Shown in pieces: positions 1 to 64,000 of a DNA stretch of 64,000 bases. This stretch comes from Zingiber officinale (taxonomy: Eukaryota > Streptophyta > Magnoliopsida > Zingiberales > Zingiberaceae), in assembly GCF_018446385.1 (NCBI RefSeq), contig NC_056001.1, positions 7,087,600-7,151,599 on the forward strand, read 5' to 3'. Numbering within the stretch: the stretch's first letter is position 1; every line of letters starts with the position of its first letter. Both the position numbers and the translations under genes were made by a program. The notes under the pieces are model-generated. The model had not been told where the DNA came from, made no database searches, and worked only from the letters and a program-made list of their open reading frames with translations.

Positions 1-328
1 AGATGCACCAGGTCGAAGTCATATCTTCCTAGACATGCATAAACTAAGCTTCCCTAACATACTATCATCCAAAACTTTACCAGTACCATTTTTCAAGTTA
101 AACTTGAACCCTCTTTAACTAGTCCTAATTATCCTGTCGGGTAGGTTGGTTGGGGTTACCCTTTTCGGGTAGGTTGGTTAGGGTTACCCTGTCGGGTAGA
201 TTAGTTTTGGAGATGCCAGCTATTCTGGAGCCTCCCCCTGAATTATTGGTCATTAATTTAGTTTTTTGTTCTGGGTTTATTATAGTTAAGTTTTGGTTAA
301 AATTTAATGTTTAATTTGTAATTTAGAT
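1..328 (-). other. Internal copia sequence downstream of gag, with a short tandem repeat
   Basis: No long ORF is seen. From about 133 to 228 a roughly 28-bp unit containing GGGTAGGTTGGTT is repeated two to three times. On the minus strand it can be read as repeated Leu-Pro-Asp/Glu and Asn-Pro-Asn peptides. This is probably the gag-protease linker of the element, but the frame is not continuous with the gag ORF. Confidence 0.4.
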
Positions 329-1414
329 TCAAGTTTTTAATTTTGAATTAATTAAATTAGTCAAATTATCTTTCTTCAAGAGAATGTATTTAATATTTAA
401 ATTTTCTTTCAATTTCACTTTTATTAGGTTAATTGAATTATCTTTCTTTAATAGCTTATTTTTAAAGTTTAAGTTTTTATTCATTTTTAAATTTGAATTA
501 ATTAAATTATTTGAATTATATTTCCTTAAAGGTTTATCTTTTGACCTTTTATTAATTGTTAATTTTGAATTTTTCAGATTATCTTTATTTAATATGTTAT
601 TTTTAATATTTAATTTTAATTTTGTTAAATTTAGTTTTGATTTTATCAAAGTGTTTGATTTTATTCTTATATTTTCTTTATTTTTTAAGTTGATATAATT
701 AGTGGAATTTATTAGATTATTCTTATCATTAAAATTTAATTTTTTATTAATTAAATTATCTTGGGTTTGGATAGGATTTTCTAGATTAATATTGTCTAGA
801 TTATTAAATAATTTATTAATTTTATCTAGATCAATATTGACCTTGTCATCTCTATCATTTGAGTTTTCAGATTTGTTTAGGTTCAAGTTTGAATTTTTTA
901 AATTAATTGGATTTATTTTATCAGATAATATCCTAGGGGTATTTTTGTAATTATTGTCAACTACATTATTTTCACATATATTTTCAGAAATAACCAGATC
1001 AATGCTCATATTTTTTAAACTACTATTAGCAGGGGTATTTTGGTAAATATCACTAACATTGAGCGCAACCCCTAATTCAGTAGGCTTTTCGATTGGATCT
1101 AACCCGAGTTCGGATTCGATTTTTACTTGATCCTCGAGTTCCATCGGCTCCTCGTGAAGTTTGATCAATTGGGTCCAAAGCTCATGTGCATCTTTGTACT
1201 TTTTTACTCTGCATAAAACATTGTTAGGTAAAACATTACAAATGATTTTACTTACATTTGTGTTTAGTTCTGAGTTCTGAGAAGGTTTTCTCAATATCAG
1301 CCAATAATCAAAGTTTACGCTTCCTAAGAAGCATTCCATTAATCGTTTCCAATAGTTGAAATCTTGATCGTATGGTGGTGGTTCGTGGGGGTTCCGTCCT
1401 TCTTGAAGAGTCAT
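329..1414 (-). CDS. Copia gag-like protein (UBN2-type) with a long Asn/Lys/Leu/Ile-rich tail
   Basis: The frame is open further upstream, but the Met at 1414 (MTLQEGR...) is the likely start because the residues before it are hydrophobic leader sequence with no gag similarity. This gives 361 aa. Residues about 12-105 look like the copia gag UBN2/DUF4219 region: a YW motif after the Pro-rich start, then an ELW-type motif with QLIKLHEE. Residues about 130-361 are almost entirely Asn, Lys, Leu, Ile, Ser and Asp and form degenerate repeats of about 22-25 aa built around LLKKDN and NLIN. No CCHC zinc knuckle is visible. Gag packages the element RNA into virus-like particles; whether this tail allows that is unknown. 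The very AT-rich tail also gives shadow ORFs on the plus strand. Confidence 0.65.
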   Translation of the reverse strand: MTLQEGRNPHEPPPYDQDFNYWKRLMECFLGSVNFDYWLILRKPSQNSELNTNVSKIICNVLPNNVLCRVKKYKDAHELWTQLIKLHEEPMELEDQVKIESELGLDPIEKPTELGVALNVSDIYQNTPANSSLKNMSIDLVISENICENNVVDNNYKNTPRILSDKINPINLKNSNLNLNKSENSNDRDDKVNIDLDKINKLFNNLDNINLENPIQTQDNLINKKLNFNDKNNLINSTNYINLKNKENIRIKSNTLIKSKLNLTKLKLNIKNNILNKDNLKNSKLTINKRSKDKPLRKYNSNNLINSNLKMNKNLNFKNKLLKKDNSINLIKVKLKENLNIKYILLKKDNLTNLINSKLKT

Positions 1415-1759
1415 TATTCTTGCACACAGAGAAACAGAAAAAAAAAATCCCAAGACTTGGTCTTGGATTAGCAGTGCTGAAAAAAAATAATATTTCACTA
1501 TTTTAAAAAAAAGTAATAAAATATTATTAAAATATTAATAAAAATTTAATAAAATATTTTTAATCAATATTATTTCAAAATTTTGAAAATGTAATATTTT
1601 GTCAAAACTAACCAATGGTGAAGAGATGGCGATGTATTTTTCAAAAATAGTTTTGGAGGGGAAAAAAAATGAAAGACGTAAGGTTTTATTTTAAAGACGA
1701 ACGATATCTAATTTTTTTTAAAAAAACATCCCCCTTTGCTTGATTGGTGGTTGCACCAA

Positions 1760-1786
1760 ATCAGAGCGGTACCTGCTCTGATATCA
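1760..1786 (-). promoter_or_regulatory. Primer-binding site (tRNA-Met) inside a perfect hairpin
   Basis: On the minus strand TGATATCAGAGC follows the LTR end by two bases, matching the usual copia PBS TGGTATCAGAGC with one mismatch. The arm ATCAGAGC at 1760-1767 is the exact inverse of GCTCTGAT at 1775-1782, with GGTACCT as loop. The PBS core could therefore fold on itself. Confidence 0.7.
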
Positions 1787-2305
1787 CTTGTTGGATCGTG
1801 AAACGTCGATAGAGGGGGGGGGTGAATATCGATTTGAAAAACAACGTTGAAAAGAGTTAAGCGTAGCGGAATTTAAAAGAACAGACACAGTAATTTTACT
1901 TCGTTCGGAGCCTATGACGACTCCTACTCGAAGGCCCGTACTCCGTGAGTACTTTCGTTGGGCAATCACTATCAATTCGAATGACGATTACAAAATAATT
2001 AAGTACAAGAATTGACAGAAATAAAATACCGAGAAGAGAAGAAGAATTAGACTTAAGAAAGCGCTTTGTCGGAATAGCCTCGTGGCGTCGCAGGAGCGTA
2101 GAGAAGCAGAGCAAGCAGTAGATTCTCAGTTCTGAATTAAAGCTCCCCTCTGACCCTCCTTTTATATGAGGCTCGGGGTGCCCCAGATCCCTTCCGGGCG
2201 CCCTGGTGGGACGTGGCAGGTCCAACCAGCAAGCTTCACGTGGAGACGCGCGAGTTTCGATGAAATTTGCCTCTCGGGCGCCCGGATCCCTTCCGGGCGC
2301 CCGGA

Positions 2306-2481
2306 TTCCTTCCGGGTGCCCGGACCCTGTTTTCCCACAGAATCCGTCTTGCAAGACAAACGTTAGTCCGGAGGCAAATAATGGTCCAGGCAGGCGCCCG
2401 AATTCCTTCCGGGTGCCCGGACCCTGTTTTCCCACAGAATCCGTCCTGCAAGACAAACGTTAGTCCGGAGGCAAATAATAA
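2306..2481 (-). repeat. 97-bp tandem duplication within the LTR
   Basis: The block running from CCGGGTGCCCGG to GGAGGCAAATAAT occurs at about 2312 and again at about 2409, nearly identical. The GC-rich part also has short inverted copies of GGGCGCCCGG. The solo LTR at 22542 lacks this duplication. Confidence 0.75.
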
Positions 2482-2689
2482 GTATGCCCTGCAAAATAGT
2501 TTGTTAGCACAGTTATATAGATAAGCAAAAAAGAGTATGACTTAGATTCCGTCTTTCCGAGACCGGAATCTAGTCACGATCTCAACTTAGATATCCGAAA
2601 TGGATCTAAGCCGGATCGACGCCTAATGTTCCCTTCCCAGGAACGCGTCCTCACAGTCACTCCCCTCCAGTGACTTACCTTACTTACCT

Positions 2690-2940
2690 GCCAGACGTCC
2701 GGTCAGCCTTTCGACCCGTCTGGACTTCTTGCCAAGCGTCCGGTCAGCCCGTCGACCCGCTTGGACTTCTCGCCAGCTATCCGGTCAGCCCGTCGACCTA
2801 GCTGGACTTCTCGCCAGCTATCCAGTCAGCCCGTCGACCTAGCTGGACTTCTCGCCAAGCGTCCGGTCAGCCCGTCGACCCGCTTGGACTTCTTGCCAAG
2901 CGTCCGGTCAGCCCGTCGACCCGCTTGGACTTCGTCTGCA
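2690..2940 (-). repeat. Array of six 41-bp hairpin units in the LTR
   Basis: Units have the form stem, GTCAGCCCGTCGACC, inverted stem, GGACTTCT. The stem pairs differ between units but stay complementary: CCAGACG/CGTCTGG once, CCAAGCG/CGCTTGG three times, CCAGCTA/TAGCTGG twice. See the separate finding on arm covariation. Confidence 0.85.
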
Positions 2941-3111
2941 CACTCGGTCAGAGTGTTAGATCACAACAAACCTAACTTAACCTGATTTGTCATTCATCAA
3001 AACCTGAGTTAAACCGTTAGTGCTAACCGCGCCAATAGGATGAACCTGCATAGGATCTGAATGGAATTGGAGGTGAGTTGACAAAGGAAAATATGAAAGT
3101 TGCGACTGACG

Positions 3112-3330
3112 TTAGAAAAGAAGGGGTGGATTGAAAAATGAAAGCCAGCCACAACCTATTTTTTGAAAAAAAGTCACATAGCCCTGAGGTGGTCGGAATA
3201 GTTGATGGACCTCGGAAGGTATGATGATGTGTATGGTCGTGGATACTTCATATACGAAGCGGAGATCATCTAGATCTATACCGTTGAACGTTGAGACTCC
3301 AGGAGCATACCTAGGTATGAAAGAATCCAT
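3112..3330 (-). pseudogene. Truncated antisense extra ORF, N-terminal domain (Transposase_28/PF04195-like)
   Basis: This 72-aa frame starts at a Met (MDSFIPRY) about 105 bp after a TATA motif. Its residues align by eye with the N-terminal part of the larger antisense ORF at 4058-6401: an acidic DLDDLR segment, a run of small and hydrophobic residues, PPQGYVTFF (PPTGFKTFF in the other copy), then a Gly-Leu/Trp-x-Phe segment. It stops shortly after, so only the start of the domain is present. It appears to be a second, partly lost copy of the same gene. Its function is unknown. Confidence 0.5.
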
Positions 3331-3433
3331 GAAGGAAATACAAGCAAAAGGCGAGAAAGCAAAGGCTCGGAAGAGGGAAGAGAAGGTAAGATGACTTCAG
3401 CTATCAGTAAGAAGTCCAAATGAGAGGAGCAAA

Positions 3434-3443
3434 CTATTTATAG
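3434..3443 (-). promoter_or_regulatory. TATA-box candidate for the truncated antisense ORF
   Basis: The minus strand reads CTATAAATAG about 105 bp upstream of the ATG at 3330, with a pyrimidine-rich leader between. The spacing is normal for a plant core promoter. Confidence 0.5.
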
Positions 3444-4057
3444 TAGTCAGGAGAGATGCTTGGAAGAATGCCTCAACATCAGCGCCAATCGTGCTATCCG
3501 TAGACGAGGTAGCTGGCGTCAGCCATAGGCACAAAAATAATGTTAGCCATTGGATTGTCTTGGAATTTGGTGTAGAAGTGGTCTTATCAGGAAAAGTTAG
3601 ATCAAAAGACACGTAGTAAAAAGGGAGGGAAAGTCTTTATAGCCTCGGTAATAGGCGAGGCCACAGTAAGCCTCGCCCGAGTTGGCAAGACAACCCTGGA
3701 GTCACTATGGCTCACAACTAATAGAATAGTTTGACTAGACCACGTAACCCGTTCAGGGGGATGGAGCGGAGTCAGGATTGACACCCCATCAAGTCAGATG
3801 ACCCTTGTTGATGTCTGCCTGGATATTAAGCCGACTAGGCATTCATGAAGGGGATAAACACTTAATAAGTCACTCAAGCATACTAGATGAAATGTCTAAG
3901 GGTCCTGAACGAGCCCAATGAACATGTAGACACCATATTGCACACTGGTACCCTATCCATTCACACATCTTCAAGAACTTTCAAGTTCAAAATTACATAA
4001 AGGTGTGAAACTTTACATCATCATTCAAATTGGAATAGAGTTACAAGGGGGCATGCA
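3444..4057. other. Non-coding part of the Tat-like element
   Basis: Short minus-strand frames at 3397-3784 have no recognisable motif. The stretch probably contains the upstream region of one antisense ORF copy and the 3' flank of the other. Confidence 0.35.
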
Positions 4058-6401
4058 CTACTCGAACGAGGGGAAGGCTTCGTCAGGAAGTTCGTTCAGG
4101 AGACGGGTCTGGTCTAGGAAGTTTTCAGGGGGAGTTGACCGGAGCAAGCCTTTCTCTTGCAACTACAATAAGGCCTCTGCACTACCATAACAAAACATTT
4201 GATTGATGAGGTTGCCTATCTTTAATCCAAACTCTTTGGAGGCTAAGAAGGAGGTATTGTGAGCTGCTAGACGAGAGCTCTCGCCCGCTTGATAATACTT
4301 CAACTCTTCCCTTACCTTAACGATGTCGTCTTGTGCCTTAGCCATCTCTTAGTGAGCGGCCACTGTCTCTGCCTTAGCCGCTGAAAGCTCCACCTACACA
4401 GATTTGAGAGCAGCCTGAACCGCCTCTAACCGCTTTTGAAGGGTGGCCTCTCAATTAGTGCTGGCAGACAAATCTATCGTTTTAGTCGCCGGATCTGTCT
4501 GTAGGGAGGCATGTGCCTTCTTGAGATCTTGTAGTTAGGAGGAGAGGCTAATAACCTCCATGTCCTTCGCCTCCAAGTCGGTTAAGATCTGAACTCGCCT
4601 CATGCCCTCGGACTTAAGCTTGGACTCACTGGTCTTCAAGGTAGTCTCTAAGGACTTCACCTTATTGGACGCTACGTTAGCTAGCTCCCAGGCAGTTCAA
4701 GTCTGGTCCTTTGCCATTTGCAGGTGAGACTAAATTAGGCTCTCGGAGGTTGTCAGGTCAAAAGCACAACCAACAGTCATAGGAGACGCCATCTCTTGAA
4801 TTCGAGTCCTCAAGGACTCATTTTCCCAGTGAAGACCTGTCACGTACTGGGAGAGGCTCAACCCCATGACACAGGTCTGTCAAGAGAGTGGGTAGGATTA
4901 GCAGTATCTCAAGGAGTTGAAAAGAAAGCAGATAAAACTTACCGACACTAGTCGTTGGGAGAACTGGTCGGCCATGTCCAGTTGGGGGCATTCCAAAATT
5001 TGGTTGGCAGTGCTTTTCCACGAATTCGCCAGGGCACCATGAAGTTGCACCTGACCGCAGTTGGGAGAGGTGCTGGCAGAAGGAATGAGACCTAGCACTT
5101 GAAGGGATGGCAGTTGGAACGAAGAAGTGAAGGCATATCGTCCTTTAAGGCGTTCCTTGGGGCGAGAAGAGGAAGCAAGAGCCGAAGCCGAAGGCAGTTA
5201 CTAGCTCGAGGACGGAGGAGCATAAGGTGTAGAAGTCCCGGGCTGGCCTTTTGCTCAGGTGGTTGTCTGCTCCTGGACGGGGATAGGGACAAGAGAGGCT
5301 GCAGCCTCTGACGGAGCTGGAGGGCTCACCCGGGTAGGAGTTTTGGCCTTGGAGGACACCCGCGACATAAGCAACCTCTGTGGTGATGATTGGACTGATG
5401 GAGTAACATGTCGTCTTTTGCGTTGGAGGCGTAGGCACTGCTTGGGAGATGGAGTGGGAACCCTCTCACTAGCAGCTACCTCGTTGAGGAGTGATTCAGC
5501 TTCAGGGGCCTTGGGGTCCCCCAACTGTTGAGAAGTAGTCCCTGTTGAGGCACTGACATGGGGAACCTCTTAGCCAGCCATGATCTCTCTACCCCGCTTC
5601 TACAGGACTGCGCTGGGCATCGTGAAAGAGTCGAGGGCGAAGGCTCGGAACATGATGACTTCTGCAGGCAAAAGGAAATACTTTAGTTAGTGAAGATATG
5701 CTAGGAGAGTCGAGTAATCTTACTAAAAGGTGCGCTCAGGGGCGTCTGATGGGGCATGGCCCGAAAGTATATAACACGCTCTCCCATAGCAGATAAGAGA
5801 GTCTCAGTTGCACTCCATCCAATTTTTCATAGGTGGTCAAACAAGCAGGCTGGTGCTTATGGTCTCGCAACTCAAAGGGAGAAGGAAGATTGAGGCACCA
5901 TTCAATAGGTCAGGTCACATACTCGGGCAATTGGACATAAAAAAAGCGAGACTTCTAGCCCTTATGGGAAGATGACATGCCCTCAAAAAATCTATACCTG
6001 GTCTTGGATTATACCATGAAGATGCCCGGCTTTGAACACTTAAGGGAATAGAAATGGTAAAAGAGTTGAGGAGTCAAAGAAATCTCATACAGTCGACACA
6101 AGATTATCATTCCACACATACCACGGAAGGTATTAAGAGCGAACTGGGACAAGGGGATGTCAAAATACTGACTCAAGGAAGAGAAGAAAGAAGGGACAAG
6201 AAATTGGAGACCGCCGAGAAACTGGTCTTTGAAGAAGGTCTTGAAGCCAGTGGGAGGAGGATACAGATGATCATCGGGTCCTAGAAGGCGAAGCTGATAT
6301 GCTTTGGAAAGCCGAAAATTAGATTGTACAGACCTGAGGTCACTCCTATCAAAATCTGAGAGAAAATATGAGTACCATGGTATCACCGTCTCTCTGGCCA
6401 T
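4058..6401 (-). pseudogene. Antisense extra ORF of Tat-like element (Transposase_28/PF04195-like, coiled-coil C-terminus), broken
   Basis: The likely start is the Met at 6401 (MARETVIPW), after a CT-rich leader; an in-frame extension to 6608 looks like that leader. The first 130 residues resemble the domain called putative gypsy-type transposon (PF04195): YPPPTGFKTFF, then a block with FALNTFRGMCGMIILCRLY. The frame then meets stops that look like single changes, a Gln codon to TAA near 6006 and a Trp codon to TAG near 5960. Coding similarity continues as a Ser/Pro-rich middle (about 5250-5520) and a Glu/Lys/Ala-rich coiled-coil C-terminus (about 4160-4850), ending PSFE near 4060. At least one frameshift is needed to join the parts. 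The product has no established activity; the protein class recurs in plant gypsy elements. Confidence 0.6.
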
Positions 6402-6984
6402 TATCGAATCAACAAGTAAAGGAGCAAAAGATGAGGGAGAAGAAGCACTTACACAGAAGGGAAAGCGAACGAGAGAAACAAGCAAAGGAGGAAAAGTTGA
6501 AGGAAGACGAAGCGTTGATGAACAACTAATAGAGGCCTTTAGGGTTTTTAAATCAAGACCCTTAAGGAGCATGTGAATTCGAGTTGGACAATTGAAACGG
6601 CAGGACACACAATAGCCGTCAGATCAAGAGGGGGAAGCACCCTTGAAATGACATCATAACAAGAAAAGTTCATGGGCATGTGCCAATTCCCTATGAAATG
6701 ACATTTATGATGGAAAGATAGGGAAATCATAAAGTTGATAGGCAAACAGTGGCACCATACCTCACGAACACCATGCATCGAGGATCGAAAATTCCATGCG
6801 GTCATCTTGGGAAATGGAGTAGTAGGCGGCGGGAAGCGTTGATCAAATTTTGGTGCCTCATCCCACCCTCGGAATCAGAGTAAGATTCAAATTTAACTAA
6901 TGACTTGTGTAATACACTTCATGGTCTAGGTGGATTGGGCTAAGTCCACGGGCACATCTCCTTTAATCCACAACTACTTTCTTG
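6402..6984. other. Leader and upstream region of the antisense ORF
   Basis: Apart from the CT-rich leader (minus strand) and the TATA-like motif, no gene is seen. Small frames on both strands lack motifs. Confidence 0.4.
6545..6552 (-). promoter_or_regulatory. TATA-like element upstream of the antisense ORF
   Basis: The minus strand reads TTTAAAAA about 145 bp before the Met at 6401, followed by a CT-rich leader like that of the truncated copy. It is a weaker match than the element at 3434. Confidence 0.3.
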
Positions 6985-7985
6985 TCGGGCTTCCATACTC
7001 TCGCTTTAGCGTGAGTCATAAGTGAGCATGCTCTCGCGCCCAACAACCTCCCGGTCGGTATTCTAGACTCTCGCCTCAGCGTGAGTTATAAGTGAGCCTA
7101 CTCACACACTTCCAGACTTTCGCCTCAATGCGAGTTATAAGTGAGCATGCTCTCACGACCAACGACCTCTCGGTCGGGATTCCAGACTCTTGCCCTAGCG
7201 CAAGTTATAAATGAGCATGTTCTCACGCCTCCAGACTCTCGCCCCAGCGCGAGTTATAAGTGAGCATGCTCTCACGCCTCCACACTCTCGCCCTAGCGTG
7301 AGTTATAAGCGGGCATGCTCTCGCGCCCAACGACCTTCCGATCGGTGTTCCAAATTCTCGGCCCAGCGTGAGTTATAAGTGAGCACGCTCTCACGACCAA
7401 CGATCTCTCGGTTGGGATTCTAAACTCTCGCCCCAGCGTAAGTTATAAGTGAATATGCTCTCACGTCTCCAGACTCTCACCCCAATGTTACTTATAAGTG
7501 AGCATGCTCTCACGCTTCCAAACTCTCGCCCCAGCACGAGTTATAAGTGAGCATGCTCTCACGCTTCCAGCCTCTCGCCCCAGCGCGAATTATAAGTGAG
7601 CATGCACTCACGACCAACGACCTCTCGGTCGGACTTCTAGACTCTCGTCCCAATGCGAATTATAAGTGAGTATGCTCTCACGCTTCCAGACTCTCACCCT
7701 AGTGTGAGTTATAAGTGAGCATGCTCTCACAACCAATGACCTCTCGGTTGGTATTCCAGACTCTCGCCCCAGCGTGAGTTATAAGTGAGCCTGCTCTCAC
7801 GCTTCCAAACTCTCGCCCCAGCACAAGTTATAAGTGAGCATTCTCTCATGACCAACGATCTCTTGGTCGGGATTCCAGACTCTTGCCCCAGCGTGAGTTA
7901 TAAGTGAGCACACTCTTATGCTTTCAGATGCTCGCCCCCGCGCGAGTTATAAGCGAGCTCGCTCTCGCGATCAATGGCCTCCCGG
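6985..7985 (+). repeat. Minisatellite, about 17 units of 49 or 70 bp, hairpin-rich
   Basis: The short unit has the form CAGACTCTCGCCCCAGCGCG, then AGTTATAAGTGAGCATGCTC, then TCACGCTTC. The long unit replaces the last bases with a 21-bp insert of the form GACCAACGACCTCTCGGTCG. Long and short units alternate irregularly. Each unit has self-complementary stretches: CTCGC/GCGAG, GTGAG/CTCAC around CATG, and CGACC/GGTCG. The array lies just upstream of the polypurine tract, so it is probably the 3' untranslated part of the Tat-like element. Confidence 0.85.
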
Positions 7986-8129
7986 TCAGCCTGCCAAATC
8001 ATGGCCTCAATGCAAGCGCCAATAGCACCTGCCCAGAACGATATTGGAGCCACTAAGCAAAAGGCCGAAGGAAGTGATAAGGGGACTAAGGTCTAGTCAG
8101 TCAGACTTGGGTCTCCTTCAGCTATATTT

Positions 8130-8141
8130 GGAGGGGAGGCT
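8130..8141 (+). promoter_or_regulatory. Polypurine tract
   Basis: TGGAGGGGAGGC directly precedes the LTR start TTGTGATACA. Such a tract primes plus-strand DNA synthesis in LTR elements, and it sets the orientation of the Tat-like element as plus. Confidence 0.6.
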
Positions 8142-8934
8142 TGTGATACAATGTATAAGTAAGGGTCTCGAGGAGACGTGACAATCAGGAGTCAAGGAGA
8201 CGTGGCAGTATGAAGTCAAAGAAAGAGGGTGGTTAGGCTGCCCTATGTCACCTACTGCATAATTCTCATTCGGTCAATGACAGGTCAGTTATCCAGATCT
8301 GAGACACAAGATCGAATAGTTCCTGGCTTGTCATCGACCGATCAGTTCTTACTCGCTCGAGCTTTACTTGAGTCAGTTCACATGATTCAGCTCATTTTCC
8401 TTACCTAATGCCCCGACACGGCAGCTTGGCCGAGTAATCTCCCGGGCGGGCCGCAACTGAACTTGAGCAGACACAAACATTACTAAAGGATAACAGGGTT
8501 AGAGAATCGTAACCGTCCGTCAGAGAATAATTGTCATCAGCTAGAGAATATTCCAATGGGCAGTCATCCTCAGGGAATGAAATCTTCTTTCGACCAATAA
8601 GAGGGCACCATGTGCCCTCCATCACCTGACAGACCCTGACACCAGACATTCTTTGACATTTGTCAGGCTCCAGAGGTACACAGTGTCATATAAAAAAGAA
8701 TGTCCTTCCCCTTGAGCAGGTACGCTCACTTGCATATTCGCACTCATCTTCTATAGATTTTTTCCCCTTCGTACATTGTTCTTCTGGGGAAAAGTACTTG
8801 ACTTGAATGTCGGAAGGCCTACGCTAGAGACTTTTTTTTTCTGGTTTATGGTTTTTAACGTTCCGTATACTTGTCTGAGTATGTGCAGGGTCTAAGTACC
8901 GCTGATTTCGTTACCGTCGTCCTTCAGTTTCACA
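8142..8934 (+). repeat. 3' LTR of the Tat-like element (about 793 bp)
   Basis: It starts TGTGA after the polypurine tract, and the best matching inverted end is TCACA at 8930-8934. A TATA motif (TATAAAAAA, 8689-8697) lies in the right place for the U3/R junction. The parts around ACACCAGACATTCT and TTGACTTGA match the LTR fragment at 37640-38290. The right boundary is inferred only from the terminal motif. Confidence 0.55.
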
Positions 8935-9962
8935 CGGGGGTCTGTTTTTTGGTGCACATACACAAGATGTATCCAAGTCACTTCTTCATCAATACCGATG
9001 ACATCTTAATCGACTTTCGTCTAACTCAGATTTTAAATAGGATCATATGTATATAAAGTTAGATTGATTAGTCACCCCAATGAGTTGATTAATTTTAATA
9101 TGTCAAAAGTAAAAAAAAAAATGTACACGTATAAAAAAGAAAGACTTCTACCTTCCTGCAGTCATGATGAGTAGCCGATCAATTATGCACATTATACACT
9201 TACGAAAGTCTCCAAAATGGACAGAAAAGTGACTCTTGGCACATGATTCTTTGTTGTCCATATGTTTCGGGATTAATCCCTCGTAGTCGTAGCGAGTCAA
9301 TAATAACTTTGAAAAAAAAAAAAGAAAAAAAGGGCAAAAAATAAAAGGAAACATTAAGTGATAGACAGTTCCATTGCACTGTGCTAGTGTATTGAAAAGT
9401 TACCGTCCTTTATAAATAAGAATGTAAATAAAAAGAAAACGTAATTACTGAAAAGACAGGAAATTATTATTTTTTTGTTTTATCTTCAAAATTAATGTTA
9501 GATGGACCAGCTGTTGCTAATTTACAAAGACAAGCCAACCCTACAAGCTTCCCACGTCTGCAGTGTGTCATATTCTTATTCCTCTGAAAGCAGGTGTTGC
9601 TGCACTAGCCATTGCCGAATGAAAACATTGTATGGAGCATCAAACACATGATGAAAGATATGCTCATAGTGGCTTGGTGAAAGTTTTCAAAAGGCACGAA
9701 CTTTACACTACCGCATGCATGACAACAGGTCCCCTTCAAATTCTTATGTTAAAATAATAAAAAATTGATAAGATAGATCTCACTGAATCTATGCGGTTCG
9801 CCATGCATGTAGCTTGACAAGGCAGATAAGTGTTCCAGTTGTGAAGCACTCAAGCTGATCGGGCTGTGAGATTATTAAATGTCATTTTGTCTACGTGCTA
9901 GAAATTTTGTTTTAAATGTATGAGTTTGGTAGTTTAAAATTATATATATATAAGGAGAATAA
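8935..9962. other. Intergenic, no gene seen
   Basis: AT-rich sequence with A and T runs. The small frames (for example 9148-9354 minus) have no family features. Confidence 0.5.
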
Positions 9963-11090
9963 GGGGTGTTTGGTTTAGGGGAATAGGAATAGGGAATGAG
10001 ATTAAGAATCATTGTTAATATTTGGATTATAGGAATAGGAATACAAATAAGGGAATGAATCCTTGAAAATGGGTAATAACTCATTCCTATGTACCTCCCC
10101 TTCAATGAGTCATTACCCTATTTCCATCAATCAAAATATTCCCTTATTCCAAAAATACCCTTGACCTAAAACTAAAATTTTCTCTCTTAATATCAAATAT
10201 CAAAATTTATTTATTTATTTTTTCTTTCATATCACTTCTCTCTCCTTGTTCTTTCTCATCATATTTTCTCTCTCATCATTTTATCACACACTTTCTCTCT
10301 CCTATCACATTTTTTTTTCTCATTACATTTTCTCTCTCATCATACTTTCGCTCTCCTCAATCTCTTCCATCGCACTTTCTTCCTTTTTTTTAAATCATAC
10401 TTTCTCTCTCATCATACTTTCTCTCTCCTCAATCTCTCCCATCACACTCTCTTTTCTTTTTTTTTTTTCATCACACTTTCGCTCTCATCACACTTTCTCT
10501 CTCCTCAATTTCTCTTGTCACACTCCCTCCTTTTTTTCCCTCAACATACTTTATCTCTCATCATACTTTCTCTCTTCTCAATATCTCCCATCACACTCAC
10601 TGTTCTCTTTTTTCTCATCACACTTTCTTTCTCATCATACTTTCTCTCTCCTCAATCTCTCTTCTCATTTTCCCTCATTACAGTTTCTCTCTCTTCATCC
10701 TCTCACATCATACTTTCTCTCACATCATATTTTATCTCACATCTTGTCTCATCATGCTCTCTTATATTACACTCTCTTTTCTCTTTTTCTCTCATCACAC
10801 TTTCTCTCTCTTCATTTTTTCATCACACTTTCTCTTTCATCATACTTTCTCTCTCATCATTCTCTTTCATCATATTTTTCTCTCACATTCATCTTTCTTT
10901 TACATCTAATTTTTTTTCTCTTATTTTCCTTTAAGGGTAAAAAAGGAAATATTGATTTATTCCGATAGAAAGTATGCAACTAACTAAACATTACTTTTAA
11001 GAGTGATATTCATGCTCATACCCATTCCCATTCCACAATACAATGATTCTCATTCCGATTCTCATTCCTATGTTCATACCAAACGCCCCC
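9963..11090 (+). mobile_element. Harbinger-like non-autonomous element, copy 1
   Basis: The ends are GGGGTGTTTGGT and ACCAAACGCCCCC, flanked by TAA on the left and TTA on the right. Subterminal parts are rich in GGAATAGGAATGGGAATG-type repeats. The interior (10205-10935) is a pyrimidine-rich repeat. The second copy at 35665-36848 is inverted and has a clean TTA target duplication, which together with GTTTGGT ends points to the PIF/Harbinger superfamily. No transposase is present. Confidence 0.7.
10205..10935 (+). repeat. Degenerate CT-rich tandem repeat inside Harbinger-like copy 1
   Basis: Irregular units built from TTTCTCTCTCATCATACTT and CTCAATCTCTCCCATCACAC, about 20-45 bp. One plus-strand frame (10246-10968) has no stop for 240 codons and would give a Ser/Leu/Phe/His-rich peptide. 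That openness follows from the repeat composition, so I do not call it a gene. Confidence 0.7.
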
Positions 11091-12057
11091 TTAGTTTCAT
11101 TTCGGAGTTGTTGATAGTGATCCTGCTGATCATTTTAATGATTTGACTTCCCTTTTTTCTCAAAAAATAATTCAAACTAGCCATAAAAAATCCACTATTA
11201 TGATAAAGAAGTAGCCAGAACAGTGGTCCACCAACCTAATAAGTAGAGTCTCGAGCCATTTAAAATAATTAAGACGACCAACAGTCAGTCTGGGGTGCAT
11301 GTTCATGTTACTGATATCGCATTGTCATGTGATCTCATCAGTTTTTTAAATTTGGAGCGTAAGTGAACTGACTAATGCATCAGTTTAATCAGTTCCATAA
11401 AGCAAGCATTTTAAGAAATACTGTTTAGAATATTTACATTTTTTTTTAATCTAAGCATTTCAAATCTATCTTCTCTCTCTTTTGGCACACCTGCAACAGG
11501 ACATCATCATTTCTGAACATTTTAAATTTGCAACCTTTTTACGGGTCCCGTCCTGCTTTGAATGCTTGCTTTTTCAAAGTTTTTGGAGCTAAGCAAGCAT
11601 GACAATATTCTTGTTAAATCCGTAGCCAAAGGCTCCAATATGATTCAAGTGGTATGTTTTTACCAGTTCTTTTCTCCAGAGAGGGCCTGATCATGCCGAG
11701 CCAATAAATTCCACCCTGCATTACCGATCTACCAGTACCACCTTTTACTTCCACACCTCCCTATTTACTGCTCACCTCATCCACCAACAGCGATTGAAGA
11801 AGCTTGGTGTTTCCTTCACAGACCAAAAGCCTGCAACTTCATTTGACTTCACCTGTGCGTGCTGTCCTTCTTGTCTTGGTGTCAGCCTCAAGACAACCTC
11901 GACGTGTGCCTCTTAGCTCGCTTCCCACGAAGGAATCAATAAATTTGTCGTTCAAATTCTTCAAAAACTCGAGCACTTTGATGCCATAAGGTGCCCTTCT
12001 GCCCTAATAATTTCCTTTCTAAATTTCACCTTTTGTGTTCTTAAGAGTGTTGCAGAC
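11091..12057 (+). other. Intergenic and promoter region of the receptor kinase
   Basis: No ORF with family features. A short CT-rich tract lies near 11475. I do not see a convincing TATA box, so the transcription start is unknown. Confidence 0.4.
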
Positions 12058-12114
12058 ATGGCGGACGGAAACGAAGAGGAAGAAAGGAGTGGTAAAAACC
12101 ACAACTTTGCGTGA
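12058..12114 (+). other. Possible upstream ORF (18 codons) of the receptor kinase
   Basis: ATG at 12058 in a good context (GACATGG) opens a frame of 18 residues beginning MADGNEEEE, ending TGA at 12112-12114, 38 bases before the main ATG. It matters only if the transcript starts upstream of 12058, which cannot be told from the sequence. Confidence 0.3.
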
Positions 12115-12152
12115 AATTACCCTAACGTAGTGCCATCCTCTTTGATTGCTCC

Positions 12153-14741
12153 ATGTCCTTGGCTCAAATGGCCGCTGGATTCTTTGCCTTTTACCTCTCT
12201 GTTTCTCTTCTGCTGAGGTGCTCGGCCTCGCCGGAGCCGAACACGGACGCGTTCTTCGTGGCCGAGTTCTTCCGGAAGATGGGGGCGGCTGTGGTGCCCA
12301 ACAATCGCAATTTCTCGGATGTTTGTTCGTGGCCAGGAGTCTCCTGCGAGGGCCAGTTCGGGAAAGTCACCGGCTTGGTGGCTTCCGGCCTCGGACTTTC
12401 TGGTCCCATCCCCGCAACAACCATCGCGAAGCTTAGCAAGCTACGAGTTTTGGATCTCGGCAGCAACAATATCACCGCCCTTTCATCGGACTTCGGCGAG
12501 CTGTGCGGCTCTCTCTCGCACCTCGACCTTTCCGGCAACAGCATTACGGGGCCACTACCCACCGACATCAGCAACTTCAAGCTGATGGAAAGCCTCGACC
12601 TTTCGCGCAACCGGTTCTCCGGCGAGATTACCAGGGAGGTGGGCTTGCTTACCAACCTCAGGCTCCTTAATCTCAGGAGCAACTTCTTGGTGAAGAGAAT
12701 CCCGGAGACGATTATTGGATGTGCCTCCCTCGTTTCAATCGACCTCTCCAACAACAAATTGGGTGGACTTCTTCCTGTTGGATTCGGCTCTTTCTTCAAG
12801 AACCTAACCACTATGGATCTCTCTGGGAACCGGTTTGTAGGAAAGATGCCAAATTTATCCAGTTTGCCTTCGCTTGCCTACCTCAATCTCTCCGGCAATC
12901 ACTTCCGTGACTTGGTCCTCGGGGGACTCGGGCAAGCATTGCAAGTTGTGGACCTGAGCAAGAACCAGTTCCATGGCCTCATTTCTCAGGTAAACCTCAG
13001 CTCCACCTCCAACTGGTCGTCTCTCGTCTATCTTGACGCGTCCATGAACGAACTCACCGGTGAGTTCTTCCCTGGTTTGGGGGGCTTGAAATCATTGCAT
13101 CATCTCAATCTTGCTTTTAACAAGTTTTCCAGCCAGGATTTTGTTCATATAGAGTTGTCCTCTGCACTTCAGTATCTGAATCTGTCCAAAACCAATCTCA
13201 CTGGGAATATTCCTTCTGGCTTCTCTCAGTTGCTCAACTTGAAGGTATTAGACCTTTCACAGAATCATCTCAACGGAAGCATTCCTGAGCTGAACACGAG
13301 CAACCTTCGAGTGATGGATCTTTCGCGGAACAATCTCACCGGTGAAATCCCAAAATCCTTGCAACAGACTCTACCCAGGATTGAAAAGTTCAATGTTTCC
13401 TTCAACAATCTTACTTACTGCGCTGAGAAACTGTCACCTGCAATGTTTAATTCTTCGTTTATTGGGTCACAAAGTGACTGCCCAATTGCAGTAAATCCAG
13501 ATAATGCCGTGTCCAAAGGAAGGACATATCTGGATCTCAAGTTAGGATTTGTTATTGCTTTATCGGTTTTCTTTTCATCAGTGGGGCTGATCTGCATTGC
13601 ACTTGGATGCAGAAAGAGGACAGGGTCCTGGGCAATTAAGCAACTGTCATACAGAGAGGAGCAGAACGTCTCCGGTCCCTTCTGTTTCCAGACTGATTCA
13701 ACAACTTGGGTTGCTGATGTCAAGCTTGCAAGCTCAGTCCCTGTCGTCATCTTTGAGAAGCCATTGTTGAACTTGACCTTTGCTGATCTCTTGAATGCGA
13801 CTTCCAATTTTGACAGAGGAACCTTACTGGAAGAAGGAAAATTTGGGCCAGTCTACAGAGGATTTCTTCCTGTAGGCATTCACGTCGCCATGAAGGTTCT
13901 AGTTCCTGTATCATCCGTGACAGATGAGGAAGCTGCACAAGAGCTCGAGAGGCTTGGACAAATCAAACACCCAAATTTAGTGCCCTTGACTGGTTACTGC
14001 TTAGCCGGGGAACAAAGAATTGTGATATACGATTACATGGAGAACGGTAACCTACAGAATCTACTTCATGATTTACCACTAGGTGTACAGTCAACTGAAG
14101 ATTGGACGAGTGATACATGGGAGCAAGATAACACTTGTGCACAGAGCATCACGACTGAAGGACTGACAACTTGGAGATTCCGACACAAAATTGCTCTGGG
14201 TGCGGCGAGGGCATTGGCATTCCTCCATCATGGATGCTTCCCCATGATAGTTCACCGAGATGTCAAGGCGAGTAGCATTTATCTTGATTCAACTATGGAA
14301 CCAAGGCTAGCTGATTTTGGATTGTCAAGGTTAGTTGGGATTGGCATGGAGAGTGGGAACGTGATGGTTCATGGATCGGCAGGTTACGCTCCTCCAGAGT
14401 TGTCGGAATCTGAAAATGCATCAGCAACCACAAAATCTGACGTTTACACATTTGGGGTAGTGCTTTTTGAGCTTCTTACGGGGAAAAAACCAATTGGAGA
14501 TGAGTATTCTGAGGACAAGGAAACTACTCTCGTCGGCTGGGCACGGGCATTGGTGAGAAGAAACGAGCTGGCCAGTTTAATGGATCCGAAAATAAGGGAA
14601 ACCAGATCTTGTGAGAAACAAATGGAGGAAGCACTGAGAATTGCTTATCTATGTACAGCTGATTTGCCATCCAAGAGGCCATCCATGCAGCAAATCGTTG
14701 GCCTCCTTAAAGACATTGAGCCTGCCATCGTTGATCATTGA
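12153..14741 (+). CDS. LRR receptor-like serine/threonine kinase, At2g24230-like, single exon
   Basis: A complete 862-aa frame. Residues 1-25 are a signal peptide. Residues about 30-75 are an LRR N-terminal cap with a CSWPGVSC motif. About a dozen leucine-rich repeats follow to about 425, with many LDLSxN and NLTG motifs. A membrane helix lies near 463-485. The intracellular kinase domain runs from about 550 to 855: VAMK lysine near 581, HRD near 701-703, DFG near 721-723, APPE, and a C-terminal RPSMQQIV block. The glycine loop reads EEGKFGPV, so its first glycine is lost, and the catalytic loop reads HRDVKASS, with Ser where active kinases have Asn. Plasma-membrane location and a signalling role follow from the family; the ligand is unknown. 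The first Met is chosen because it opens the signal peptide. Similarity to At2g24230 is from memory of the family. Confidence 0.9.
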   Translation: MSLAQMAAGFFAFYLSVSLLLRCSASPEPNTDAFFVAEFFRKMGAAVVPNNRNFSDVCSWPGVSCEGQFGKVTGLVASGLGLSGPIPATTIAKLSKLRVLDLGSNNITALSSDFGELCGSLSHLDLSGNSITGPLPTDISNFKLMESLDLSRNRFSGEITREVGLLTNLRLLNLRSNFLVKRIPETIIGCASLVSIDLSNNKLGGLLPVGFGSFFKNLTTMDLSGNRFVGKMPNLSSLPSLAYLNLSGNHFRDLVLGGLGQALQVVDLSKNQFHGLISQVNLSSTSNWSSLVYLDASMNELTGEFFPGLGGLKSLHHLNLAFNKFSSQDFVHIELSSALQYLNLSKTNLTGNIPSGFSQLLNLKVLDLSQNHLNGSIPELNTSNLRVMDLSRNNLTGEIPKSLQQTLPRIEKFNVSFNNLTYCAEKLSPAMFNSSFIGSQSDCPIAVNPDNAVSKGRTYLDLKLGFVIALSVFFSSVGLICIALGCRKRTGSWAIKQLSYREEQNVSGPFCFQTDSTTWVADVKLASSVPVVIFEKPLLNLTFADLLNATSNFDRGTLLEEGKFGPVYRGFLPVGIHVAMKVLVPVSSVTDEEAAQELERLGQIKHPNLVPLTGYCLAGEQRIVIYDYMENGNLQNLLHDLPLGVQSTEDWTSDTWEQDNTCAQSITTEGLTTWRFRHKIALGAARALAFLHHGCFPMIVHRDVKASSIYLDSTMEPRLADFGLSRLVGIGMESGNVMVHGSAGYAPPELSESENASATTKSDVYTFGVVLFELLTGKKPIGDEYSEDKETTLVGWARALVRRNELASLMDPKIRETRSCEKQMEEALRIAYLCTADLPSKRPSMQQIVGLLKDIEPAIVDH

Positions 14742-15055
14742 ATTGCAAACCTGGATTCGGTTTGTTCGTTCTAGCTAGTCTGCTACACTCTCCATGTGGA
14801 GGACATGAGCTTCTATGAAGCGAGGTTCTTATGATTTTTGCTCTAATTATAGCTCATTATCTCACACTTATGATTCTCTATCAGTTTAGCATAACCTCTT
14901 TCTGTATTTCACCCTTTACTATTGGCACAAAGTAGCTAACTTTTCTTCAAACTAGTAGCAAATGTGTTTTTTTCCTAGCATTGTTTTAGCATTCTCATGT
15001 ACCAATCACTGGCTTGTAGTACTGACTTGAGAAGCTTCGATAGTTTTTTAAGGCG
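14742..15055 (+). other. 3' flank of the receptor kinase
   Basis: AT-rich with several candidate poly(A) signals but none decisive. No further gene is seen. Confidence 0.4.
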
Positions 15056-15340
15056 GACTGGATAACAATTATCTGATTATCTTGTGAGCTAACAAAAAAT
15101 AAAAATTAAGGAGAAGACAAGTAACGAAAATCGCCGTCCTCCAATTTTTTTTTTTTAAAAAAATTATTTAATAACCAAAAATAATTCCTCAAATATATTC
15201 GAACCCATAAAAAATCCTAATATACAAAAAAAAAAATGAAAATTATCAAAGATACCTAAAATATCAAAAAAATCTAAAATTACAAAAAATAAAAATAAAA
15301 ATTACTAAAAAAAAAAAAGAATCCTCCTATATTAGTCTTC
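15056..15340 (-). repeat. Degenerate direct repeat (LTR-like), left copy
   Basis: The block from GAGCTAACA through GAAGACAAG, ATCGCCGTCCTCC and the T-run, then A-rich words such as AAAATATCAAAAA, matches 18575-18960 in the same orientation. This looks like two LTR remnants of an old element about 3.9 kb long. Confidence 0.5.
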
Positions 15341-15427
15341 TTGTGTTGAAAAAACTCATTCTTAAATTTAGAGTAGTGTGTGATAGTCTAAGAGCAAAAT
15401 CTTCTGACACAAAATCGGTAAAGTCTA

Positions 15428-16990
15428 CTAGCAACTACTAGACTTTGAGAATTCCATTGATCTACTGACGAGCATTACATCGTCGACGTTACTCTTGCCC
15501 ATCTTCATGTCCCTCAAGCACTTCTCCACTCTGCATTTCTTGAACACGTACATGTTGAACTCCTCAAATCGAGCTCGGGTGATCGTTGGGTAGAAGCCAA
15601 TGAACTCAGAGTTTGTCATGCCGATACACGCGAGTAGCCTGAGATAAGAATAGTCCACGAGAGAACATCTCTGTTTCACATTTTGTTGAACAACTTGCAG
15701 GCGGTATCCAAATAATCACATTTGAGAGATTCAAAAGGCCAAGACGCATTAAGTTTGGGCAAGCACCTCCATAAGTTGACCACCACTCCACAGGAAGTAG
15801 TGTTTCTAGCTCTAATAGCCATTTTCCTTCCAAAGTCCCCTGATGAGCTTTTATATAGACTGAGAGCCTTTTGAACCTTGTCTTGGATATTTGCATCAGG
15901 CACAAGTTTTTCTATGCAATCAAGCACTCCGGATGATATCTCATTGGATATATCTCCTTGAATGATGAAGAAGCGAGGATTCAAGAAGAAGGCGGCTGCA
16001 TAAAGAGGACAAGTCAGTTGTCTAATCCATCTCCAGTCTATAATTTCCCAATAAGTCATGTAGTCTGCCTTCCAAACAAGCTCTTTTTTCTTCCTGTGTT
16101 TGACTTGATAAATAGCAAGATGAATGTATCCCATGGCCGGTTTCTTATTGTTCTCAACTAATTTAAGAACCTGCAACAGTGGTTCTGTTATTCGAATAAT
16201 TGCGACACAAGAAGACCAAAATGGCAAGCTACAAATAAGTTCAATAATTAAAACTCCTGCAGACATTCTAGAAAATGATGAATCAAGCCACTCTGCAGAA
16301 ATAACCATCGCTCTCAGGTTCTCCTTTAAGCTAATCATATTCCTTAATGTAATAAAGGTCATCGCTGAGCAACTGTCACAAGGAAGTATCAAATCTTTCC
16401 CGTTTGATCATATTCAGCATTTCTACATGAGAGTACATAAATCCTGTGATGGCTTTAGCATTCTTAATGACCTCACTTTTCACTCCAACTTACTCATATC
16501 CTCTAGGGTTGCCTCCATGCATTGAGAAGAACACGATGTCCAAAACAAGATGGGAAAAGTCTCAGTCAACTTATTCCCAGCAGCAACATGGATCTGAGTA
16601 TAATTTGTCATCACCTGAATTACATTTCTCTCACCAACTTCTTCTACAACAGGCTTAAATAGTTCATACAGAGTATCCGCAAATGACACAATATGTGAAG
16701 CATCAATAGATTTGAGGAACATATCCCTTCGGGACAGTAGACTAAAAAGTTTATCAAAGCCTTGCGAGTTGCCGTAGTCCATTCAGATGCCAACACCGAG
16801 AACCCGGTGCAACTCCATGCCGTCCTGTACTGCTCCAATGTATGTACCACTTCTTCAACTTCATCATCGTAAATTGAATTACTGAATATCTCGATCTTGT
16901 CATCGACATATTCCTTATAAATAAAAACTCTTTCCTCCTCATCAAAAAAATCTTTCACGTCCGAGATTATCATCGCATTGGACCAGATTT
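15428..16990 (-). pseudogene. hAT transposase remnant (DUF659 and C-terminal dimerisation parts)
   Basis: The frames at 16644-16973, 16480-16782, 15676-16392, 15606-15905 and 15428-15679 together read as one decayed plant hAT transposase. Recognisable parts in order are TGFSVLASEWTT, then VIQVMTNYTQIHVAAGNKL with FWTSCSSQC and LEDM (the DUF659 pattern), a central ribonuclease-H-like segment with LNPRFF, then WWSTYGGACPNL and a DYSYLRLL-type end (hAT C-terminal dimerisation). Several frameshifts separate them, so no transposase can be made. It lies between LTR-like repeats, so it was either captured or nested. Confidence 0.75.
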
Positions 16991-17197
16991 CTTCTAGTTT
17001 GGTTCTCGAGCAACACCTCCATCATGTTAGCAAGACGTTCCACGACTCCTTCGATTTGCCCCACTCATTCATCCATAATCTCTCGAAACCGTTGTTCCAG
17101 ATCATGTTCATACACATTGTGGGCGTTGTCAACGCATTATTGTCTTCCCAATGACATGATCTCACAATATCAGTTCGGCTCTAATATTAACTGACGC

Positions 17198-17506
17198 AAC
17201 GGATATCTATCAATTTCGTTGATTTGTGCACGAATACCGAATTTGACTATCAAATCGGTTGATTTGCACACAAATACCAGATGTGATCTTTTAAACCTGT
17301 TGATTCGAAGAAGAATACTAAGAAGTAGGAAAATAATGGACCTGCCGAAAATTATATTAATGAAAAATTGTCTTCAAAACAAATAAACAAGAAGAATATA
17401 TAGACTCCCACCCTAAATATGCAAAAGACTAAAATATCCTTAGAAACCAATCTTGGCAAAATAATAAAAAAATATTAAAATAACTCTTCTGTTTCTGCAT
17501 CAGAAA
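17198..17506 (-). repeat. LTR-like block with TGACGCA/TGCATCA ends
   Basis: The left end TGACGCA and right end TGCATCA are near-inverse. On the minus strand the sequence just inside the left end reads TTAATATTAGAGCC, a decayed copy of the TTGGTATCAGAGCC primer-binding motif. Beyond it, about 17000-17160 reads as a short gag-like N-terminus with LEQRFREIMDE. A single, partial element is likely. Confidence 0.45.
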
Positions 17507-18330
17507 CTATGCCTTCTTCAATCAAATTCATACAAACCAAAGGGTGCAGGAGATTGGCAGCCTGCTTTTGAGCTTGAGCTCTTGCAAACTTTAGCATTCC
17601 CTAATATCTCTGGATTCTAATTTATCAGTTTCCCTAGCATCTACTCTGTCAGCAATTTTTGTAGGGAAATCATTAGCATTAATAATAGTGGTCATCTGAA
17701 TAGAACCATGAGAGGTCATATGCTCAATGTCATCATCAATTTCTTCTTTCTCATTATCATCATAAACGGGATCATTATTCTTCTCGGTCTCGTCTCTAAT
17801 TTGAGATCAAGATTCCTCTTCAATTATAGCATCTTTCACAGTTTGCAGCGTGTCATGTTCGTCAACTTCTTCTAGGTCAAATTTCTCCACTATATCATCT
17901 TCAAATCCGTCTAGGTCATCTCGAGCGTCGGAGCTATCATCCTCTCAGGCAAAACCTAATCGTCCCTGAAACTAAGTTTGAGCATAACTAAAGGGAGAAA
18001 GTGACTTTTCATCTTCTTCTTCAACTTCTCCCAATCCTTGATCTTAGCATTGCCTTATCAATCTCGTGAGCATCACAAGCACTACCACCATGTTAATGCT
18101 AGACCTCTAAATTTGAAAGCAATCAATTTTACTTTCAATTGATAAGGTACCTCCTCATAATAAAAAAAAATATTCTCCACTTCATTGATCGAATCAATGA
18201 ACCCCTCTACTGATAACATACCATAAAATACTGGTAGATTAACTCGAAAACCTAGGCTTCCATAAGACTCCTCCCTACCATGACATTCTTGGTGCGTAGC
18301 CCGTTGGTGATAAGGATTCTCGAAGATAAA
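17507..18330 (-). pseudogene. Ty3/gypsy gag remnant followed by acidic coding-like sequence
   Basis: Translating minus-strand frames by eye from about 18330 gives pieces typical of plant gypsy gag: LPVFYGML, EGFIDSINEVENIF, YYEEVPYQLKVKL, AFKFRGLA, and then WEKLKKKMKSHFLP. They are spread over several frames with stops. From about 17940 to 17520 the sequence reads as a Glu/Asp-rich stretch with no named family. Nothing here can be functional. Confidence 0.5.
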
Positions 18331-18548
18331 CTCAGATCCACGATCTGAGGTCTCGTGATCTTCAAGATTTCATGTTGCACAGCTACACGCTAGGTTAAAT
18401 CTGTGACTTCCTCTGTAAATCCTCAATCTCATCTTGGGTGCTACAACTACGGTACAAGACTTCCTCAGCCAGAACCTGCCTAGCACGATCACAACCACGA
18501 CGCCCTTCGATCTGATGTTCGACTTCCTCAATAGAAACCTATCAATTT

Positions 18549-18557
18549 TGATACCAA
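18549..18557 (-). promoter_or_regulatory. Primer-binding-site remnant
   Basis: The minus strand reads TTGGTATCA just inside the right LTR-like repeat and upstream of the gag remnant. Position and orientation fit a gypsy element primed by tRNA-Met. Confidence 0.5.
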
Positions 18558-18574
18558 CTAACGTTGAACAGATA

Positions 18575-18960
18575 GCGACTATCCTACAAGCTGACAAGAA
18601 GTGAAAATTGAGAAGAAGACAAGAAAAGAAAATCGTCGTCCTCCAGATTTTTTTTGAAAAAAAATATTTAATAAGTGAGAATAATTCTTCAAAAAGTTAA
18701 ATACATGTTTATGTAGACTCCAATCCTACAACACAAAGAAAAAAAAGAAATCTTAACATATAAACCTCAATTCCTAACTTGCAAAGAGTGAAAAATTATA
18801 AAAAGAAAAAAGAAAAAGACTCGTAGTTCTAAAATTTCTAAACATACTAAAAATACAAACATATAAAAACATAAAAATTGTCAAAAATACTTAAAATACC
18901 AAAAAATTTAAAATTATAAAAAAATACTAAAAATACTAAAAAAATTAATAAATCATTTTT
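18575..18960 (-). repeat. Degenerate direct repeat (LTR-like), right copy
   Basis: Pairs with 15056-15340 (shared ATCG(C/T)CGTCCTCCA, the T-run and the A-rich tail). With the primer-binding site at 18549 it would be the 5' LTR of a minus-strand element. Confidence 0.5.
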
Positions 18961-20948
18961 GTTTAAGATATGTCATTTACCAGCATGTCAGATATCAATC
19001 CTTGTCATGAAAGATCGATTGAAGGTTGCATTGGATAACTTTAATGCAGTCTTTCCATTGTTTGTTTGAGTATATAATGGAGTCTGCTTTATTAAAGCAG
19101 TAATAATTAATAATTGATTTTATTGTCATTACCCCATCTTGTAGCTTCTTCGCCTAGAAATTGACTATCAAGAGTAAAATAATCAATTGATGTTCTTTAA
19201 GAGCACACATAAATGCCTTTATATGATGTTTTTTTGTGGCATTATCACCCTATAAAGTGATATTATCTTTCTAATATATTGCTAACATCTTGTAATGTCA
19301 TTTTGTAATTAATGTCATTATAAAATATCAATATCAATTTTAAAAGTATCTCAATTTTGAGATATAATGACAAACTAAAATGTCATAAAAAAATAATGTT
19401 TCAAAGACATTTATGTATATATTGGTTTATAGAACCAGCAACATCTTGTATGCAATCAAAGGAGAGAGAACAGAGTTGCGGCATACAAATAAAAAATATT
19501 AAAAAAAATAGATTTTTATCGTATCAGATTATATACGTCGGATATTATCCATAGCCACTTACATGACGTTGTACTGGCTATCTTTCTTTTATTTATATAT
19601 ACACACACAATGTAAAAGAGCCAAACCCAATCGCTCAAGTTGATGTATAATCATCTCCTATTTGCATTACAAATGGGGCGTCCATATGTGTTTTGCATGA
19701 ACTGGGACTCCGATGAGTTCAGCTACGCCAAGAATTCCACCCTCCAAGTACCACTGTAAATATTTAATTTATAATTTCTTTAATTGATCACGATCAAAAC
19801 ATTCATATATCAAGTTGATCACGGGGACTCCGATGAGTTCTTCCTCAGAGCAACACACTGTCGTAGACTCGTAGACGAGAGCCATCAGAGAGTACGCCGT
19901 CACGGAATTCTACTCCACCTTCTTCCCCGAGAGCATGATGATCCCTCTTTCCTCGCTTCTCTTTCCTCCCTTCTAATTTGCCGTTGTATGTTAAAATTTT
20001 TTTGCTAGTCTAAGTTAGATTTTGCTCATAAATTAAATATTTATTAATCATAATTATTAGTAATTATTTTTTTTATAAAATTACTTTTAAAATTCGGACA
20101 TGATTTTTTATGTTTAATTTTTTTTGTAAAAATATATTTAATATTGTACTATATTATTTATCTTTAAATTCTCAATATCTTTCTCAATTCTCACTTCTTC
20201 ATTAAATATTGTACACATTTTTTTTAATGTACCGTAGGCGTTAAAAAAAATAATTACTAGTTAAAAAATTTTGACCAAATAAATTTAGTTGATTATTTAT
20301 CAAATTTAAAATTGATCGATAAATTATTTTAAAAATAATAATTAAAGTGTATGTTTATTTAATTTAAATTTATTTTATACATGTCAAATTTAATTTTATT
20401 TAATTAATTTAAAATATGTATTAGTTAAACAAATTATTCATTAAATAAATTATAAAATCTTAATTTTGTTTATATTAATTTTCATCTTTTCTAATTTTTA
20501 TTTTCGTTATTTTTTTTCTTAATTTTATTTATATTAATTTTCCTTTTATCTTATATTTATTTACTTTAATTTTTTTTCCTTAATGTTTTTCCCCTAAACT
20601 CATAACTTTCGTTCTAGGCTTCACAGGCAACCTCCATGCCTTTGTCTTCCTCTATCCACCATTGAAGTCATAAATGTCATCTCAGAAATCTTTCCTCTTA
20701 GAATGAGTCTAATCAGAGCTCTCTAGGTCTATCAATAAATTTTGATCGAAATTCATTGATAAACCTAAATGATTCAAATTTCTAAAATTTTACAATGAGA
20801 TGGAACTGTAAGTATGTAGAAGTGATATATAGTGAGAAATTCTAGTCCTGAGTCTCCTATATAAAATTATAAACTTTGTATCAATTAACACAAAGTCTGA
20901 AATTTTTTAAACCTTTTAAACAATATTGGAAATCCTTACGATGATAAT
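18961..20948. other. AT-rich intergenic DNA with possible gene scraps near 19680-19990
   Basis: Mostly A/T runs. Two GC-richer pieces share the words GGGACTCCGATGAGTTC (19706-19722 and 19824-19840) and keep a reading frame for 20-70 codons (DSDEF in both). They may be duplicated exon scraps of an unknown gene. The rest shows nothing. Confidence 0.35.
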
Positions 20949-21184
20949 TGATAAAGTATAGAATAAGTCTTATACTGATAAAGTATAGAATAAGTCTTAT
21001 ATTAGTTTTTATTCTTTTGTTTTATTTATTTAAGTTGTCACGTGTATTGTTATATACCTGTGGTATATATATATATATGTTGAGGTATGTACAACAAAAC
21101 CTAATTTGAATAATACTCCAGATTCTTTACAAAGCCGCCTCTTCTTCGTCTCTTTTCTTCGAACTTCTCACATAAAGTTCATCA
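20949..21184 (+). repeat. 5' LTR of the copia element (236 bp)
   Basis: TGATAAAG to TTCATCA. The first 27 bases are repeated in tandem (TGATAAAGTATAGAATAAGT twice), and the same duplication is in the 3' LTR, so it predates the insertion. A TA-repeat lies in the middle. Confidence 0.9.
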
Positions 21185-21681
21185 TGGTATTAGAGCTACC
21201 GCTGCCGTCGGTAAACACGGTCGTTTCTCCAACATCATCGACCACACAAACAAATCCGAGTATGATTCATCAAACGACAATTTCTACTCAGTAGATTCCT
21301 ATCGTTCAATCTACTCTCAACCCTCTTCCAACTCTTCCATCGATAAATCAATCTCTTTCTTTGAAGTTAGACGAAAACAACTATTTGATTTGGAAAAATC
21401 AGTTCTTGAATATTGTAATTGCTAATGGATTAGAGGAGTTTATAGATGGGACTCATCCTTGCCCTCCCAAATTTCTTGAACCGAGCAATCAAGTTGTAAA
21501 TGCTGAGCATACCAGTTGGCAATGCTACAATCGTTTGATAATGAGTTGGATTTACTCATCGTTGACCGAAGGGCTCTTAACTCATATTGTTGGGTATTCA
21601 ACAGAATCAGACCACTCATCCCTCAAAACCACATTGTCAAATTTGTCTCAAACTCGGGCACACTGCAAATATTTACTATAA
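21183..21681 (+). pseudogene. Copia gag fragment
   Basis: The frame runs from the leader through one stop (TAG, 21292-21294) into the UBN2 gag motif LKLDENNYLIWKNQFLN, then FIDGTHPCPPKFL. The last segment, SWIYSSLTEGLLTHIVG, is typical of early gag. Most of the gag C-terminus is missing: within about 20 codons the sequence passes to the zinc-knuckle region in another frame. An internal deletion is therefore likely. Confidence 0.75.
21185..21196 (+). promoter_or_regulatory. Primer-binding site
   Basis: TGGTATTAGAGC directly follows the LTR. It matches initiator tRNA-Met with one change. Confidence 0.8.
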
Positions 21682-22541
21682 TAGGACAAATTTTAATTAT
21701 CAACCAGCGCTTTTTCAACCAAAGGCTTTCAATAATTTTGTTACCACTGATATGTCTTCATCTACCACTAGCTCAGCTATATCTGGTTTCATTGCAACGG
21801 CTGATACTGTGGGTGATCCTAATTGGTACATGGATTCAAGAGCAACACATCATTTTACCCCGGATATAAATATGTTGGATTCTGCCACTCCTTTTACTAG
21901 CGCTGAACGTGTGACAGTTGGTGATGGTAAGAACATTGTTATTTCACATATTGGCAATTCAATTCTACATGCCTATTATAATTCTCTCAAGTTGTCTAAT
22001 ATTTTTCATACTCCTGCCATGTCTAAAAATCTCATTAGTGTTTCTCGCTTGTGTCTTGATAATAAAGCTTATGTTGAGTTTCATTCCACATTTTTCTTGG
22101 TTAAGGATCAGGTCACACACAAAGTCCTTCTTCGGGGAATCCTTGATCGTGGTCTTTACAAAGTCTGCCCTCCCACATCGTCTTCTGCTTCATCTTCTAC
22201 ATTGCCTTCAAGTATTTTTTTAGTTCATGTTGCTATTTTCTGTGATCCGAATCTCTGGCACAAGCATCTTGGTCATCCGTCTTTTGAAGTTGTTAATCAA
22301 GTTTTAAGGTCTTGTAATGTCTCTATGAACAAGTCTATTTCTCTTGATTTTTGTAATTCCTGTCAATTGGCTAAGAGCCATAAACTGTCTTTTGCTTTAT
22401 CAAACTCTTGTGCACTCAATAAATTTGATCTTGTTCATACTGACTTGTGGGGTCTTTCACCTATTTCTTCTGTTACCGGTCATAAATATTTCATGTTGAT
22501 TATCGATGATTCTTCCAGATTCTCTTGGTTGTATTTGTTGC
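21587..22541 (+). pseudogene. Copia zinc knuckle, protease and integrase N-terminus
   Basis: The knuckle reads CQICLKLGHTANIYY, where the last Cys is lost. The protease motif reads MDSRATHH, with Arg for the Gly of DSGAT, so the active site is changed. GAG-pre-integrase follows (LWHKHLGH, then CNSCQLAKSH), and then the first part of the integrase core (FDLVHTDLWG, IIDDSSRFSWLYLL). The frame ends where the solo LTR starts at 22542. Confidence 0.8.
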
Positions 22542-23605
22542 TGTTGGTGCGGTTAGCACTAACGGTCTAACCTAGGTTTTGATGAATGACAAAATAGGTT
22601 AAGTTAGTTTTGTTGTTGATCTAACACTCTGATCGAGTGTGCAGGAGAAGTCCAGATAGGTCGACGGGCTGATCGAATGTCTGGCACAAGGCCCAGCTAG
22701 GTCGACGGGTCGACTTGATAGCTGGCACGAAGTCCAAATGGGTCAACGGGCTGACCAGACGTTTGGCACAATGTCCAGCTAGGTCGGAGGGCTAACCGGA
22801 TAGCTGGCGCGAAGTCCAGACGGGTCGAAGGGCTGACCGGACGTCTGGCAGGTGAGTAAAGGTAAGTCACTGGAGGGGAGTGATTGTGAGGACGCGTTCC
22901 CGGGAAGGGAACTTAGGCACCGATCCGACTTAGAACCATTTCGGAACTCTAAGTCGAGATCGTGACTAGATTCCAGTCTCGGAAAGACGGAATCTAAGTC
23001 ATACTCTTTCTATTTTGAATTATGAACTGTGCTAATAATCTGTTTTGCAGGAGATATGAGTGTCTCGGACTAACGTTTTTCTTGCAGGAAGAAATCTGCT
23101 GGAAAACAGGGTCCGAGCGCCCGGGAGGCGAAATTTTATCCCCAACGTCGTTGTGCCACGTGGAGTTCACTGGTTGACTCGGCTACGTCATGGTCGAGAT
23201 GCCCTGAAGGTTCCAGGTGCCCCGAACCTCCTATATAATGAGGGTCAAGGCTGAAGCTCCAAAAATAACAAAAGATTCGATCTCTGGTGCTCCTGCGACG
23301 CTGCTGACAACACTCTACTCTTTAGTCTTACTTTTCTTGTCAGTATTGCTTATTTTCATTAGCTTTCTTGTACTTTAAATTGTAAACAAATACTTCGAAT
23401 TACTAGTGAATTACCCATCGAAAGCACCCTCGTGTGTGAGCCTTGGAGTAGGAGTCAACACAGGCTCCGAACCAAGTAAAAATCACTTGTGTTAGCCTTG
23501 ATATTTTCTTGCTTATTCTTTTTCCGCTGCTTAACTCTTTACGAAAATTTTAGATCGATATTCACCCCCCCCCCCCCCCCCTCTATCGACTTTCACGATC
23601 CAACA
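22542..23605 (+). mobile_element. Solo LTR, same family as LTR 1789-3037
   Basis: The terminal TGTTGG and CCAACA are perfect inverses. The 5-bp target duplication GTTGC is exact at 22537-22541 and 23606-23610. Removing the block rejoins the integrase frame at LYLL with SKDEAY. In this orientation it contains five 41-bp hairpin units (about 22645-22855) and a run of 17 C (23565-23581). Only one LTR is present and no internal sequence, which points to LTR-LTR recombination. Confidence 0.93.
22645..22855 (+). repeat. Array of five 41-bp hairpin units in the solo LTR
   Basis: Stem pairs by unit are CCAGATAG/TGTCTGG, CCAGCTA/TAGCTGG, CCAAATG/CGTTTGG, CCAGCTA/TAGCTGG and CCAGACG/CGTCTGG. These correspond to the inverse of the array at 2690-2940. 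Confidence 0.85.
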
Positions 23606-23610
23606 GTTGC

Positions 23611-24510
23611 ATTCTAAAGATGAAGCATATACCACTTTTGTTACATTTTACAATATGGTGCAGAATCAATTTAACATTTCTATCAAAAGTGTTCGTTCTG
23701 ATTGGGGTGGTGAATTTCGATCCCTCACAAAAAATTTTTCTTCCAAAGGTATTCATTATCAGTTATCATGTGCTTATACTCCAGAACAAAATGGAAGAGT
23801 TGAGCGTAAAAATCATCATGTTGTCGAAATAGGTCTCTCTCTTTTAGCTCACTCTAATATACCTCTTAAATTTGGCCCTATGCATTTTCTACAGTCGTAT
23901 TTCTTATTAATCGGTTGCCTACAAAAATCTTCAAACTCAAGTCTCCTTATAGTGTTCTTTATGATAAGGTGCCGGATTATAACTTTTTTTGAACTTTTGG
24001 TTGTGCTTGTTTTCCCTTTTTACGTCCCTTCAATTCCAATAAGTTAGAATTCAAGTCACGTCAATGTGTATTTTTTGGTTACAACTCTAAACATAAAGGC
24101 TATCTTTGTTTTGACCCTTCCAATTCCAAACTGTATATATCTCGTCATGTGATTTTTAACGAGACATTTTTCCCTTTTAGTTCCCCATCATCCTCTTCTT
24201 CTCTTAATCCTTCGGGTTCTTCACAAATCATTACACCCCTTCCTATCTTTAATTATTTTCAACCATCTGTCTCCCTATCACCACCCTCTCATACTTGTCT
24301 ACTTCCTACAACATCTTCTACCCAGTCTTCTTCTTGTCCTTCAGCCCCATCTCCACCGCCACCTTCTCATGCTTCACCATTTCTTACAACATTTTCTACC
24401 CAACCTTCTTCAACCTAGTCTTCTTCTAATCTTCCTGCCCCACCTCCACCTCCTCTTCAGTCTACTCCTTACACTTCCTCTTCTTCTCATCCCTCCAACC
24501 CTTTAGACGT
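23611..24510 (+). pseudogene. Copia integrase C-terminal part and linker
   Basis: After the solo LTR the frame continues: SDWGGEF (normally TDNGGEF, so the second Asp is kept), then YTPEQNGRVERKN, which holds the catalytic Glu. A frameshift near 23900 moves the rest to other frames. From 24170 to 24500 comes the Ser/Pro-rich linker that usually lies between integrase and RT. Confidence 0.75.
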
Positions 24511-24514
24511 TGAC

Positions 24515-25533
24515 TTGCCACGTATTGCTACAAATGTCATAGCACCAACTACAAATGCTCATCACATGGTAACTAGAAGTAAGTCTGGCATATTTAAACC
24601 ACGTGTGTTGTTGACTGTTCTTTCTGGAAATCAATTTGAGCCAAATACATACAAGCAGCCTGCTAGTGTTCCTGAGTGGCAACAAGTCATGCTAACTGAG
24701 TTGAATGCATTGATGCTTCAAAACACATGGTCTCTTGTTCCCAAATTGAGAATATGAAAGTTATTGGTTGTAAATGAGTTTATCGTTTGAAGTTAAAATC
24801 GGATGGTTCTATTGATCGATACAAGGCTCGTTTGGTTGCTAAAGGATATCATCAAACTGTATCTATTGACTATACTGAAACTTTTAGTCTTGTTGTTAAA
24901 CCTCAAACAATTCGGGTGGTTCTTACCATTGTTGTGTCTCACAATTGGCTCATTTGCCAACTTGATATTCAGAATGCTTTTCTTCATGCTGATCTTGCTG
25001 AGACAGTTTAAATGGAGCAACCTCCTGGGTTCATTGATTCTTCTTGCCCCGATATGGTGTGTAAACTACATAAATCATTATATGGGTTAAAACAGTCGCC
25101 TCGTCCATGGTTTACAAAACTTAGTCAGACACTTCTGAATTGGAGTTTTTCTGGTTTTAAGGCTGCTACCTCATTATTTTTCTTCTCTTCAAGTCATGGT
25201 ATTCTTATTGTGCTTGTCTATGTCGATGATATCATTATTACTGGTAGCACACATAGTCTTATTACTTCCTTGATTGATTTTCTTAATAAACAGTTTACTG
25301 TGAAGGATCTTGGACAATTACATTATTTTTTGGGTATTGAAGTACATCACTCTGATATGGGTTTGCATCTTAGTCAAACAAAATATATTACGGATCTTTT
25401 GAAGAAAACTGGCATGTTTGACTCCAAACCATTTGATACTCCTATGTCTTCCACTGCATCCTTGTCTCTATATGATGGTGTTCCCTTAGAAGATGGCTTA
25501 GACTATCGCAGTGTTGTTGGCGCTCTTCAGTAG
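24515..25533 (+). pseudogene. Copia reverse transcriptase, broken
   Basis: Recognisable in order: the pre-RT segment with WQQVMLTELNALMLQNTW, a frameshift with stops at about 24758-24790, then YKARLVAKGYHQT, FLHADLAETV followed by an in-frame TAA (25009-25011), LYGLKQSPRPW, and the catalytic YVDDIIITGS. The frame breaks again at 25531 in the RNase H connection. Confidence 0.85.
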
Positions 25534-26165
25534 CACATTGACACGTCCTGATCTATCTTTTGCTATAAATAAAGTATGTCAATTCATGCATTCCCCTACT
25601 ATCTCTCATTGGTAAGCTGTTAAGCGTATCTTGAGGTATTTGCGTGGAACCTTGTACCATGGTTTATCTATTTCCTGAATTTCCTCTCCATCTTTGGTGT
25701 GTTATACTGATGTTGACTGGGCTTCTTGTCCGGATGATCGTCGTAGTACAAGTGGCCATTGCATATTTTTTGGAGGTTATCTTGTTTCATGGGCTTCTTC
25801 GAAGCAAAAGGTTGTGTCATGTTCTAGTACTGAATCATAATATCGTGTTGTTGCTAATGGAGCTGCTGAAATTGCCTGGTTGGAATCTTTGTTGCGTGAG
25901 CTTCTTGTTCCTTTGGATTCTATACCATGTATTCTTTGTGATAATATGAGCACTATCTTCTCTTTGCAAATCCGACCTTGCATGCCAGAACCAAGCGCGC
26001 TGAAATTGATTATCATTTTGTTAGGGAACGTGTTGCAGCTCAAACTCTACTTGTTCAATACACTCGCTCATCTGATCAGCTTGCGGATACGTTGACCAAA
26101 AGTCTGCCAACTTTCAGATTTCTCTCCTTACGTTCCAAACTTAATGTTCTTTATAGACCCTTAAG
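25534..26165 (+). pseudogene. Copia RNase H, multiply frameshifted
   Basis: Pieces in different frames include LVPLDSIPCILCDNMS (the Asp of the DNxS motif), HARTKRAEIDYHFVRE and QLADTLTKSL, which are the usual ends of copia RNase H. Confidence 0.7.
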
Positions 26166-26177
26166 TTTGAGGGGGGA
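26166..26177 (+). promoter_or_regulatory. Polypurine tract
   Basis: TTTGAGGGGGGA directly precedes the 3' LTR start TGATAAAG. Confidence 0.85.
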
Positions 26178-26418
26178 TGATAAAGTATAGAATAAGTCTT
26201 ATATTGATAAAGTATAGAATAAGTCTTATATCAGTTTTTATTCTTTTATTTTATTTATTTAAATTGCCACGTGTATTGTTATATACTTGTGGTATATATA
26301 TATATATATGTTGAGGTATGTACAACAAAACCTAATCTGAATAATACTCCAGATTCTTTACAACGCCGCCTCTTCTTCTTCGTCTCTTTTCTTCGAACTT
26401 CTCACAGAAAGTTTATCA
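26178..26418 (+). repeat. 3' LTR of the copia element (241 bp)
   Basis: Matches 20949-21184 with about ten substitutions, one extra TA and one extra TTC. It is followed by ATAAT, the target duplication. Confidence 0.9.
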
Positions 26419-26423
26419 ATAAT

Positions 26424-27176
26424 AAAGGACATATTTAAACTCCTGAGTATTATAGATTCCACTATCTAGTGCTACCCAAGAAAAACAATGAAAGAACAAT
26501 TGAAATCTAAAATGTTTCACTAACCACACTACTAGCATCACTTCTCCCACAAAGCAAAAGAAGGTCATCATAGCATGCGCTTGCAGTTTTTTTTTTAAAA
26601 AAAATATAGAGTACCAATTAAAGTTCAAATAATTAATTTTAGAGAAACAAGAAGTAAGGAAAGATATTATCCACAATGATAAATTAGAAGAGAGGAACAA
26701 GATTAAATGGAGGAAAGAGAAAAAGAAAAGGTCAGTAGTGATGTGTCTTTTGGAAAATTTAAAATTTAGATGCGTCTTTTGGATAAAACTAAACTTGAGT
26801 CTTTAGAAAATTGTCATTTTAAAATAGTACGTATCAGTTAATATGGTCATTGCTAAATGGTCATATTCTAACCATTAAGATTTCATACTAAATAGTTAGA
26901 ATCTGGACATTCTAAATCGCGCTTCAGTTTGCAGCGACTCTGCTCACATCTCTGCTAGTGGCAACGATCTATTCTGTGAATGCAGAATTCAGTGAATCGA
27001 CAATGAGAAGGAATCGATTTTGGTTGATGAGAATCCCCTGGCTGGGAAAGGTGTCTATATTGTCCCATAATCCCTTGAGCTCGCGATGGATGGAAGCATA
27101 GAGGTTGGAAAATAGGTAGTCGGTGGCGTCGGGCCATTGAAGCCGTTTAGATGTAGATACTGACGAAGACCCACCC
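26424..27176. other. Intergenic, no gene confirmed
   Basis: A/T-rich to 26930. The words TTGCTAAATGGTCA and TTAGAATCTGGACA at 26830-26915 are like the ends of the MITE at 32103, so a decayed relative may be here. The frame on the minus strand from 27199 to 26969 has no family match that I recognise. Confidence 0.35.
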
Positions 27177-27462
27177 GTGCTCCTCCAAGACGACCACATG
27201 TACGTGATCCTCCCCTACCTTACCATGCGCCCATTGGATGTTACCCTTGACGGAAACAGGTCTGTCAGACCACTGTGTTGCTGTCTCCAGGGTTATACTC
27301 TTCCACCTGCTGTCCGACAGAGTCAAATCTTTGAGCCCCTTGATGGGTGCGACAAGGAAACCCCGACCATGTGCCCGCTGGAGATGGTTTTGGAGATCCG
27401 CTTGGTGATCTCACATAAGAGAGAGAGCGCCACGGCAGCACGGCAAAAGTGCCTCAGAAGAC
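27177..27462 (+). other. Unidentified reading frame, left part, cut by a copia insertion
   Basis: The frame beginning MLLQDDHMY stays open to the copia target site. If the element and one AAGAC copy are removed, it continues in the same frame at 31461 to a stop near 31624 (about 150 codons in all). I recognise no domain. GC content is higher than in the neighbouring DNA. It could be a gene fragment or chance. Confidence 0.3.
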
Positions 27463-27789
27463 TGTTGGCTTAGAAACTGTTGGTATCACGCCCAAAGACA
27501 CGTACACTCACTAATGTGAGAAATGAATAGAGCGAGAAGGAAAATAACTGTTAGAATACTTTCTCACAGTGAGAAAAAAATGAATGATCTCACAGTGAGA
27601 AAAAAATGAATGATCTCCTACACATCTCTAGGACTTTTTAAATACACCATAAATAACACCACTAACTCATGAAAATAGGAAAGACTAATTCCACTAATTT
27701 ATCTCATGAAAATAGAAAATCTTATCACCACTAATGCAAGGAAAAAAAATGTGGCCACTACGTGTCATGTCCAGATTAATATGCTCACA
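27463..27789 (-). repeat. 3' LTR of the gag-less copia element (327 bp)
   Basis: TGTTGG to CTCACA in plus reading. It contains a tandem duplication around ATGATCTCACAGTGAG (27570-27620) that the other LTR lacks, so the duplication arose after insertion. Confidence 0.9.
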
Positions 27790-27801
27790 TTACCCCTCCT
27801 A
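27790..27801 (-). promoter_or_regulatory. Polypurine tract
   Basis: The minus strand reads TTAGGAGGGGTAA next to the 3' LTR. Confidence 0.75.
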
Positions 27802-29202
27802 ATCCTGACATGGCTCTAAATCACGGACGCTGAGTAGTTGTTGCATGGTATCTAACTTCACTCCTGGCAATGCTTTAGTTAATACATCGGCTCGTTGTTC
27901 TCCGGTATAAACGAACTCAGCCACAATTTGTCCCTTCTCAATAAATTCTCTGATAAAATGGAACCTTGTATCTATATGCTTGCTGCGACCATGAAATACC
28001 GGATTCTTCATGAGAGCTATGGCAGATTTGTTGTCGACAAACAGAGTCACCATCTTTGGCTCTACACCGGTTAATTCGTTGGCAAGGCTCCTTAACCACA
28101 AAGCATGATAGGCTGCAGTTGTGGTTGCCATGAACTCTGCCTCACAAGATGAAAGCGCCACTGTCTTCTGCTTCTGTGAATTCCAAGACACCAAACTTTC
28201 ATTAAAATAGAAAGTCATTCCACTTATGCTTTTTCTCCCATCTAGATCGCTAGCTAGATCATTGTCCGAGTAGCCGAATATACTAATTTTCTGGGGTCCC
28301 TTCATGTAAACAAGTCCAAAGTGAATTGTACCTTTCAAATACTTGAGAATCTGTTTGACCACCTTGTGATGCGTGATTGCAGGCCTCTCCATGTATCTTC
28401 TTGTCATTCCGATAGAATATGATAGGTCAGGTCGTGTGTGTAACAAATATCTCAGACAACCAATGATGTGCCTGTACTCTGTGGCGTCAACTGGAGTCCC
28501 TTCCAAGTCTTTATGCAGTTGTGTCTTGGGTTCCATCGGATGCTTTATGGCATTACAATTTTCCATCTTGAATTGAGATAGAATTTTCTTAGCATAAGTT
28601 GATTGTCTATGTAAAATTCGATTCTTCTGTTGTTCTACTTCAATTCCTAAGTAGTAGGAGAGAAGCCCCAAATTACTCATCTCAAATTCCATCATCATTT
28701 GTTGTTTGAATTTGTTGATTTCTTCTGTGATACTTCCTGTCACGATGAGATCGTCGACATACACTCCAACAAGTATATTTGCTTCTCCTTCGCCACTTGT
28801 ATATACTGCATGTTCTTGAGTACATTTTTTGAAACCAAGCTCTTCCAAACTCTTGTTCAGTCGCATGTTCCAAGCTCGTGGAGGTTGCCGCAGTCCATAG
28901 AGGGCTTTGGACAACTTGTACACCTTGTGTTTTTGATTTTGTACCTCAAACCCTTCTGGTTGAGTGATATATATTTCTTCTTTTAACTCTCCGTCAAGAA
29001 ATGCTGACTTCACATCTAGATGGTGTACCTCCCAACTTTGATTTGCCGCAAGCGCAAGAATGACTCGAACAGTGTCAAGTCTAGCGACCGGTGCAAACAC
29101 CTCTTCAAAGTCAATGCCTTGTCTTTGTACATACCCTTTAGCCACTAATCTTGCTTTGTGCTTAACGACTTTCCCCGTTGAATCTTTCTTCAGTTTGAAC
29201 AC
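27799..29202 (-). CDS. Copia reverse transcriptase-RNase H
   Basis: An open frame of 467 aa. RT motifs: HKARLVAKGYVQ, VHHLDVKSAFLDGEL, LYGLRQPPRAW and the catalytic YVDDLIVTGS near residue 149. RNase H: GYSDNDLASD, LSSCEAEF and LFVDNKSAI, so the acidic triad is kept, with a C-terminal RADVLTKALP. Upstream, the frame is cut by one TAG where the Trp of the LKWVFKL motif would be (about 29203-29208). Apart from that stop this half of pol is whole. Confidence 0.9.
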   Translation of the reverse strand: MFKLKKDSTGKVVKHKARLVAKGYVQRQGIDFEEVFAPVARLDTVRVILALAANQSWEVHHLDVKSAFLDGELKEEIYITQPEGFEVQNQKHKVYKLSKALYGLRQPPRAWNMRLNKSLEELGFKKCTQEHAVYTSGEGEANILVGVYVDDLIVTGSITEEINKFKQQMMMEFEMSNLGLLSYYLGIEVEQQKNRILHRQSTYAKKILSQFKMENCNAIKHPMEPKTQLHKDLEGTPVDATEYRHIIGCLRYLLHTRPDLSYSIGMTRRYMERPAITHHKVVKQILKYLKGTIHFGLVYMKGPQKISIFGYSDNDLASDLDGRKSISGMTFYFNESLVSWNSQKQKTVALSSCEAEFMATTTAAYHALWLRSLANELTGVEPKMVTLFVDNKSAIALMKNPVFHGRSKHIDTRFHFIREFIEKGQIVAEFVYTGEQRADVLTKALPGVKLDTMQQLLSVRDLEPCQD

Positions 29203-29867
29203 CTACTTTAGGCCGATAGTTTGTGGCCTAATAGGAGCTCAGTTAGGGTCCAGATCTTGTTCATCTTAATAGATCTCAGCTCTTCCTCCATTGCTTCGTG
29301 CCAACAAGCCTTGATTGCAACCTCTTGGTAACATGTCGACTCTTCAGGCATCACCATCATCACCTCATTCTCTTCTTCGTCAATACCAACCACTTCCTCA
29401 GTGTTGGCATAGATATCGACAATGGATCTAAAACGGACTGACTGTTCATGAGACTCGGGTGTGTTTGTTACTGAAGGCGAGGTAACTGCATGGGCATTCG
29501 ATGGTGGTGTAGATGGACTTGACGCTCTTGGCATGGGTACTACGGCTGTTACCGGTGGTGTGACATGTTCCGCCCCTGCCTCAACGTCTGCTACAACAAT
29601 CACCTCGTCGGTGTCGAATGCATCCACCACCATAAACTCCAGTAAGGTTTCGTTCTTGTTAGCACCTGCATTCCATGTCCATTCACAATTTTCTTGAAAC
29701 ATTATATCTCTACTTATTTGTAGTTTGTCATGCCTTGGATCAAATACACGATGAGCTTTGCAGCCTTCCTCGACACCCAAGTATACCATGAGTGAGCTTC
29801 TATCATCAAGTTTCTTAAGATGAGGGGATGCATTTTTCACATATGTAACACAATCGAATACTCTCAA
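29203..29867 (-). pseudogene. Copia integrase C-terminus and linker to RT
   Basis: The frame starts MRVFDCVTYV (normally RVFGC), then LVYLGVEEGCKAHRVFDP, a variable Val/Ala/Pro-rich linker, and the pre-RT motif CWHEAMEEELRSI with NKIWTL. It shifts frame at the end, just before RT. Confidence 0.75.
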
Positions 29868-29918
29868 GTAGGCGAGATGTAGCTTTCTCCCTATCCAAGC
29901 TTCAAATGGGGTACATTC

Positions 29919-30509
29919 TCACAGCGCCTTAATTGGGAGACGGTTTAACAGATAAATAGCATGTCTAACCACCTCTCCCCAGAACCTTGTCGGCATGTGT
30001 GTACCCTTGAGGAGAGATCTTGTCATAGCCATCACGGTGTGGTTCCGACGCTCCACAACACCATTCTGTTGGGGTGTGTAGGGAGCCGTGAGGTGTCGTT
30101 CGATTCCTTCATTTTCACAGAACCGAATGAACTTCGTGGATAGAAACTCGCCGCTCCGGTCTGTCCGGAGTGTTCTGATCTTGTGCTCAGTCTTGTTCTC
30201 CGTCAAGAATTTGAACTTCTTGAATGCTTGTAAAGCATCATTCTTTGCTGCCAATACAAACACCCACATCCACCTTGTGAAATCATCAACAATCAAAAGG
30301 AAATACTTATTACCAGCGAGTGTACATGGTGTGATTAATATGTAAATATCAGCATGGAGAAGTTCCAATGGCTTCTTCACTCTAAAGTTTGCTTGGCACG
30401 AGAATGGTGACCTTGCATGCTTAGCGATTACACACACCTCGCAAAGTTTGTTCGGCTGGAGCAATAGTGGCACATAAACCGCCAATTTCTTCTCACCCAA
30501 CAACTTCAA
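29919..30509 (-). pseudogene. Copia integrase core
   Basis: Zinc-binding tail CEVCVIAKH, then the core ELLHADIY (first Asp), RTDRSGEF (second Asp; normally TDNGGEF), and APYTPQQNGVVERRN with the catalytic Glu. The three acidic residues are kept. It is separated from protease and the downstream linker by stops at both ends. Confidence 0.85.
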
Positions 30510-30548
30510 GTCATGAAAATTGAAATGATCGAGCCTTGCATGCCATAA

Positions 30549-31034
30549 TCAGGTTGGGTCTTCTAGTCTTGCTAGGAAACAGACTTGCTTGAATATCTTC
30601 AAGGTTATCTTGTACAAGTGATTCTGTGTTCGCTTTACCAACATCAAGAGCTTCCCGCTCCTATCAATCACCTTCATGGTATCTCCTTCCATATACAGCT
30701 CATTCCCAGCTTCTGTCAATTGACCAAGACTTATGATATTACTACACAGTTTTGGAATATAGTATATCTCGTGGAGAGCTTTCTGATCGTCGTTCTTGCA
30801 TTCAAACACAACCGTCCCCTTGCCCATTATCTCAATGGTTGATCTATCGCCAAATCTCACCATCCCGATAATGATTTTATCTAGTTCTTGAAATTTCTCA
30901 TGATGGCCCATCATGTGGTTACTGGCACTGTTGTCAAGGCACCAAACGTCTTTATCTCCTTTCTTAACGTCGCGGTACATCTCCGGTAGCAACCTATCTT
31001 CACTGAGTAGAATGGTATATATCCTGCCTCTCAC
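30549..31034 (-). pseudogene. Copia protease and GAG-pre-integrase segment
   Basis: The motif WCLDNSASNHMMG stands where WYLDSGASNHMTG is expected, so the DSG triplet is DNS and the protease is probably dead. A hydrophobic CSNIISLGQL block follows. No gag or zinc knuckle precedes it. Confidence 0.8.
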
Positions 31035-31140
31035 GTGAGGTACCAGACGTGGTATCCAGCACTGAGGTACCAGACGTGAGGTGACAAGAGTCGTGGATTC
31101 TTAGGTGCTCAATACTAACTTAGGAGTTCTATACTAACTT

Positions 31141-31153
31141 GGTTCTGATACCA
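31141..31153 (-). promoter_or_regulatory. Primer-binding site
   Basis: The minus strand reads TGGTATCAGAACC two bases inside the 5' LTR, complementary to initiator tRNA-Met except near its end. Confidence 0.8.
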
Positions 31154-31155
31154 GA

Positions 31156-31455
31156 TGTTGGCTTAGAAACTATTGGTATCACACCCAAAGACACGTACAC
31201 TCACTAATGTGAGAAATGAATAGAACAAGAAGGAAAATAACTGCTAGAATACTTTCTTACAGTGAGGAAAAAATGAATGATCTTTTACACATCTCTAGGA
31301 CTCTTTAAATACACCACAAACTAACACCACTAACTCATAAAAATAGGAAAGACTAATTCCACTAATTTATCCCATGAAAATAGAAAATATCACCACTAAT
31401 ACAAGGAAAAAAAAACGTAGTCACTATGTGTCATGTTCGGATTAATATGCTCACA
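31156..31455 (-). repeat. 5' LTR of the gag-less copia element (300 bp)
   Basis: Same ends as 27463-27789; followed by AAGAC, the target duplication. Confidence 0.9.
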
Positions 31456-31460
31456 AAGAC

Positions 31461-32102
31461 CATGGGAGACGCTATGCCGAAGGTTTTCGGAGACCGGGAA
31501 ACCTTCGGCGCAACGTTTTCTTTTGTCCGCAGTTGCGGAGGGTGCTTCTAGCGCAAGCTGTGCAACGTTGAAGATGATTGCCCAAGGCCACATGAGCCTT
31601 GGCTTCTTGTGCACGTCCCGTTAGTGTCATTCTGCACAGTTGTTGCTACCGTTTGATCTCTCCGAGCCCTTTCCAATACGCTTGTATTCTCTCCCGGCGA
31701 CCCTTGGTGTAGCCGCTACTAGTGCGTCACTCGCAATGTAGCGGACCTTGTGTCACAAGGAAGCCCTATGCCAACGGGGAGGGGTTCCCATCTTCGAATC
31801 TTCCGCTGGGCATTTGGCACATGCTTGCCCAATCCGCTTGGGGGAAGACGATGAATAGTACTCAGTTGCGTCTGATGCCTTTCGTACGTTGGATTTGGTG
31901 TATTTAGTAGCGTTGACCCTCAAGTCTTTGATTGTGTCAATTAATAAAAGTATTAATTAATTAACAAATTTGCCTTGCTACTCTATTAATGAGAGGAGCT
32001 TATGATACGTTAAAAGAAAAATTTCAATGAAATATTTAAGGATACATACATAAATTCATGACTCATCATTTTACTTTTTATGGATTCCATTATTTTACGG
32101 GT
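31461..32102. other. Right part of the interrupted reading frame, then unassigned DNA
   Basis: The frame from 27177 would continue here to about 31624 (WETLCRRFSETGKPSA). From 31625 onward small frames show no motifs. 31920-32102 is AT-rich. Confidence 0.3.
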
Positions 32103-32265
32103 ATTGCTAAATGGCCAGAATCTGGCCAACTAGAATATATGTATGCATGCATATGCATGAGTATTTTAGTAATTTCATATGGTCACATTAATTATATGCA
32201 TGTCCATGCATGCATTTTAATTGGGAGATAGAGATTTCTAGCTGGTCAGATTCTGGCCAGCAAGA
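32103..32265. mobile_element. Small MITE with about 28-bp inverted ends
   Basis: The left end TTGCTAAATGGCCAGAATCT continues GGCCAACTAGAA. The right end is its inverse, apart from a 4-base difference and two changes (TTCTAGCTGGTCAGATTCTG, then GCCAGCAA). The middle is rich in ATGCATGCAT. No transposase. Superfamily not determined. Confidence 0.6.
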
Positions 32266-32476
32266 TTTACTCTTATTTTATATGTCTAACCTTAAATATT
32301 TCATTAAGATTTATTTGTTGAGCATATCATTTTTCTAATGAGAGCCATGCTTATTTCTGACCACCAGCAAGATTTACCGTAATTAACATATAATATGATA
32401 TTATGAATGTCACTCCAAATATGATCTGCAGCAGGCATCAATAGATCAAATCTAACTTTTTGGCGATCCATGGCAC

Positions 32477-33240
32477 TAGGGCTGTAAACAAGCCGAGCCG
32501 AGCCGAGCTTTGGGGTGTTCAAGCTTGTTTGATAAGATAACCGAGCGAGCCGAGCCGAGCTTAAAATGAACCAAGCTTTTGAAATGAGTGTTCAAGCTTG
32601 CCTTGGTTTATTTTTTATGAGCTTGAGCTTGTTTGAAGCTTGGCTTGAGCTTGGTTCGTTTATATGTTATCAAGCTCTCAATTCAAGCTTGGCTTGAGCT
32701 TGGTTCGAGCTTGGCTTGAGCTTGGTTTGAGCTTGGTTCGTTTAGATGTTATCAAGCTCTCAATTCAAGCTTGGCTTGAGCTTGGTTCGAGCTTGGCTTG
32801 AGCTTGGTTTGAGCTTGGTTCGTTTAGATGTTATCAAGCTAGCTTGGTTTGAGCTTGGTTCGTTTAGATGTTATCAAGCTCTCAATTCAAGGTTGTTTGA
32901 TTGTTTGAAACTTTTAATTGTTTGATTGATTATTAAGATTGATAATTTAAATTTATTTATTTTATTTTATTATTTATTTATCATATTGAAAAGAATTTTA
33001 TTAATAAATATTGTTCGTGAACATTGTTCACGAACGTTATTCACGAACATTGTTCACGAACGTTGTTCACGAACGTTAACGAGCTGAACACATATGTGTT
33101 CAAGCTTGTTTGTTTAGCTTAACGAGCTGTTCAAGTTTGTTTGTTTAATTAATCTAATGTATATTGAACGAACATAAACAAGCTCTTACCAAGCCGAACA
33201 CCAAGCTTGTTCACGAACGCTTGGTTCATTTACAGCCCTA
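32477..33240. mobile_element. hAT-like non-autonomous element (764 bp)
   Basis: Ends TAGGGCTGTAAA and TTTACAGCCCTA are exact inverses. Flanks CATGGCAC (32469-32476) and CATGTCAC (33241-33248) agree at 7 of 8 bases, the length expected for hAT. The subterminal parts hold AGCCGAGC and CACGAACGTTGTT repeats. Between them, roughly 78-bp units with GAGCTTGGTTCGTTTAGATG recur from 32600 to 32890. No ORF. Confidence 0.8.
32630..32895 (+). repeat. Tandem repeats of GAGCTTGGTT words in the hAT-like element
   Basis: Nested units: GCTTGAGCTTGGTTCGAGCTT is repeated inside larger units ending GTTATCAAGCTCTCAATTC. About three large units are seen, the last partial. Confidence 0.7.
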
Positions 33241-33248
33241 CATGTCAC

Positions 33249-34159
33249 TTTCATAAACGTGTTGTTCGTGCAATTAATAGGAAGGGCACCTAGTGCAATA
33301 ATGATGCGCGATGATTTATTGGCTCTTGGAAGTTGGAATCCAGAATCCAATGGCCTACGGTCCCAAAGGAATATATTCATCCATAATTAAGTTTCCTCCC
33401 CACGTTAATTATCACGTTATTTAAAAAAAAAAGTAATCAAAGATTAATGTATTTAATTAGGCTGGAAAAGTTGCCTATTTTATCCTTTTTCAAAAAAGAA
33501 ATCAGCATTATACTCCAGATTCTGAGGTCAAGTGTTGAAGTTATACTCGGTGTTTGTTCTTATTTGTGCTAAGAATATTCCCGAAATTGAATTATTTTGT
33601 CAAAGCTGATCAAAATGTCTATCTTGGATTCCTGATGCCCATGCTCCGTTACCTTTATAATTATGTCGGGAACTATCGATCGGTTATGTAGCTGAATATA
33701 TAAAATTCATGACTTTCCAGCTCGTTATTGAATAGATTCTAATATGCGTACAGTGTTTTTTCCGATAAGATAGAACAAGTGGATATGTAGTGGGCTAGCC
33801 ATTATATACATGGCGTTAAGTGTCCTCGAGAATTTTGATCTCTGATTGCTTAAGTTGTCCGAGAAGAATATAATATATAGGTACCGACTTTGGTACATGA
33901 ATCGTTTTTCTTTTTCAAGCGTGCAGTCCAGACGAGCGAGAGCTGGAAAAGCCACGCACTTGATAAATTTGAAAACTCTTCATAACTATATATATATTCT
34001 TATAAATTATATAGATCTCCATGTATATATTTTTTTCTTTGTCAGATTACTATACTGGAATATAATTTGGCCTTCATTATTCTCCAACGAGCTAGCAAGC
34101 CTTCCCCATATATAATTAACGCCCAAATGCTTTACAGGTTTTCTTAAGCCCAGCTAGCT
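33249..34159. other. Intergenic, no gene seen
   Basis: AT-rich. Frames at 33186-33380, 33725-33955 and 33846-34115 show no motifs. Confidence 0.45.
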
Positions 34160-34296
34160 AAAAAGTCTAGGAGATCATGGTGACAAAAGATGAATACGTT
34201 CGTTTTCAGCATCCTCGTCAATTCGTCCTAGGATCAAGACGGACGACTACTAGCCTTGGAAATAATGACTAACATATAAAGGAGATATTTGTATCA
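34160..34296 (-). repeat. Truncated tRNA-derived SINE, tandem to a fuller copy
   Basis: Shares AAAAGTCTAG(G/A)AGATCATG and GACTAACATATAA(G/A) with the adjoining copy at 34297-34491 but lacks its promoter end. It may be half of a SINE dimer. Confidence 0.5.
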
Positions 34297-34491
34297 AAAA
34301 GTCTAGAAGATCATGATGGCAAAATTAAAACGAATACGCTCATCCCGTCATAGGGCCAACACGGAGGAGCTAAATTACAGACGACTATTAGCCTTTGGAA
34401 TAGTGACTAACATATAAGAAAGACATTTACCTCGACTTTACTAAGATTTGAATCTCATGAAATACGTTAACCATTAGACTGTTCAGAAGGG
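34297..34491 (-). repeat. tRNA-derived SINE
   Basis: On the minus strand it begins near CCCTTCTGAACAGTCTAATG and has an A-box-like GGTTAACG and a B-box-like GATTCAAATCT. The body contains GTCGAGGTAAATGTCT, ATTCCAAAGGCTAATAGTCG and TCCGTGTTGGCCC. The same body occurs at 53286-53520 on the plus strand, so a family is shown within the window. Confidence 0.6.
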
Positions 34492-34528
34492 AGAAACAGT
34501 CTAGGAGATCATGCACGGGTTAAAGTGG

Positions 34529-34536
<8 letters not shown>

Positions 34537-34573
<37 letters not shown>

Positions 34574-34575
34574 TA
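34537..34575. repeat. TA/CA microsatellite
   Basis: An alternating TA run that ends in CACACACA. Confidence 0.9.
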
Positions 34576-34615
34576 GAAACTTCAGCTGTTATCAAGAGTG
34601 TTTGCAGCGTATCAT

Positions 34616-35065
34616 TTAGCATAAGAGGGATAAGCTCGAGGGAGAGAGAAATGCCCTAGTGTCGAGGGAGATTAGCTGCGAGAGGAACGTTGGCGCCCAA
34701 TGATCGATGAGACAAAGTCCGTGTCCGAGGGTCTGCTTCGTTCGCGGGTTTTTGCAAAGAGGGAGGAGAGGGCCATCGAGGAGAGGAGGGGTCACGCTGC
34801 GAGACAAAGTGCGCGCCGACGAGGAGAGGAGGGCTTCGGAGAGGGAGGAGAGGGGCACGACGGGGAGAGGAGGGATTCGGAGATGGAGGAGGAGAGGAGG
34901 GCTTCGGAGAGGGGCACGACGGGGAGAGGAGGGATTTGGAGAGGGAGGAGGAGAGGAGGGCTTCGGACAGGGAGAGGGCTTCGAAGAGGGAGGAGTCGGC
35001 GCGGCGTTTGTGGGAAGTGCGGTTTTGCTTTGCTTTTTGATTTGAACTCGTATGCTGATGTGTAA
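34616..35065. repeat. GA-rich minisatellite and low-complexity region
   Basis: From about 34800 to 34990 units of about 57-60 bp containing GGAGAGGAGGG(C/A)TTCGGAGA and GGGCACGACGGGGAGAGG are repeated about three times. The Arg/Gly/Glu-rich frame 34700-35065 (+) and the Pro-rich frame opposite are by-products of this composition. Confidence 0.65.
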
Positions 35066-35149
35066 GTGGCGCAGATTATTTTGCTAGCTCGGATGAAGCG
35101 AATGGGTTTTGCCGCAACAAAACCGCACAGAAGCACCGCAACATACAAG

Positions 35150-35154
<5 letters not shown>

Positions 35155-35188
<34 letters not shown>
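35155..35188. repeat. TA microsatellite
   Basis: Alternating TA run of about 34 bases. Confidence 0.9.
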
Positions 35189-35191
<3 letters not shown>

Positions 35192-35246
35192 TATTCTATT
35201 CAAAGCATTAATTGTAAGCTTATGGCTCCATCGTACTGTTTATGTT

Positions 35247-35401
35247 TTGAGAAATGATATTCTTAAGAAAAAATCTCAAGGAAAACTCTTAAGGATAGAC
35301 ATATGAATGATGAGACCCACAAAAAGTGAAATGGTGGGTCCTATCATTTATGTGTCTATCCTTAAGAATTTTTCTTGAGATTTTTCCTTAAGAATATCAT
35401 A
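35247..35401. mobile_element. Fold-back MITE (about 155 bp)
   Basis: The left half, from ATGATATTCTTAAG to ATGAGACCCA, is the near-exact inverse of the right half, from TGGGTCCTATCATT to CTTAAGAATATCAT. Only about 15 bases (CAAAAAGTGAAATGG) are unpaired in the middle. No coding capacity. No clear target duplication. Confidence 0.7.
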
Positions 35402-35664
35402 GCTCTTATGTTTTAATGCATGTTTTGGTTTTTTCTTATTCTAAAAGCTTTCTACAAAGGCGTGATACGAGATACAGAATCTTATGAGCGAATCCAAATA
35501 CGACGTGGTAATTAAAGTTAGAATAATATGGTAGTTCAAGTTAAAGGAAGGGATAATTAAAGTGTCATTCTTAATAGGACTTAGCTCCTTATTTAGTGCG
35601 AAGGTTTTTGATCGAGTCGGGTTTGGAGGATCTAGCTAGTGGTTTACTTTCTTGTCAATATTTA

Positions 35665-36848
35665 GGGAGTGTTTGGTTCTCTCTTAAGAATCGGAATGGG
35701 AATGAGTATCATAGTATTATGGAATGGGAATGGGAATGGGTATGAGCTTGCATATCATTCTTAAAAATGTTGTTTGGTTAGTTAAATATTTTCAATCAGA
35801 ATGAACCTAAATTTCCTTTTTTACCCTTACAGGAAAATAAGAGAAAAAATTAGATGGAAGAGAAAGTTGAATGTGAGAGAAACAAATGATGAGAGAGAAA
35901 AAAACATGATGAGAGAGAAAATGTGTTGGGAAAAAAATAAAGAGAGAGAAAGTATGATGAGAGTACATGATAGGAGAGATTGAGAAGAGAAAAAGTATGA
36001 TGAGAGAAAAAGTGTGCTAAGAGAGAAAGAGTGATTGGAAAAAATGAAGAGAGAGAAAATGAAAGAGTGAGGAGAGAGAAAGTACGATGAGAGAGAAAAT
36101 TGGTTGAGAGAGACAGTGATGAGAAAAAATGAAGAGAGAGAAAGTAGGTTGAGAGAAAAATGATGGGAAAAAATGAAGAGAGAGAAAATATGATGAGAGA
36201 AAATGAGAGACTGGGAAGAGAGAAAGTATTATGAGATAGAAAATGTGCTGAGAGAAAAAGTGTGATTAGAGAAAATAAAGAGAAAAAATATGTTGAGAGA
36301 GAATGAAGAGAGAGAAAGTGTGATGAGAGAAAATGAGGAGAGAGAGTATGGTGAGAGAGAAAGTACGATGAGAGAGAAAGTGTGATGAGAGAGAAAGTAT
36401 GATGAAAAAATAAGGAGAAGTGTGTAATGGGAGAGAAAGTGTGATGGAAGATAATGAAGAGAGAGAAAATGAGGAGAGAGAGTGTATGATGGGAGAAAAT
36501 ATAGAGAGAAAATGGTAGAGAATGTGTGATGAGAGAGAATGAGGAGAGAGAAAGTATGTTGAGAGAGAAAGTGTGATGATAAAATAAGGAAAGAGAAAAT
36601 ATGATGAGAGAAAACAAGAAAAGAGAGTGTGGAATTAAAAAAAAAATGAACAAATATATTAAGGGTATTTTTGTCTAAAACTTAATTTACATTTCTATTC
36701 CATCAAAACCCAAGGGAGGGGGTGGATTTCATCCATACCCAAGTTTTTGGGTTTCATTCCAAAATCTTGATTCCATTTCCATCATCAAACACAAGGTTTG
36801 GGAATGAATCCATTCCCTCATTCCCAAACCCATAAACCAAACGCCACC
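35665..36848 (-). mobile_element. Harbinger-like non-autonomous element, copy 2
   Basis: Ends GGGAGTGTTTGGTT and AACCAAACGCCACC with a TTA target duplication at both sides (35662-35664 and 36849-36851). The interior (35830-36650) is a GA-rich repeat, the complement of that in copy 1, so the two copies lie in opposite orientation. The stop-free frame 35850-36653 (-) of 267 codons corresponds to the frame seen in copy 1. Confidence 0.8.
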
Positions 36849-37031
36849 TTAATGTATAGCTGAGTGTCTGGGTTATCGTCGCTCGTGCTAAAGAAAGGAC
36901 TAGCATATCATAAGGACCAGACGAGAATATATTCGTCCCCCAAAAGCCTGGTTATCTATTTTTAGAGTACAATTTCATATACAACCAGTTTGACATAGGG
37001 ACTTTCATTGCTCATTTATTCTTTCGTCCTT

Positions 37032-37386
37032 CAGGGGCGGATCTATATTAGGACGTGAGGGGGCCATGGCCCCCCAAAATTTTTTAATAATATAATTTTA
37101 TAGAGAAATTTTTAAAATTTTATTAGTATATATATAATTTTATCCCAATTTAAAATATGTATAGTTGGTCAAATGATAAGTTTTGTTTTTATTGTAACAC
37201 ACCTCTTGAGTTCGACGTAGGACTGAATTTTAATTTTTTTTTCTTCTTTATTTTTCATATTTCAACTAAATATACATTATGCATTTTGAACGTTTGGAGA
37301 GGTCATTATTATATAATACATTTAATAATTATTTTTGTCACTTAGTATACGACCCCCTAAAACCTAAAATCCTAGATCTGCCTCTG
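37032..37386. mobile_element. TIR-bounded MITE (355 bp), superfamily uncertain
   Basis: Ends CAGGGGCGGATCTA and TAGATCTGCCTCTG agree as inverses at 12 of 14 bases. The interior is AT-rich, with a G/C-rich block GGGGGCCATGGCCCCCC after the left end. No clean target duplication. A hAT origin is possible but not shown. Confidence 0.55.
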
Positions 37387-37559
37387 ACGCCGTCCTACGT
37401 AGGGGCAAGCGAGTCTAAAGTTGACCAGGGTTACAGAGCTCATGATATCACTTTAGAGACATGCCTCCGAATATAAGGATGACCAGCTGAAGGTATCAGT
37501 CGAACCCTTTGGGGCTCTATTCCCCATTCTCCAAAAGAAAGCATCCCTGCATAAGGTCG

Positions 37560-38290
37560 GTTGGTCATATAACCGCTCGGACCTAGGGAGCTCAGTTCTC
37601 TATTATATAATTAAATCTATGTCATTTATCATATACCTGAAACAGCCTTAAGGGTCAAGCGTTCTACCACGTTCAATACTTGCTTATGCTGGAGGCAACT
37701 GGCTGGCTAAGTGTTCGGTCAGGATATATTCAAGAGACAACTTTATCAGAGAACCATAACAACCTGTCAGAGAACACCAGCCATTTGTCAGAGAATATTC
37801 TTTTGTTATCACGTGAACATTTAATAGAACCTTCCTTGAAGATGACTACACTTCTATTAGCCGACACTTTAAGACGGCATATTCCTTCAACCACCTTATT
37901 AATGACATCAGTTACAAAAAGAGTATGCACGAGTAAAAGAAGATTCCTCGGACAGTGACTATGCGCCTCCCAGGCTATATTTATTCTCTTACTCAATAAC
38001 TTCTAACACCAGACATTCTCTACCATCTCATAATTGCGGAAGTTATAGAGGTGATATATAAAGGGGAGTCTTCTCCGATGGGGGGTACTCTTTTTACAGC
38101 AATCTCATTTACATACATACATCATACTATTTAATTTTTCGTTCAGACATTACATTGACTTGAGCATTAGAAGACTTTTGTCAGATATTCTTTCCCTGAT
38201 TTTTCGTCGACACTGACATTCTGTTACTCATTTAAGTGTGTGCAAAGAGGATCCGTGTGCCCACCTACATCCCCTTCTTCAATCAAAAGT
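37560..38290 (+). repeat. LTR fragment of the Tat-like family
   Basis: Shares AACACCAGACATTCT, repeated GTCAGAGAA(T/C) words, a TATA motif (TATATAAAG near 38051) and TTGACTTGAGC with the LTR at 8142-8934, in the same order. No polypurine tract or primer site is next to it, so it is a fragment or a solo LTR whose ends I could not fix. Confidence 0.55.
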
Positions 38291-38480
38291 CCGTTCGATC
38301 AATATTACAACTACTTATCCAGCAAGTGATCTAGCATACCATCTCTAATTTCCAAACAGGATCAAGACGCATCCTATCCAAGCTCTCTACCTCAGTGACT
38401 ACTGAGTCGTTCATTAATGAATAAGCTTGGTAGCAGTAAGGCGGTAAACTTAGCTCATTCATATGTATGAATGAACACCC

Positions 38481-38837
38481 TGTTTGGAAATAACTTAAGT
38501 CATGGAATTGAATTGAATTCCATAAGGAGTTGAATTCAATTCTCATATTTGGAATGAATTGCAACTTAAGTTATGGAATTCTTATGTTTTACCATTTTAT
38601 CCTTCTCTCTTTTTTCTTTTCTTTTTTTACAAAGAAGAGAGAATGAGGGCACAATGGACATAATATGGAGAATTGAATTCCCTATCTAAATCACACATAA
38701 AGAGGTGTGATTTACTTTTGCCTTGTTTGATGGAATTGGAATTGAATTCCATATCAATTCTTAGCTAAAAAATCATTCCAAAGCATGAAATTCAATTCCA
38801 ATTCTAAAAGGAATTGAATTCCATTTCATTCCAAACA
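38481..38837. mobile_element. MITE-like element with GTTTGGAA ends
   Basis: It starts TGTTTGGAAATAA and ends TTCATTCCAAACA. The body is full of GGAATTGAATTCC palindromes in both orientations. Size about 357 bp. The target duplication is unclear. Confidence 0.5.
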
Positions 38838-39329
38838 TGCTGGAACTCAATTGTAATTTTATTTATGTAGTATTCAAATACATAAAAAAAATATAGAATT
38901 TAAAATTATTTATAATAAACTAAAATTAAATAAGTATTTCGAGATTATTGTAACTAGAAATGTAAGAAGAGGCGGAATAGAGGGGAGGAGAGAAAAGAGA
39001 AAGAATGAGTAAATGATGGGGAAAGTCAGGAGCTGGCTGATGTCTAAACAGTTAGCTGTGAGAAGAAAGGAAGCTGAAGCGGGATGAGGAGAAGTGGGAT
39101 AGCAATGGTAACGACAACCGGAGGGGGGAAAAAAAGAAGTCCTTGGCAATGAAGATATAAGTGGATTTATAATTAGTATGGTTTAGTAGGATAGCTTGGA
39201 TCCTATATATGGTAGAGTTAATATGTTAGATATATACTCACTATGATAGAATAATTTTATTGCTTTTGATGGTCTCGAATTACACAATTTGTGATGACCT
39301 ATAAGTCATTGCGTTGAACCATCGTAGAG
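38838..39329. other. Intergenic, no gene seen
   Basis: AT-rich with a purine-rich stretch at 38970-39010. No motif. Confidence 0.45.
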
Positions 39330-39720
39330 ATGGCCATCTCCGATAACAAAGGAGGTACTTGTCAATACATCCAAGACAAGTCACATGGTGTTATCATCAA
39401 TCTCCAAAACGAAAGAGACTTGAGAATTTGGATTTATTTGATTCTATGTCCAACTGCATATGATGAACTATATGGTTTTCTCATGGGCTTCGGATCTGTG
39501 TGCCCAATTCCCGATGGAGCTCAAGGACACCTCTGCAGTCTTTGCGAGCAGAGCTCGTTCATGGAAGAAGCTGAGAAGATGTTGCAGGAATTCATCGTGG
39601 ATGATGAAGATTGAAGGCCGAGTGTGGTTAGAAACAGAGGAGGTGTGGGAGGAAGACTGTTGGTTTGGCAGCTTCAGAGGCAGTAATGCTTCGCGCATAT
39701 ACTTTCCAACTTGTAAATGA
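39330..39720 (+). other. Possible gene fragment, unidentified
   Basis: Two overlapping frames (39330-39614, MAISDNKGG; 39460-39720) carry mixed, non-repetitive composition. The first has HLCSLCEQ and EEAEKMLQEF, which hints at a helical repeat protein but is too short to assign. It lies tail-to-tail with the cyclophilin gene. I cannot say whether it is transcribed. Confidence 0.25.
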
Positions 39721-39843
39721 ATTGAGATGGCTTCACACTAGTAAAAATTGGACAAGACAGAACAAGACTTCCCTATTTCCATTTTTTTTCTATAACAAAA
39801 TGGAGATAAAAATGATAGTATTAATCAAAAACAAGGTAGCAAG

Positions 39844-40850
39844 TTATTGTTCTACTCCGCTAGCTAAGCCACAATTGGTGACTACAACCTTGGCATACGG
39901 GCGATTAAAGCCTCTCTCCGCGACCACTGCCCTTTTATCTCCGATCAACTTCGCCACCCTGCTCACCCCCCAAAAAAACAATGTATATAAATAAAATAAA
40001 ATAAAGAAAAAATTGATTAATTAATCAAATACCTGAAATAAGGGGAACTGGTATTCTCTTGTACGGTCTTCACCTTGGAGATCTTCTCCACCACGTCCAT
40101 CCCTTCCACGACTCTCCCTATCACCAGCGTCGACGCGTCCAGCTCTGGCGAGTCCTTCACGACTATGACGAACTCTGTCCCGTTTGGGTCCTTTCGGATC
40201 TCCTCTGCGTCGATCTCCAGCTTGCCTTCTCTAGCAACCAGCTTGAGTTTCGGCGGCGGTTTGGTCGGGTCTCTGATGATGAGTCCTAGAGAGCCGACCG
40301 CGTTCTTGGTGCCGGAGCAGTTCTTGCTTAGCGACTCCCACTCCGCCACAAGGTTTTCCGCCGCCAAATTGCCGCCGCCTCCCCTTCTCGCGAGTTCGAC
40401 GTCGACGCCGTAGGATCTCACGCCGCTGTGCTGGACGTAACCGGGAACGATCTTGACAAACTCCTTGCGCCGGTAGCTGATGCCAGCGGCGCCGGTGACA
40501 AGGTCGGCGAACCTGGAGGAGCCGAAGGGGACGGCATCGCCGTAGAGGCCGACGGTGATCCGGCCGGCGGGCGCGCCGTCGATGGAGACATCAAGGAAGG
40601 CTTTCTCTGTGATCGTTTGGGCGCTGCAGTCGGTGGTGGAAGTAGGCACTTCGTCAGCCTTCGCCTGCCTGTACCAGAAGGTGGAGACGAGGAGGGGCAG
40701 CGTAGAGGCAGCAGCGACGGCGAGGTCCCGCCGAAGGAGTTTATGAGGTCTTGGAACTTGGAAGGGAAGACCGGTGGCTGGCGGTGGTGGAGGAGGAGGT
40801 TGCAGAATTGGAAGTTGTGGGTTCAGGGACTGGTGCAGGATCTGCTTCAT
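39844..40850 (-). CDS. CYP26-2: Thylakoid-lumen cyclophilin-like protein, CYP26-2 type, two exons
   Basis: Exon 1 is 40850-40033 and exon 2 is 39958-39844, with a 74-bp GT-AG intron (donor CAG/GTATTT, acceptor GAGCAG/G). Joined length is 933 bp, 310 aa plus stop; without the splice the frame ends 4 codons into the intron. Residues 1-40 are a Pro-rich chloroplast transit peptide. RR at 40-41, a hydrophobic stretch and AKA before residue 66 form a Tat-type lumen signal. Residues about 80-285 are a divergent cyclophilin domain; exon 2 gives VAKLIGDKRAVVAERGF and the end GLASGVEQ. The key Arg of active cyclophilins (FHR...PG) is Lys here (FVKIVPG), so isomerase activity is doubtful. The likely place is the thylakoid lumen. 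The minus leader holds a short upstream ORF near 40904. Match to Arabidopsis CYP26-2 is from family memory. Confidence 0.88.
39959..40032 (-). other. Intron of the CYP26-2-like gene
   Basis: GT at 40032-40031 and AG at 39960-39959; phase 2. It splits the Arg codon in PYFR-VAKL. Confidence 0.85.
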
Positions 40851-41035
40851 TTTTGCGAATATTCGGTTTCCTTTATGGTAGACCGATTCCCCGAGTTTTC
40901 GCCATTAATATTAACTTGGTCAGTGTTGCTTTGGTGGCTGGTTCTACTTTGTTCCGATGCCTGTGGATAAGGAAAGAAGATTGGTGGTCTATCCATTTTA
41001 TTCAATGGAAGGGAGGTCATGAAGTGTTTCTTTAA

Positions 41036-42636
41036 TTATTTTTTTAAAGACAAATTAATGCTTTGGAGTGATGATAGCATGTAAAAGGTGAATCCTCAAT
41101 ACTTTCGTCAGTCATCGCAGATCAACACGAAAAAAAATAAATCATGGATAACTACTAATTTTTGGATCCAAGCAGAGGGGGGGAAGAACATGATCTGCCA
41201 ATTTTATGCAAGATTAAGTTCTTCCACTACAACTACAAAATTTATGGAAATTGAAAAGCCACCTTCAACAAGCACAACAACAAGTCTTGTATAACCAGAA
41301 AACCTCTTTGGGCGGATCAAAACTTCATCAAGGAAAAAAGAAGAGGAAAGGAAAGATATTTAGAAATTTAGTAGAAGGAAAAAAGGATTTCTTAGAGAAA
41401 AAAAATTCCAATGTGATGCCATCATTTGGCTCAAATATACCAACATGATCTGCATATAGAAAGGTTCCAAACTGATGTGATCCAATTATCGATAATTTCA
41501 ACAACTGATATATAAAAATTAGCATGGAAGAAAGAAATGCAATTATTAGCAAATCTTGCAGAAAAGCATAGAAACAGGGATGATGCTTGTGCCACTAGCT
41601 AGCAAGTAGCACCTAAATTCGGAAAAAACGAATAATGGACAAGTTCAGTTGCATGTCGCATTCAATCAAATGCGATGTTTCCACTTTATTGAGAGACAAT
41701 TCTATGAAAACTAAAATAGAATGGAGCTCAACAACACTATACATATAAATATAAAGATCAAAGTTTCTGGATGGATAAGTGTGAGAGGGTGAAGTGTAAC
41801 GAAATTTCAAGATTTTGCAGGCAAATCTTGTTGATATGCTAGAGAAATGAATTTACCTTGTTGGAAGATGAGCTTTACATGAAAATGTAGTTCTAGCATC
41901 TCTAAGCAATTTCCACCACCTTCGAAGAAGACAGTGGAATAAGGTATTCTATCTCTGTTTTAAATCCCATGCTCAAAATGCATAGTTTGAAATGCTATAG
42001 ATGCCTCAATGGAACACTCCATGTGACTAGGAACTCGGTGATTGAAAGGTTTCAATTGGTAATCTTCACAAATAAAAATAAAGGTAAGCTCTTGAAAAAT
42101 ACAATGATCCCCTATATCAACTAATTTGATGGAGCTCACTGAAGCACAACTTCTGAGTAAAGACACAATCCAATTGAATGGTTTTGCATGTTTTATTCTT
42201 TCATGGAACCTAATGGTTTCACCAGGAAATCCTAACTCAGAGTCCTGAAGTCAGACACTTACAATGCCGCGCTTCATGTACTATCTTGTCCAGAGGAAAT
42301 TGTACAACCAACCCTAAATTTAAGTATAAAGTAATAAATAAATGATTTTGACATCAACCAGCCATGCATAGAGCTTACAAAAACAGTTCCTAGGTGGACA
42401 TGCAGAAATAGACTTTTTATTTAAATTCACTTAGTAGCCAGACAAACAAAAACATCACAACCAAATAATACAACTTTGTTTCAAATTTAACAATGCCCCA
42501 TACGACTCCTTCCATGACTGTTCAATAAACTACTCAATTTTCTTCTATAAAATCATCCTCATGAATGTCCGGAGAGTCCAATGATCAGGAGCTTGATAAT
42601 TAAGATGTTATCAATATTTTTTGGACTACTAAAGAA
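41036..42636. other. Intergenic, no gene seen
   Basis: Small frames on both strands show no motifs. No repeat was recognised. Confidence 0.4.
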
Positions 42637-42791
42637 GTAGTTCAGTGCACAAAACTCCGGTCAATACGGGATCCCAGGAGAGGATATATTGTTGCAACCT
42701 TACCCTACTTTGCAAGAGGTTATTTTCAAAACTCAAATCCGTGACCTCAAGGTCACACGGAAATAACTTTACCATTATGCCAAGATCCCCT
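42637..42791 (-). repeat. Au-type SINE
   Basis: On the minus strand: GGGGATCTTGGCATAATGGT (A box), then GTGTGACCTTGAGGTCACGG (B-box region), CCTCTTGCAAAGTAGGGTAA, and GGATCCCGTATTGACCGGAG. This is the Au SINE consensus order known from many angiosperms, with about 20 percent change. The 3' end is near 42637. Confidence 0.75.
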
Positions 42792-43278
42792 TCATATTTT
42801 GCACTACTACTTGAAGGTAAATTTGTAGATAGATGTCCTTTAGATTTCAAACTTGCCCAAAATCGTGAAATATTCTGAGTGAGGAGTGCACTAAAAGTAT
42901 CATTGAAACACTTTTGACTGTGAGAAGCAGAAAGTGTATCTCAAATTTTGAAATGTAACCGAGTGTATTATACTCAGTAGCAACAAGTATAGCTTCATGC
43001 AAATTCAGTCACATGTTTTTCAACAAAGAAACACTTTGGTGGATATCTCAAGAATGAGAGGATTCCTAAATAAATTTTCGAAAGCCAGGTTCCTTTAGGT
43101 TAAATCTCCCAATCCTTGTCCTTTGCACCACTGGTGAACTCAATGCAAAAGAGTTTTATCAAACATCCTACATAGAGCTTAATGAATTCTAAATAGCAGG
43201 GATCACAGTTTCTTGTTAGTGTATTCCACTTGCATATCAATTTTCAAAGAGACAGCTTATATCATTTTTACAAGTATT
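42792..43278. other. Intergenic, no gene seen
   Basis: AT-rich; ends at the copia target site GTATT (43274-43278). Confidence 0.45.
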
Positions 43279-43700
43279 TGTTGAAAATTGGACCAACAAA
43301 CAAGTAAATAAATTACTTGTCTTACACTAACAATAACAACACTACAACACCTTTTTGTGGATCACTCACAATTCTAAGACAAAGAAGAAACAATAAAAAA
43401 CTTTAACTCACAAATTGATACTTGATTGATGAATGAAACTAAATACAAGGTTGAGTATTTATAGTATTCTTCATACAATCTGGACCGTTCAATTAAATTA
43501 AATCCTAGCCATTGAAATTCTAATTCTTATCCATGAAATGAGAAAAACACTCTTGACCACACATTTAATTTTATCTTTTACCAAGTCGTCATCTTTATCT
43601 ATTAGAAAAATAAATAATTAAATAGCAAATCTTATCTATAACTCTTATCTTTTATTGGATAAGTTTTATCCTTTATTTGGGTTGGAGTTGATATTTAACA
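43279..43700 (-). repeat. 3' LTR (422 bp)
   Basis: TGTTGAAAATTGG to GATATTTAACA. Near-identical to 46603-47022. Confidence 0.95.
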
Positions 43701-43712
43701 CTCCCCCTCAAC
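43701..43712 (-). promoter_or_regulatory. Polypurine tract
   Basis: The minus strand reads GTTGAGGGGGAG directly before the LTR start TGTTAAA. Confidence 0.9.
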
Positions 43713-43740
43713 ACCAACCCTTTGTACTATGCCGAGTTGA

Positions 43741-44076
43741 TCACGAAACCTTTTGAATTGACCCATCTGGACGATGCTTTATTTTGTAAACCCATTTGCA
43801 CGAAATGGGTTTCACATCTCTTGGTTTTGGTATGAGATCCCAAGTCTGATTTTGTTGCAGTGCATCAATCTCTTGTTTCATGGCTGTCATCCACTCAGAA
43901 CTTTGTGATGCTTTTTCAAACGTCTCAGGCTCTACTGCTTCTTCAACTATGGCTGCATTTGCATATTTTGGATTTGGCCTTCGTGTTCTTGTTGACCTTC
44001 GGAGTTGAGATTGTGGAGTTAATTCTTCCACTTCATTAGGCCTTTCTTCTTCATTTGGATGCTGATATATGCCGGT
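43741..44076 (-). pseudogene. Linker and RT N-terminal stub
   Basis: In frame after a TAA that closes the integrase frame (at about 44074-44076), the sequence reads on to RRSTRTRRPNPKY, the pre-RT WMTAMKQEIDALQQNQTW and CKWVYKIKHRPDGSIQ. It ends where YKARLVA should begin. All catalytic RT motifs and RNase H are absent, so the deletion joins this point to the polypurine tract. Confidence 0.85.
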
Positions 44077-45099
44077 TTACCAAGGACTCTGAGTCACTCT
44101 TTGCTCTTCATCATTATCATTTGGACCTCCTGATTCATCTGAACCTGATTGAAGTTGAACTATATGCTCCCTCATCTTTTGTTGTACTTTATCTTCAAGG
44201 TCTTTAGATTCTGGCAAGACCTCCTTCTCTGTGGTCCACCAAGAAGATGCTTCATCGAACACTACATTTCGTGAAGTGTAACATCTTTCGCTTGTTGGAT
44301 CGCAGCATTTCCACCCCTTTCTCTGGCTATCGTATCCCACAAAGATGCATCTAATAGCTTTCTTGTCAAACTTGCTTCGTAAGTGATCAGGAACAAATAC
44401 ATAACATACACATCCAAATACTCGAAAGTAGCTAACTGTAGGTTTTTTGTTCCATAACTTCTCAAAGGATGAAATAAATTCTAACCTTGGTTGAGGAAGT
44501 TTATTGATGATAAAAGCTGCAGTCCTCATTGCTTCAGCCCAAAAACGTCCAGGTACATTCTTCTCATGCAGCATACTTCGACAAATTTCTGCAAGATGTC
44601 GGTTCTTTCTTTCTGCTACACCATTCTGCTGTGGTGTGTTGGTACAAGTGTATTGATGATATACTCGACTTTCTCTCAAGTATTGAGAGAACTCTCTTGA
44701 GCTATATTCTCCTCCATTGTCTGTGCGCAAGCAACATATCTTTTTTCCCAATTCTCCTTCGACTGACTGCTTGAACTCTTTGAACATTGAGAAGGTATCA
44801 GATTTTTCTTTCATAAATAAAATCCACACATACCTTGAGAAATCATCAATGAATGTCACCATATACCGCATACCACCAATTGACGATTGCTTAACATGCC
44901 CGAATACATCAGAGTGAACTAACTCCAATGGTTCCTTTGCTTTGAAGTTTGACTCCTGATATGGTAATTGGTGTGCTTTACCATACTGACATCCTGCACA
45001 TATTGTGTCTGTTCGTATGTCTAGTTGAGGAAGTCCCTTGAGCATCGACTTCTGCATCATCATGTTTAATTTGGAATAGCTAACATGACCTAGCCGCAT
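44077..45099 (-). CDS. Copia integrase
   Basis: A 340-aa open part. GAG-pre-integrase [11 protein letters not shown], zinc tail [10 protein letters not shown], core with [17 protein letters not shown] and [17 protein letters not shown] (all three acidic residues), then RVFGCVCYV and [16 protein letters not shown]. It is separated from the gag-protease frame only by a TGA where the Trp of WHMRLGH is expected, so the stop looks like one base change. Confidence 0.9.
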
Positions 45100-45102
45100 G
45101 TG

Positions 45103-46479
45103 TCATATAACTGCTGTCTCACTTTTTCTTGTCTTGTCTATATATGCAGACTCTGCTGACATCACGTAGAGCGACTCTAATCGTTGACCCTCCATTGTTG
45201 GTGTTTCTGAAATTTTGAGGTTTCGATATACCTTTACATTTTCAGGACCAAATAGAACATAATGACCTGAAGATGTTAATTGGGCCACAGACAGTAAATT
45301 CTTCTTCATTCCTGGGACATGATAGACATCTTGAAGAGGCACTTGGTTAGAATTATATCGAGGCGTAATTACCGTCTTACCAACATGTGCTATTGGTAAC
45401 CTTGAGTTGTCGGCTGTAACCACCATACGAGCTCCTTTGTATTGAGATAAGTTTTGCAATTTTTCTTTATCACCCGTCATATGATTTGAGCAGCCTGAAT
45501 CCACGATCCAATCATTTTTGTAGTCAATCTGTTCTGGCGTTGTTGTGAGAGCCAAGTCTTTTTCCTCCGTAGCCATCAAAGCTTCAGCATCCCAATCATC
45601 TTCGCTATTCTCTTTAGAATTGGAAGTAGCAGTGTTGCTTTGAACGAACCTTTTCTTGGACCAACAATCTTTTGCCATGTGGCCCACCTTCCCACAATTG
45701 TAGCACTCGCCAGAAAATTTTTTACGATCACCATAATTCTTCGAGGCTCCCCCTGGACGAGAGCCTCCATTCCCATGATAGCTTTTTCCTTTGTCGTCAT
45801 CCTTTTTAGATCCACCAGTGTGTCGTTTGAAGTTGCCTTTATTTTTGTTGGTGTAGAGCGCTTCTTCTTCATCTTTTAGTGAGAGTCCTCCCATTTGCTT
45901 AGCCACAGCTTCTTGACCTGCAAGTAAATTTTCAAATTCAAGAAGTGATGGTTGTGTTGGCCATCCTTGTATAGCAGCAATAAATCCTCGATATTCTGGC
46001 CTCAAACCATGAATAATTATTCTTTTTATCCTTGCTTCCCCAATAGGAGCTGATGGATCTAGCTCTGAAATTTCGCGACATATCAACTTCACCTTGTGGA
46101 AGTATTGGGCAATCGTCTTGTCACATTGAGCTATTGACAATAGCTCGTTCTCCAGAAGTTGCAATCTTGTATCATTCTTCTTTGAAAAAAGTGTAGCAAA
46201 GATATCCCACACTTCCTTTGGTGTTTTGGCATCTCGGATGTGCTCCAACATTTCTTCTTCAATTGTGATCTTTAAGGCAAACATTGCTTTACCTGCCTTA
46301 ATCTTCCATTTTCGCAAAATGTCATTGGCGTCTTCTGCCAGCTGCGTAGCTTCACTACCACCAACAACCTCCCAAAGATCTTGACCTTGTAGGTAAGACT
46401 CCATGCATGTTGCCCACGTGTTGTAGTTTTTGTTGTTGAGCTTCTTGATACCTCCTACTACTTGAAGGTCCCCCATCAC
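45103..46479 (-). CDS. Copia gag-protease
   Basis: 458 aa. Residues 1-200 are the UBN2 gag domain ([37 protein letters not shown]). The zinc knuckle [14 protein letters not shown] is complete near residue 265. The protease motif [13 protein letters not shown] near residue 332 keeps DSG. Met at 46479 ([10 protein letters not shown]) follows the PBS by about 110 bp. Gag packages RNA and protease cuts the polyprotein; here both seem intact. Confidence 0.92.
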
Positions 46480-46587
46480 GTCGAAAAGCTTTGATTATAC
46501 CAAACAAATTTGATTAAAAAAACTTGTAAAGCATAAAACTCCTCACAATCTAAGATAGCTCCACCAAGAATAATCCCTGATTAACTT

Positions 46588-46600
46588 GGCTCTGATACCA
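46588..46600 (-). promoter_or_regulatory. Primer-binding site
   Basis: The minus strand reads TGGTATCAGAGCC two bases inside the LTR, a full match to the initiator tRNA-Met end. Confidence 0.9.
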
Positions 46601-46602
46601 AT

Positions 46603-47022
46603 TGTTGAAAATTGGACCAACAAACAAGTAAATAAATTACTTGTCTTACACTAACAATAACAACACTACAACACCTTTTTGTGGATCACTCACAATTCTA
46701 AGACAAAGAAGAAACAATAAAAACTTTGACTCACAAATTGATACTTGATTGATGAATGAAACTAAATACAAGGTAGAGTATTTATAGTATTCTTCATACA
46801 ATCTGGACCGTTCAATAAAATTAAATCCTAGCCATTGAAATTCTAATTCTTATCCATGAAATGAGAAAAACACTCTTGACCACACATTTAATTTTATCTT
46901 TTACCAAGTCGTCATCTTTATCTATTAGAAAATAAATAATTAAATAGCAAATCTTATCTATAACTCTTATCTTTTATTGGATAAGTTTTATCCTTTATTT
47001 GGGTTGGAGTTGATATTTAACA
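46603..47022 (-). repeat. 5' LTR (420 bp)
   Basis: See 43279-43700. GTATT follows. Confidence 0.95.
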
Positions 47023-47027
47023 GTATT

Positions 47028-47461
47028 GACCATAAAATTCTTATTTTAGCCAGCAAAAGAAAATGTTAATATTTATTTATTTATTTTGCAGAATGCAGCA
47101 AATGAAAAATACTGTTAGGAGAACGACAAGTAGAACAGAACTCCAAAATCAATTTGTTGAATGAATTATGAGTGCTGACCTTAGTATTGTAGCATGTCGA
47201 GCACCTTCTTCATCAACCCAGCAGTATTTGCCCACCTAGCCAAAGACAAATGGAAAAAGGATTATCAACGTTATAGAAGCCCGAGCTAGAAAATCGCACT
47301 TCTGCAGTCAAACGATCGCATTGGTGCCCTTTTCTCTAATTTCTCATCTCCTTCGTCGGAGGATCATAAAGTCAATCCCTGACCCCCGGTATAAGGAAAA
47401 GTTTAACAAATGAATTAAGAAACGCACAAGGAGCCAAAGGAACGGAAAGAAGACAATTCTG
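47028..47461. other. Flank; possible downstream exon of the small gene
   Basis: Near 47160-47240 (minus) an acceptor-like CTAG precedes a short open frame (KYCWVDEEGARHATIL). It could be another exon of the gene at 47462-47697, but nothing confirms it. Confidence 0.25.
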
Positions 47462-47697
47462 GCGAGTACGAACTCTCCGTCGAGAAGAACCTCCTTCTGC
47501 AGACGAGCTCGCTTGCAAGAGCTGAATCCGAATGGCTTCCTAGCGCCTAGTTCTCAGTAGACCCAAAGCCCTCGGCGAGTTTGTCCTTATACTTGGCGAG
47601 CTTCCCCTTAAACGAATATTTGTAGCTATTATCCACTACCTCTTTGGACACTACCACCGCCTTCGGAGCGGCGGCAGCAGCCGCTTTACCGGCCATT
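47462..47697 (-). pseudogene. Small conserved-looking gene, broken by frameshift and stop
   Basis: Met at 47697 begins an Ala-rich start, then VVVSKEVVDNSYKYSFKGKL and AKYKDKLAEGF; the open frame then ends as GSTEN. If the frame is shifted by one base at the GGCTTTGGG site the sequence reads VY, a TGA, then ELGARKPFGFSSCKRARLQK and EVLLDGE. Both lines look like one protein, so a frameshift and a Trp-to-stop change are likely, as in a pseudogene; an assembly error is the other choice. I cannot name the family. The in-frame extension upstream to 47801 is probably leader. Confidence 0.4.
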
Positions 47698-47804
47698 GAG
47701 ATCGACGCGAACAGAGGAAGGCAAATGATGCCACTCTCATCGCTGGGGGAGTACAGTGTGGGCACATGAGATAGGTCGTGGGCACGGGACAAACGAACCA
47801 CCTT

Positions 47805-48907
47805 TTGCGACGCATTGGGACTTGGGAGTACAGCGCCCGGTTTGATTTAATTTTTCTATATAATATATTTCATATATATATTTTTTAATAATTTTGTTTT
47901 CTATTTATTTTAAGTATAAATTAATTATATTAGTTCAATATGCATAGATAAATCCTAACAAATATATCAGCTGATTGAGAAGCTGAAAAAAAACAGAGTG
48001 GAGGAAGACTACGACAACCATTGCTGGGTCTGACCTGCTACTGCCGATGCCCGAAGTGAAAGAGAGAGAGAGAGAAGATTGGCGTCTTTTGCCAAGAGCA
48101 GCTGGCTGGCGTACACAATTAGGTATCGTCGGCATGAACATGTGAATTAACTCGTTTAATCTGTGCAAGAATGGCGAGTCATATTTTGTTTTGTGTCTAT
48201 ATATTCATTCACGAGCTCAACGCGACGGTGGAATCACAATTCTTGCAATTATTATACTTACGCAAGCATTCCTGCAGATGGTCGCAATATGCCAAACACA
48301 TGGCGAACCAGACGATTTGAGCTGTACAGATTCAAAAAAAGTCTTCCTCAACTGAAGTAGGGAGGTGCACGAACACCACATGCCTTGGGAACATTTTGTA
48401 GTTATTGCATAGAAAAATAACGACGGAAAATCCTACAACTATGGAAACGTGTTGGCATATGCCAACAATCATCGACTTCATCCCTAGACTCAATTCTCCC
48501 GTTTTCCTCTGTCAAAAAAGTTGCCCTGCTTCCCAAAATGAATTTTCTCGCTGTTTCACTGAGCAGGAAAAATTAACAGATTACAGGATGACAAGGATGA
48601 ATCTCTGTGTGTGGATCTTTGGACGTTGCTCTCAGCGACGCTGGCGTGTCGTTATCAATCATGGAGAAAAGGTAGACTCATGCAAAAGCTGAAACGCGAG
48701 CAGTACGTGGTTTTCCGCAAGGTGAGAAAACCCCAATTGGTTATGGGTGTCGGTGATTTTTTTTTTTAAGGAAAAAAAATTGTGTCGGTCAGTTAGTCTA
48801 ATTCAAACAGTGACAGCCAAGAGTTGATCCTTGGTTTGATATGGGCTCGGAACACACTAAAGAATGAATGGCCTCAGGACGCAGGAACTGAACCACACCT
48901 CTGGCTA
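47805..48907. other. Intergenic, no gene seen
   Basis: Contains a short GA run (48060-48076). The frames at 48163-48360 and 48405-48692 show no motifs. Confidence 0.4.
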
Positions 48908-48916
48908 TTATAAAAA
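48908..48916 (+). promoter_or_regulatory. TATA-box candidate for the GT61 gene
   Basis: TTATAAAAA about 75 bp upstream of the ATG at 48987, followed by a purine-rich leader. The short distance fits a short 5' leader. Confidence 0.45.
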
Positions 48917-48986
48917 AACAGAGAAAGTAGAATGAGATAATTGGAAGAGGGGAAGGAGAAGGGGAATTGGAGGAGCAGAAGAAGAA

Positions 48987-50545
48987 ATGAAGGCTGTCAG
49001 GTCTTATCCCAGGCCTGAGCCAAAGAGGGTCGGAAATGGTCTGATCATCACGTCCATGGTTCTTTCTCTCTGCATCCTCTCGCTCATCAGGACTCGATAT
49101 ATTTCCTCCCCATTTGGTCCGTCTTATCTACACTTGTTCTTATGGTTTTTGTTCTGTGTGAATCTTTGGTTCTCATGTACTCCGTTCTTGTCGCAGGAAA
49201 GTCACAGGATTTGTCAGATAGGAGTCGCCGTCTTGTATCTAGAGGTAAGGATAGCAGCCCGAGTTCACAATTAAATCATCTAAAGAATTGTCTTTTTTTA
49301 AAGAGTGGAATCTGTCTTATTTTGCTCGCAGGGGAAGAAGATGAAGGAAACAGAGTGCTGCTGGAAGAATTGAGAGAAGCCAAGCGACCGATATGTGTCG
49401 AAACAAGCCGTAGATCGGACGTTTGCGAGGCCTCCGGTGACGTAAGAGTGCATGGTAGCTCCCAGACCGTCTTTGTAGACCGTGATCTCACAAGCCAAGA
49501 ATGGAAGATTAAGCCTTACGCCCGGAAGCACGACAAGGGCGCGCTTGCCAACGTCAAGGAGTGGACCATCAAGGCAGTGCCTGATAAGGCGCCTCAGTGC
49601 ACCGACAACCACTCTGTCCCCGCCGTCGTCTTCTCCGTCGGCGGGTACACCGGCAACCTCTTCCACGACTTCACCGACGTTCTCGTCCCGCTCTTCCTCA
49701 CCACGCGCCACTTCCGCGGCGAGGTCCAGTTCGTGGTCACCGACGCCAAGGCCTGGTGGCTAATCAAGTTCAGCCAGGTCCTCAGGCAGCTTTCCAATTA
49801 TGAGATTATCGACGCGGACGCCGACGGTGACGCGGTGCGCTGCTTCCCGCGTGTCGTCGCGGGGCTGACCTTCCACAAGGAGCTCGGCATCGACCCTGCA
49901 AAGTCCCCCAACGGATACGCCATGGCTGACTTCAAGGAGATGCTGCGGGAGGCGTACGGGCTCGAGCGCGCGGCCGCGGAGCCGGCTGGCGACAAGTGGG
50001 ATGTGCGCCGTAAACCGCGGCTGCTGATCATCTCGCGCAAGGGCTCCCGGGTTTTCCTCAACGAGCGGGGCATGTCGGACATGGCCATGAGCCTGGGCTT
50101 CGACGTCCGCGTCGCCGACCCAGACGTCACCACGGACATCGGCAAGTTCGCGCGACTCGTGAACTCTGCCGACGTCCTTATCGGCGTCCACGGCTCCGGG
50201 CTAACCAACGTCGTCTTCCTCCCCCGCGGCGCCGTCTTCATCCAGGTTGTGCCGATGGGGAACCTGGGGTGGCTGGCCAGGGACACGTTCGAGAATCCAT
50301 CGCCGGAGATGGAGCTCAAGTACTCAGCGTACCGGATCCAAGCCGACGAGAGCACGTTGAGCGACCAGTACCCGAAGGACCACCCCGTGTTTACGGATCC
50401 CCAATCCATCCACAAGAAAGGGTGGGGCGAGCTCAGCAGAATTTACTTGAATAACCAGAACCTCAAGCCACATTTGGGCAGGCTCAGGCTCGCATTGCTT
50501 GAAGCACTCAAGCTCCTCCCCCACAGCCACACCATGGCGCAGTAG
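48987..50545 (+). CDS. Glycosyltransferase family 61 protein (xylan side-chain type), three exons
   Basis: Exons 48987-49116, 49197-49244 and 49332-50545 give 1392 bp, 463 aa. Introns are 80 and 87 bp with GT-AG ends (donors TTTG/GTCC and AGAG/GTAAGG; acceptors GTCGCAG and CTCGCAG), and the joints SPFG-KSQDL and SRG-EEDEG keep frame. An unspliced frame from 49142 reads through both introns and has the wrong N-terminus. Residues 1-18 are a basic cytosolic tail and about 19-36 a membrane anchor, so a type II Golgi protein. The GT61 domain follows: ICVETSRRSDVCEASGDVR, GGYTGNLFHDFTDVLVPLF, RKGSRVFLN, then GVHGSGLTNVVFLPRGAVFIQ with the family HGxxLTN motif. Members add arabinose or xylose to xylan in grasses and xylose elsewhere; the exact acceptor is not decidable here. 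Coding GC is high. Confidence 0.9.
49117..49196 (+). other. Intron 1 of the GT61 gene
   Basis: 80 bp, GT...CAG, phase 1. Confidence 0.8.
49245..49331 (+). other. Intron 2 of the GT61 gene
   Basis: 87 bp, GTAAGG...GCTCGCAG, phase 1. The T-rich end before the acceptor is typical. Confidence 0.8.
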
Positions 50546-53285
50546 TAGTCGCTTTCTTTCTCTTCCTTCCGAAACTTTTAATTCATTATTTTTTGTTTTT
50601 GTTTTTTGTTCTTGTTGTATCGAGATCAGTAAATAGAATAGATGGGCAAATAGATCTATTTAATTACATATAGGTTTATATTCATACTACTGGTGTGCTC
50701 TTATATCAAATTAAGATAGTGAAAGAAGTTGATTCCGAAGCCAAGAAGTTGGCAGATGATGAAGTGTACTGGATTTAATTTCAAATCACAATAAAAGAGG
50801 AGATCTCAGAACAATTGTTCTGGTTTTGTTTCGGCAGTGTTTCTGCTACGATTATTAAAACAGGCAAGCAGGAATTTCTAGTCTATATTTTGCGCTGCTG
50901 CGCTGCTTATGAGTTTAGTGAGGCCTCATCCCCAAATTCTTTATGCAGATATTAACTCTCCGTTTCAATCACTACATCCCTAATTGTGAATTTTAAAGTA
51001 CAGAGTCAGGTCCATGATAGGCATTGCGGTAACAATAGACGGTCAATTGACAGACTCGAAGGATCAAAGCCAATAATTGTTGTGAGAGTTTATTGACAGA
51101 TCTCGCGCTCATGATCTGGACGCCTCGCCATTTAAGTCTGGTGGTGTGGCGCAATCAAAGATAGCTAGGGAGAGAGGCCACCTCAGTGGCAGGCAATTAT
51201 ATCTTAATAAAAGGACGAAATGAGTAGGGTGGTCAGTGGGGTGCATGTGAACCTCTTTCAACGCGCTGCGACTTCACAACCACTACCGATTTGTGATGGA
51301 GTCGGAGGCTGGGAGAAGTTCAAAATCAACTCACTTTCCTGAAACGAAGCCGTGGGACCCACTTGTTGGTCAATCGGGTCGACTAAACCCGCCGTGCATG
51401 GTAACTCGGTGTTAGCCGTCGGCACGAAGGTTGCCGCAACAAACAACGCGGCGGTGGAGCCTAATTTAATACATGGCAAATGCTAGCGAATACCGCGTGG
51501 ATGGCTGGCCGCCGTATCCGGTTGATATCGTTGCCCATATCTGTGGGAATACTCTTATTATTAATAGCATATCTTTATTATAAAAAAAGACGAAAACAAA
51601 AATGAAAAATAGTGAGCCCAACTAAGGAGGACGGCGCGCCAATCAAAATACTGAATAAAAACTCCAACGAAAAGAATCCTTTTAACTATATCTAAATTTT
51701 AAATCCTTTTAAATAAATGTATATTTAATGTCTTACTGTATAACTTATATCTTATAGATTAACCTGTTCTTCAACCAATTAATTTGCCCACTTATTTTTT
51801 TTGGTAGCTCGATCTACTGTACGATTTTCAAAATATTAATTTGAGCAAGCTTTCGTGTTAGTATATGGTCCGAGCCTTCTAGACACATATTAGCTGTCCA
51901 TACGCAGCAGTTCAAACAAAGACGAATACAAGATTCATGTTGCACGCAACTGTTTGCCAAACACAGACAAAATGGTTAGCAGAGAAATCGAAGGGCAGTT
52001 TCACATTCTGCTTCTTGCGGAAGCTCATGGAACGTGTGGCCCAGTCCAAAATTAAGGCGCGGCGACATTCGGTCCCATTGCTAATTAATCTTATTCGAAA
52101 CTATTTCGGTACGAATTTCTCTATACCGACATTCGAAACTAGGACAAGTATGTGTCTTTTTGTCACTGGTGAAGCGTCCATGAGCCAATGAAACAATGTA
52201 ATCTGTAGACACCACAATTTGCAATCAGTACATTCATGGTTAAATTTTTTTCTACTTCCTCCATATGCAATCTCTTTACACCACAATAAAAGTAAACCGT
52301 GTGCCCGTCTAAAAGCTTCTTAGCCTGGGCAAAAGGCTCAAAATCCCTATTAAAGTTCAAGTAAAACATGTACCTAAAATATCTTAAAAGAGTGAAAGAT
52401 CAAAGGGAATCTTAGTTCATGTAATAAAAGATGATTCTGTGAGATAAAATTTAAATCAAGCAGGAAAAGTTTATAAATAGGGAGTTTTAAAATGTGAGTT
52501 TGTTTTCAGTGTTTTTGAACAAAGGAGGCCTTGTTTGGCCTTTTAAAATGGAGCTCTCTTTCTAGCGAGGCGAACTGGATAGCTCTCTTTTCATCAGATG
52601 CAGTGATGCAGGGTGGTTCTGTGCACCCAACAATGTGGATAAGTTTTCTAACTTTTGGAATAATTTTTCTTTTATTTCGTTTCTTGTTGGGTGAAAGTTC
52701 TCCGTGCACTTTCATATAAGCAGGGTGGTTCTGGAAATTAAATATGATTTTAATTTCCTGAGCAATCGGTTAACATGCTTGAAGGAATTGAGGAAGCTAT
52801 AGCTAAATAAGGCTAAACTTTGTGAAAGAATCTGCTTCTTAAATAAGATTTCGCTCTATTCAAAATAATCTACAAGGTGCAGGCAATGTTCTGGGCACCC
52901 GGGCCAACAATGTCCCCACTGTCGACGGAATTCCATTATAAGCAGGATGCTCGTCAGCCATTCTGGATCTCTGCAGAAAAAATAAACTTCAAATACTAGT
53001 TTCTTAAGATTGATGGCTTTTCCTGAAACATTTGTTCTTGGGTCAAGATTGTATTAGGAGTGCTTAAGGCATTCAGCCTATGCCGCGTAAAGACTTTTGG
53101 CTATGTGATTTGAGAATGACACTGTCCTTGTTGGATTCGATAGGTTTCTTATATTAATTATATTCCAACCCCTAAGCATACATCCTGTCGAAGTGATGAT
53201 CGTACCTAGTTGGAATCTTTAGAAAATTATAAGCAATTGCTTCAAAGATTCTTCATTCATTTTATTTGCATGATCCTTGAGTCTA
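50546..53285. other. Intergenic, no gene seen
   Basis: Mostly AT-rich with a GC-richer island at 51240-51480 that has no recognisable product. The words GGGTGGTTCTG recur at 52611 and 52722. The small frames at 52506-52719 look like chance. Confidence 0.4.
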
Positions 53286-53520
53286 TGTCCCCTCGTATTG
53301 GTCTAATGGCTAGCGCATGAGGTGTTGTCATCATAAGGTCTGGGGTACGAATTTCGACAAAATCGAGATAAATATCTCCCTTATGTACTAGTCATTATTC
53401 CAAAGACTAGTAATCGCCCGTGATTTACCTCCTTCACCCTCTTTGAAGGATTTGTTTTAACTCTAGTAGATTAGTCTGTTCCTCATTACCGGCCTGTACA
53501 ATGAGAATTTAGGCGGTGAT
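53286..53520 (+). repeat. tRNA-derived SINE, plus-strand copy
   Basis: A box GGTCTAATGGCTAGCGCATG, B-box-like GGGGTACGAATTTCGAC, then ATCGAGATAAATATCTCCC, ATTCCAAAGACTAGTAATCG and CGTGATTTACCTCC. The same order occurs in the minus-strand copy at 34297-34491. About 25 percent divergence between the copies by eye. Confidence 0.6.
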
Positions 53521-53647
53521 TATCTCCAAGGTGTGCAACCATAGTAAAAAGAGATAAAGAATAATGAAAAGGATGGGAAAGAAAAAAAGATTAATCATTT
53601 TATGTAACTTTGAAATTGGGGTTATTGATTTGATCCTATAGAAATTT

Positions 53648-54663
53648 TGTTAGATATTTTTTCTTAAAAAAATATAGGTATATTGATCTTCGGTATTAAG
53701 ATTCAACAGTTATGCCCGATTAGTCATCTTGACGATGAGTCAATGACTCTAACTGGTGGAGTTCGGTACGGCGATATGGACCTTGTCCCATTTATACTCT
53801 CGACATCCCCTTTCGGTTAATGAATTACCCCTTCGGATAAAAGACACATCTTTCTTGGTATCGTCGCTATCGACCTAATCTCGTCAGTCGTCGAGTTATA
53901 CCATCGAATATCGACACAACCCCTTTGGGTAAAATCATCCCTAAGGATAAGAGTATTAATTAAGGTCGAGGTGAAGACTGGACCTTCTTTCCTTAGACGA
54001 TATTGCCCCACCCAAGTGTTTACGGTTTATTGGTAATCGTCTCCCAAGATATAACGACTTGCGTCTCGAAATAGGAGCACTCCAAATTTTGAGCTTTGTC
54101 AAACTTTCGAAACCTTGAAACTCTAAAAAGAGGAAAGAGAGAATAGAACCCAAAAGGAGAATTCACAATTTAAGAATTGAGTTAGAATTGAGTGATTTGA
54201 GTGGAAGGAATAAGGTTTATTTTATAGAGATGAAAGGTTACTCTCAAGAGGTGAAAGATTTCTTCTAAAAAGTGAAAGGATATGGGATGTATCTTTTCCC
54301 TTAAACCTTTTCCCTTAAACGTTTTGATTAAATATATTCATTATAATTAATTTAATTGATTAATATATTAACTATTATTTAATCTATTATAAATATTAAT
54401 TAATTAATTAATATCACAATGATTAATCTTTTAATCAATCAATGAAATTAATTATAATTTCATACTCCTCAATAGTTATATATACTCGAGTTAGTGTTTA
54501 TCCATGAATCCAACTCGTATGCGAATTAAATTTCCGTCTGATCATATTGGAGAAACCCTTTATTAAACATTAATTTCTCATTCACTTAAGAAATTGATTT
54601 ACGATGATCTACTCATGAAATAGTCGTCTTATCTCTAATGGTCACCAAACTAATTTTCCAACA
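53648..54663 (-). repeat. 3' LTR of the LARD-like element (1016 bp)
   Basis: TGTTAGATATT to TTTTCCAACA. Near both ends of the LTR lie A/T-rich blocks with ATTAATTAATTAAT. Confidence 0.88.
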
Positions 54664-54672
54664 ATCTCCCAC
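54664..54672 (-). promoter_or_regulatory. Polypurine tract of the LARD-like element
   Basis: The minus strand reads GTGGGAGAT immediately before the LTR start TGTTGGAAAA. Confidence 0.65.
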
Positions 54673-55794
54673 ATGAATGAAAATTATGGATAAGTTTCAA
54701 ATCTCAAATAAGAGTTTCATCGGAAGACTATTGAATCAAGAAAGGTAGCTTGTGGCTTTGAACCTTCCATAGTGGAATACGATCAGATTTATTTGGCTGC
54801 TCAATGAACTATGCTTTGAATTGTTCAGTTGTTGATGTAAACCAAGACAATCATATCCACACAATAACCCCCTAGGCTTTTATTAGTTCTCTATCGTGTC
54901 TGTTTTGGCCATGGACAAAGCTTGTGATTCATAAGTGTTTCATTGAAGCAGTCCATCTTCACAATTATATAGGTGATCTCCAATTAAGAATATCCTGTAA
55001 TACCCTATTATACCCTTTACGGTATAATATAGGAATTATTAAGAACTTTTGTTCATCCTTTACTCATTTCACAGATTGTATTTTTTTTTCTCCAGGAATT
55101 AGTTGGAGTAATTACTCCTAGATGCCTTGAATCTTGTAACTTAGTTGTCCCATTTGAACCATGATCTTGGGATCTCCATCAATATGGTTGGGCTGCCACT
55201 ACTCGATTTAAATGTTGAGTTTTATACTCAATTCCCCTATACATGCAGTATAATTGATCTCTTGGTAGGCCTAGCGGATCCACACAATTCTCTATATTCA
55301 ATGGAGATTTTACCACTAGAGATCTACTGCTTTAATGATATTAAGTCATTTTAAAACTTATCATTTTACACTAATGCCCTTCTCATAATTTCTTAGATAC
55401 TATAATGTAGCATATATATTGGCACAATGGTTAACTCCCACATTTATAGACTTCATTAGAAAGTTCGTGACCTTTCAATGCCTTATAGAAAATTTTCATT
55501 TGTATCTTTGGGGCTTATGGTTTACCGAGAGGACAATTTCCTCCATAACTTTCGGGATAAACTCAAAACTTATCAACATAGCTTTTATCATCTCCACAAT
55601 GTTTAAGCCGCCATTATTAAATTGAGGTGAATGTGATATAGTCAATTATTGGAATGTTGCTCTTCCTTGAGAAACATTCCTTGAGCAATATTCTACATTC
55701 TCTCCCTCAATCACCATGGATGATCTTGCTTAGTTGATTTTTCCAATCACATTTTTAGTATTTTATAAAACACTTCAAGGGCCTCAATCTTGCT
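54673..55794. other. Non-coding interior of the LARD-like element
   Basis: Frames of 60-70 codons only, without gag or pol similarity. The sequence has no tandem structure. Confidence 0.6.
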
Positions 55795-56860
55795 TAAAAG
55801 TAAGTCACTATAACTATAATTTTTTGATTTCACCGAGTTAAAACTATGATTGTCTAATCAGGATGATGATCATGATTACACTTGTTGTCAAAAAAAAATA
55901 CTCAATCTAGAAAGTATGCATCACTTGGTCTTCCAATTTCACTCAGTTAGAGCTATGATCGTCTAATTGGAGTATTGACCAAGATAGTATTCCTCTTAGA
56001 GAGATACTCGACTTAGGAAGCATACATCCCTTGGTCTCCCAATGCACAATCTAGAAAGTATGCATCACTTGTTGTCTAATTAGGATGATGATCATGATTA
56101 CACTTGTTGTCAAAAAAATGCTCAATCTAGAAAGTATGCATCACTTGGTCTTCCAATTTCACTCAACGAGAGCTATGATCGTCTAATTGGAGTGTTGACC
56201 AGGATAGTATTACTCTTAGAGAGATACATGACTCAGGAAGCATACATCCCTTGGTCTTCCAATCTCATCAAGCCAAAGCCGCAGTCATTTGATTGGAGTG
56301 TTGACCATGATTGTATTACTCTTCAAGAGATATTCGACTCAAGAAGTATACATCCCTTGGTCTTCTAATCTCATTGAGCTAAAGTTGTGGTCATTTGATT
56401 GGAGTGTTGACTAAGATTGTATTACTCTTCGAGAGATACGCGACTCGGTCTTCCAATCTTATTGAGCCAAAGTTGTGGTTGTCTGATTGGAGTGCTGACC
56501 AAGATTGTATTATTCTTCGAGAGATACTCGACTCAAGAAGTATACATTCCTTGGTCTTCCAATCTTATCGAGCCAAAGTTGTGGTTGTCTGATTGGAGTG
56601 TTGACCAAGATTGTATTATTCTTCAAGAGATACTCGACTTAAGAAGTATACATCCATTGGTCTTCTAATCTTATCGAGCCAAAGCTGTGGTTGTCTGATT
56701 GGAGTGCTGACCAATATTGTATTATTCTTTGAGAGATACTCAACTCAAGAAGTAAACATCCCTTGGTCTTCCAATCTTATCGAGCCATAGCTATAGTCGT
56801 TTGAATGAAGTGCTGGCCATGATTGCATTTATTCTTCGTGAGTCACTTGACTCAATTCTT
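55795..56860 (+). repeat. 106-bp tandem repeat array, about nine units
   Basis: Unit form: TTCCAATCTTATCGAGCCAA, a GTTGTGGTTGTCTGATTGG piece, GTGTTGACCAAGATTGTATT, CTTCGAGAGATACTCGACTC, then AAGAAGTATACATCCCTTGG. The first units are more divergent and carry a CTCAATCTAGAAAGTATGCA variant. Small frames here (56395-56668) are repeat by-products. Confidence 0.85.
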
Positions 56861-57352
56861 AGTCATTTGCAACACATGTAATGCAATCCTTCTAACTCAT
56901 CTATTTTGACCTCCACTTAGGTCTTATTGAGTTAGACTCAAGTCTAGCTTTTTACTAAGTGGGCTTGATCTTTTATCTAAAGACCTTCATTAGCCATCTT
57001 TTTGGATAGTTTAAACTCGCTATCCTCAACTTTGTGACTTTAGTCAAATGACCCCCACAAAGCTTTGACCATCATTATACCCATGATATAATTTTGTTGC
57101 TCATCCTTTTAAGACATGGTTCTCACTTAGGAAAATTCTATTCTTCCTTACAAGTAACTCTCACATTACTTGAGGTTCACTTTTAGATACGTTAGGACAT
57201 CTTTTGATAATAACCTTGAAGATACATTTTATTCAAGTAATATAATGTCTTTTACTGTCATCGTTTGAAGACAATTATAGAGAATTTCTCTAATTTTTCT
57301 CTAGTAGGAGTGAGACCCATGGTCGACATAATCGTCAATATCGTCTTAAGAT
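56861..57352. other. Non-coding interior next to the 5' LTR
   Basis: No ORF with family features and no primer-binding site. Confidence 0.55.
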
Positions 57353-58377
57353 TGTTGGATATTTTTCCTGAAAGAAAAATATGGGTATATTGATCTTTGG
57401 TATTGAAATCCAACAGTTGGGCCTGGTTAGTCATCTCGACGATGAGTCAATGACTCTAACTGGTGGAGCTCGATATGACAATGTGGACCTTGTCCCATTT
57501 ATATTCTCGACGTCCCCTTTCGATTATCGAAGTATCCCTTCAGGTAAGAGACATACCTTTCTTGGTATTGTCGTTACTGACCTAATCTCGTCGGTCGTCG
57601 AGTTATACCATCGGATATCAACACAATCCCTTTAGGTAAAATCATCCCTAAGGATAAGAGTATTAAGGTCGAGGTGAAGACTATACCTTCTTTCCTTAAG
57701 ACGATATTGCCCCGTCCAAGTGCTTACGATTTATTGGCAATCATCTCCTAAGATACAACAACTTGCGTCTCAAAATAGGAGCACTCCAAATTTCAAACTC
57801 TGTAGAACTTTCGAAGTCTTGAAACTCTTAAAAGAGGAGAGAGAGAATAGAACCCAAGAGGAGAATTCACAACTTGATAATTGAGTGATTTGAATGGAAG
57901 AAATGAGATTGTTTTATAGGGATGAAGGTTTACTCTCAAGAGGTGAAAGGTTTCTTTTAAGAGAAGAAAGGATATGAGATGTGTCTTTTCCCTTAAACCT
58001 TTTCACTTAAACCTTTTGATTAAACTTTTTCATTATGATTAATTTAATTGATTAATATGATTAACTATTTACTTCATCTATTATAAATATTAATAATTAA
58101 TTAATTAATATCATAATGATTAATTTTTTAATTAATTAATAAATTAATCAATAAAATTAATTACAATTTCATACCCCTCAATAGTTACGTTTCACATACT
58201 CGAGTTAGTGTTCATCCATAAATTCAACTCGTATACGAATCCAATTTCCGTCTGATCATACCGGAGCAACCCTTCATTAAACATTAATTTCTCATTCACT
58301 CGTGAAATTGGTTTACGATGGTCTACTCGCAAAATAGTCATCTTATCCCTAATGGTCACCAAACTAATTTTTCAATA
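57353..58377 (-). repeat. 5' LTR of the LARD-like element (1025 bp)
   Basis: Matches 53648-54663 along its length at roughly 90 percent by eye. The outer end TTTTTCAATA has lost the CCAACA form. Confidence 0.88.
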
Positions 58378-58904
58378 AATTTTTCATTGACCATCAGGAT
58401 AAATCAAGAAAGTACATATTGTTATGGTTGATTTGTAGCTAGAGGGGGGTGAATAGCTCGTCGCGCTTCGTTTGTTTGCTTCGTTGTTGTTGATATGCAG
58501 CGGAAAGACTCGAAACAAGACTCACAACACTAACACAAAGGATTTACTTGGTATCCACCTCAAGAAGATGTGACTAGTCCAAGGATCCACACACTACACG
58601 CTCATCCACTATAAAAACATTCCTTTACGATATCTACCGAAGGCGAAGAAGCCTTATACACACTCTCAATACAACAAGAAAAGAAGAAGAAACAAATACA
58701 CAGAATCTCTTACAAGATTTACATAAATGCAAACCCTAGCTCTCTGCTTCTCTTTGTGTGGAACGCCTCTTGACCTTGGAAGTGCAGCAACACTTTGCTC
58801 CAAGAAGCTTCAAGAAATAGCGGAGAGTTGTGGAGAAGCTCGCGTGAAGATAGGGAAGAATCTCGCGAAGAACTCCCGAAGAAATCACTCGCTAACAACT
58901 TTAA

Positions 58905-59245
58905 CCTGCACAACGGTCACCTCCCAATCGATTGGGGAGGTTTGAATCGATCGGATGATCAATTCAGAGCGTCTCTGTGCTTTGCTGGAGAACCTTGAAT
59001 CAATCAATCGATCGATTCAGTGTTTATCGTGACTCGTGTGATAAACCCAGCCCCAATCGATCGGTTGATCGGTTGTCGTTGCCCAATCGATCGACTGATC
59101 GATTGGGCAACTCTCTGTGCTCGAGACATTTGCTCCCAATCGATCGGTCGATCGATTGGGTCGCTGCTTGTCACAGTACTCTCCCAATGGATCGGTTGAT
59201 CAATTAGGCTTAGGTCAATCGATCAGCTGATCGATTGCCCCAACC
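58905..59245. repeat. CAATCGATCG hairpin cluster
   Basis: At least seven short inverted repeats of the form CCCAATCGATCGactGATCGATTGGG, with small loop and stem changes (CGGTTGATCGG, CGGTCGATCG, CAGCTGATCG). Confidence 0.8.
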
Positions 59246-59289
59246 TTGACTTGCCTAAACTTAAGTCTAAAGTTCCTAAACCCAACATC

Positions 59290-59640
59290 CGGTCAATCCT
59301 GACCTATCGGGACTCCTTCTGCCTAGCATATGGTCAACCTTGACCTGCTGGAACTTCTTCACCAAGTGTCCGGTCAATCCTTTGACCCACTTGGACTTTT
59401 TCTAGTGCCAAGTGTCCGGTCAACCTTGACCCACTTGGACTTACCGTCTCGTGCCAGGTGTCCGGTCCTCCATGACCCACTTAGACTTCCACCAGATGTC
59501 CGATCACCCTTGACCCATCTGGATTTTCTCGTGTCAAGTATCCGGTCAATCCTTTAACCTACTTGGGTTTCCCAACACCAGGTGTCCGGTCAACCTTGAC
59601 TCACCTGGATCTCCACATGTCTGGCTTCACTACCAGGTCT
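59290..59640. repeat. Array of about seven 37-46-bp hairpin units
   Basis: Units contain GTCCGGTCAACCTTGACC between two inverted stems: CCAAGTG/CACTTGG, CCAGATG/CATCTGG, CCAGGTG/CACCTGG and CAAGTA/TACTTG. The core GTCCGGTCA is the same as in the arrays at 2690 and 22645. Confidence 0.8.
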
Positions 59641-60095
59641 TTCCATCTTCCTGGCTTCACTCACCAAGACTTTCACATAGCTTCACTTACTAGGATTTTC
59701 ACCTGACTTCGCTCACCAGGATTTTCACCTGTCTAGCTTCACTCAGTAAGTCTTTCACCTGATTTCACTCACTAGGATTTCCAACTGCCAAACTTCACTC
59801 ACTAGATTTTTCACCTGGCTTCACTCACCAGGATTTTCTCTTGCCTAATCTTCAGTTAGGACTTTCCAGTCAAGTATATGGTCAATTTTGACCTACTTGA
59901 CTTTTTTCACATCAAATTGGTCATCCCTTGACCAGAGGGGAATTGTATCAATAATCTTTCCAATCGAATGATTGCATCTGCAATCTTCATGTATTGTCAA
60001 ACATCGAAACTCAAACATCAAGACTCAAGCTTGAGCCAACTCAAGCTTAGTCAACAACGTCAATCTTAACCTAAGGATATTACACCAACATATAT

Positions 60096-61227
60096 AAAGG
60101 TCCAGCATGATAGTCAGGATTCTCAAATCCATTATCCATTAAGAATTTTTTTTTTTAACTGAATCTAAAATTCTAAATCCCTAATCTATTATCGGAAGGT
60201 TTAATGATGACATCCTATCTCTCGGGACAAAAAAAAAAAAAAAAATAGAAAAGAGAAAGGTAGGGGAGAGGAGGACAAAATATATATAGTTGGCATTATG
60301 TATTTAAGTTTTTGAACTTATTAAACCTGTATGGAACTAAGAAACGAGCTGGACAGATAAATGAGAAAATATACTCCAAGACCATGTAATGCAATATATA
60401 CAGCAAGTGGGGATGTAATGCAATAGATAAAAAAATATTAAAAAACAACATAATAAATATTTATTAATTTTCAAAATTAAACAAACATTAATGACTGTTT
60501 TGTAAAAATATCCTATGTGAGAATAGAATATGCATAAAATAACACTTTTTATATTTGTTTCATAAAAGTATTAATTATAAGTATTCCTGTGTGAATATTT
60601 TGCTTGACAAGCGTAACTTGTACATCTTTCTTTCCAGTTGGCCCAATCCATGCGCTTTCCTGGGCCAATCTAAACATTCCTTGACCTGATCGATTTGGAG
60701 GACAGATCTTCTAGTCCGTAAATTATGAATTAGAGAATAATTTATTTTTTTAGATTTTTAATTTAGATAAATCTCATCTATTTAAAAGTGGAGTCTATCT
60801 AAATCAAGGATACTTATGCAATGGATCATCCTTTGATCCGTAATTTACGGACCAGAAAATCCCTCTAGTCGATTTGATGATTGACAAGCTTACCTCTCCT
60901 CTCCTCTCCTCTCATCTAATCTAATTATTTGGCCAACTTGAGTTGCTCTTATTGGCTCTCCACCTCATAGGATTTTATCGACCCACTTTGATCCCCTAAT
61001 TTAATTAGCTTTAATTTTTCAATTGTTTAGCTCAATTGATCTCACTAGTTAATGTGCATTTTGATTATCTAGTGCTTAGCGCTTGACTGATTCTTTTATT
61101 AAATTAATCAATTTTATTAGTTGATAATGTATATTGATACAGGAAATATAGAAAGCTTTCGTATAAGCGAGAAGGGTCAACATTCATATATAGATAGAGA
61201 TCAAAATTCTTAAGGTCAATTAAGATG
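60096..61227. other. Intergenic, no gene seen
   Basis: AT-rich with an A run (60228-60245) and a CCTCT microsatellite (60895-60917). Confidence 0.45.
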
Positions 61228-61443
61228 TGTTAAAGTTAATGTGTTATCACTTAAGTTTACTCATCACTAAGGTTACTTGTCCCCTAAGTTTCTAAGGTTA
61301 CTTGCCCCCTAAGTTGCTAGGTTACTTGCCCCCTAAGTTTCTTTCAAGTCTATATAAAGGCTTTGTAATCAAAAGTTTAAGAATCAAGAAAAACTATCTA
61401 TTTCTCCTCAAGAGCTCTACCAAAATACTTACCAATTTCAACA
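61228..61443 (+). repeat. 5' LTR of the right-edge copia element (about 216 bp)
   Basis: TGTTAAAG to TTTCAACA, followed by the PBS. Three copies of AGGTTACTTG(C/T)CCCCTAAGT at 61270-61340 form a short tandem array in U3. A TATA box TATATAAAG lies at 61351-61359. The left end is set by the terminal TG only. Confidence 0.65.
61351..61359 (+). promoter_or_regulatory. LTR TATA box
   Basis: TATATAAAG directly downstream of the three-copy tandem array, about 130 bp before the ATG of gag. Confidence 0.65.
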
Positions 61444-61445
61444 GT

Positions 61446-61457
61446 TGGTATCAGAGC
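61446..61457 (+). promoter_or_regulatory. Primer-binding site
   Basis: TGGTATCAGAGC, a full match to the initiator tRNA-Met end. Confidence 0.9.
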
Positions 61458-61482
61458 GTCCAGGTTCTACCAATCCAAATCC

Positions 61483-62178
61483 ATGGCCAGCTCGAGTTTA
61501 ACAAACATCAACCATCTCATTCCAGAGTTTAATGGCGAAGACTATGATTTCTGGTACGTGAAGATGAAGACCATCTTTCGATCTCTTAACCAATGGGAGA
61601 TTGTGGAGAATGGAGTACAAGAGCCCGAGGAAGCCACTGCCCTCAATGAGGCCGGTCTGAAGAAATTAGAGAAGTCTCGACAAGCCGACGCAAGTGCTCT
61701 CTCAATCCTTCAAAGAGCAGTCACTAAGGCTATATTTCCTAGAATCATGCGAGCCAACACGGCTAAAGATGCGTGGGAGATCTTGCAGAGCGAATTTCAA
61801 GGAGATGTGAAAGTAAGAGCGATTAAGCTCCAATCACTACTCAAGGATTTCGAAAATGCCAAGATGCAGGAGAAAGAAACACTCATGGAATTCTCAACCA
61901 GAATCTTTGATCTGGTCAATATAATGAAATCTCATGGTGAAGATATTACAGATCAAAGGCTGGTACGCAAAATTCTCATCTGTCTTCCTGAGAAATATGA
62001 TCCCATTATTGCCGTCATTGAAGAAACAAAGGACCTAACAACACTCACCGTTCAAGAAGTGATGGCGTCCCTAAAATCGTTCGAGCAAAGATTGTCCAGA
62101 CATTCTGAGAAGCCAATAGAGGGTGCATTCCAATCAAAGCTCAAAATTGGTAACAACGAACGAGAAGGCCAATCATGA
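61483..62178 (+). CDS. Copia gag (UBN2), open part
   Basis: 231 aa from MASSSLTNINHL. UBN2 motifs: IPEFNGEDYDFWYVKMKTIF, then AWEILQSEFQGD, LLKDFENAKMQE and the end SLKSFEQRL. The TGA at 62176-62178 is in the same frame as the zinc-knuckle and protease part that follows, so one nonsense change splits gag. Confidence 0.88.
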   Translation: MASSSLTNINHLIPEFNGEDYDFWYVKMKTIFRSLNQWEIVENGVQEPEEATALNEAGLKKLEKSRQADASALSILQRAVTKAIFPRIMRANTAKDAWEILQSEFQGDVKVRAIKLQSLLKDFENAKMQEKETLMEFSTRIFDLVNIMKSHGEDITDQRLVRKILICLPEKYDPIIAVIEETKDLTTLTVQEVMASLKSFEQRLSRHSEKPIEGAFQSKLKIGNNEREGQS

Positions 62179-62937
62179 TTTGGATGGAAATCAAGAGGAC
62201 GAGGTGGACGTATCTCAAAAGGAAAAGGAAAAGACAACTCATCGAATTGCAGCAATTGCAATAAGCCAAATCACTCCGAGAAGGACTATTGGTTCAAAGG
62301 TCAATCGAGATGCAAAATATGCAATCGATTTGGACACCTCGCCAAAGATTGCCGAAATAGGAACACTTATCAGGCAAATCAGGTTGGAGAAAATCAAACA
62401 GCTGAGGAGACACATGGAACATTCTATGTATGTCACACGGCCACCAACAAGGAGCAAGGAAAATGGTTGCTGGACAGCGGATATAGCAACCATATGACGC
62501 CGATCTCAGAAATTTTCTCTAAACTCGACATTAGCATCAATGCTCCTGTTCAGTTTGGAAACGGAGAGCAAACAAAGTCAAAAGGACTTGGGAAAATCGC
62601 CATCGAGACGAAGGAAGGACCGAGTTGCATCAACAATGTCTTGTGTGTGCCGAGCTTGAGTCAAAATTTACTCAGCCTCGGACAATTGGTGGAAAATGGG
62701 TACAAGCTCTGCTTCGATAACAATGAATGTGTTATATTTGACAGGAGAGATAAGTCAAAGGTGTTCACAAAGATCAAAATGGTCAATCGAAGCTTCGCTC
62801 TCAACATCAATTATGCCGACCTAAAAGCTCATCAAGCTTCTACCTCGGACTACCTGACATCAACCTTATGGCATCGACGACTCGGTCATCTCAATTTACA
62901 AAGCCTCAAAGAGTTATCTAGCAACTTCCTCACATAG
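62179..62937 (+). pseudogene. Copia zinc knuckle, protease and GAG-pre-integrase
   Basis: Same frame as gag after the TGA. The knuckle CKICNRFGHLAKDC is complete, and a second CSNCNKPNHSEKDY-like sequence precedes it. Protease WLLDSGYSNHMTP keeps DSG. GAG-pre-integrase ends LWHRRLGHLNLQSLKEL. The frame breaks near 62925. Confidence 0.85.
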
Positions 62938-64000
62938 AAGGAAAGCAACATGTATGCGAAGGATGCGCGTTTGGAAAGCAACATCGATTACCTTTCCCAA
63001 AAGGAGTATCATGGAGAGCTAAAGAAAAGTTGGAACTTATCCACACCGACGTCTGCGGGCCGATGGACACCCTTTCTCATGCTCAAAATAGGTATTTCAT
63101 TCTTTTCATCGACGATCACACTCGTATGACTTGGGTCTATTTCATGAGGCAGAAGTCCGAAGTATTCATGATATTCAAGAAGTTTAAGAGTCTCGTCGAA
63201 AAATAGAGTGGATGCTTCATCAAAACCTTAAGAAGTGACAGAGGCAAAGAATACACTTCTAAAGAATTTCACAATTTTTGTGAAGATGAAGGAGTAGAAA
63301 GGCAACTAACGGTAAGGTACACCCCTCAACAAAATGGTGTTACCGAGAGGAAAAACCAGACAATTGTTGAAATGGCAAAATCAATGATGCACGAGAAAGG
63401 TTTACCCAAAATCTTCTGGGCTGAAGCAGTCTACACAGCCGTTTATTTATCTAATCGATGCCCAACCACAGCCATACCAAACAAGACTCCGTTTGAAGCA
63501 TGGAGTGGTAGAAGACCATCGGTGAACCATCTCAAGGTATTCGGAAGCATTTGCTATTCTCAAATTCCAAAACAGAAACGAAGCAAACTTGACGAATCTA
63601 GCGAAAGATGTATTTTTGTCGGCTACAGCACCATGAGCAAAGGTTATAGACTATTTAACCTACAGCTGGGTCAAGTTATTATTAGCCGAGATGTTCAAGT
63701 TGATGAAAATGCTTTATGGAATTGGGAAGAAAACAAAGTTGAAAAGAAAGACATTCTGATCAGTACTGACAAAGAAGATGAAATTGAGCCAAGCACACCA
63801 GATTCAAGCTCATCTCAACCCAACGAAGAAAGCTCAACTGATCCAACTTCATCAAACTCCTCATCCCCAAGCGCAACTCCAAAAAGGTACAGATCATTGA
63901 GCGATATATATGCTACATGCAATTATTGCTCAATTGAGCCTGAGAACTTTGCTGAAGCAATCAAAGAAGAACCATGGAAAAAAGCGATGGAGGAGGAAGT
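62926..64000 (+). pseudogene. Copia integrase and linker, partial
   Basis: In the shifted frame: CEGCAFGKQHRLPF, LELIHTDVCG, RSDRGKEY (Asp kept), RYTPQQNGVTERKNQTIVE with the catalytic Glu, KVFGSICYS and FVGYSTMSKGYRLF. The TAG at 63204-63206 is the only stop. After a Ser/Asp-rich linker comes the pre-RT block NFAEAIKEEPWKKAMEEE at the edge of the window. Confidence 0.85.

Follow-up and report, generated by a model that had tools for sequence, protein, structure and literature searches.

Hairpin arrays with covarying stems in the LTRs of Sirevirus-type retrotransposons of ginger

Six consecutive 41-bp units in a long terminal repeat each form a hairpin whose outer stem differs from unit to unit and whose two arms nevertheless match. 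What keeps the arms complementary: selection on a fold, copying of one arm into the other, or mere descent from a few palindromic founders? The units lie in a 64,000-nucleotide stretch of ginger DNA, here called the window. A sequence-only reading had described them as an array with covarying stems, and this is confirmed: the outer 7-bp arms are perfectly complementary in 6/6 units, and fall into three stem types (GACG once, AGCG three times, GCTA twice). Its statement that all six share one loop word holds for four units, identical over the 19-nt central word; unit 1 is two bases off, and unit 4 one base.

Read on the antisense strand, a unit of this array (array A) comprises a 7-bp outer stem, a 3-nt bulge (TCC), an inner GGTC/GACC stem, a loop, and then a spacer starting ACTT. 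The general unit of the fold has a 7-bp stem, a 3-nt bulge, an inner stem of 4-6 bp, a small loop, and a short spacer that again starts ACTT.

The array and its element

The identification of array A as the U3 hairpin array of a Sirevirus-type Ty1/copia LTR retrotransposon is well supported (Table 1). In the sense direction the array occupies LTR positions 102-347, inside U3 and about 525 bp upstream of the TATA box. A 98% copy in the same orientation lies 6.2 kb off, probably in the 3' LTR of the same element. The pol of this element falls outside the window, and its gag-like frame gives the weak copia match of Table 1. A search of Rfam with window positions 1700-3100 gave no family match at E up to 1.

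Table 1. Features of the window that bear on the hairpin arrays
Feature	Position	Strand	Remarks
5' LTR A, Ty1/copia, carrying array A	1789..3037	minus	termini TATTGG...CCAACA; same-strand PBS and gag-like frame follow downstream
Hairpin array A, six 41-bp units	2691..2936	minus (element sense)	unit starts 2691, 2732, 2773, 2814, 2855, 2896; spacing 41 bp
Hairpins of array A	2691-2723, 2732-2764, 2773-2805, 2814-2846, 2855-2887, 2896-2928		
Second hairpin cluster, GGGCGCCCGGA-AGGGA-TCCGGGCGCCC type	2170..2330	minus	adjoins TATA box
TATA box TATAAAA	2160..2166	minus	LTR A position 872 of 1249
Poly-C tract near LTR A 3' end	1806..1832	minus	inside its own inverted repeat TCGATA/TATCGA
LTR junction AGTGA and PBS TATCAGAGC	1775..1788	minus	compared with PMC2829016
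Gag-like open frame of the element	329..1498	minus	copia gag PF14223 matched weakly (E 0.024), short of the family cut-off
Solo LTR B, close relative of LTR A	22542..23605	plus	GCAAC on both sides
Hairpin array B, five units	22652..22848	plus (element sense)	
LTR C, different family	58420..60090	minus	imperfect flanking repeat
CAATCGATC..GATCGATTG palindrome cluster in LTR C	58925..59245	minus	
Hairpin array C, eight units	59281..59616	minus	same fold as array A; GGTCA..TGACC core
Decayed short-hairpin array in LTR C, loop CTTCACTCA	59620..59860	minus	second unit type
Ninth, isolated unit in LTR C	59870..59908	minus	same fold

Directly upstream of the LTR A TATA box, window positions 2170-2330 hold a GC-rich perfect hairpin (12-bp arms, loop AGGGA) together with its relatives. 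Solo LTR B seems, as read from the sequence, to be inserted in the coding region of another retroelement (22000-24500, minus strand); LTR C, with its imperfect flanking repeat, is probably also a solo LTR. A tandem array of about 49-, 70- and 119-bp units (TCCAGACTCTCGCCCCAGCGCGAGTTATAAGTGAGCATGCTC) at 6989-7987 is possibly another palindromic LTR array, and a tandem repeat of about 106 and 212 bp (CTTGGTCTTCCAATCTCATCGAGCC) occupies 55850-56854.

Sireviruses, in the account given in passages of PMC2829016, have the PBS TATCAGAGC, an ATTGG or AGTGG junction, and a poly-C signal about 21 bp from the LTR end. The PBS of the window element is exact; its AGTGA is one base off; and LTR A ends in a C9 tract, TCTA, and then 21 bp. 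A scan for further junctions, which looked for a C5 run together with a PBS at most one substitution off (the poly-C of these other junctions is thus no independent test), found 14 LTR junctions in 13 of the 37 sources scanned. Twelve of the 14 have the exact PBS; the intervening sequence is AGTGG in ten and ATTGG in one.

The same passages of PMC2829016 describe repeated motifs: palindromic, high-copy sequences with a CGG-CCG core in the upper LTR, upstream of a TATA box that stands near mid-LTR, after the motifs; the definition includes at least eight copies. Beside that of LTR A, a TATA box was found at position 691 of 1064 in LTR B, with weaker candidates in LTR C (1433) and in L043 (1447). 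Set against the minimum of eight, the palindromic, clustered units number six in array A, five in array B, and eight in L029.

Covariation of the stems

Taken alone, the three stem types of array A are thin evidence for covariation; the evidence is strong once arrays B and C, which share its fold, are added. A covariance model built from 20 window units (arrays A, B and C) recovers them, the next match in the window having E = 0.01. Watson-Crick pairs fill 75 of the 80 variable-stem cells of these 20 units; 20,000 shuffles gave a mean of 38.1 and a maximum of 58. The 13 distinct arm pairs give 47 of 52 (mean 25.6, maximum 41). When the structure is held fixed, pairing reaches 91.2% of 260 cells, and sliding the partner by 1 to 3 columns leaves at most 43.1%. 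Four of five covariation measures lie above nearly all shuffles in the same fixed-structure comparison, with two-sided changes at 8 of 13 pairs (reached by 2/500 shuffles); in their number of pair types these window units do not stand out (95/500). Within array families, the bulge and loop vary less than the stems. That the loops are conserved and the stems freer favours a fold that is recognised.

Free folding is a different measure. For array A folded with its flanks, stability does not clearly exceed that of shuffled sequence (z -1.4; 7/100 shuffles as good), and array C gives z -4.4 with 0/100 shuffles as good.

Whole-unit shuffling in the array A family

The genome searched was the window's own assembly (3.09 Gb, 211 contigs). 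Array A as query gave 43 matches, 40 of 2,423 candidates being scored. A loose pattern gave 261 matches in 45 sources, many of them by chance; only the 205 that had another unit beside them (35 sources) were retained, and 56 were discarded.

Outer stems are perfect in 129 of the 190 units that stand in arrays, and about four stem types account for 128 of the 129: GCTA (53), AGCG (51), GACG (21) and GACA (3), plus one other. The order of units varies among copies, with 19 distinct orders from 35 arrays. Few stem types in varying order indicate that the units of this family have been shuffled whole, and most of the apparent covariation inside it is such reshuffling, with pairing kept without new compensatory change. 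Mismatches occupy 82 of 1,330 outer cells. Transitions make up 60 of the 82, the pattern expected of decay, and resident copies seem to lose their pairing through changes on one side at a time. Alternation of neighbouring stems, tried as a sign of selection against cross-pairing, showed no effect (adjacent pairs equal in 14/81, with 15.6 expected).

These counts of stem types, unit orders and transitions are what would be seen if a few old palindromic units had been duplicated and reshuffled, the pairing being inherited with nothing now keeping it. As a full account of the hairpins this is decidedly doubtful. The compensatory signal comes from other families and from an orthologous unit, not from the array A family, and it speaks against pairing by descent alone. 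Among the 100 units listed of the 2,818 in the genome that carry the loop TCCGGTCAACCTTGACC (controls 0), there are 52 distinct arm pairs, and these still pair in 288 of 364 cells (mean 209.6, maximum 251). At the orthologous unit the change is two-sided: the 100 listed of 4,312, sorted by eye, comprise CTTAGCA/TGCTAAG (79), CCTAGCA/TGCTAGG (13), intermediates (5 and 1) and others (2).

A third objection comes from a hairpin that occurs singly. Near the LTR 3' end, an inverted repeat surrounds the poly-C integrase signal; each LTR has one, which is therefore beyond the reach of unit shuffling. Its stems differ between LTR families and are mostly complementary (TCGA, AGCGC, CGGC, AGC). Across 36 sites in the window and the fetched loci, the four nearest positions pair in 30 and three pair in 2; wobbles or mismatches occur in the other 4 (two sites in L003, one each in L004 and L029). 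The eight distinct arm pairs have 24 of 32 cells paired (mean 15.3; reached by 22/5,000 shuffles). This family-specific matching is supportive, though on few distinct types.

Compensatory change across the genome

Hairpins of this kind abound outside the array A family. An unselected sample of twenty 10-kb stretches, chosen by coordinate, yielded 40 matches at E up to 0.05 in 9/20 stretches, or about one unit per 5 kb. It also held further hairpin types with a like spacer: short stems around CTTCACTCA; CCTAA-CATCCCAG-TTAGG; and alternating CCAAGT-CTCCAT-ACTTGG and CCAAGC-TCCCT-GCTTGG hairpins. About thirty hairpins were seen by eye in the solo LTR L043 (4547-6540), including a cluster of nine GATCGGT..CCGATC palindromes. 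The conclusion that array A is one of very many U3 hairpin arrays in the genome is well supported. Viral contigs were scanned for one loop, and none was found.

The loop of array A itself has 38,826 copies in the genome (controls 0). At 64 of 100 listed places, those with letters, 431 of 448 stem cells pair (mean 304.7, maximum 345), and the 18 distinct arm pairs give 110 of 126 (mean 82.3, maximum 103). The 100 listed units with loop TCCGGTCAACCTTGACC have 597 of 700 stem cells paired (shuffle mean 448.6, maximum 492), and the signal holds in both unit classes: 451/511 (maximum 430) and 146/189 (maximum 145).

The largest count concerns one stem pair of the CTTCACTCA unit over the whole genome: G-C in 69,400 copies, A-T in 35,987, and mismatches in 4,731 and 2,392. 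Thus 105,387 of 112,510 exact copies (93.7%) are paired, with an odds ratio of about 221, these being counts of copies and not of independent events. The sequence-only reading had named an absence of any excess of paired over unpaired change, genome-wide, as the outcome that would count against it; the excess is present. (The pattern CCTGGCTTCACTCACCAGGACTT, a 23-nt hairpin unit, accounts for 69,400 exact copies in the 3.09-Gb assembly, which makes it a very large amplification of a single LTR feature.)

In several LTR families, then, the paired change of stems greatly exceeds chance, and pairing is therefore kept by selection or by copying. These were the two origins that the sequence-only reading had proposed; its alternative stands for the several families in which pairing exceeds chance, but within the array A family the paired changes are mostly whole-unit reshuffling.

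Copying would require no selected function: in reverse transcription or replication, the nascent strand would fold back on itself and one arm would serve as template for the other. That both arms change together at several pairs fits such a process, and so does the presence of several unrelated hairpin sequences in the same LTRs, as a sequence-blind mechanism would give. We nonetheless regard it as unlikely. Copying alone does not predict a loop and bulge more constant than the stems, and one-sided intermediates exist at the orthologous pair. Moreover, mismatched units recur as same-strand pairs separated by 4.6-5.9 kb, which from their spacing seem to be the two LTRs of one element (two mismatches were followed, and the 100 listed places for each showed 6 such pairs by eye). 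If so, a mismatch common to both LTRs has passed through a replication cycle uncorrected, which argues against efficient arm copying. This suggests that copying, if any, does not repair every unit in each cycle.

Sense RNA or DNA

The reading that we favour, tentatively and with considerable room for doubt, is a chain of hairpins in the sense RNA, the fold being selected while the elements are active and the loops being presented to a protein. The covariation suggests that the fold would be kept rather than the stem sequence, and the one-sided changes in resident copies that it would be kept in active elements and lost after insertion. The array would form a hairpin chain in the sense transcript, U3 standing at the 3' end of the genomic RNA. 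Conserved purine-rich loops may then be presented to an element or host protein, with stems free to vary if they still pair, and with arrays that would change by whole-unit shuffling.

In a stem, a C>T change on the sense strand leaves G.U and a G>A change leaves A.C; an excess of G.U would indicate pairing of sense RNA. At two genome-wide outer-stem pairs, G.U and A.C stand at 4,731:2,392 and 288:166, a 1.7-2.0-fold excess, and inner stems of one family give 37:11, for which shared descent is partly responsible. Smaller outer-stem samples give 32:28, 44:42 and 7:6, and the orthologous pair 1:5. The excess of G.U could also come from a strand bias of mutation. In 29 copies, CpG decay scored as C>T versus G>A is 22:28 in the stems and 102:69 in the rest of the LTR, the latter becoming 26 to 27 sites when only those seen in one or two copies are counted. 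Strand-specific wobble was accordingly dropped as proof of sense RNA, the evidence being mixed.

Composition and fold energy also bear on the strand. Unpaired bases on the sense strand are 74-86% purine in 14 of 20 arrays and 58-67% in the other six. The raw fold energy favours the sense strand in 17/20 arrays; this is mostly composition, and shuffles show the same. Relative to the shuffles, the sense advantage is at least 2 sd larger in 2 of 18 arrays (C type ii and C GATC) and at least 2 sd smaller in 4, and fold energy was rejected as evidence for the sense strand. With dinucleotide shuffles as the reference, the antisense fold has the better score in 14/18 arrays, an equal one in 1 and a worse one in 3, which weakens the sense-RNA reading. 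As a whole, the strand evidence is mixed. The unexceptional free fold of array A and the lack of an Rfam match for window positions 1700-3100 also count against this reading.

The fold scores, in failing to favour the sense strand, agree with an account at the level of DNA: the dyads, upstream of the promoter, would act as regulatory sites in duplex DNA or as cruciforms, and would keep their symmetry because dimeric proteins or cruciform binders read them. The place of the array, in U3 upstream of the TATA box, suits this account, and the inner GGTCAA..TTGACC halves resemble the W-box core. Such dyads are an improbable explanation all the same. A dimer site would be expected to fix its half-site, and the outer stems change yet stay complementary; the 3-nt bulge makes the units asymmetric; and the G.U excess at two pairs is unexpected for DNA, unless it is mutational. 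That the repeated motifs of Sireviruses, which are dyads, have been discussed as possible regulators, in part of PMC2829016, also counts for the DNA-level account.

Relation to known systems

The sequence-only reading knew of no structured LTR array of this kind. That claim falls: palindromic, high-copy repeats in Sirevirus LTRs are already published, as passages of PMC2829016 make clear. Like those motifs, the ginger units are high-copy palindromes clustered upstream of a TATA box, in elements with the PBS TATCAGAGC. Unlike them, to the extent that these passages describe the motifs, the 41-bp unit is longer, asymmetric through its 3-nt bulge, and devoid of an exact CGG-CCG dyad; its stems vary among units in a matched way; and one ginger LTR can carry several unrelated hairpin types. 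The published account gives one consensus per element, and unit-to-unit covariation does not appear in these passages.

The 41-bp array is set apart from the published motifs because it is without the CGG-CCG core: in the 41-bp unit, GGTC pairs with GACC inside variable arms. The core is present instead in clusters of GATCGGTC..GACCGATC palindromes in L043 (5152-5510), L048, L037 (8236-8472) and L034 (9890-10000), where the nearest outer pairs also change together (CT/AG versus TG/CA).

In maize, work by Bousios in Genome Research (2016, 26:226) reportedly found clusters of palindromic motifs in Sirevirus LTRs, with strong predicted structure and an excess of small RNAs. The motif of that 2016 study is reportedly CACCGGACNNNGTCCGGTG, and differs from the 41-bp unit. 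Passages of PMC10760457 cite the 2016 study as tying Sirevirus LTR palindromes to strong secondary structure and small RNAs.

The hypervariable 3'UTR repeats of Tat/Ogre elements, as treated in passages of PMC7004042, are alike in forming short tandem arrays near the 3' end of plant LTR retrotransposons. They differ in belonging to Ty3/gypsy elements, in lying in the 3'UTR downstream of gag-pol, and in having monomers that vary in sequence and length; hairpins go without mention in these passages. PMC10578108 was set aside, its passages concerning another RNA.

Literature on structured or palindromic LTR arrays led to the Sirevirus work and, judged by title, included none on unit-to-unit covariation in LTRs; a search with the letters of the unit returned unrelated titles only. 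As far as these searches reach, unit-to-unit covariation is an addition to the known palindromic arrays of Sireviruses.

Implications

Sirevirus LTRs have been known to contain palindromic repeats since 2010, and in maize such repeats have been linked with small RNAs. Hairpins of this sort may attract silencing, and their retention by an element is a puzzle. Because single units occur in tens of thousands of exact copies in this one genome, compensatory change can be counted pair by pair. Moreover, these copy numbers allow the features kept in replication to be separated from decay after insertion, and make the questions of fold or sequence, and of RNA or DNA, countable.
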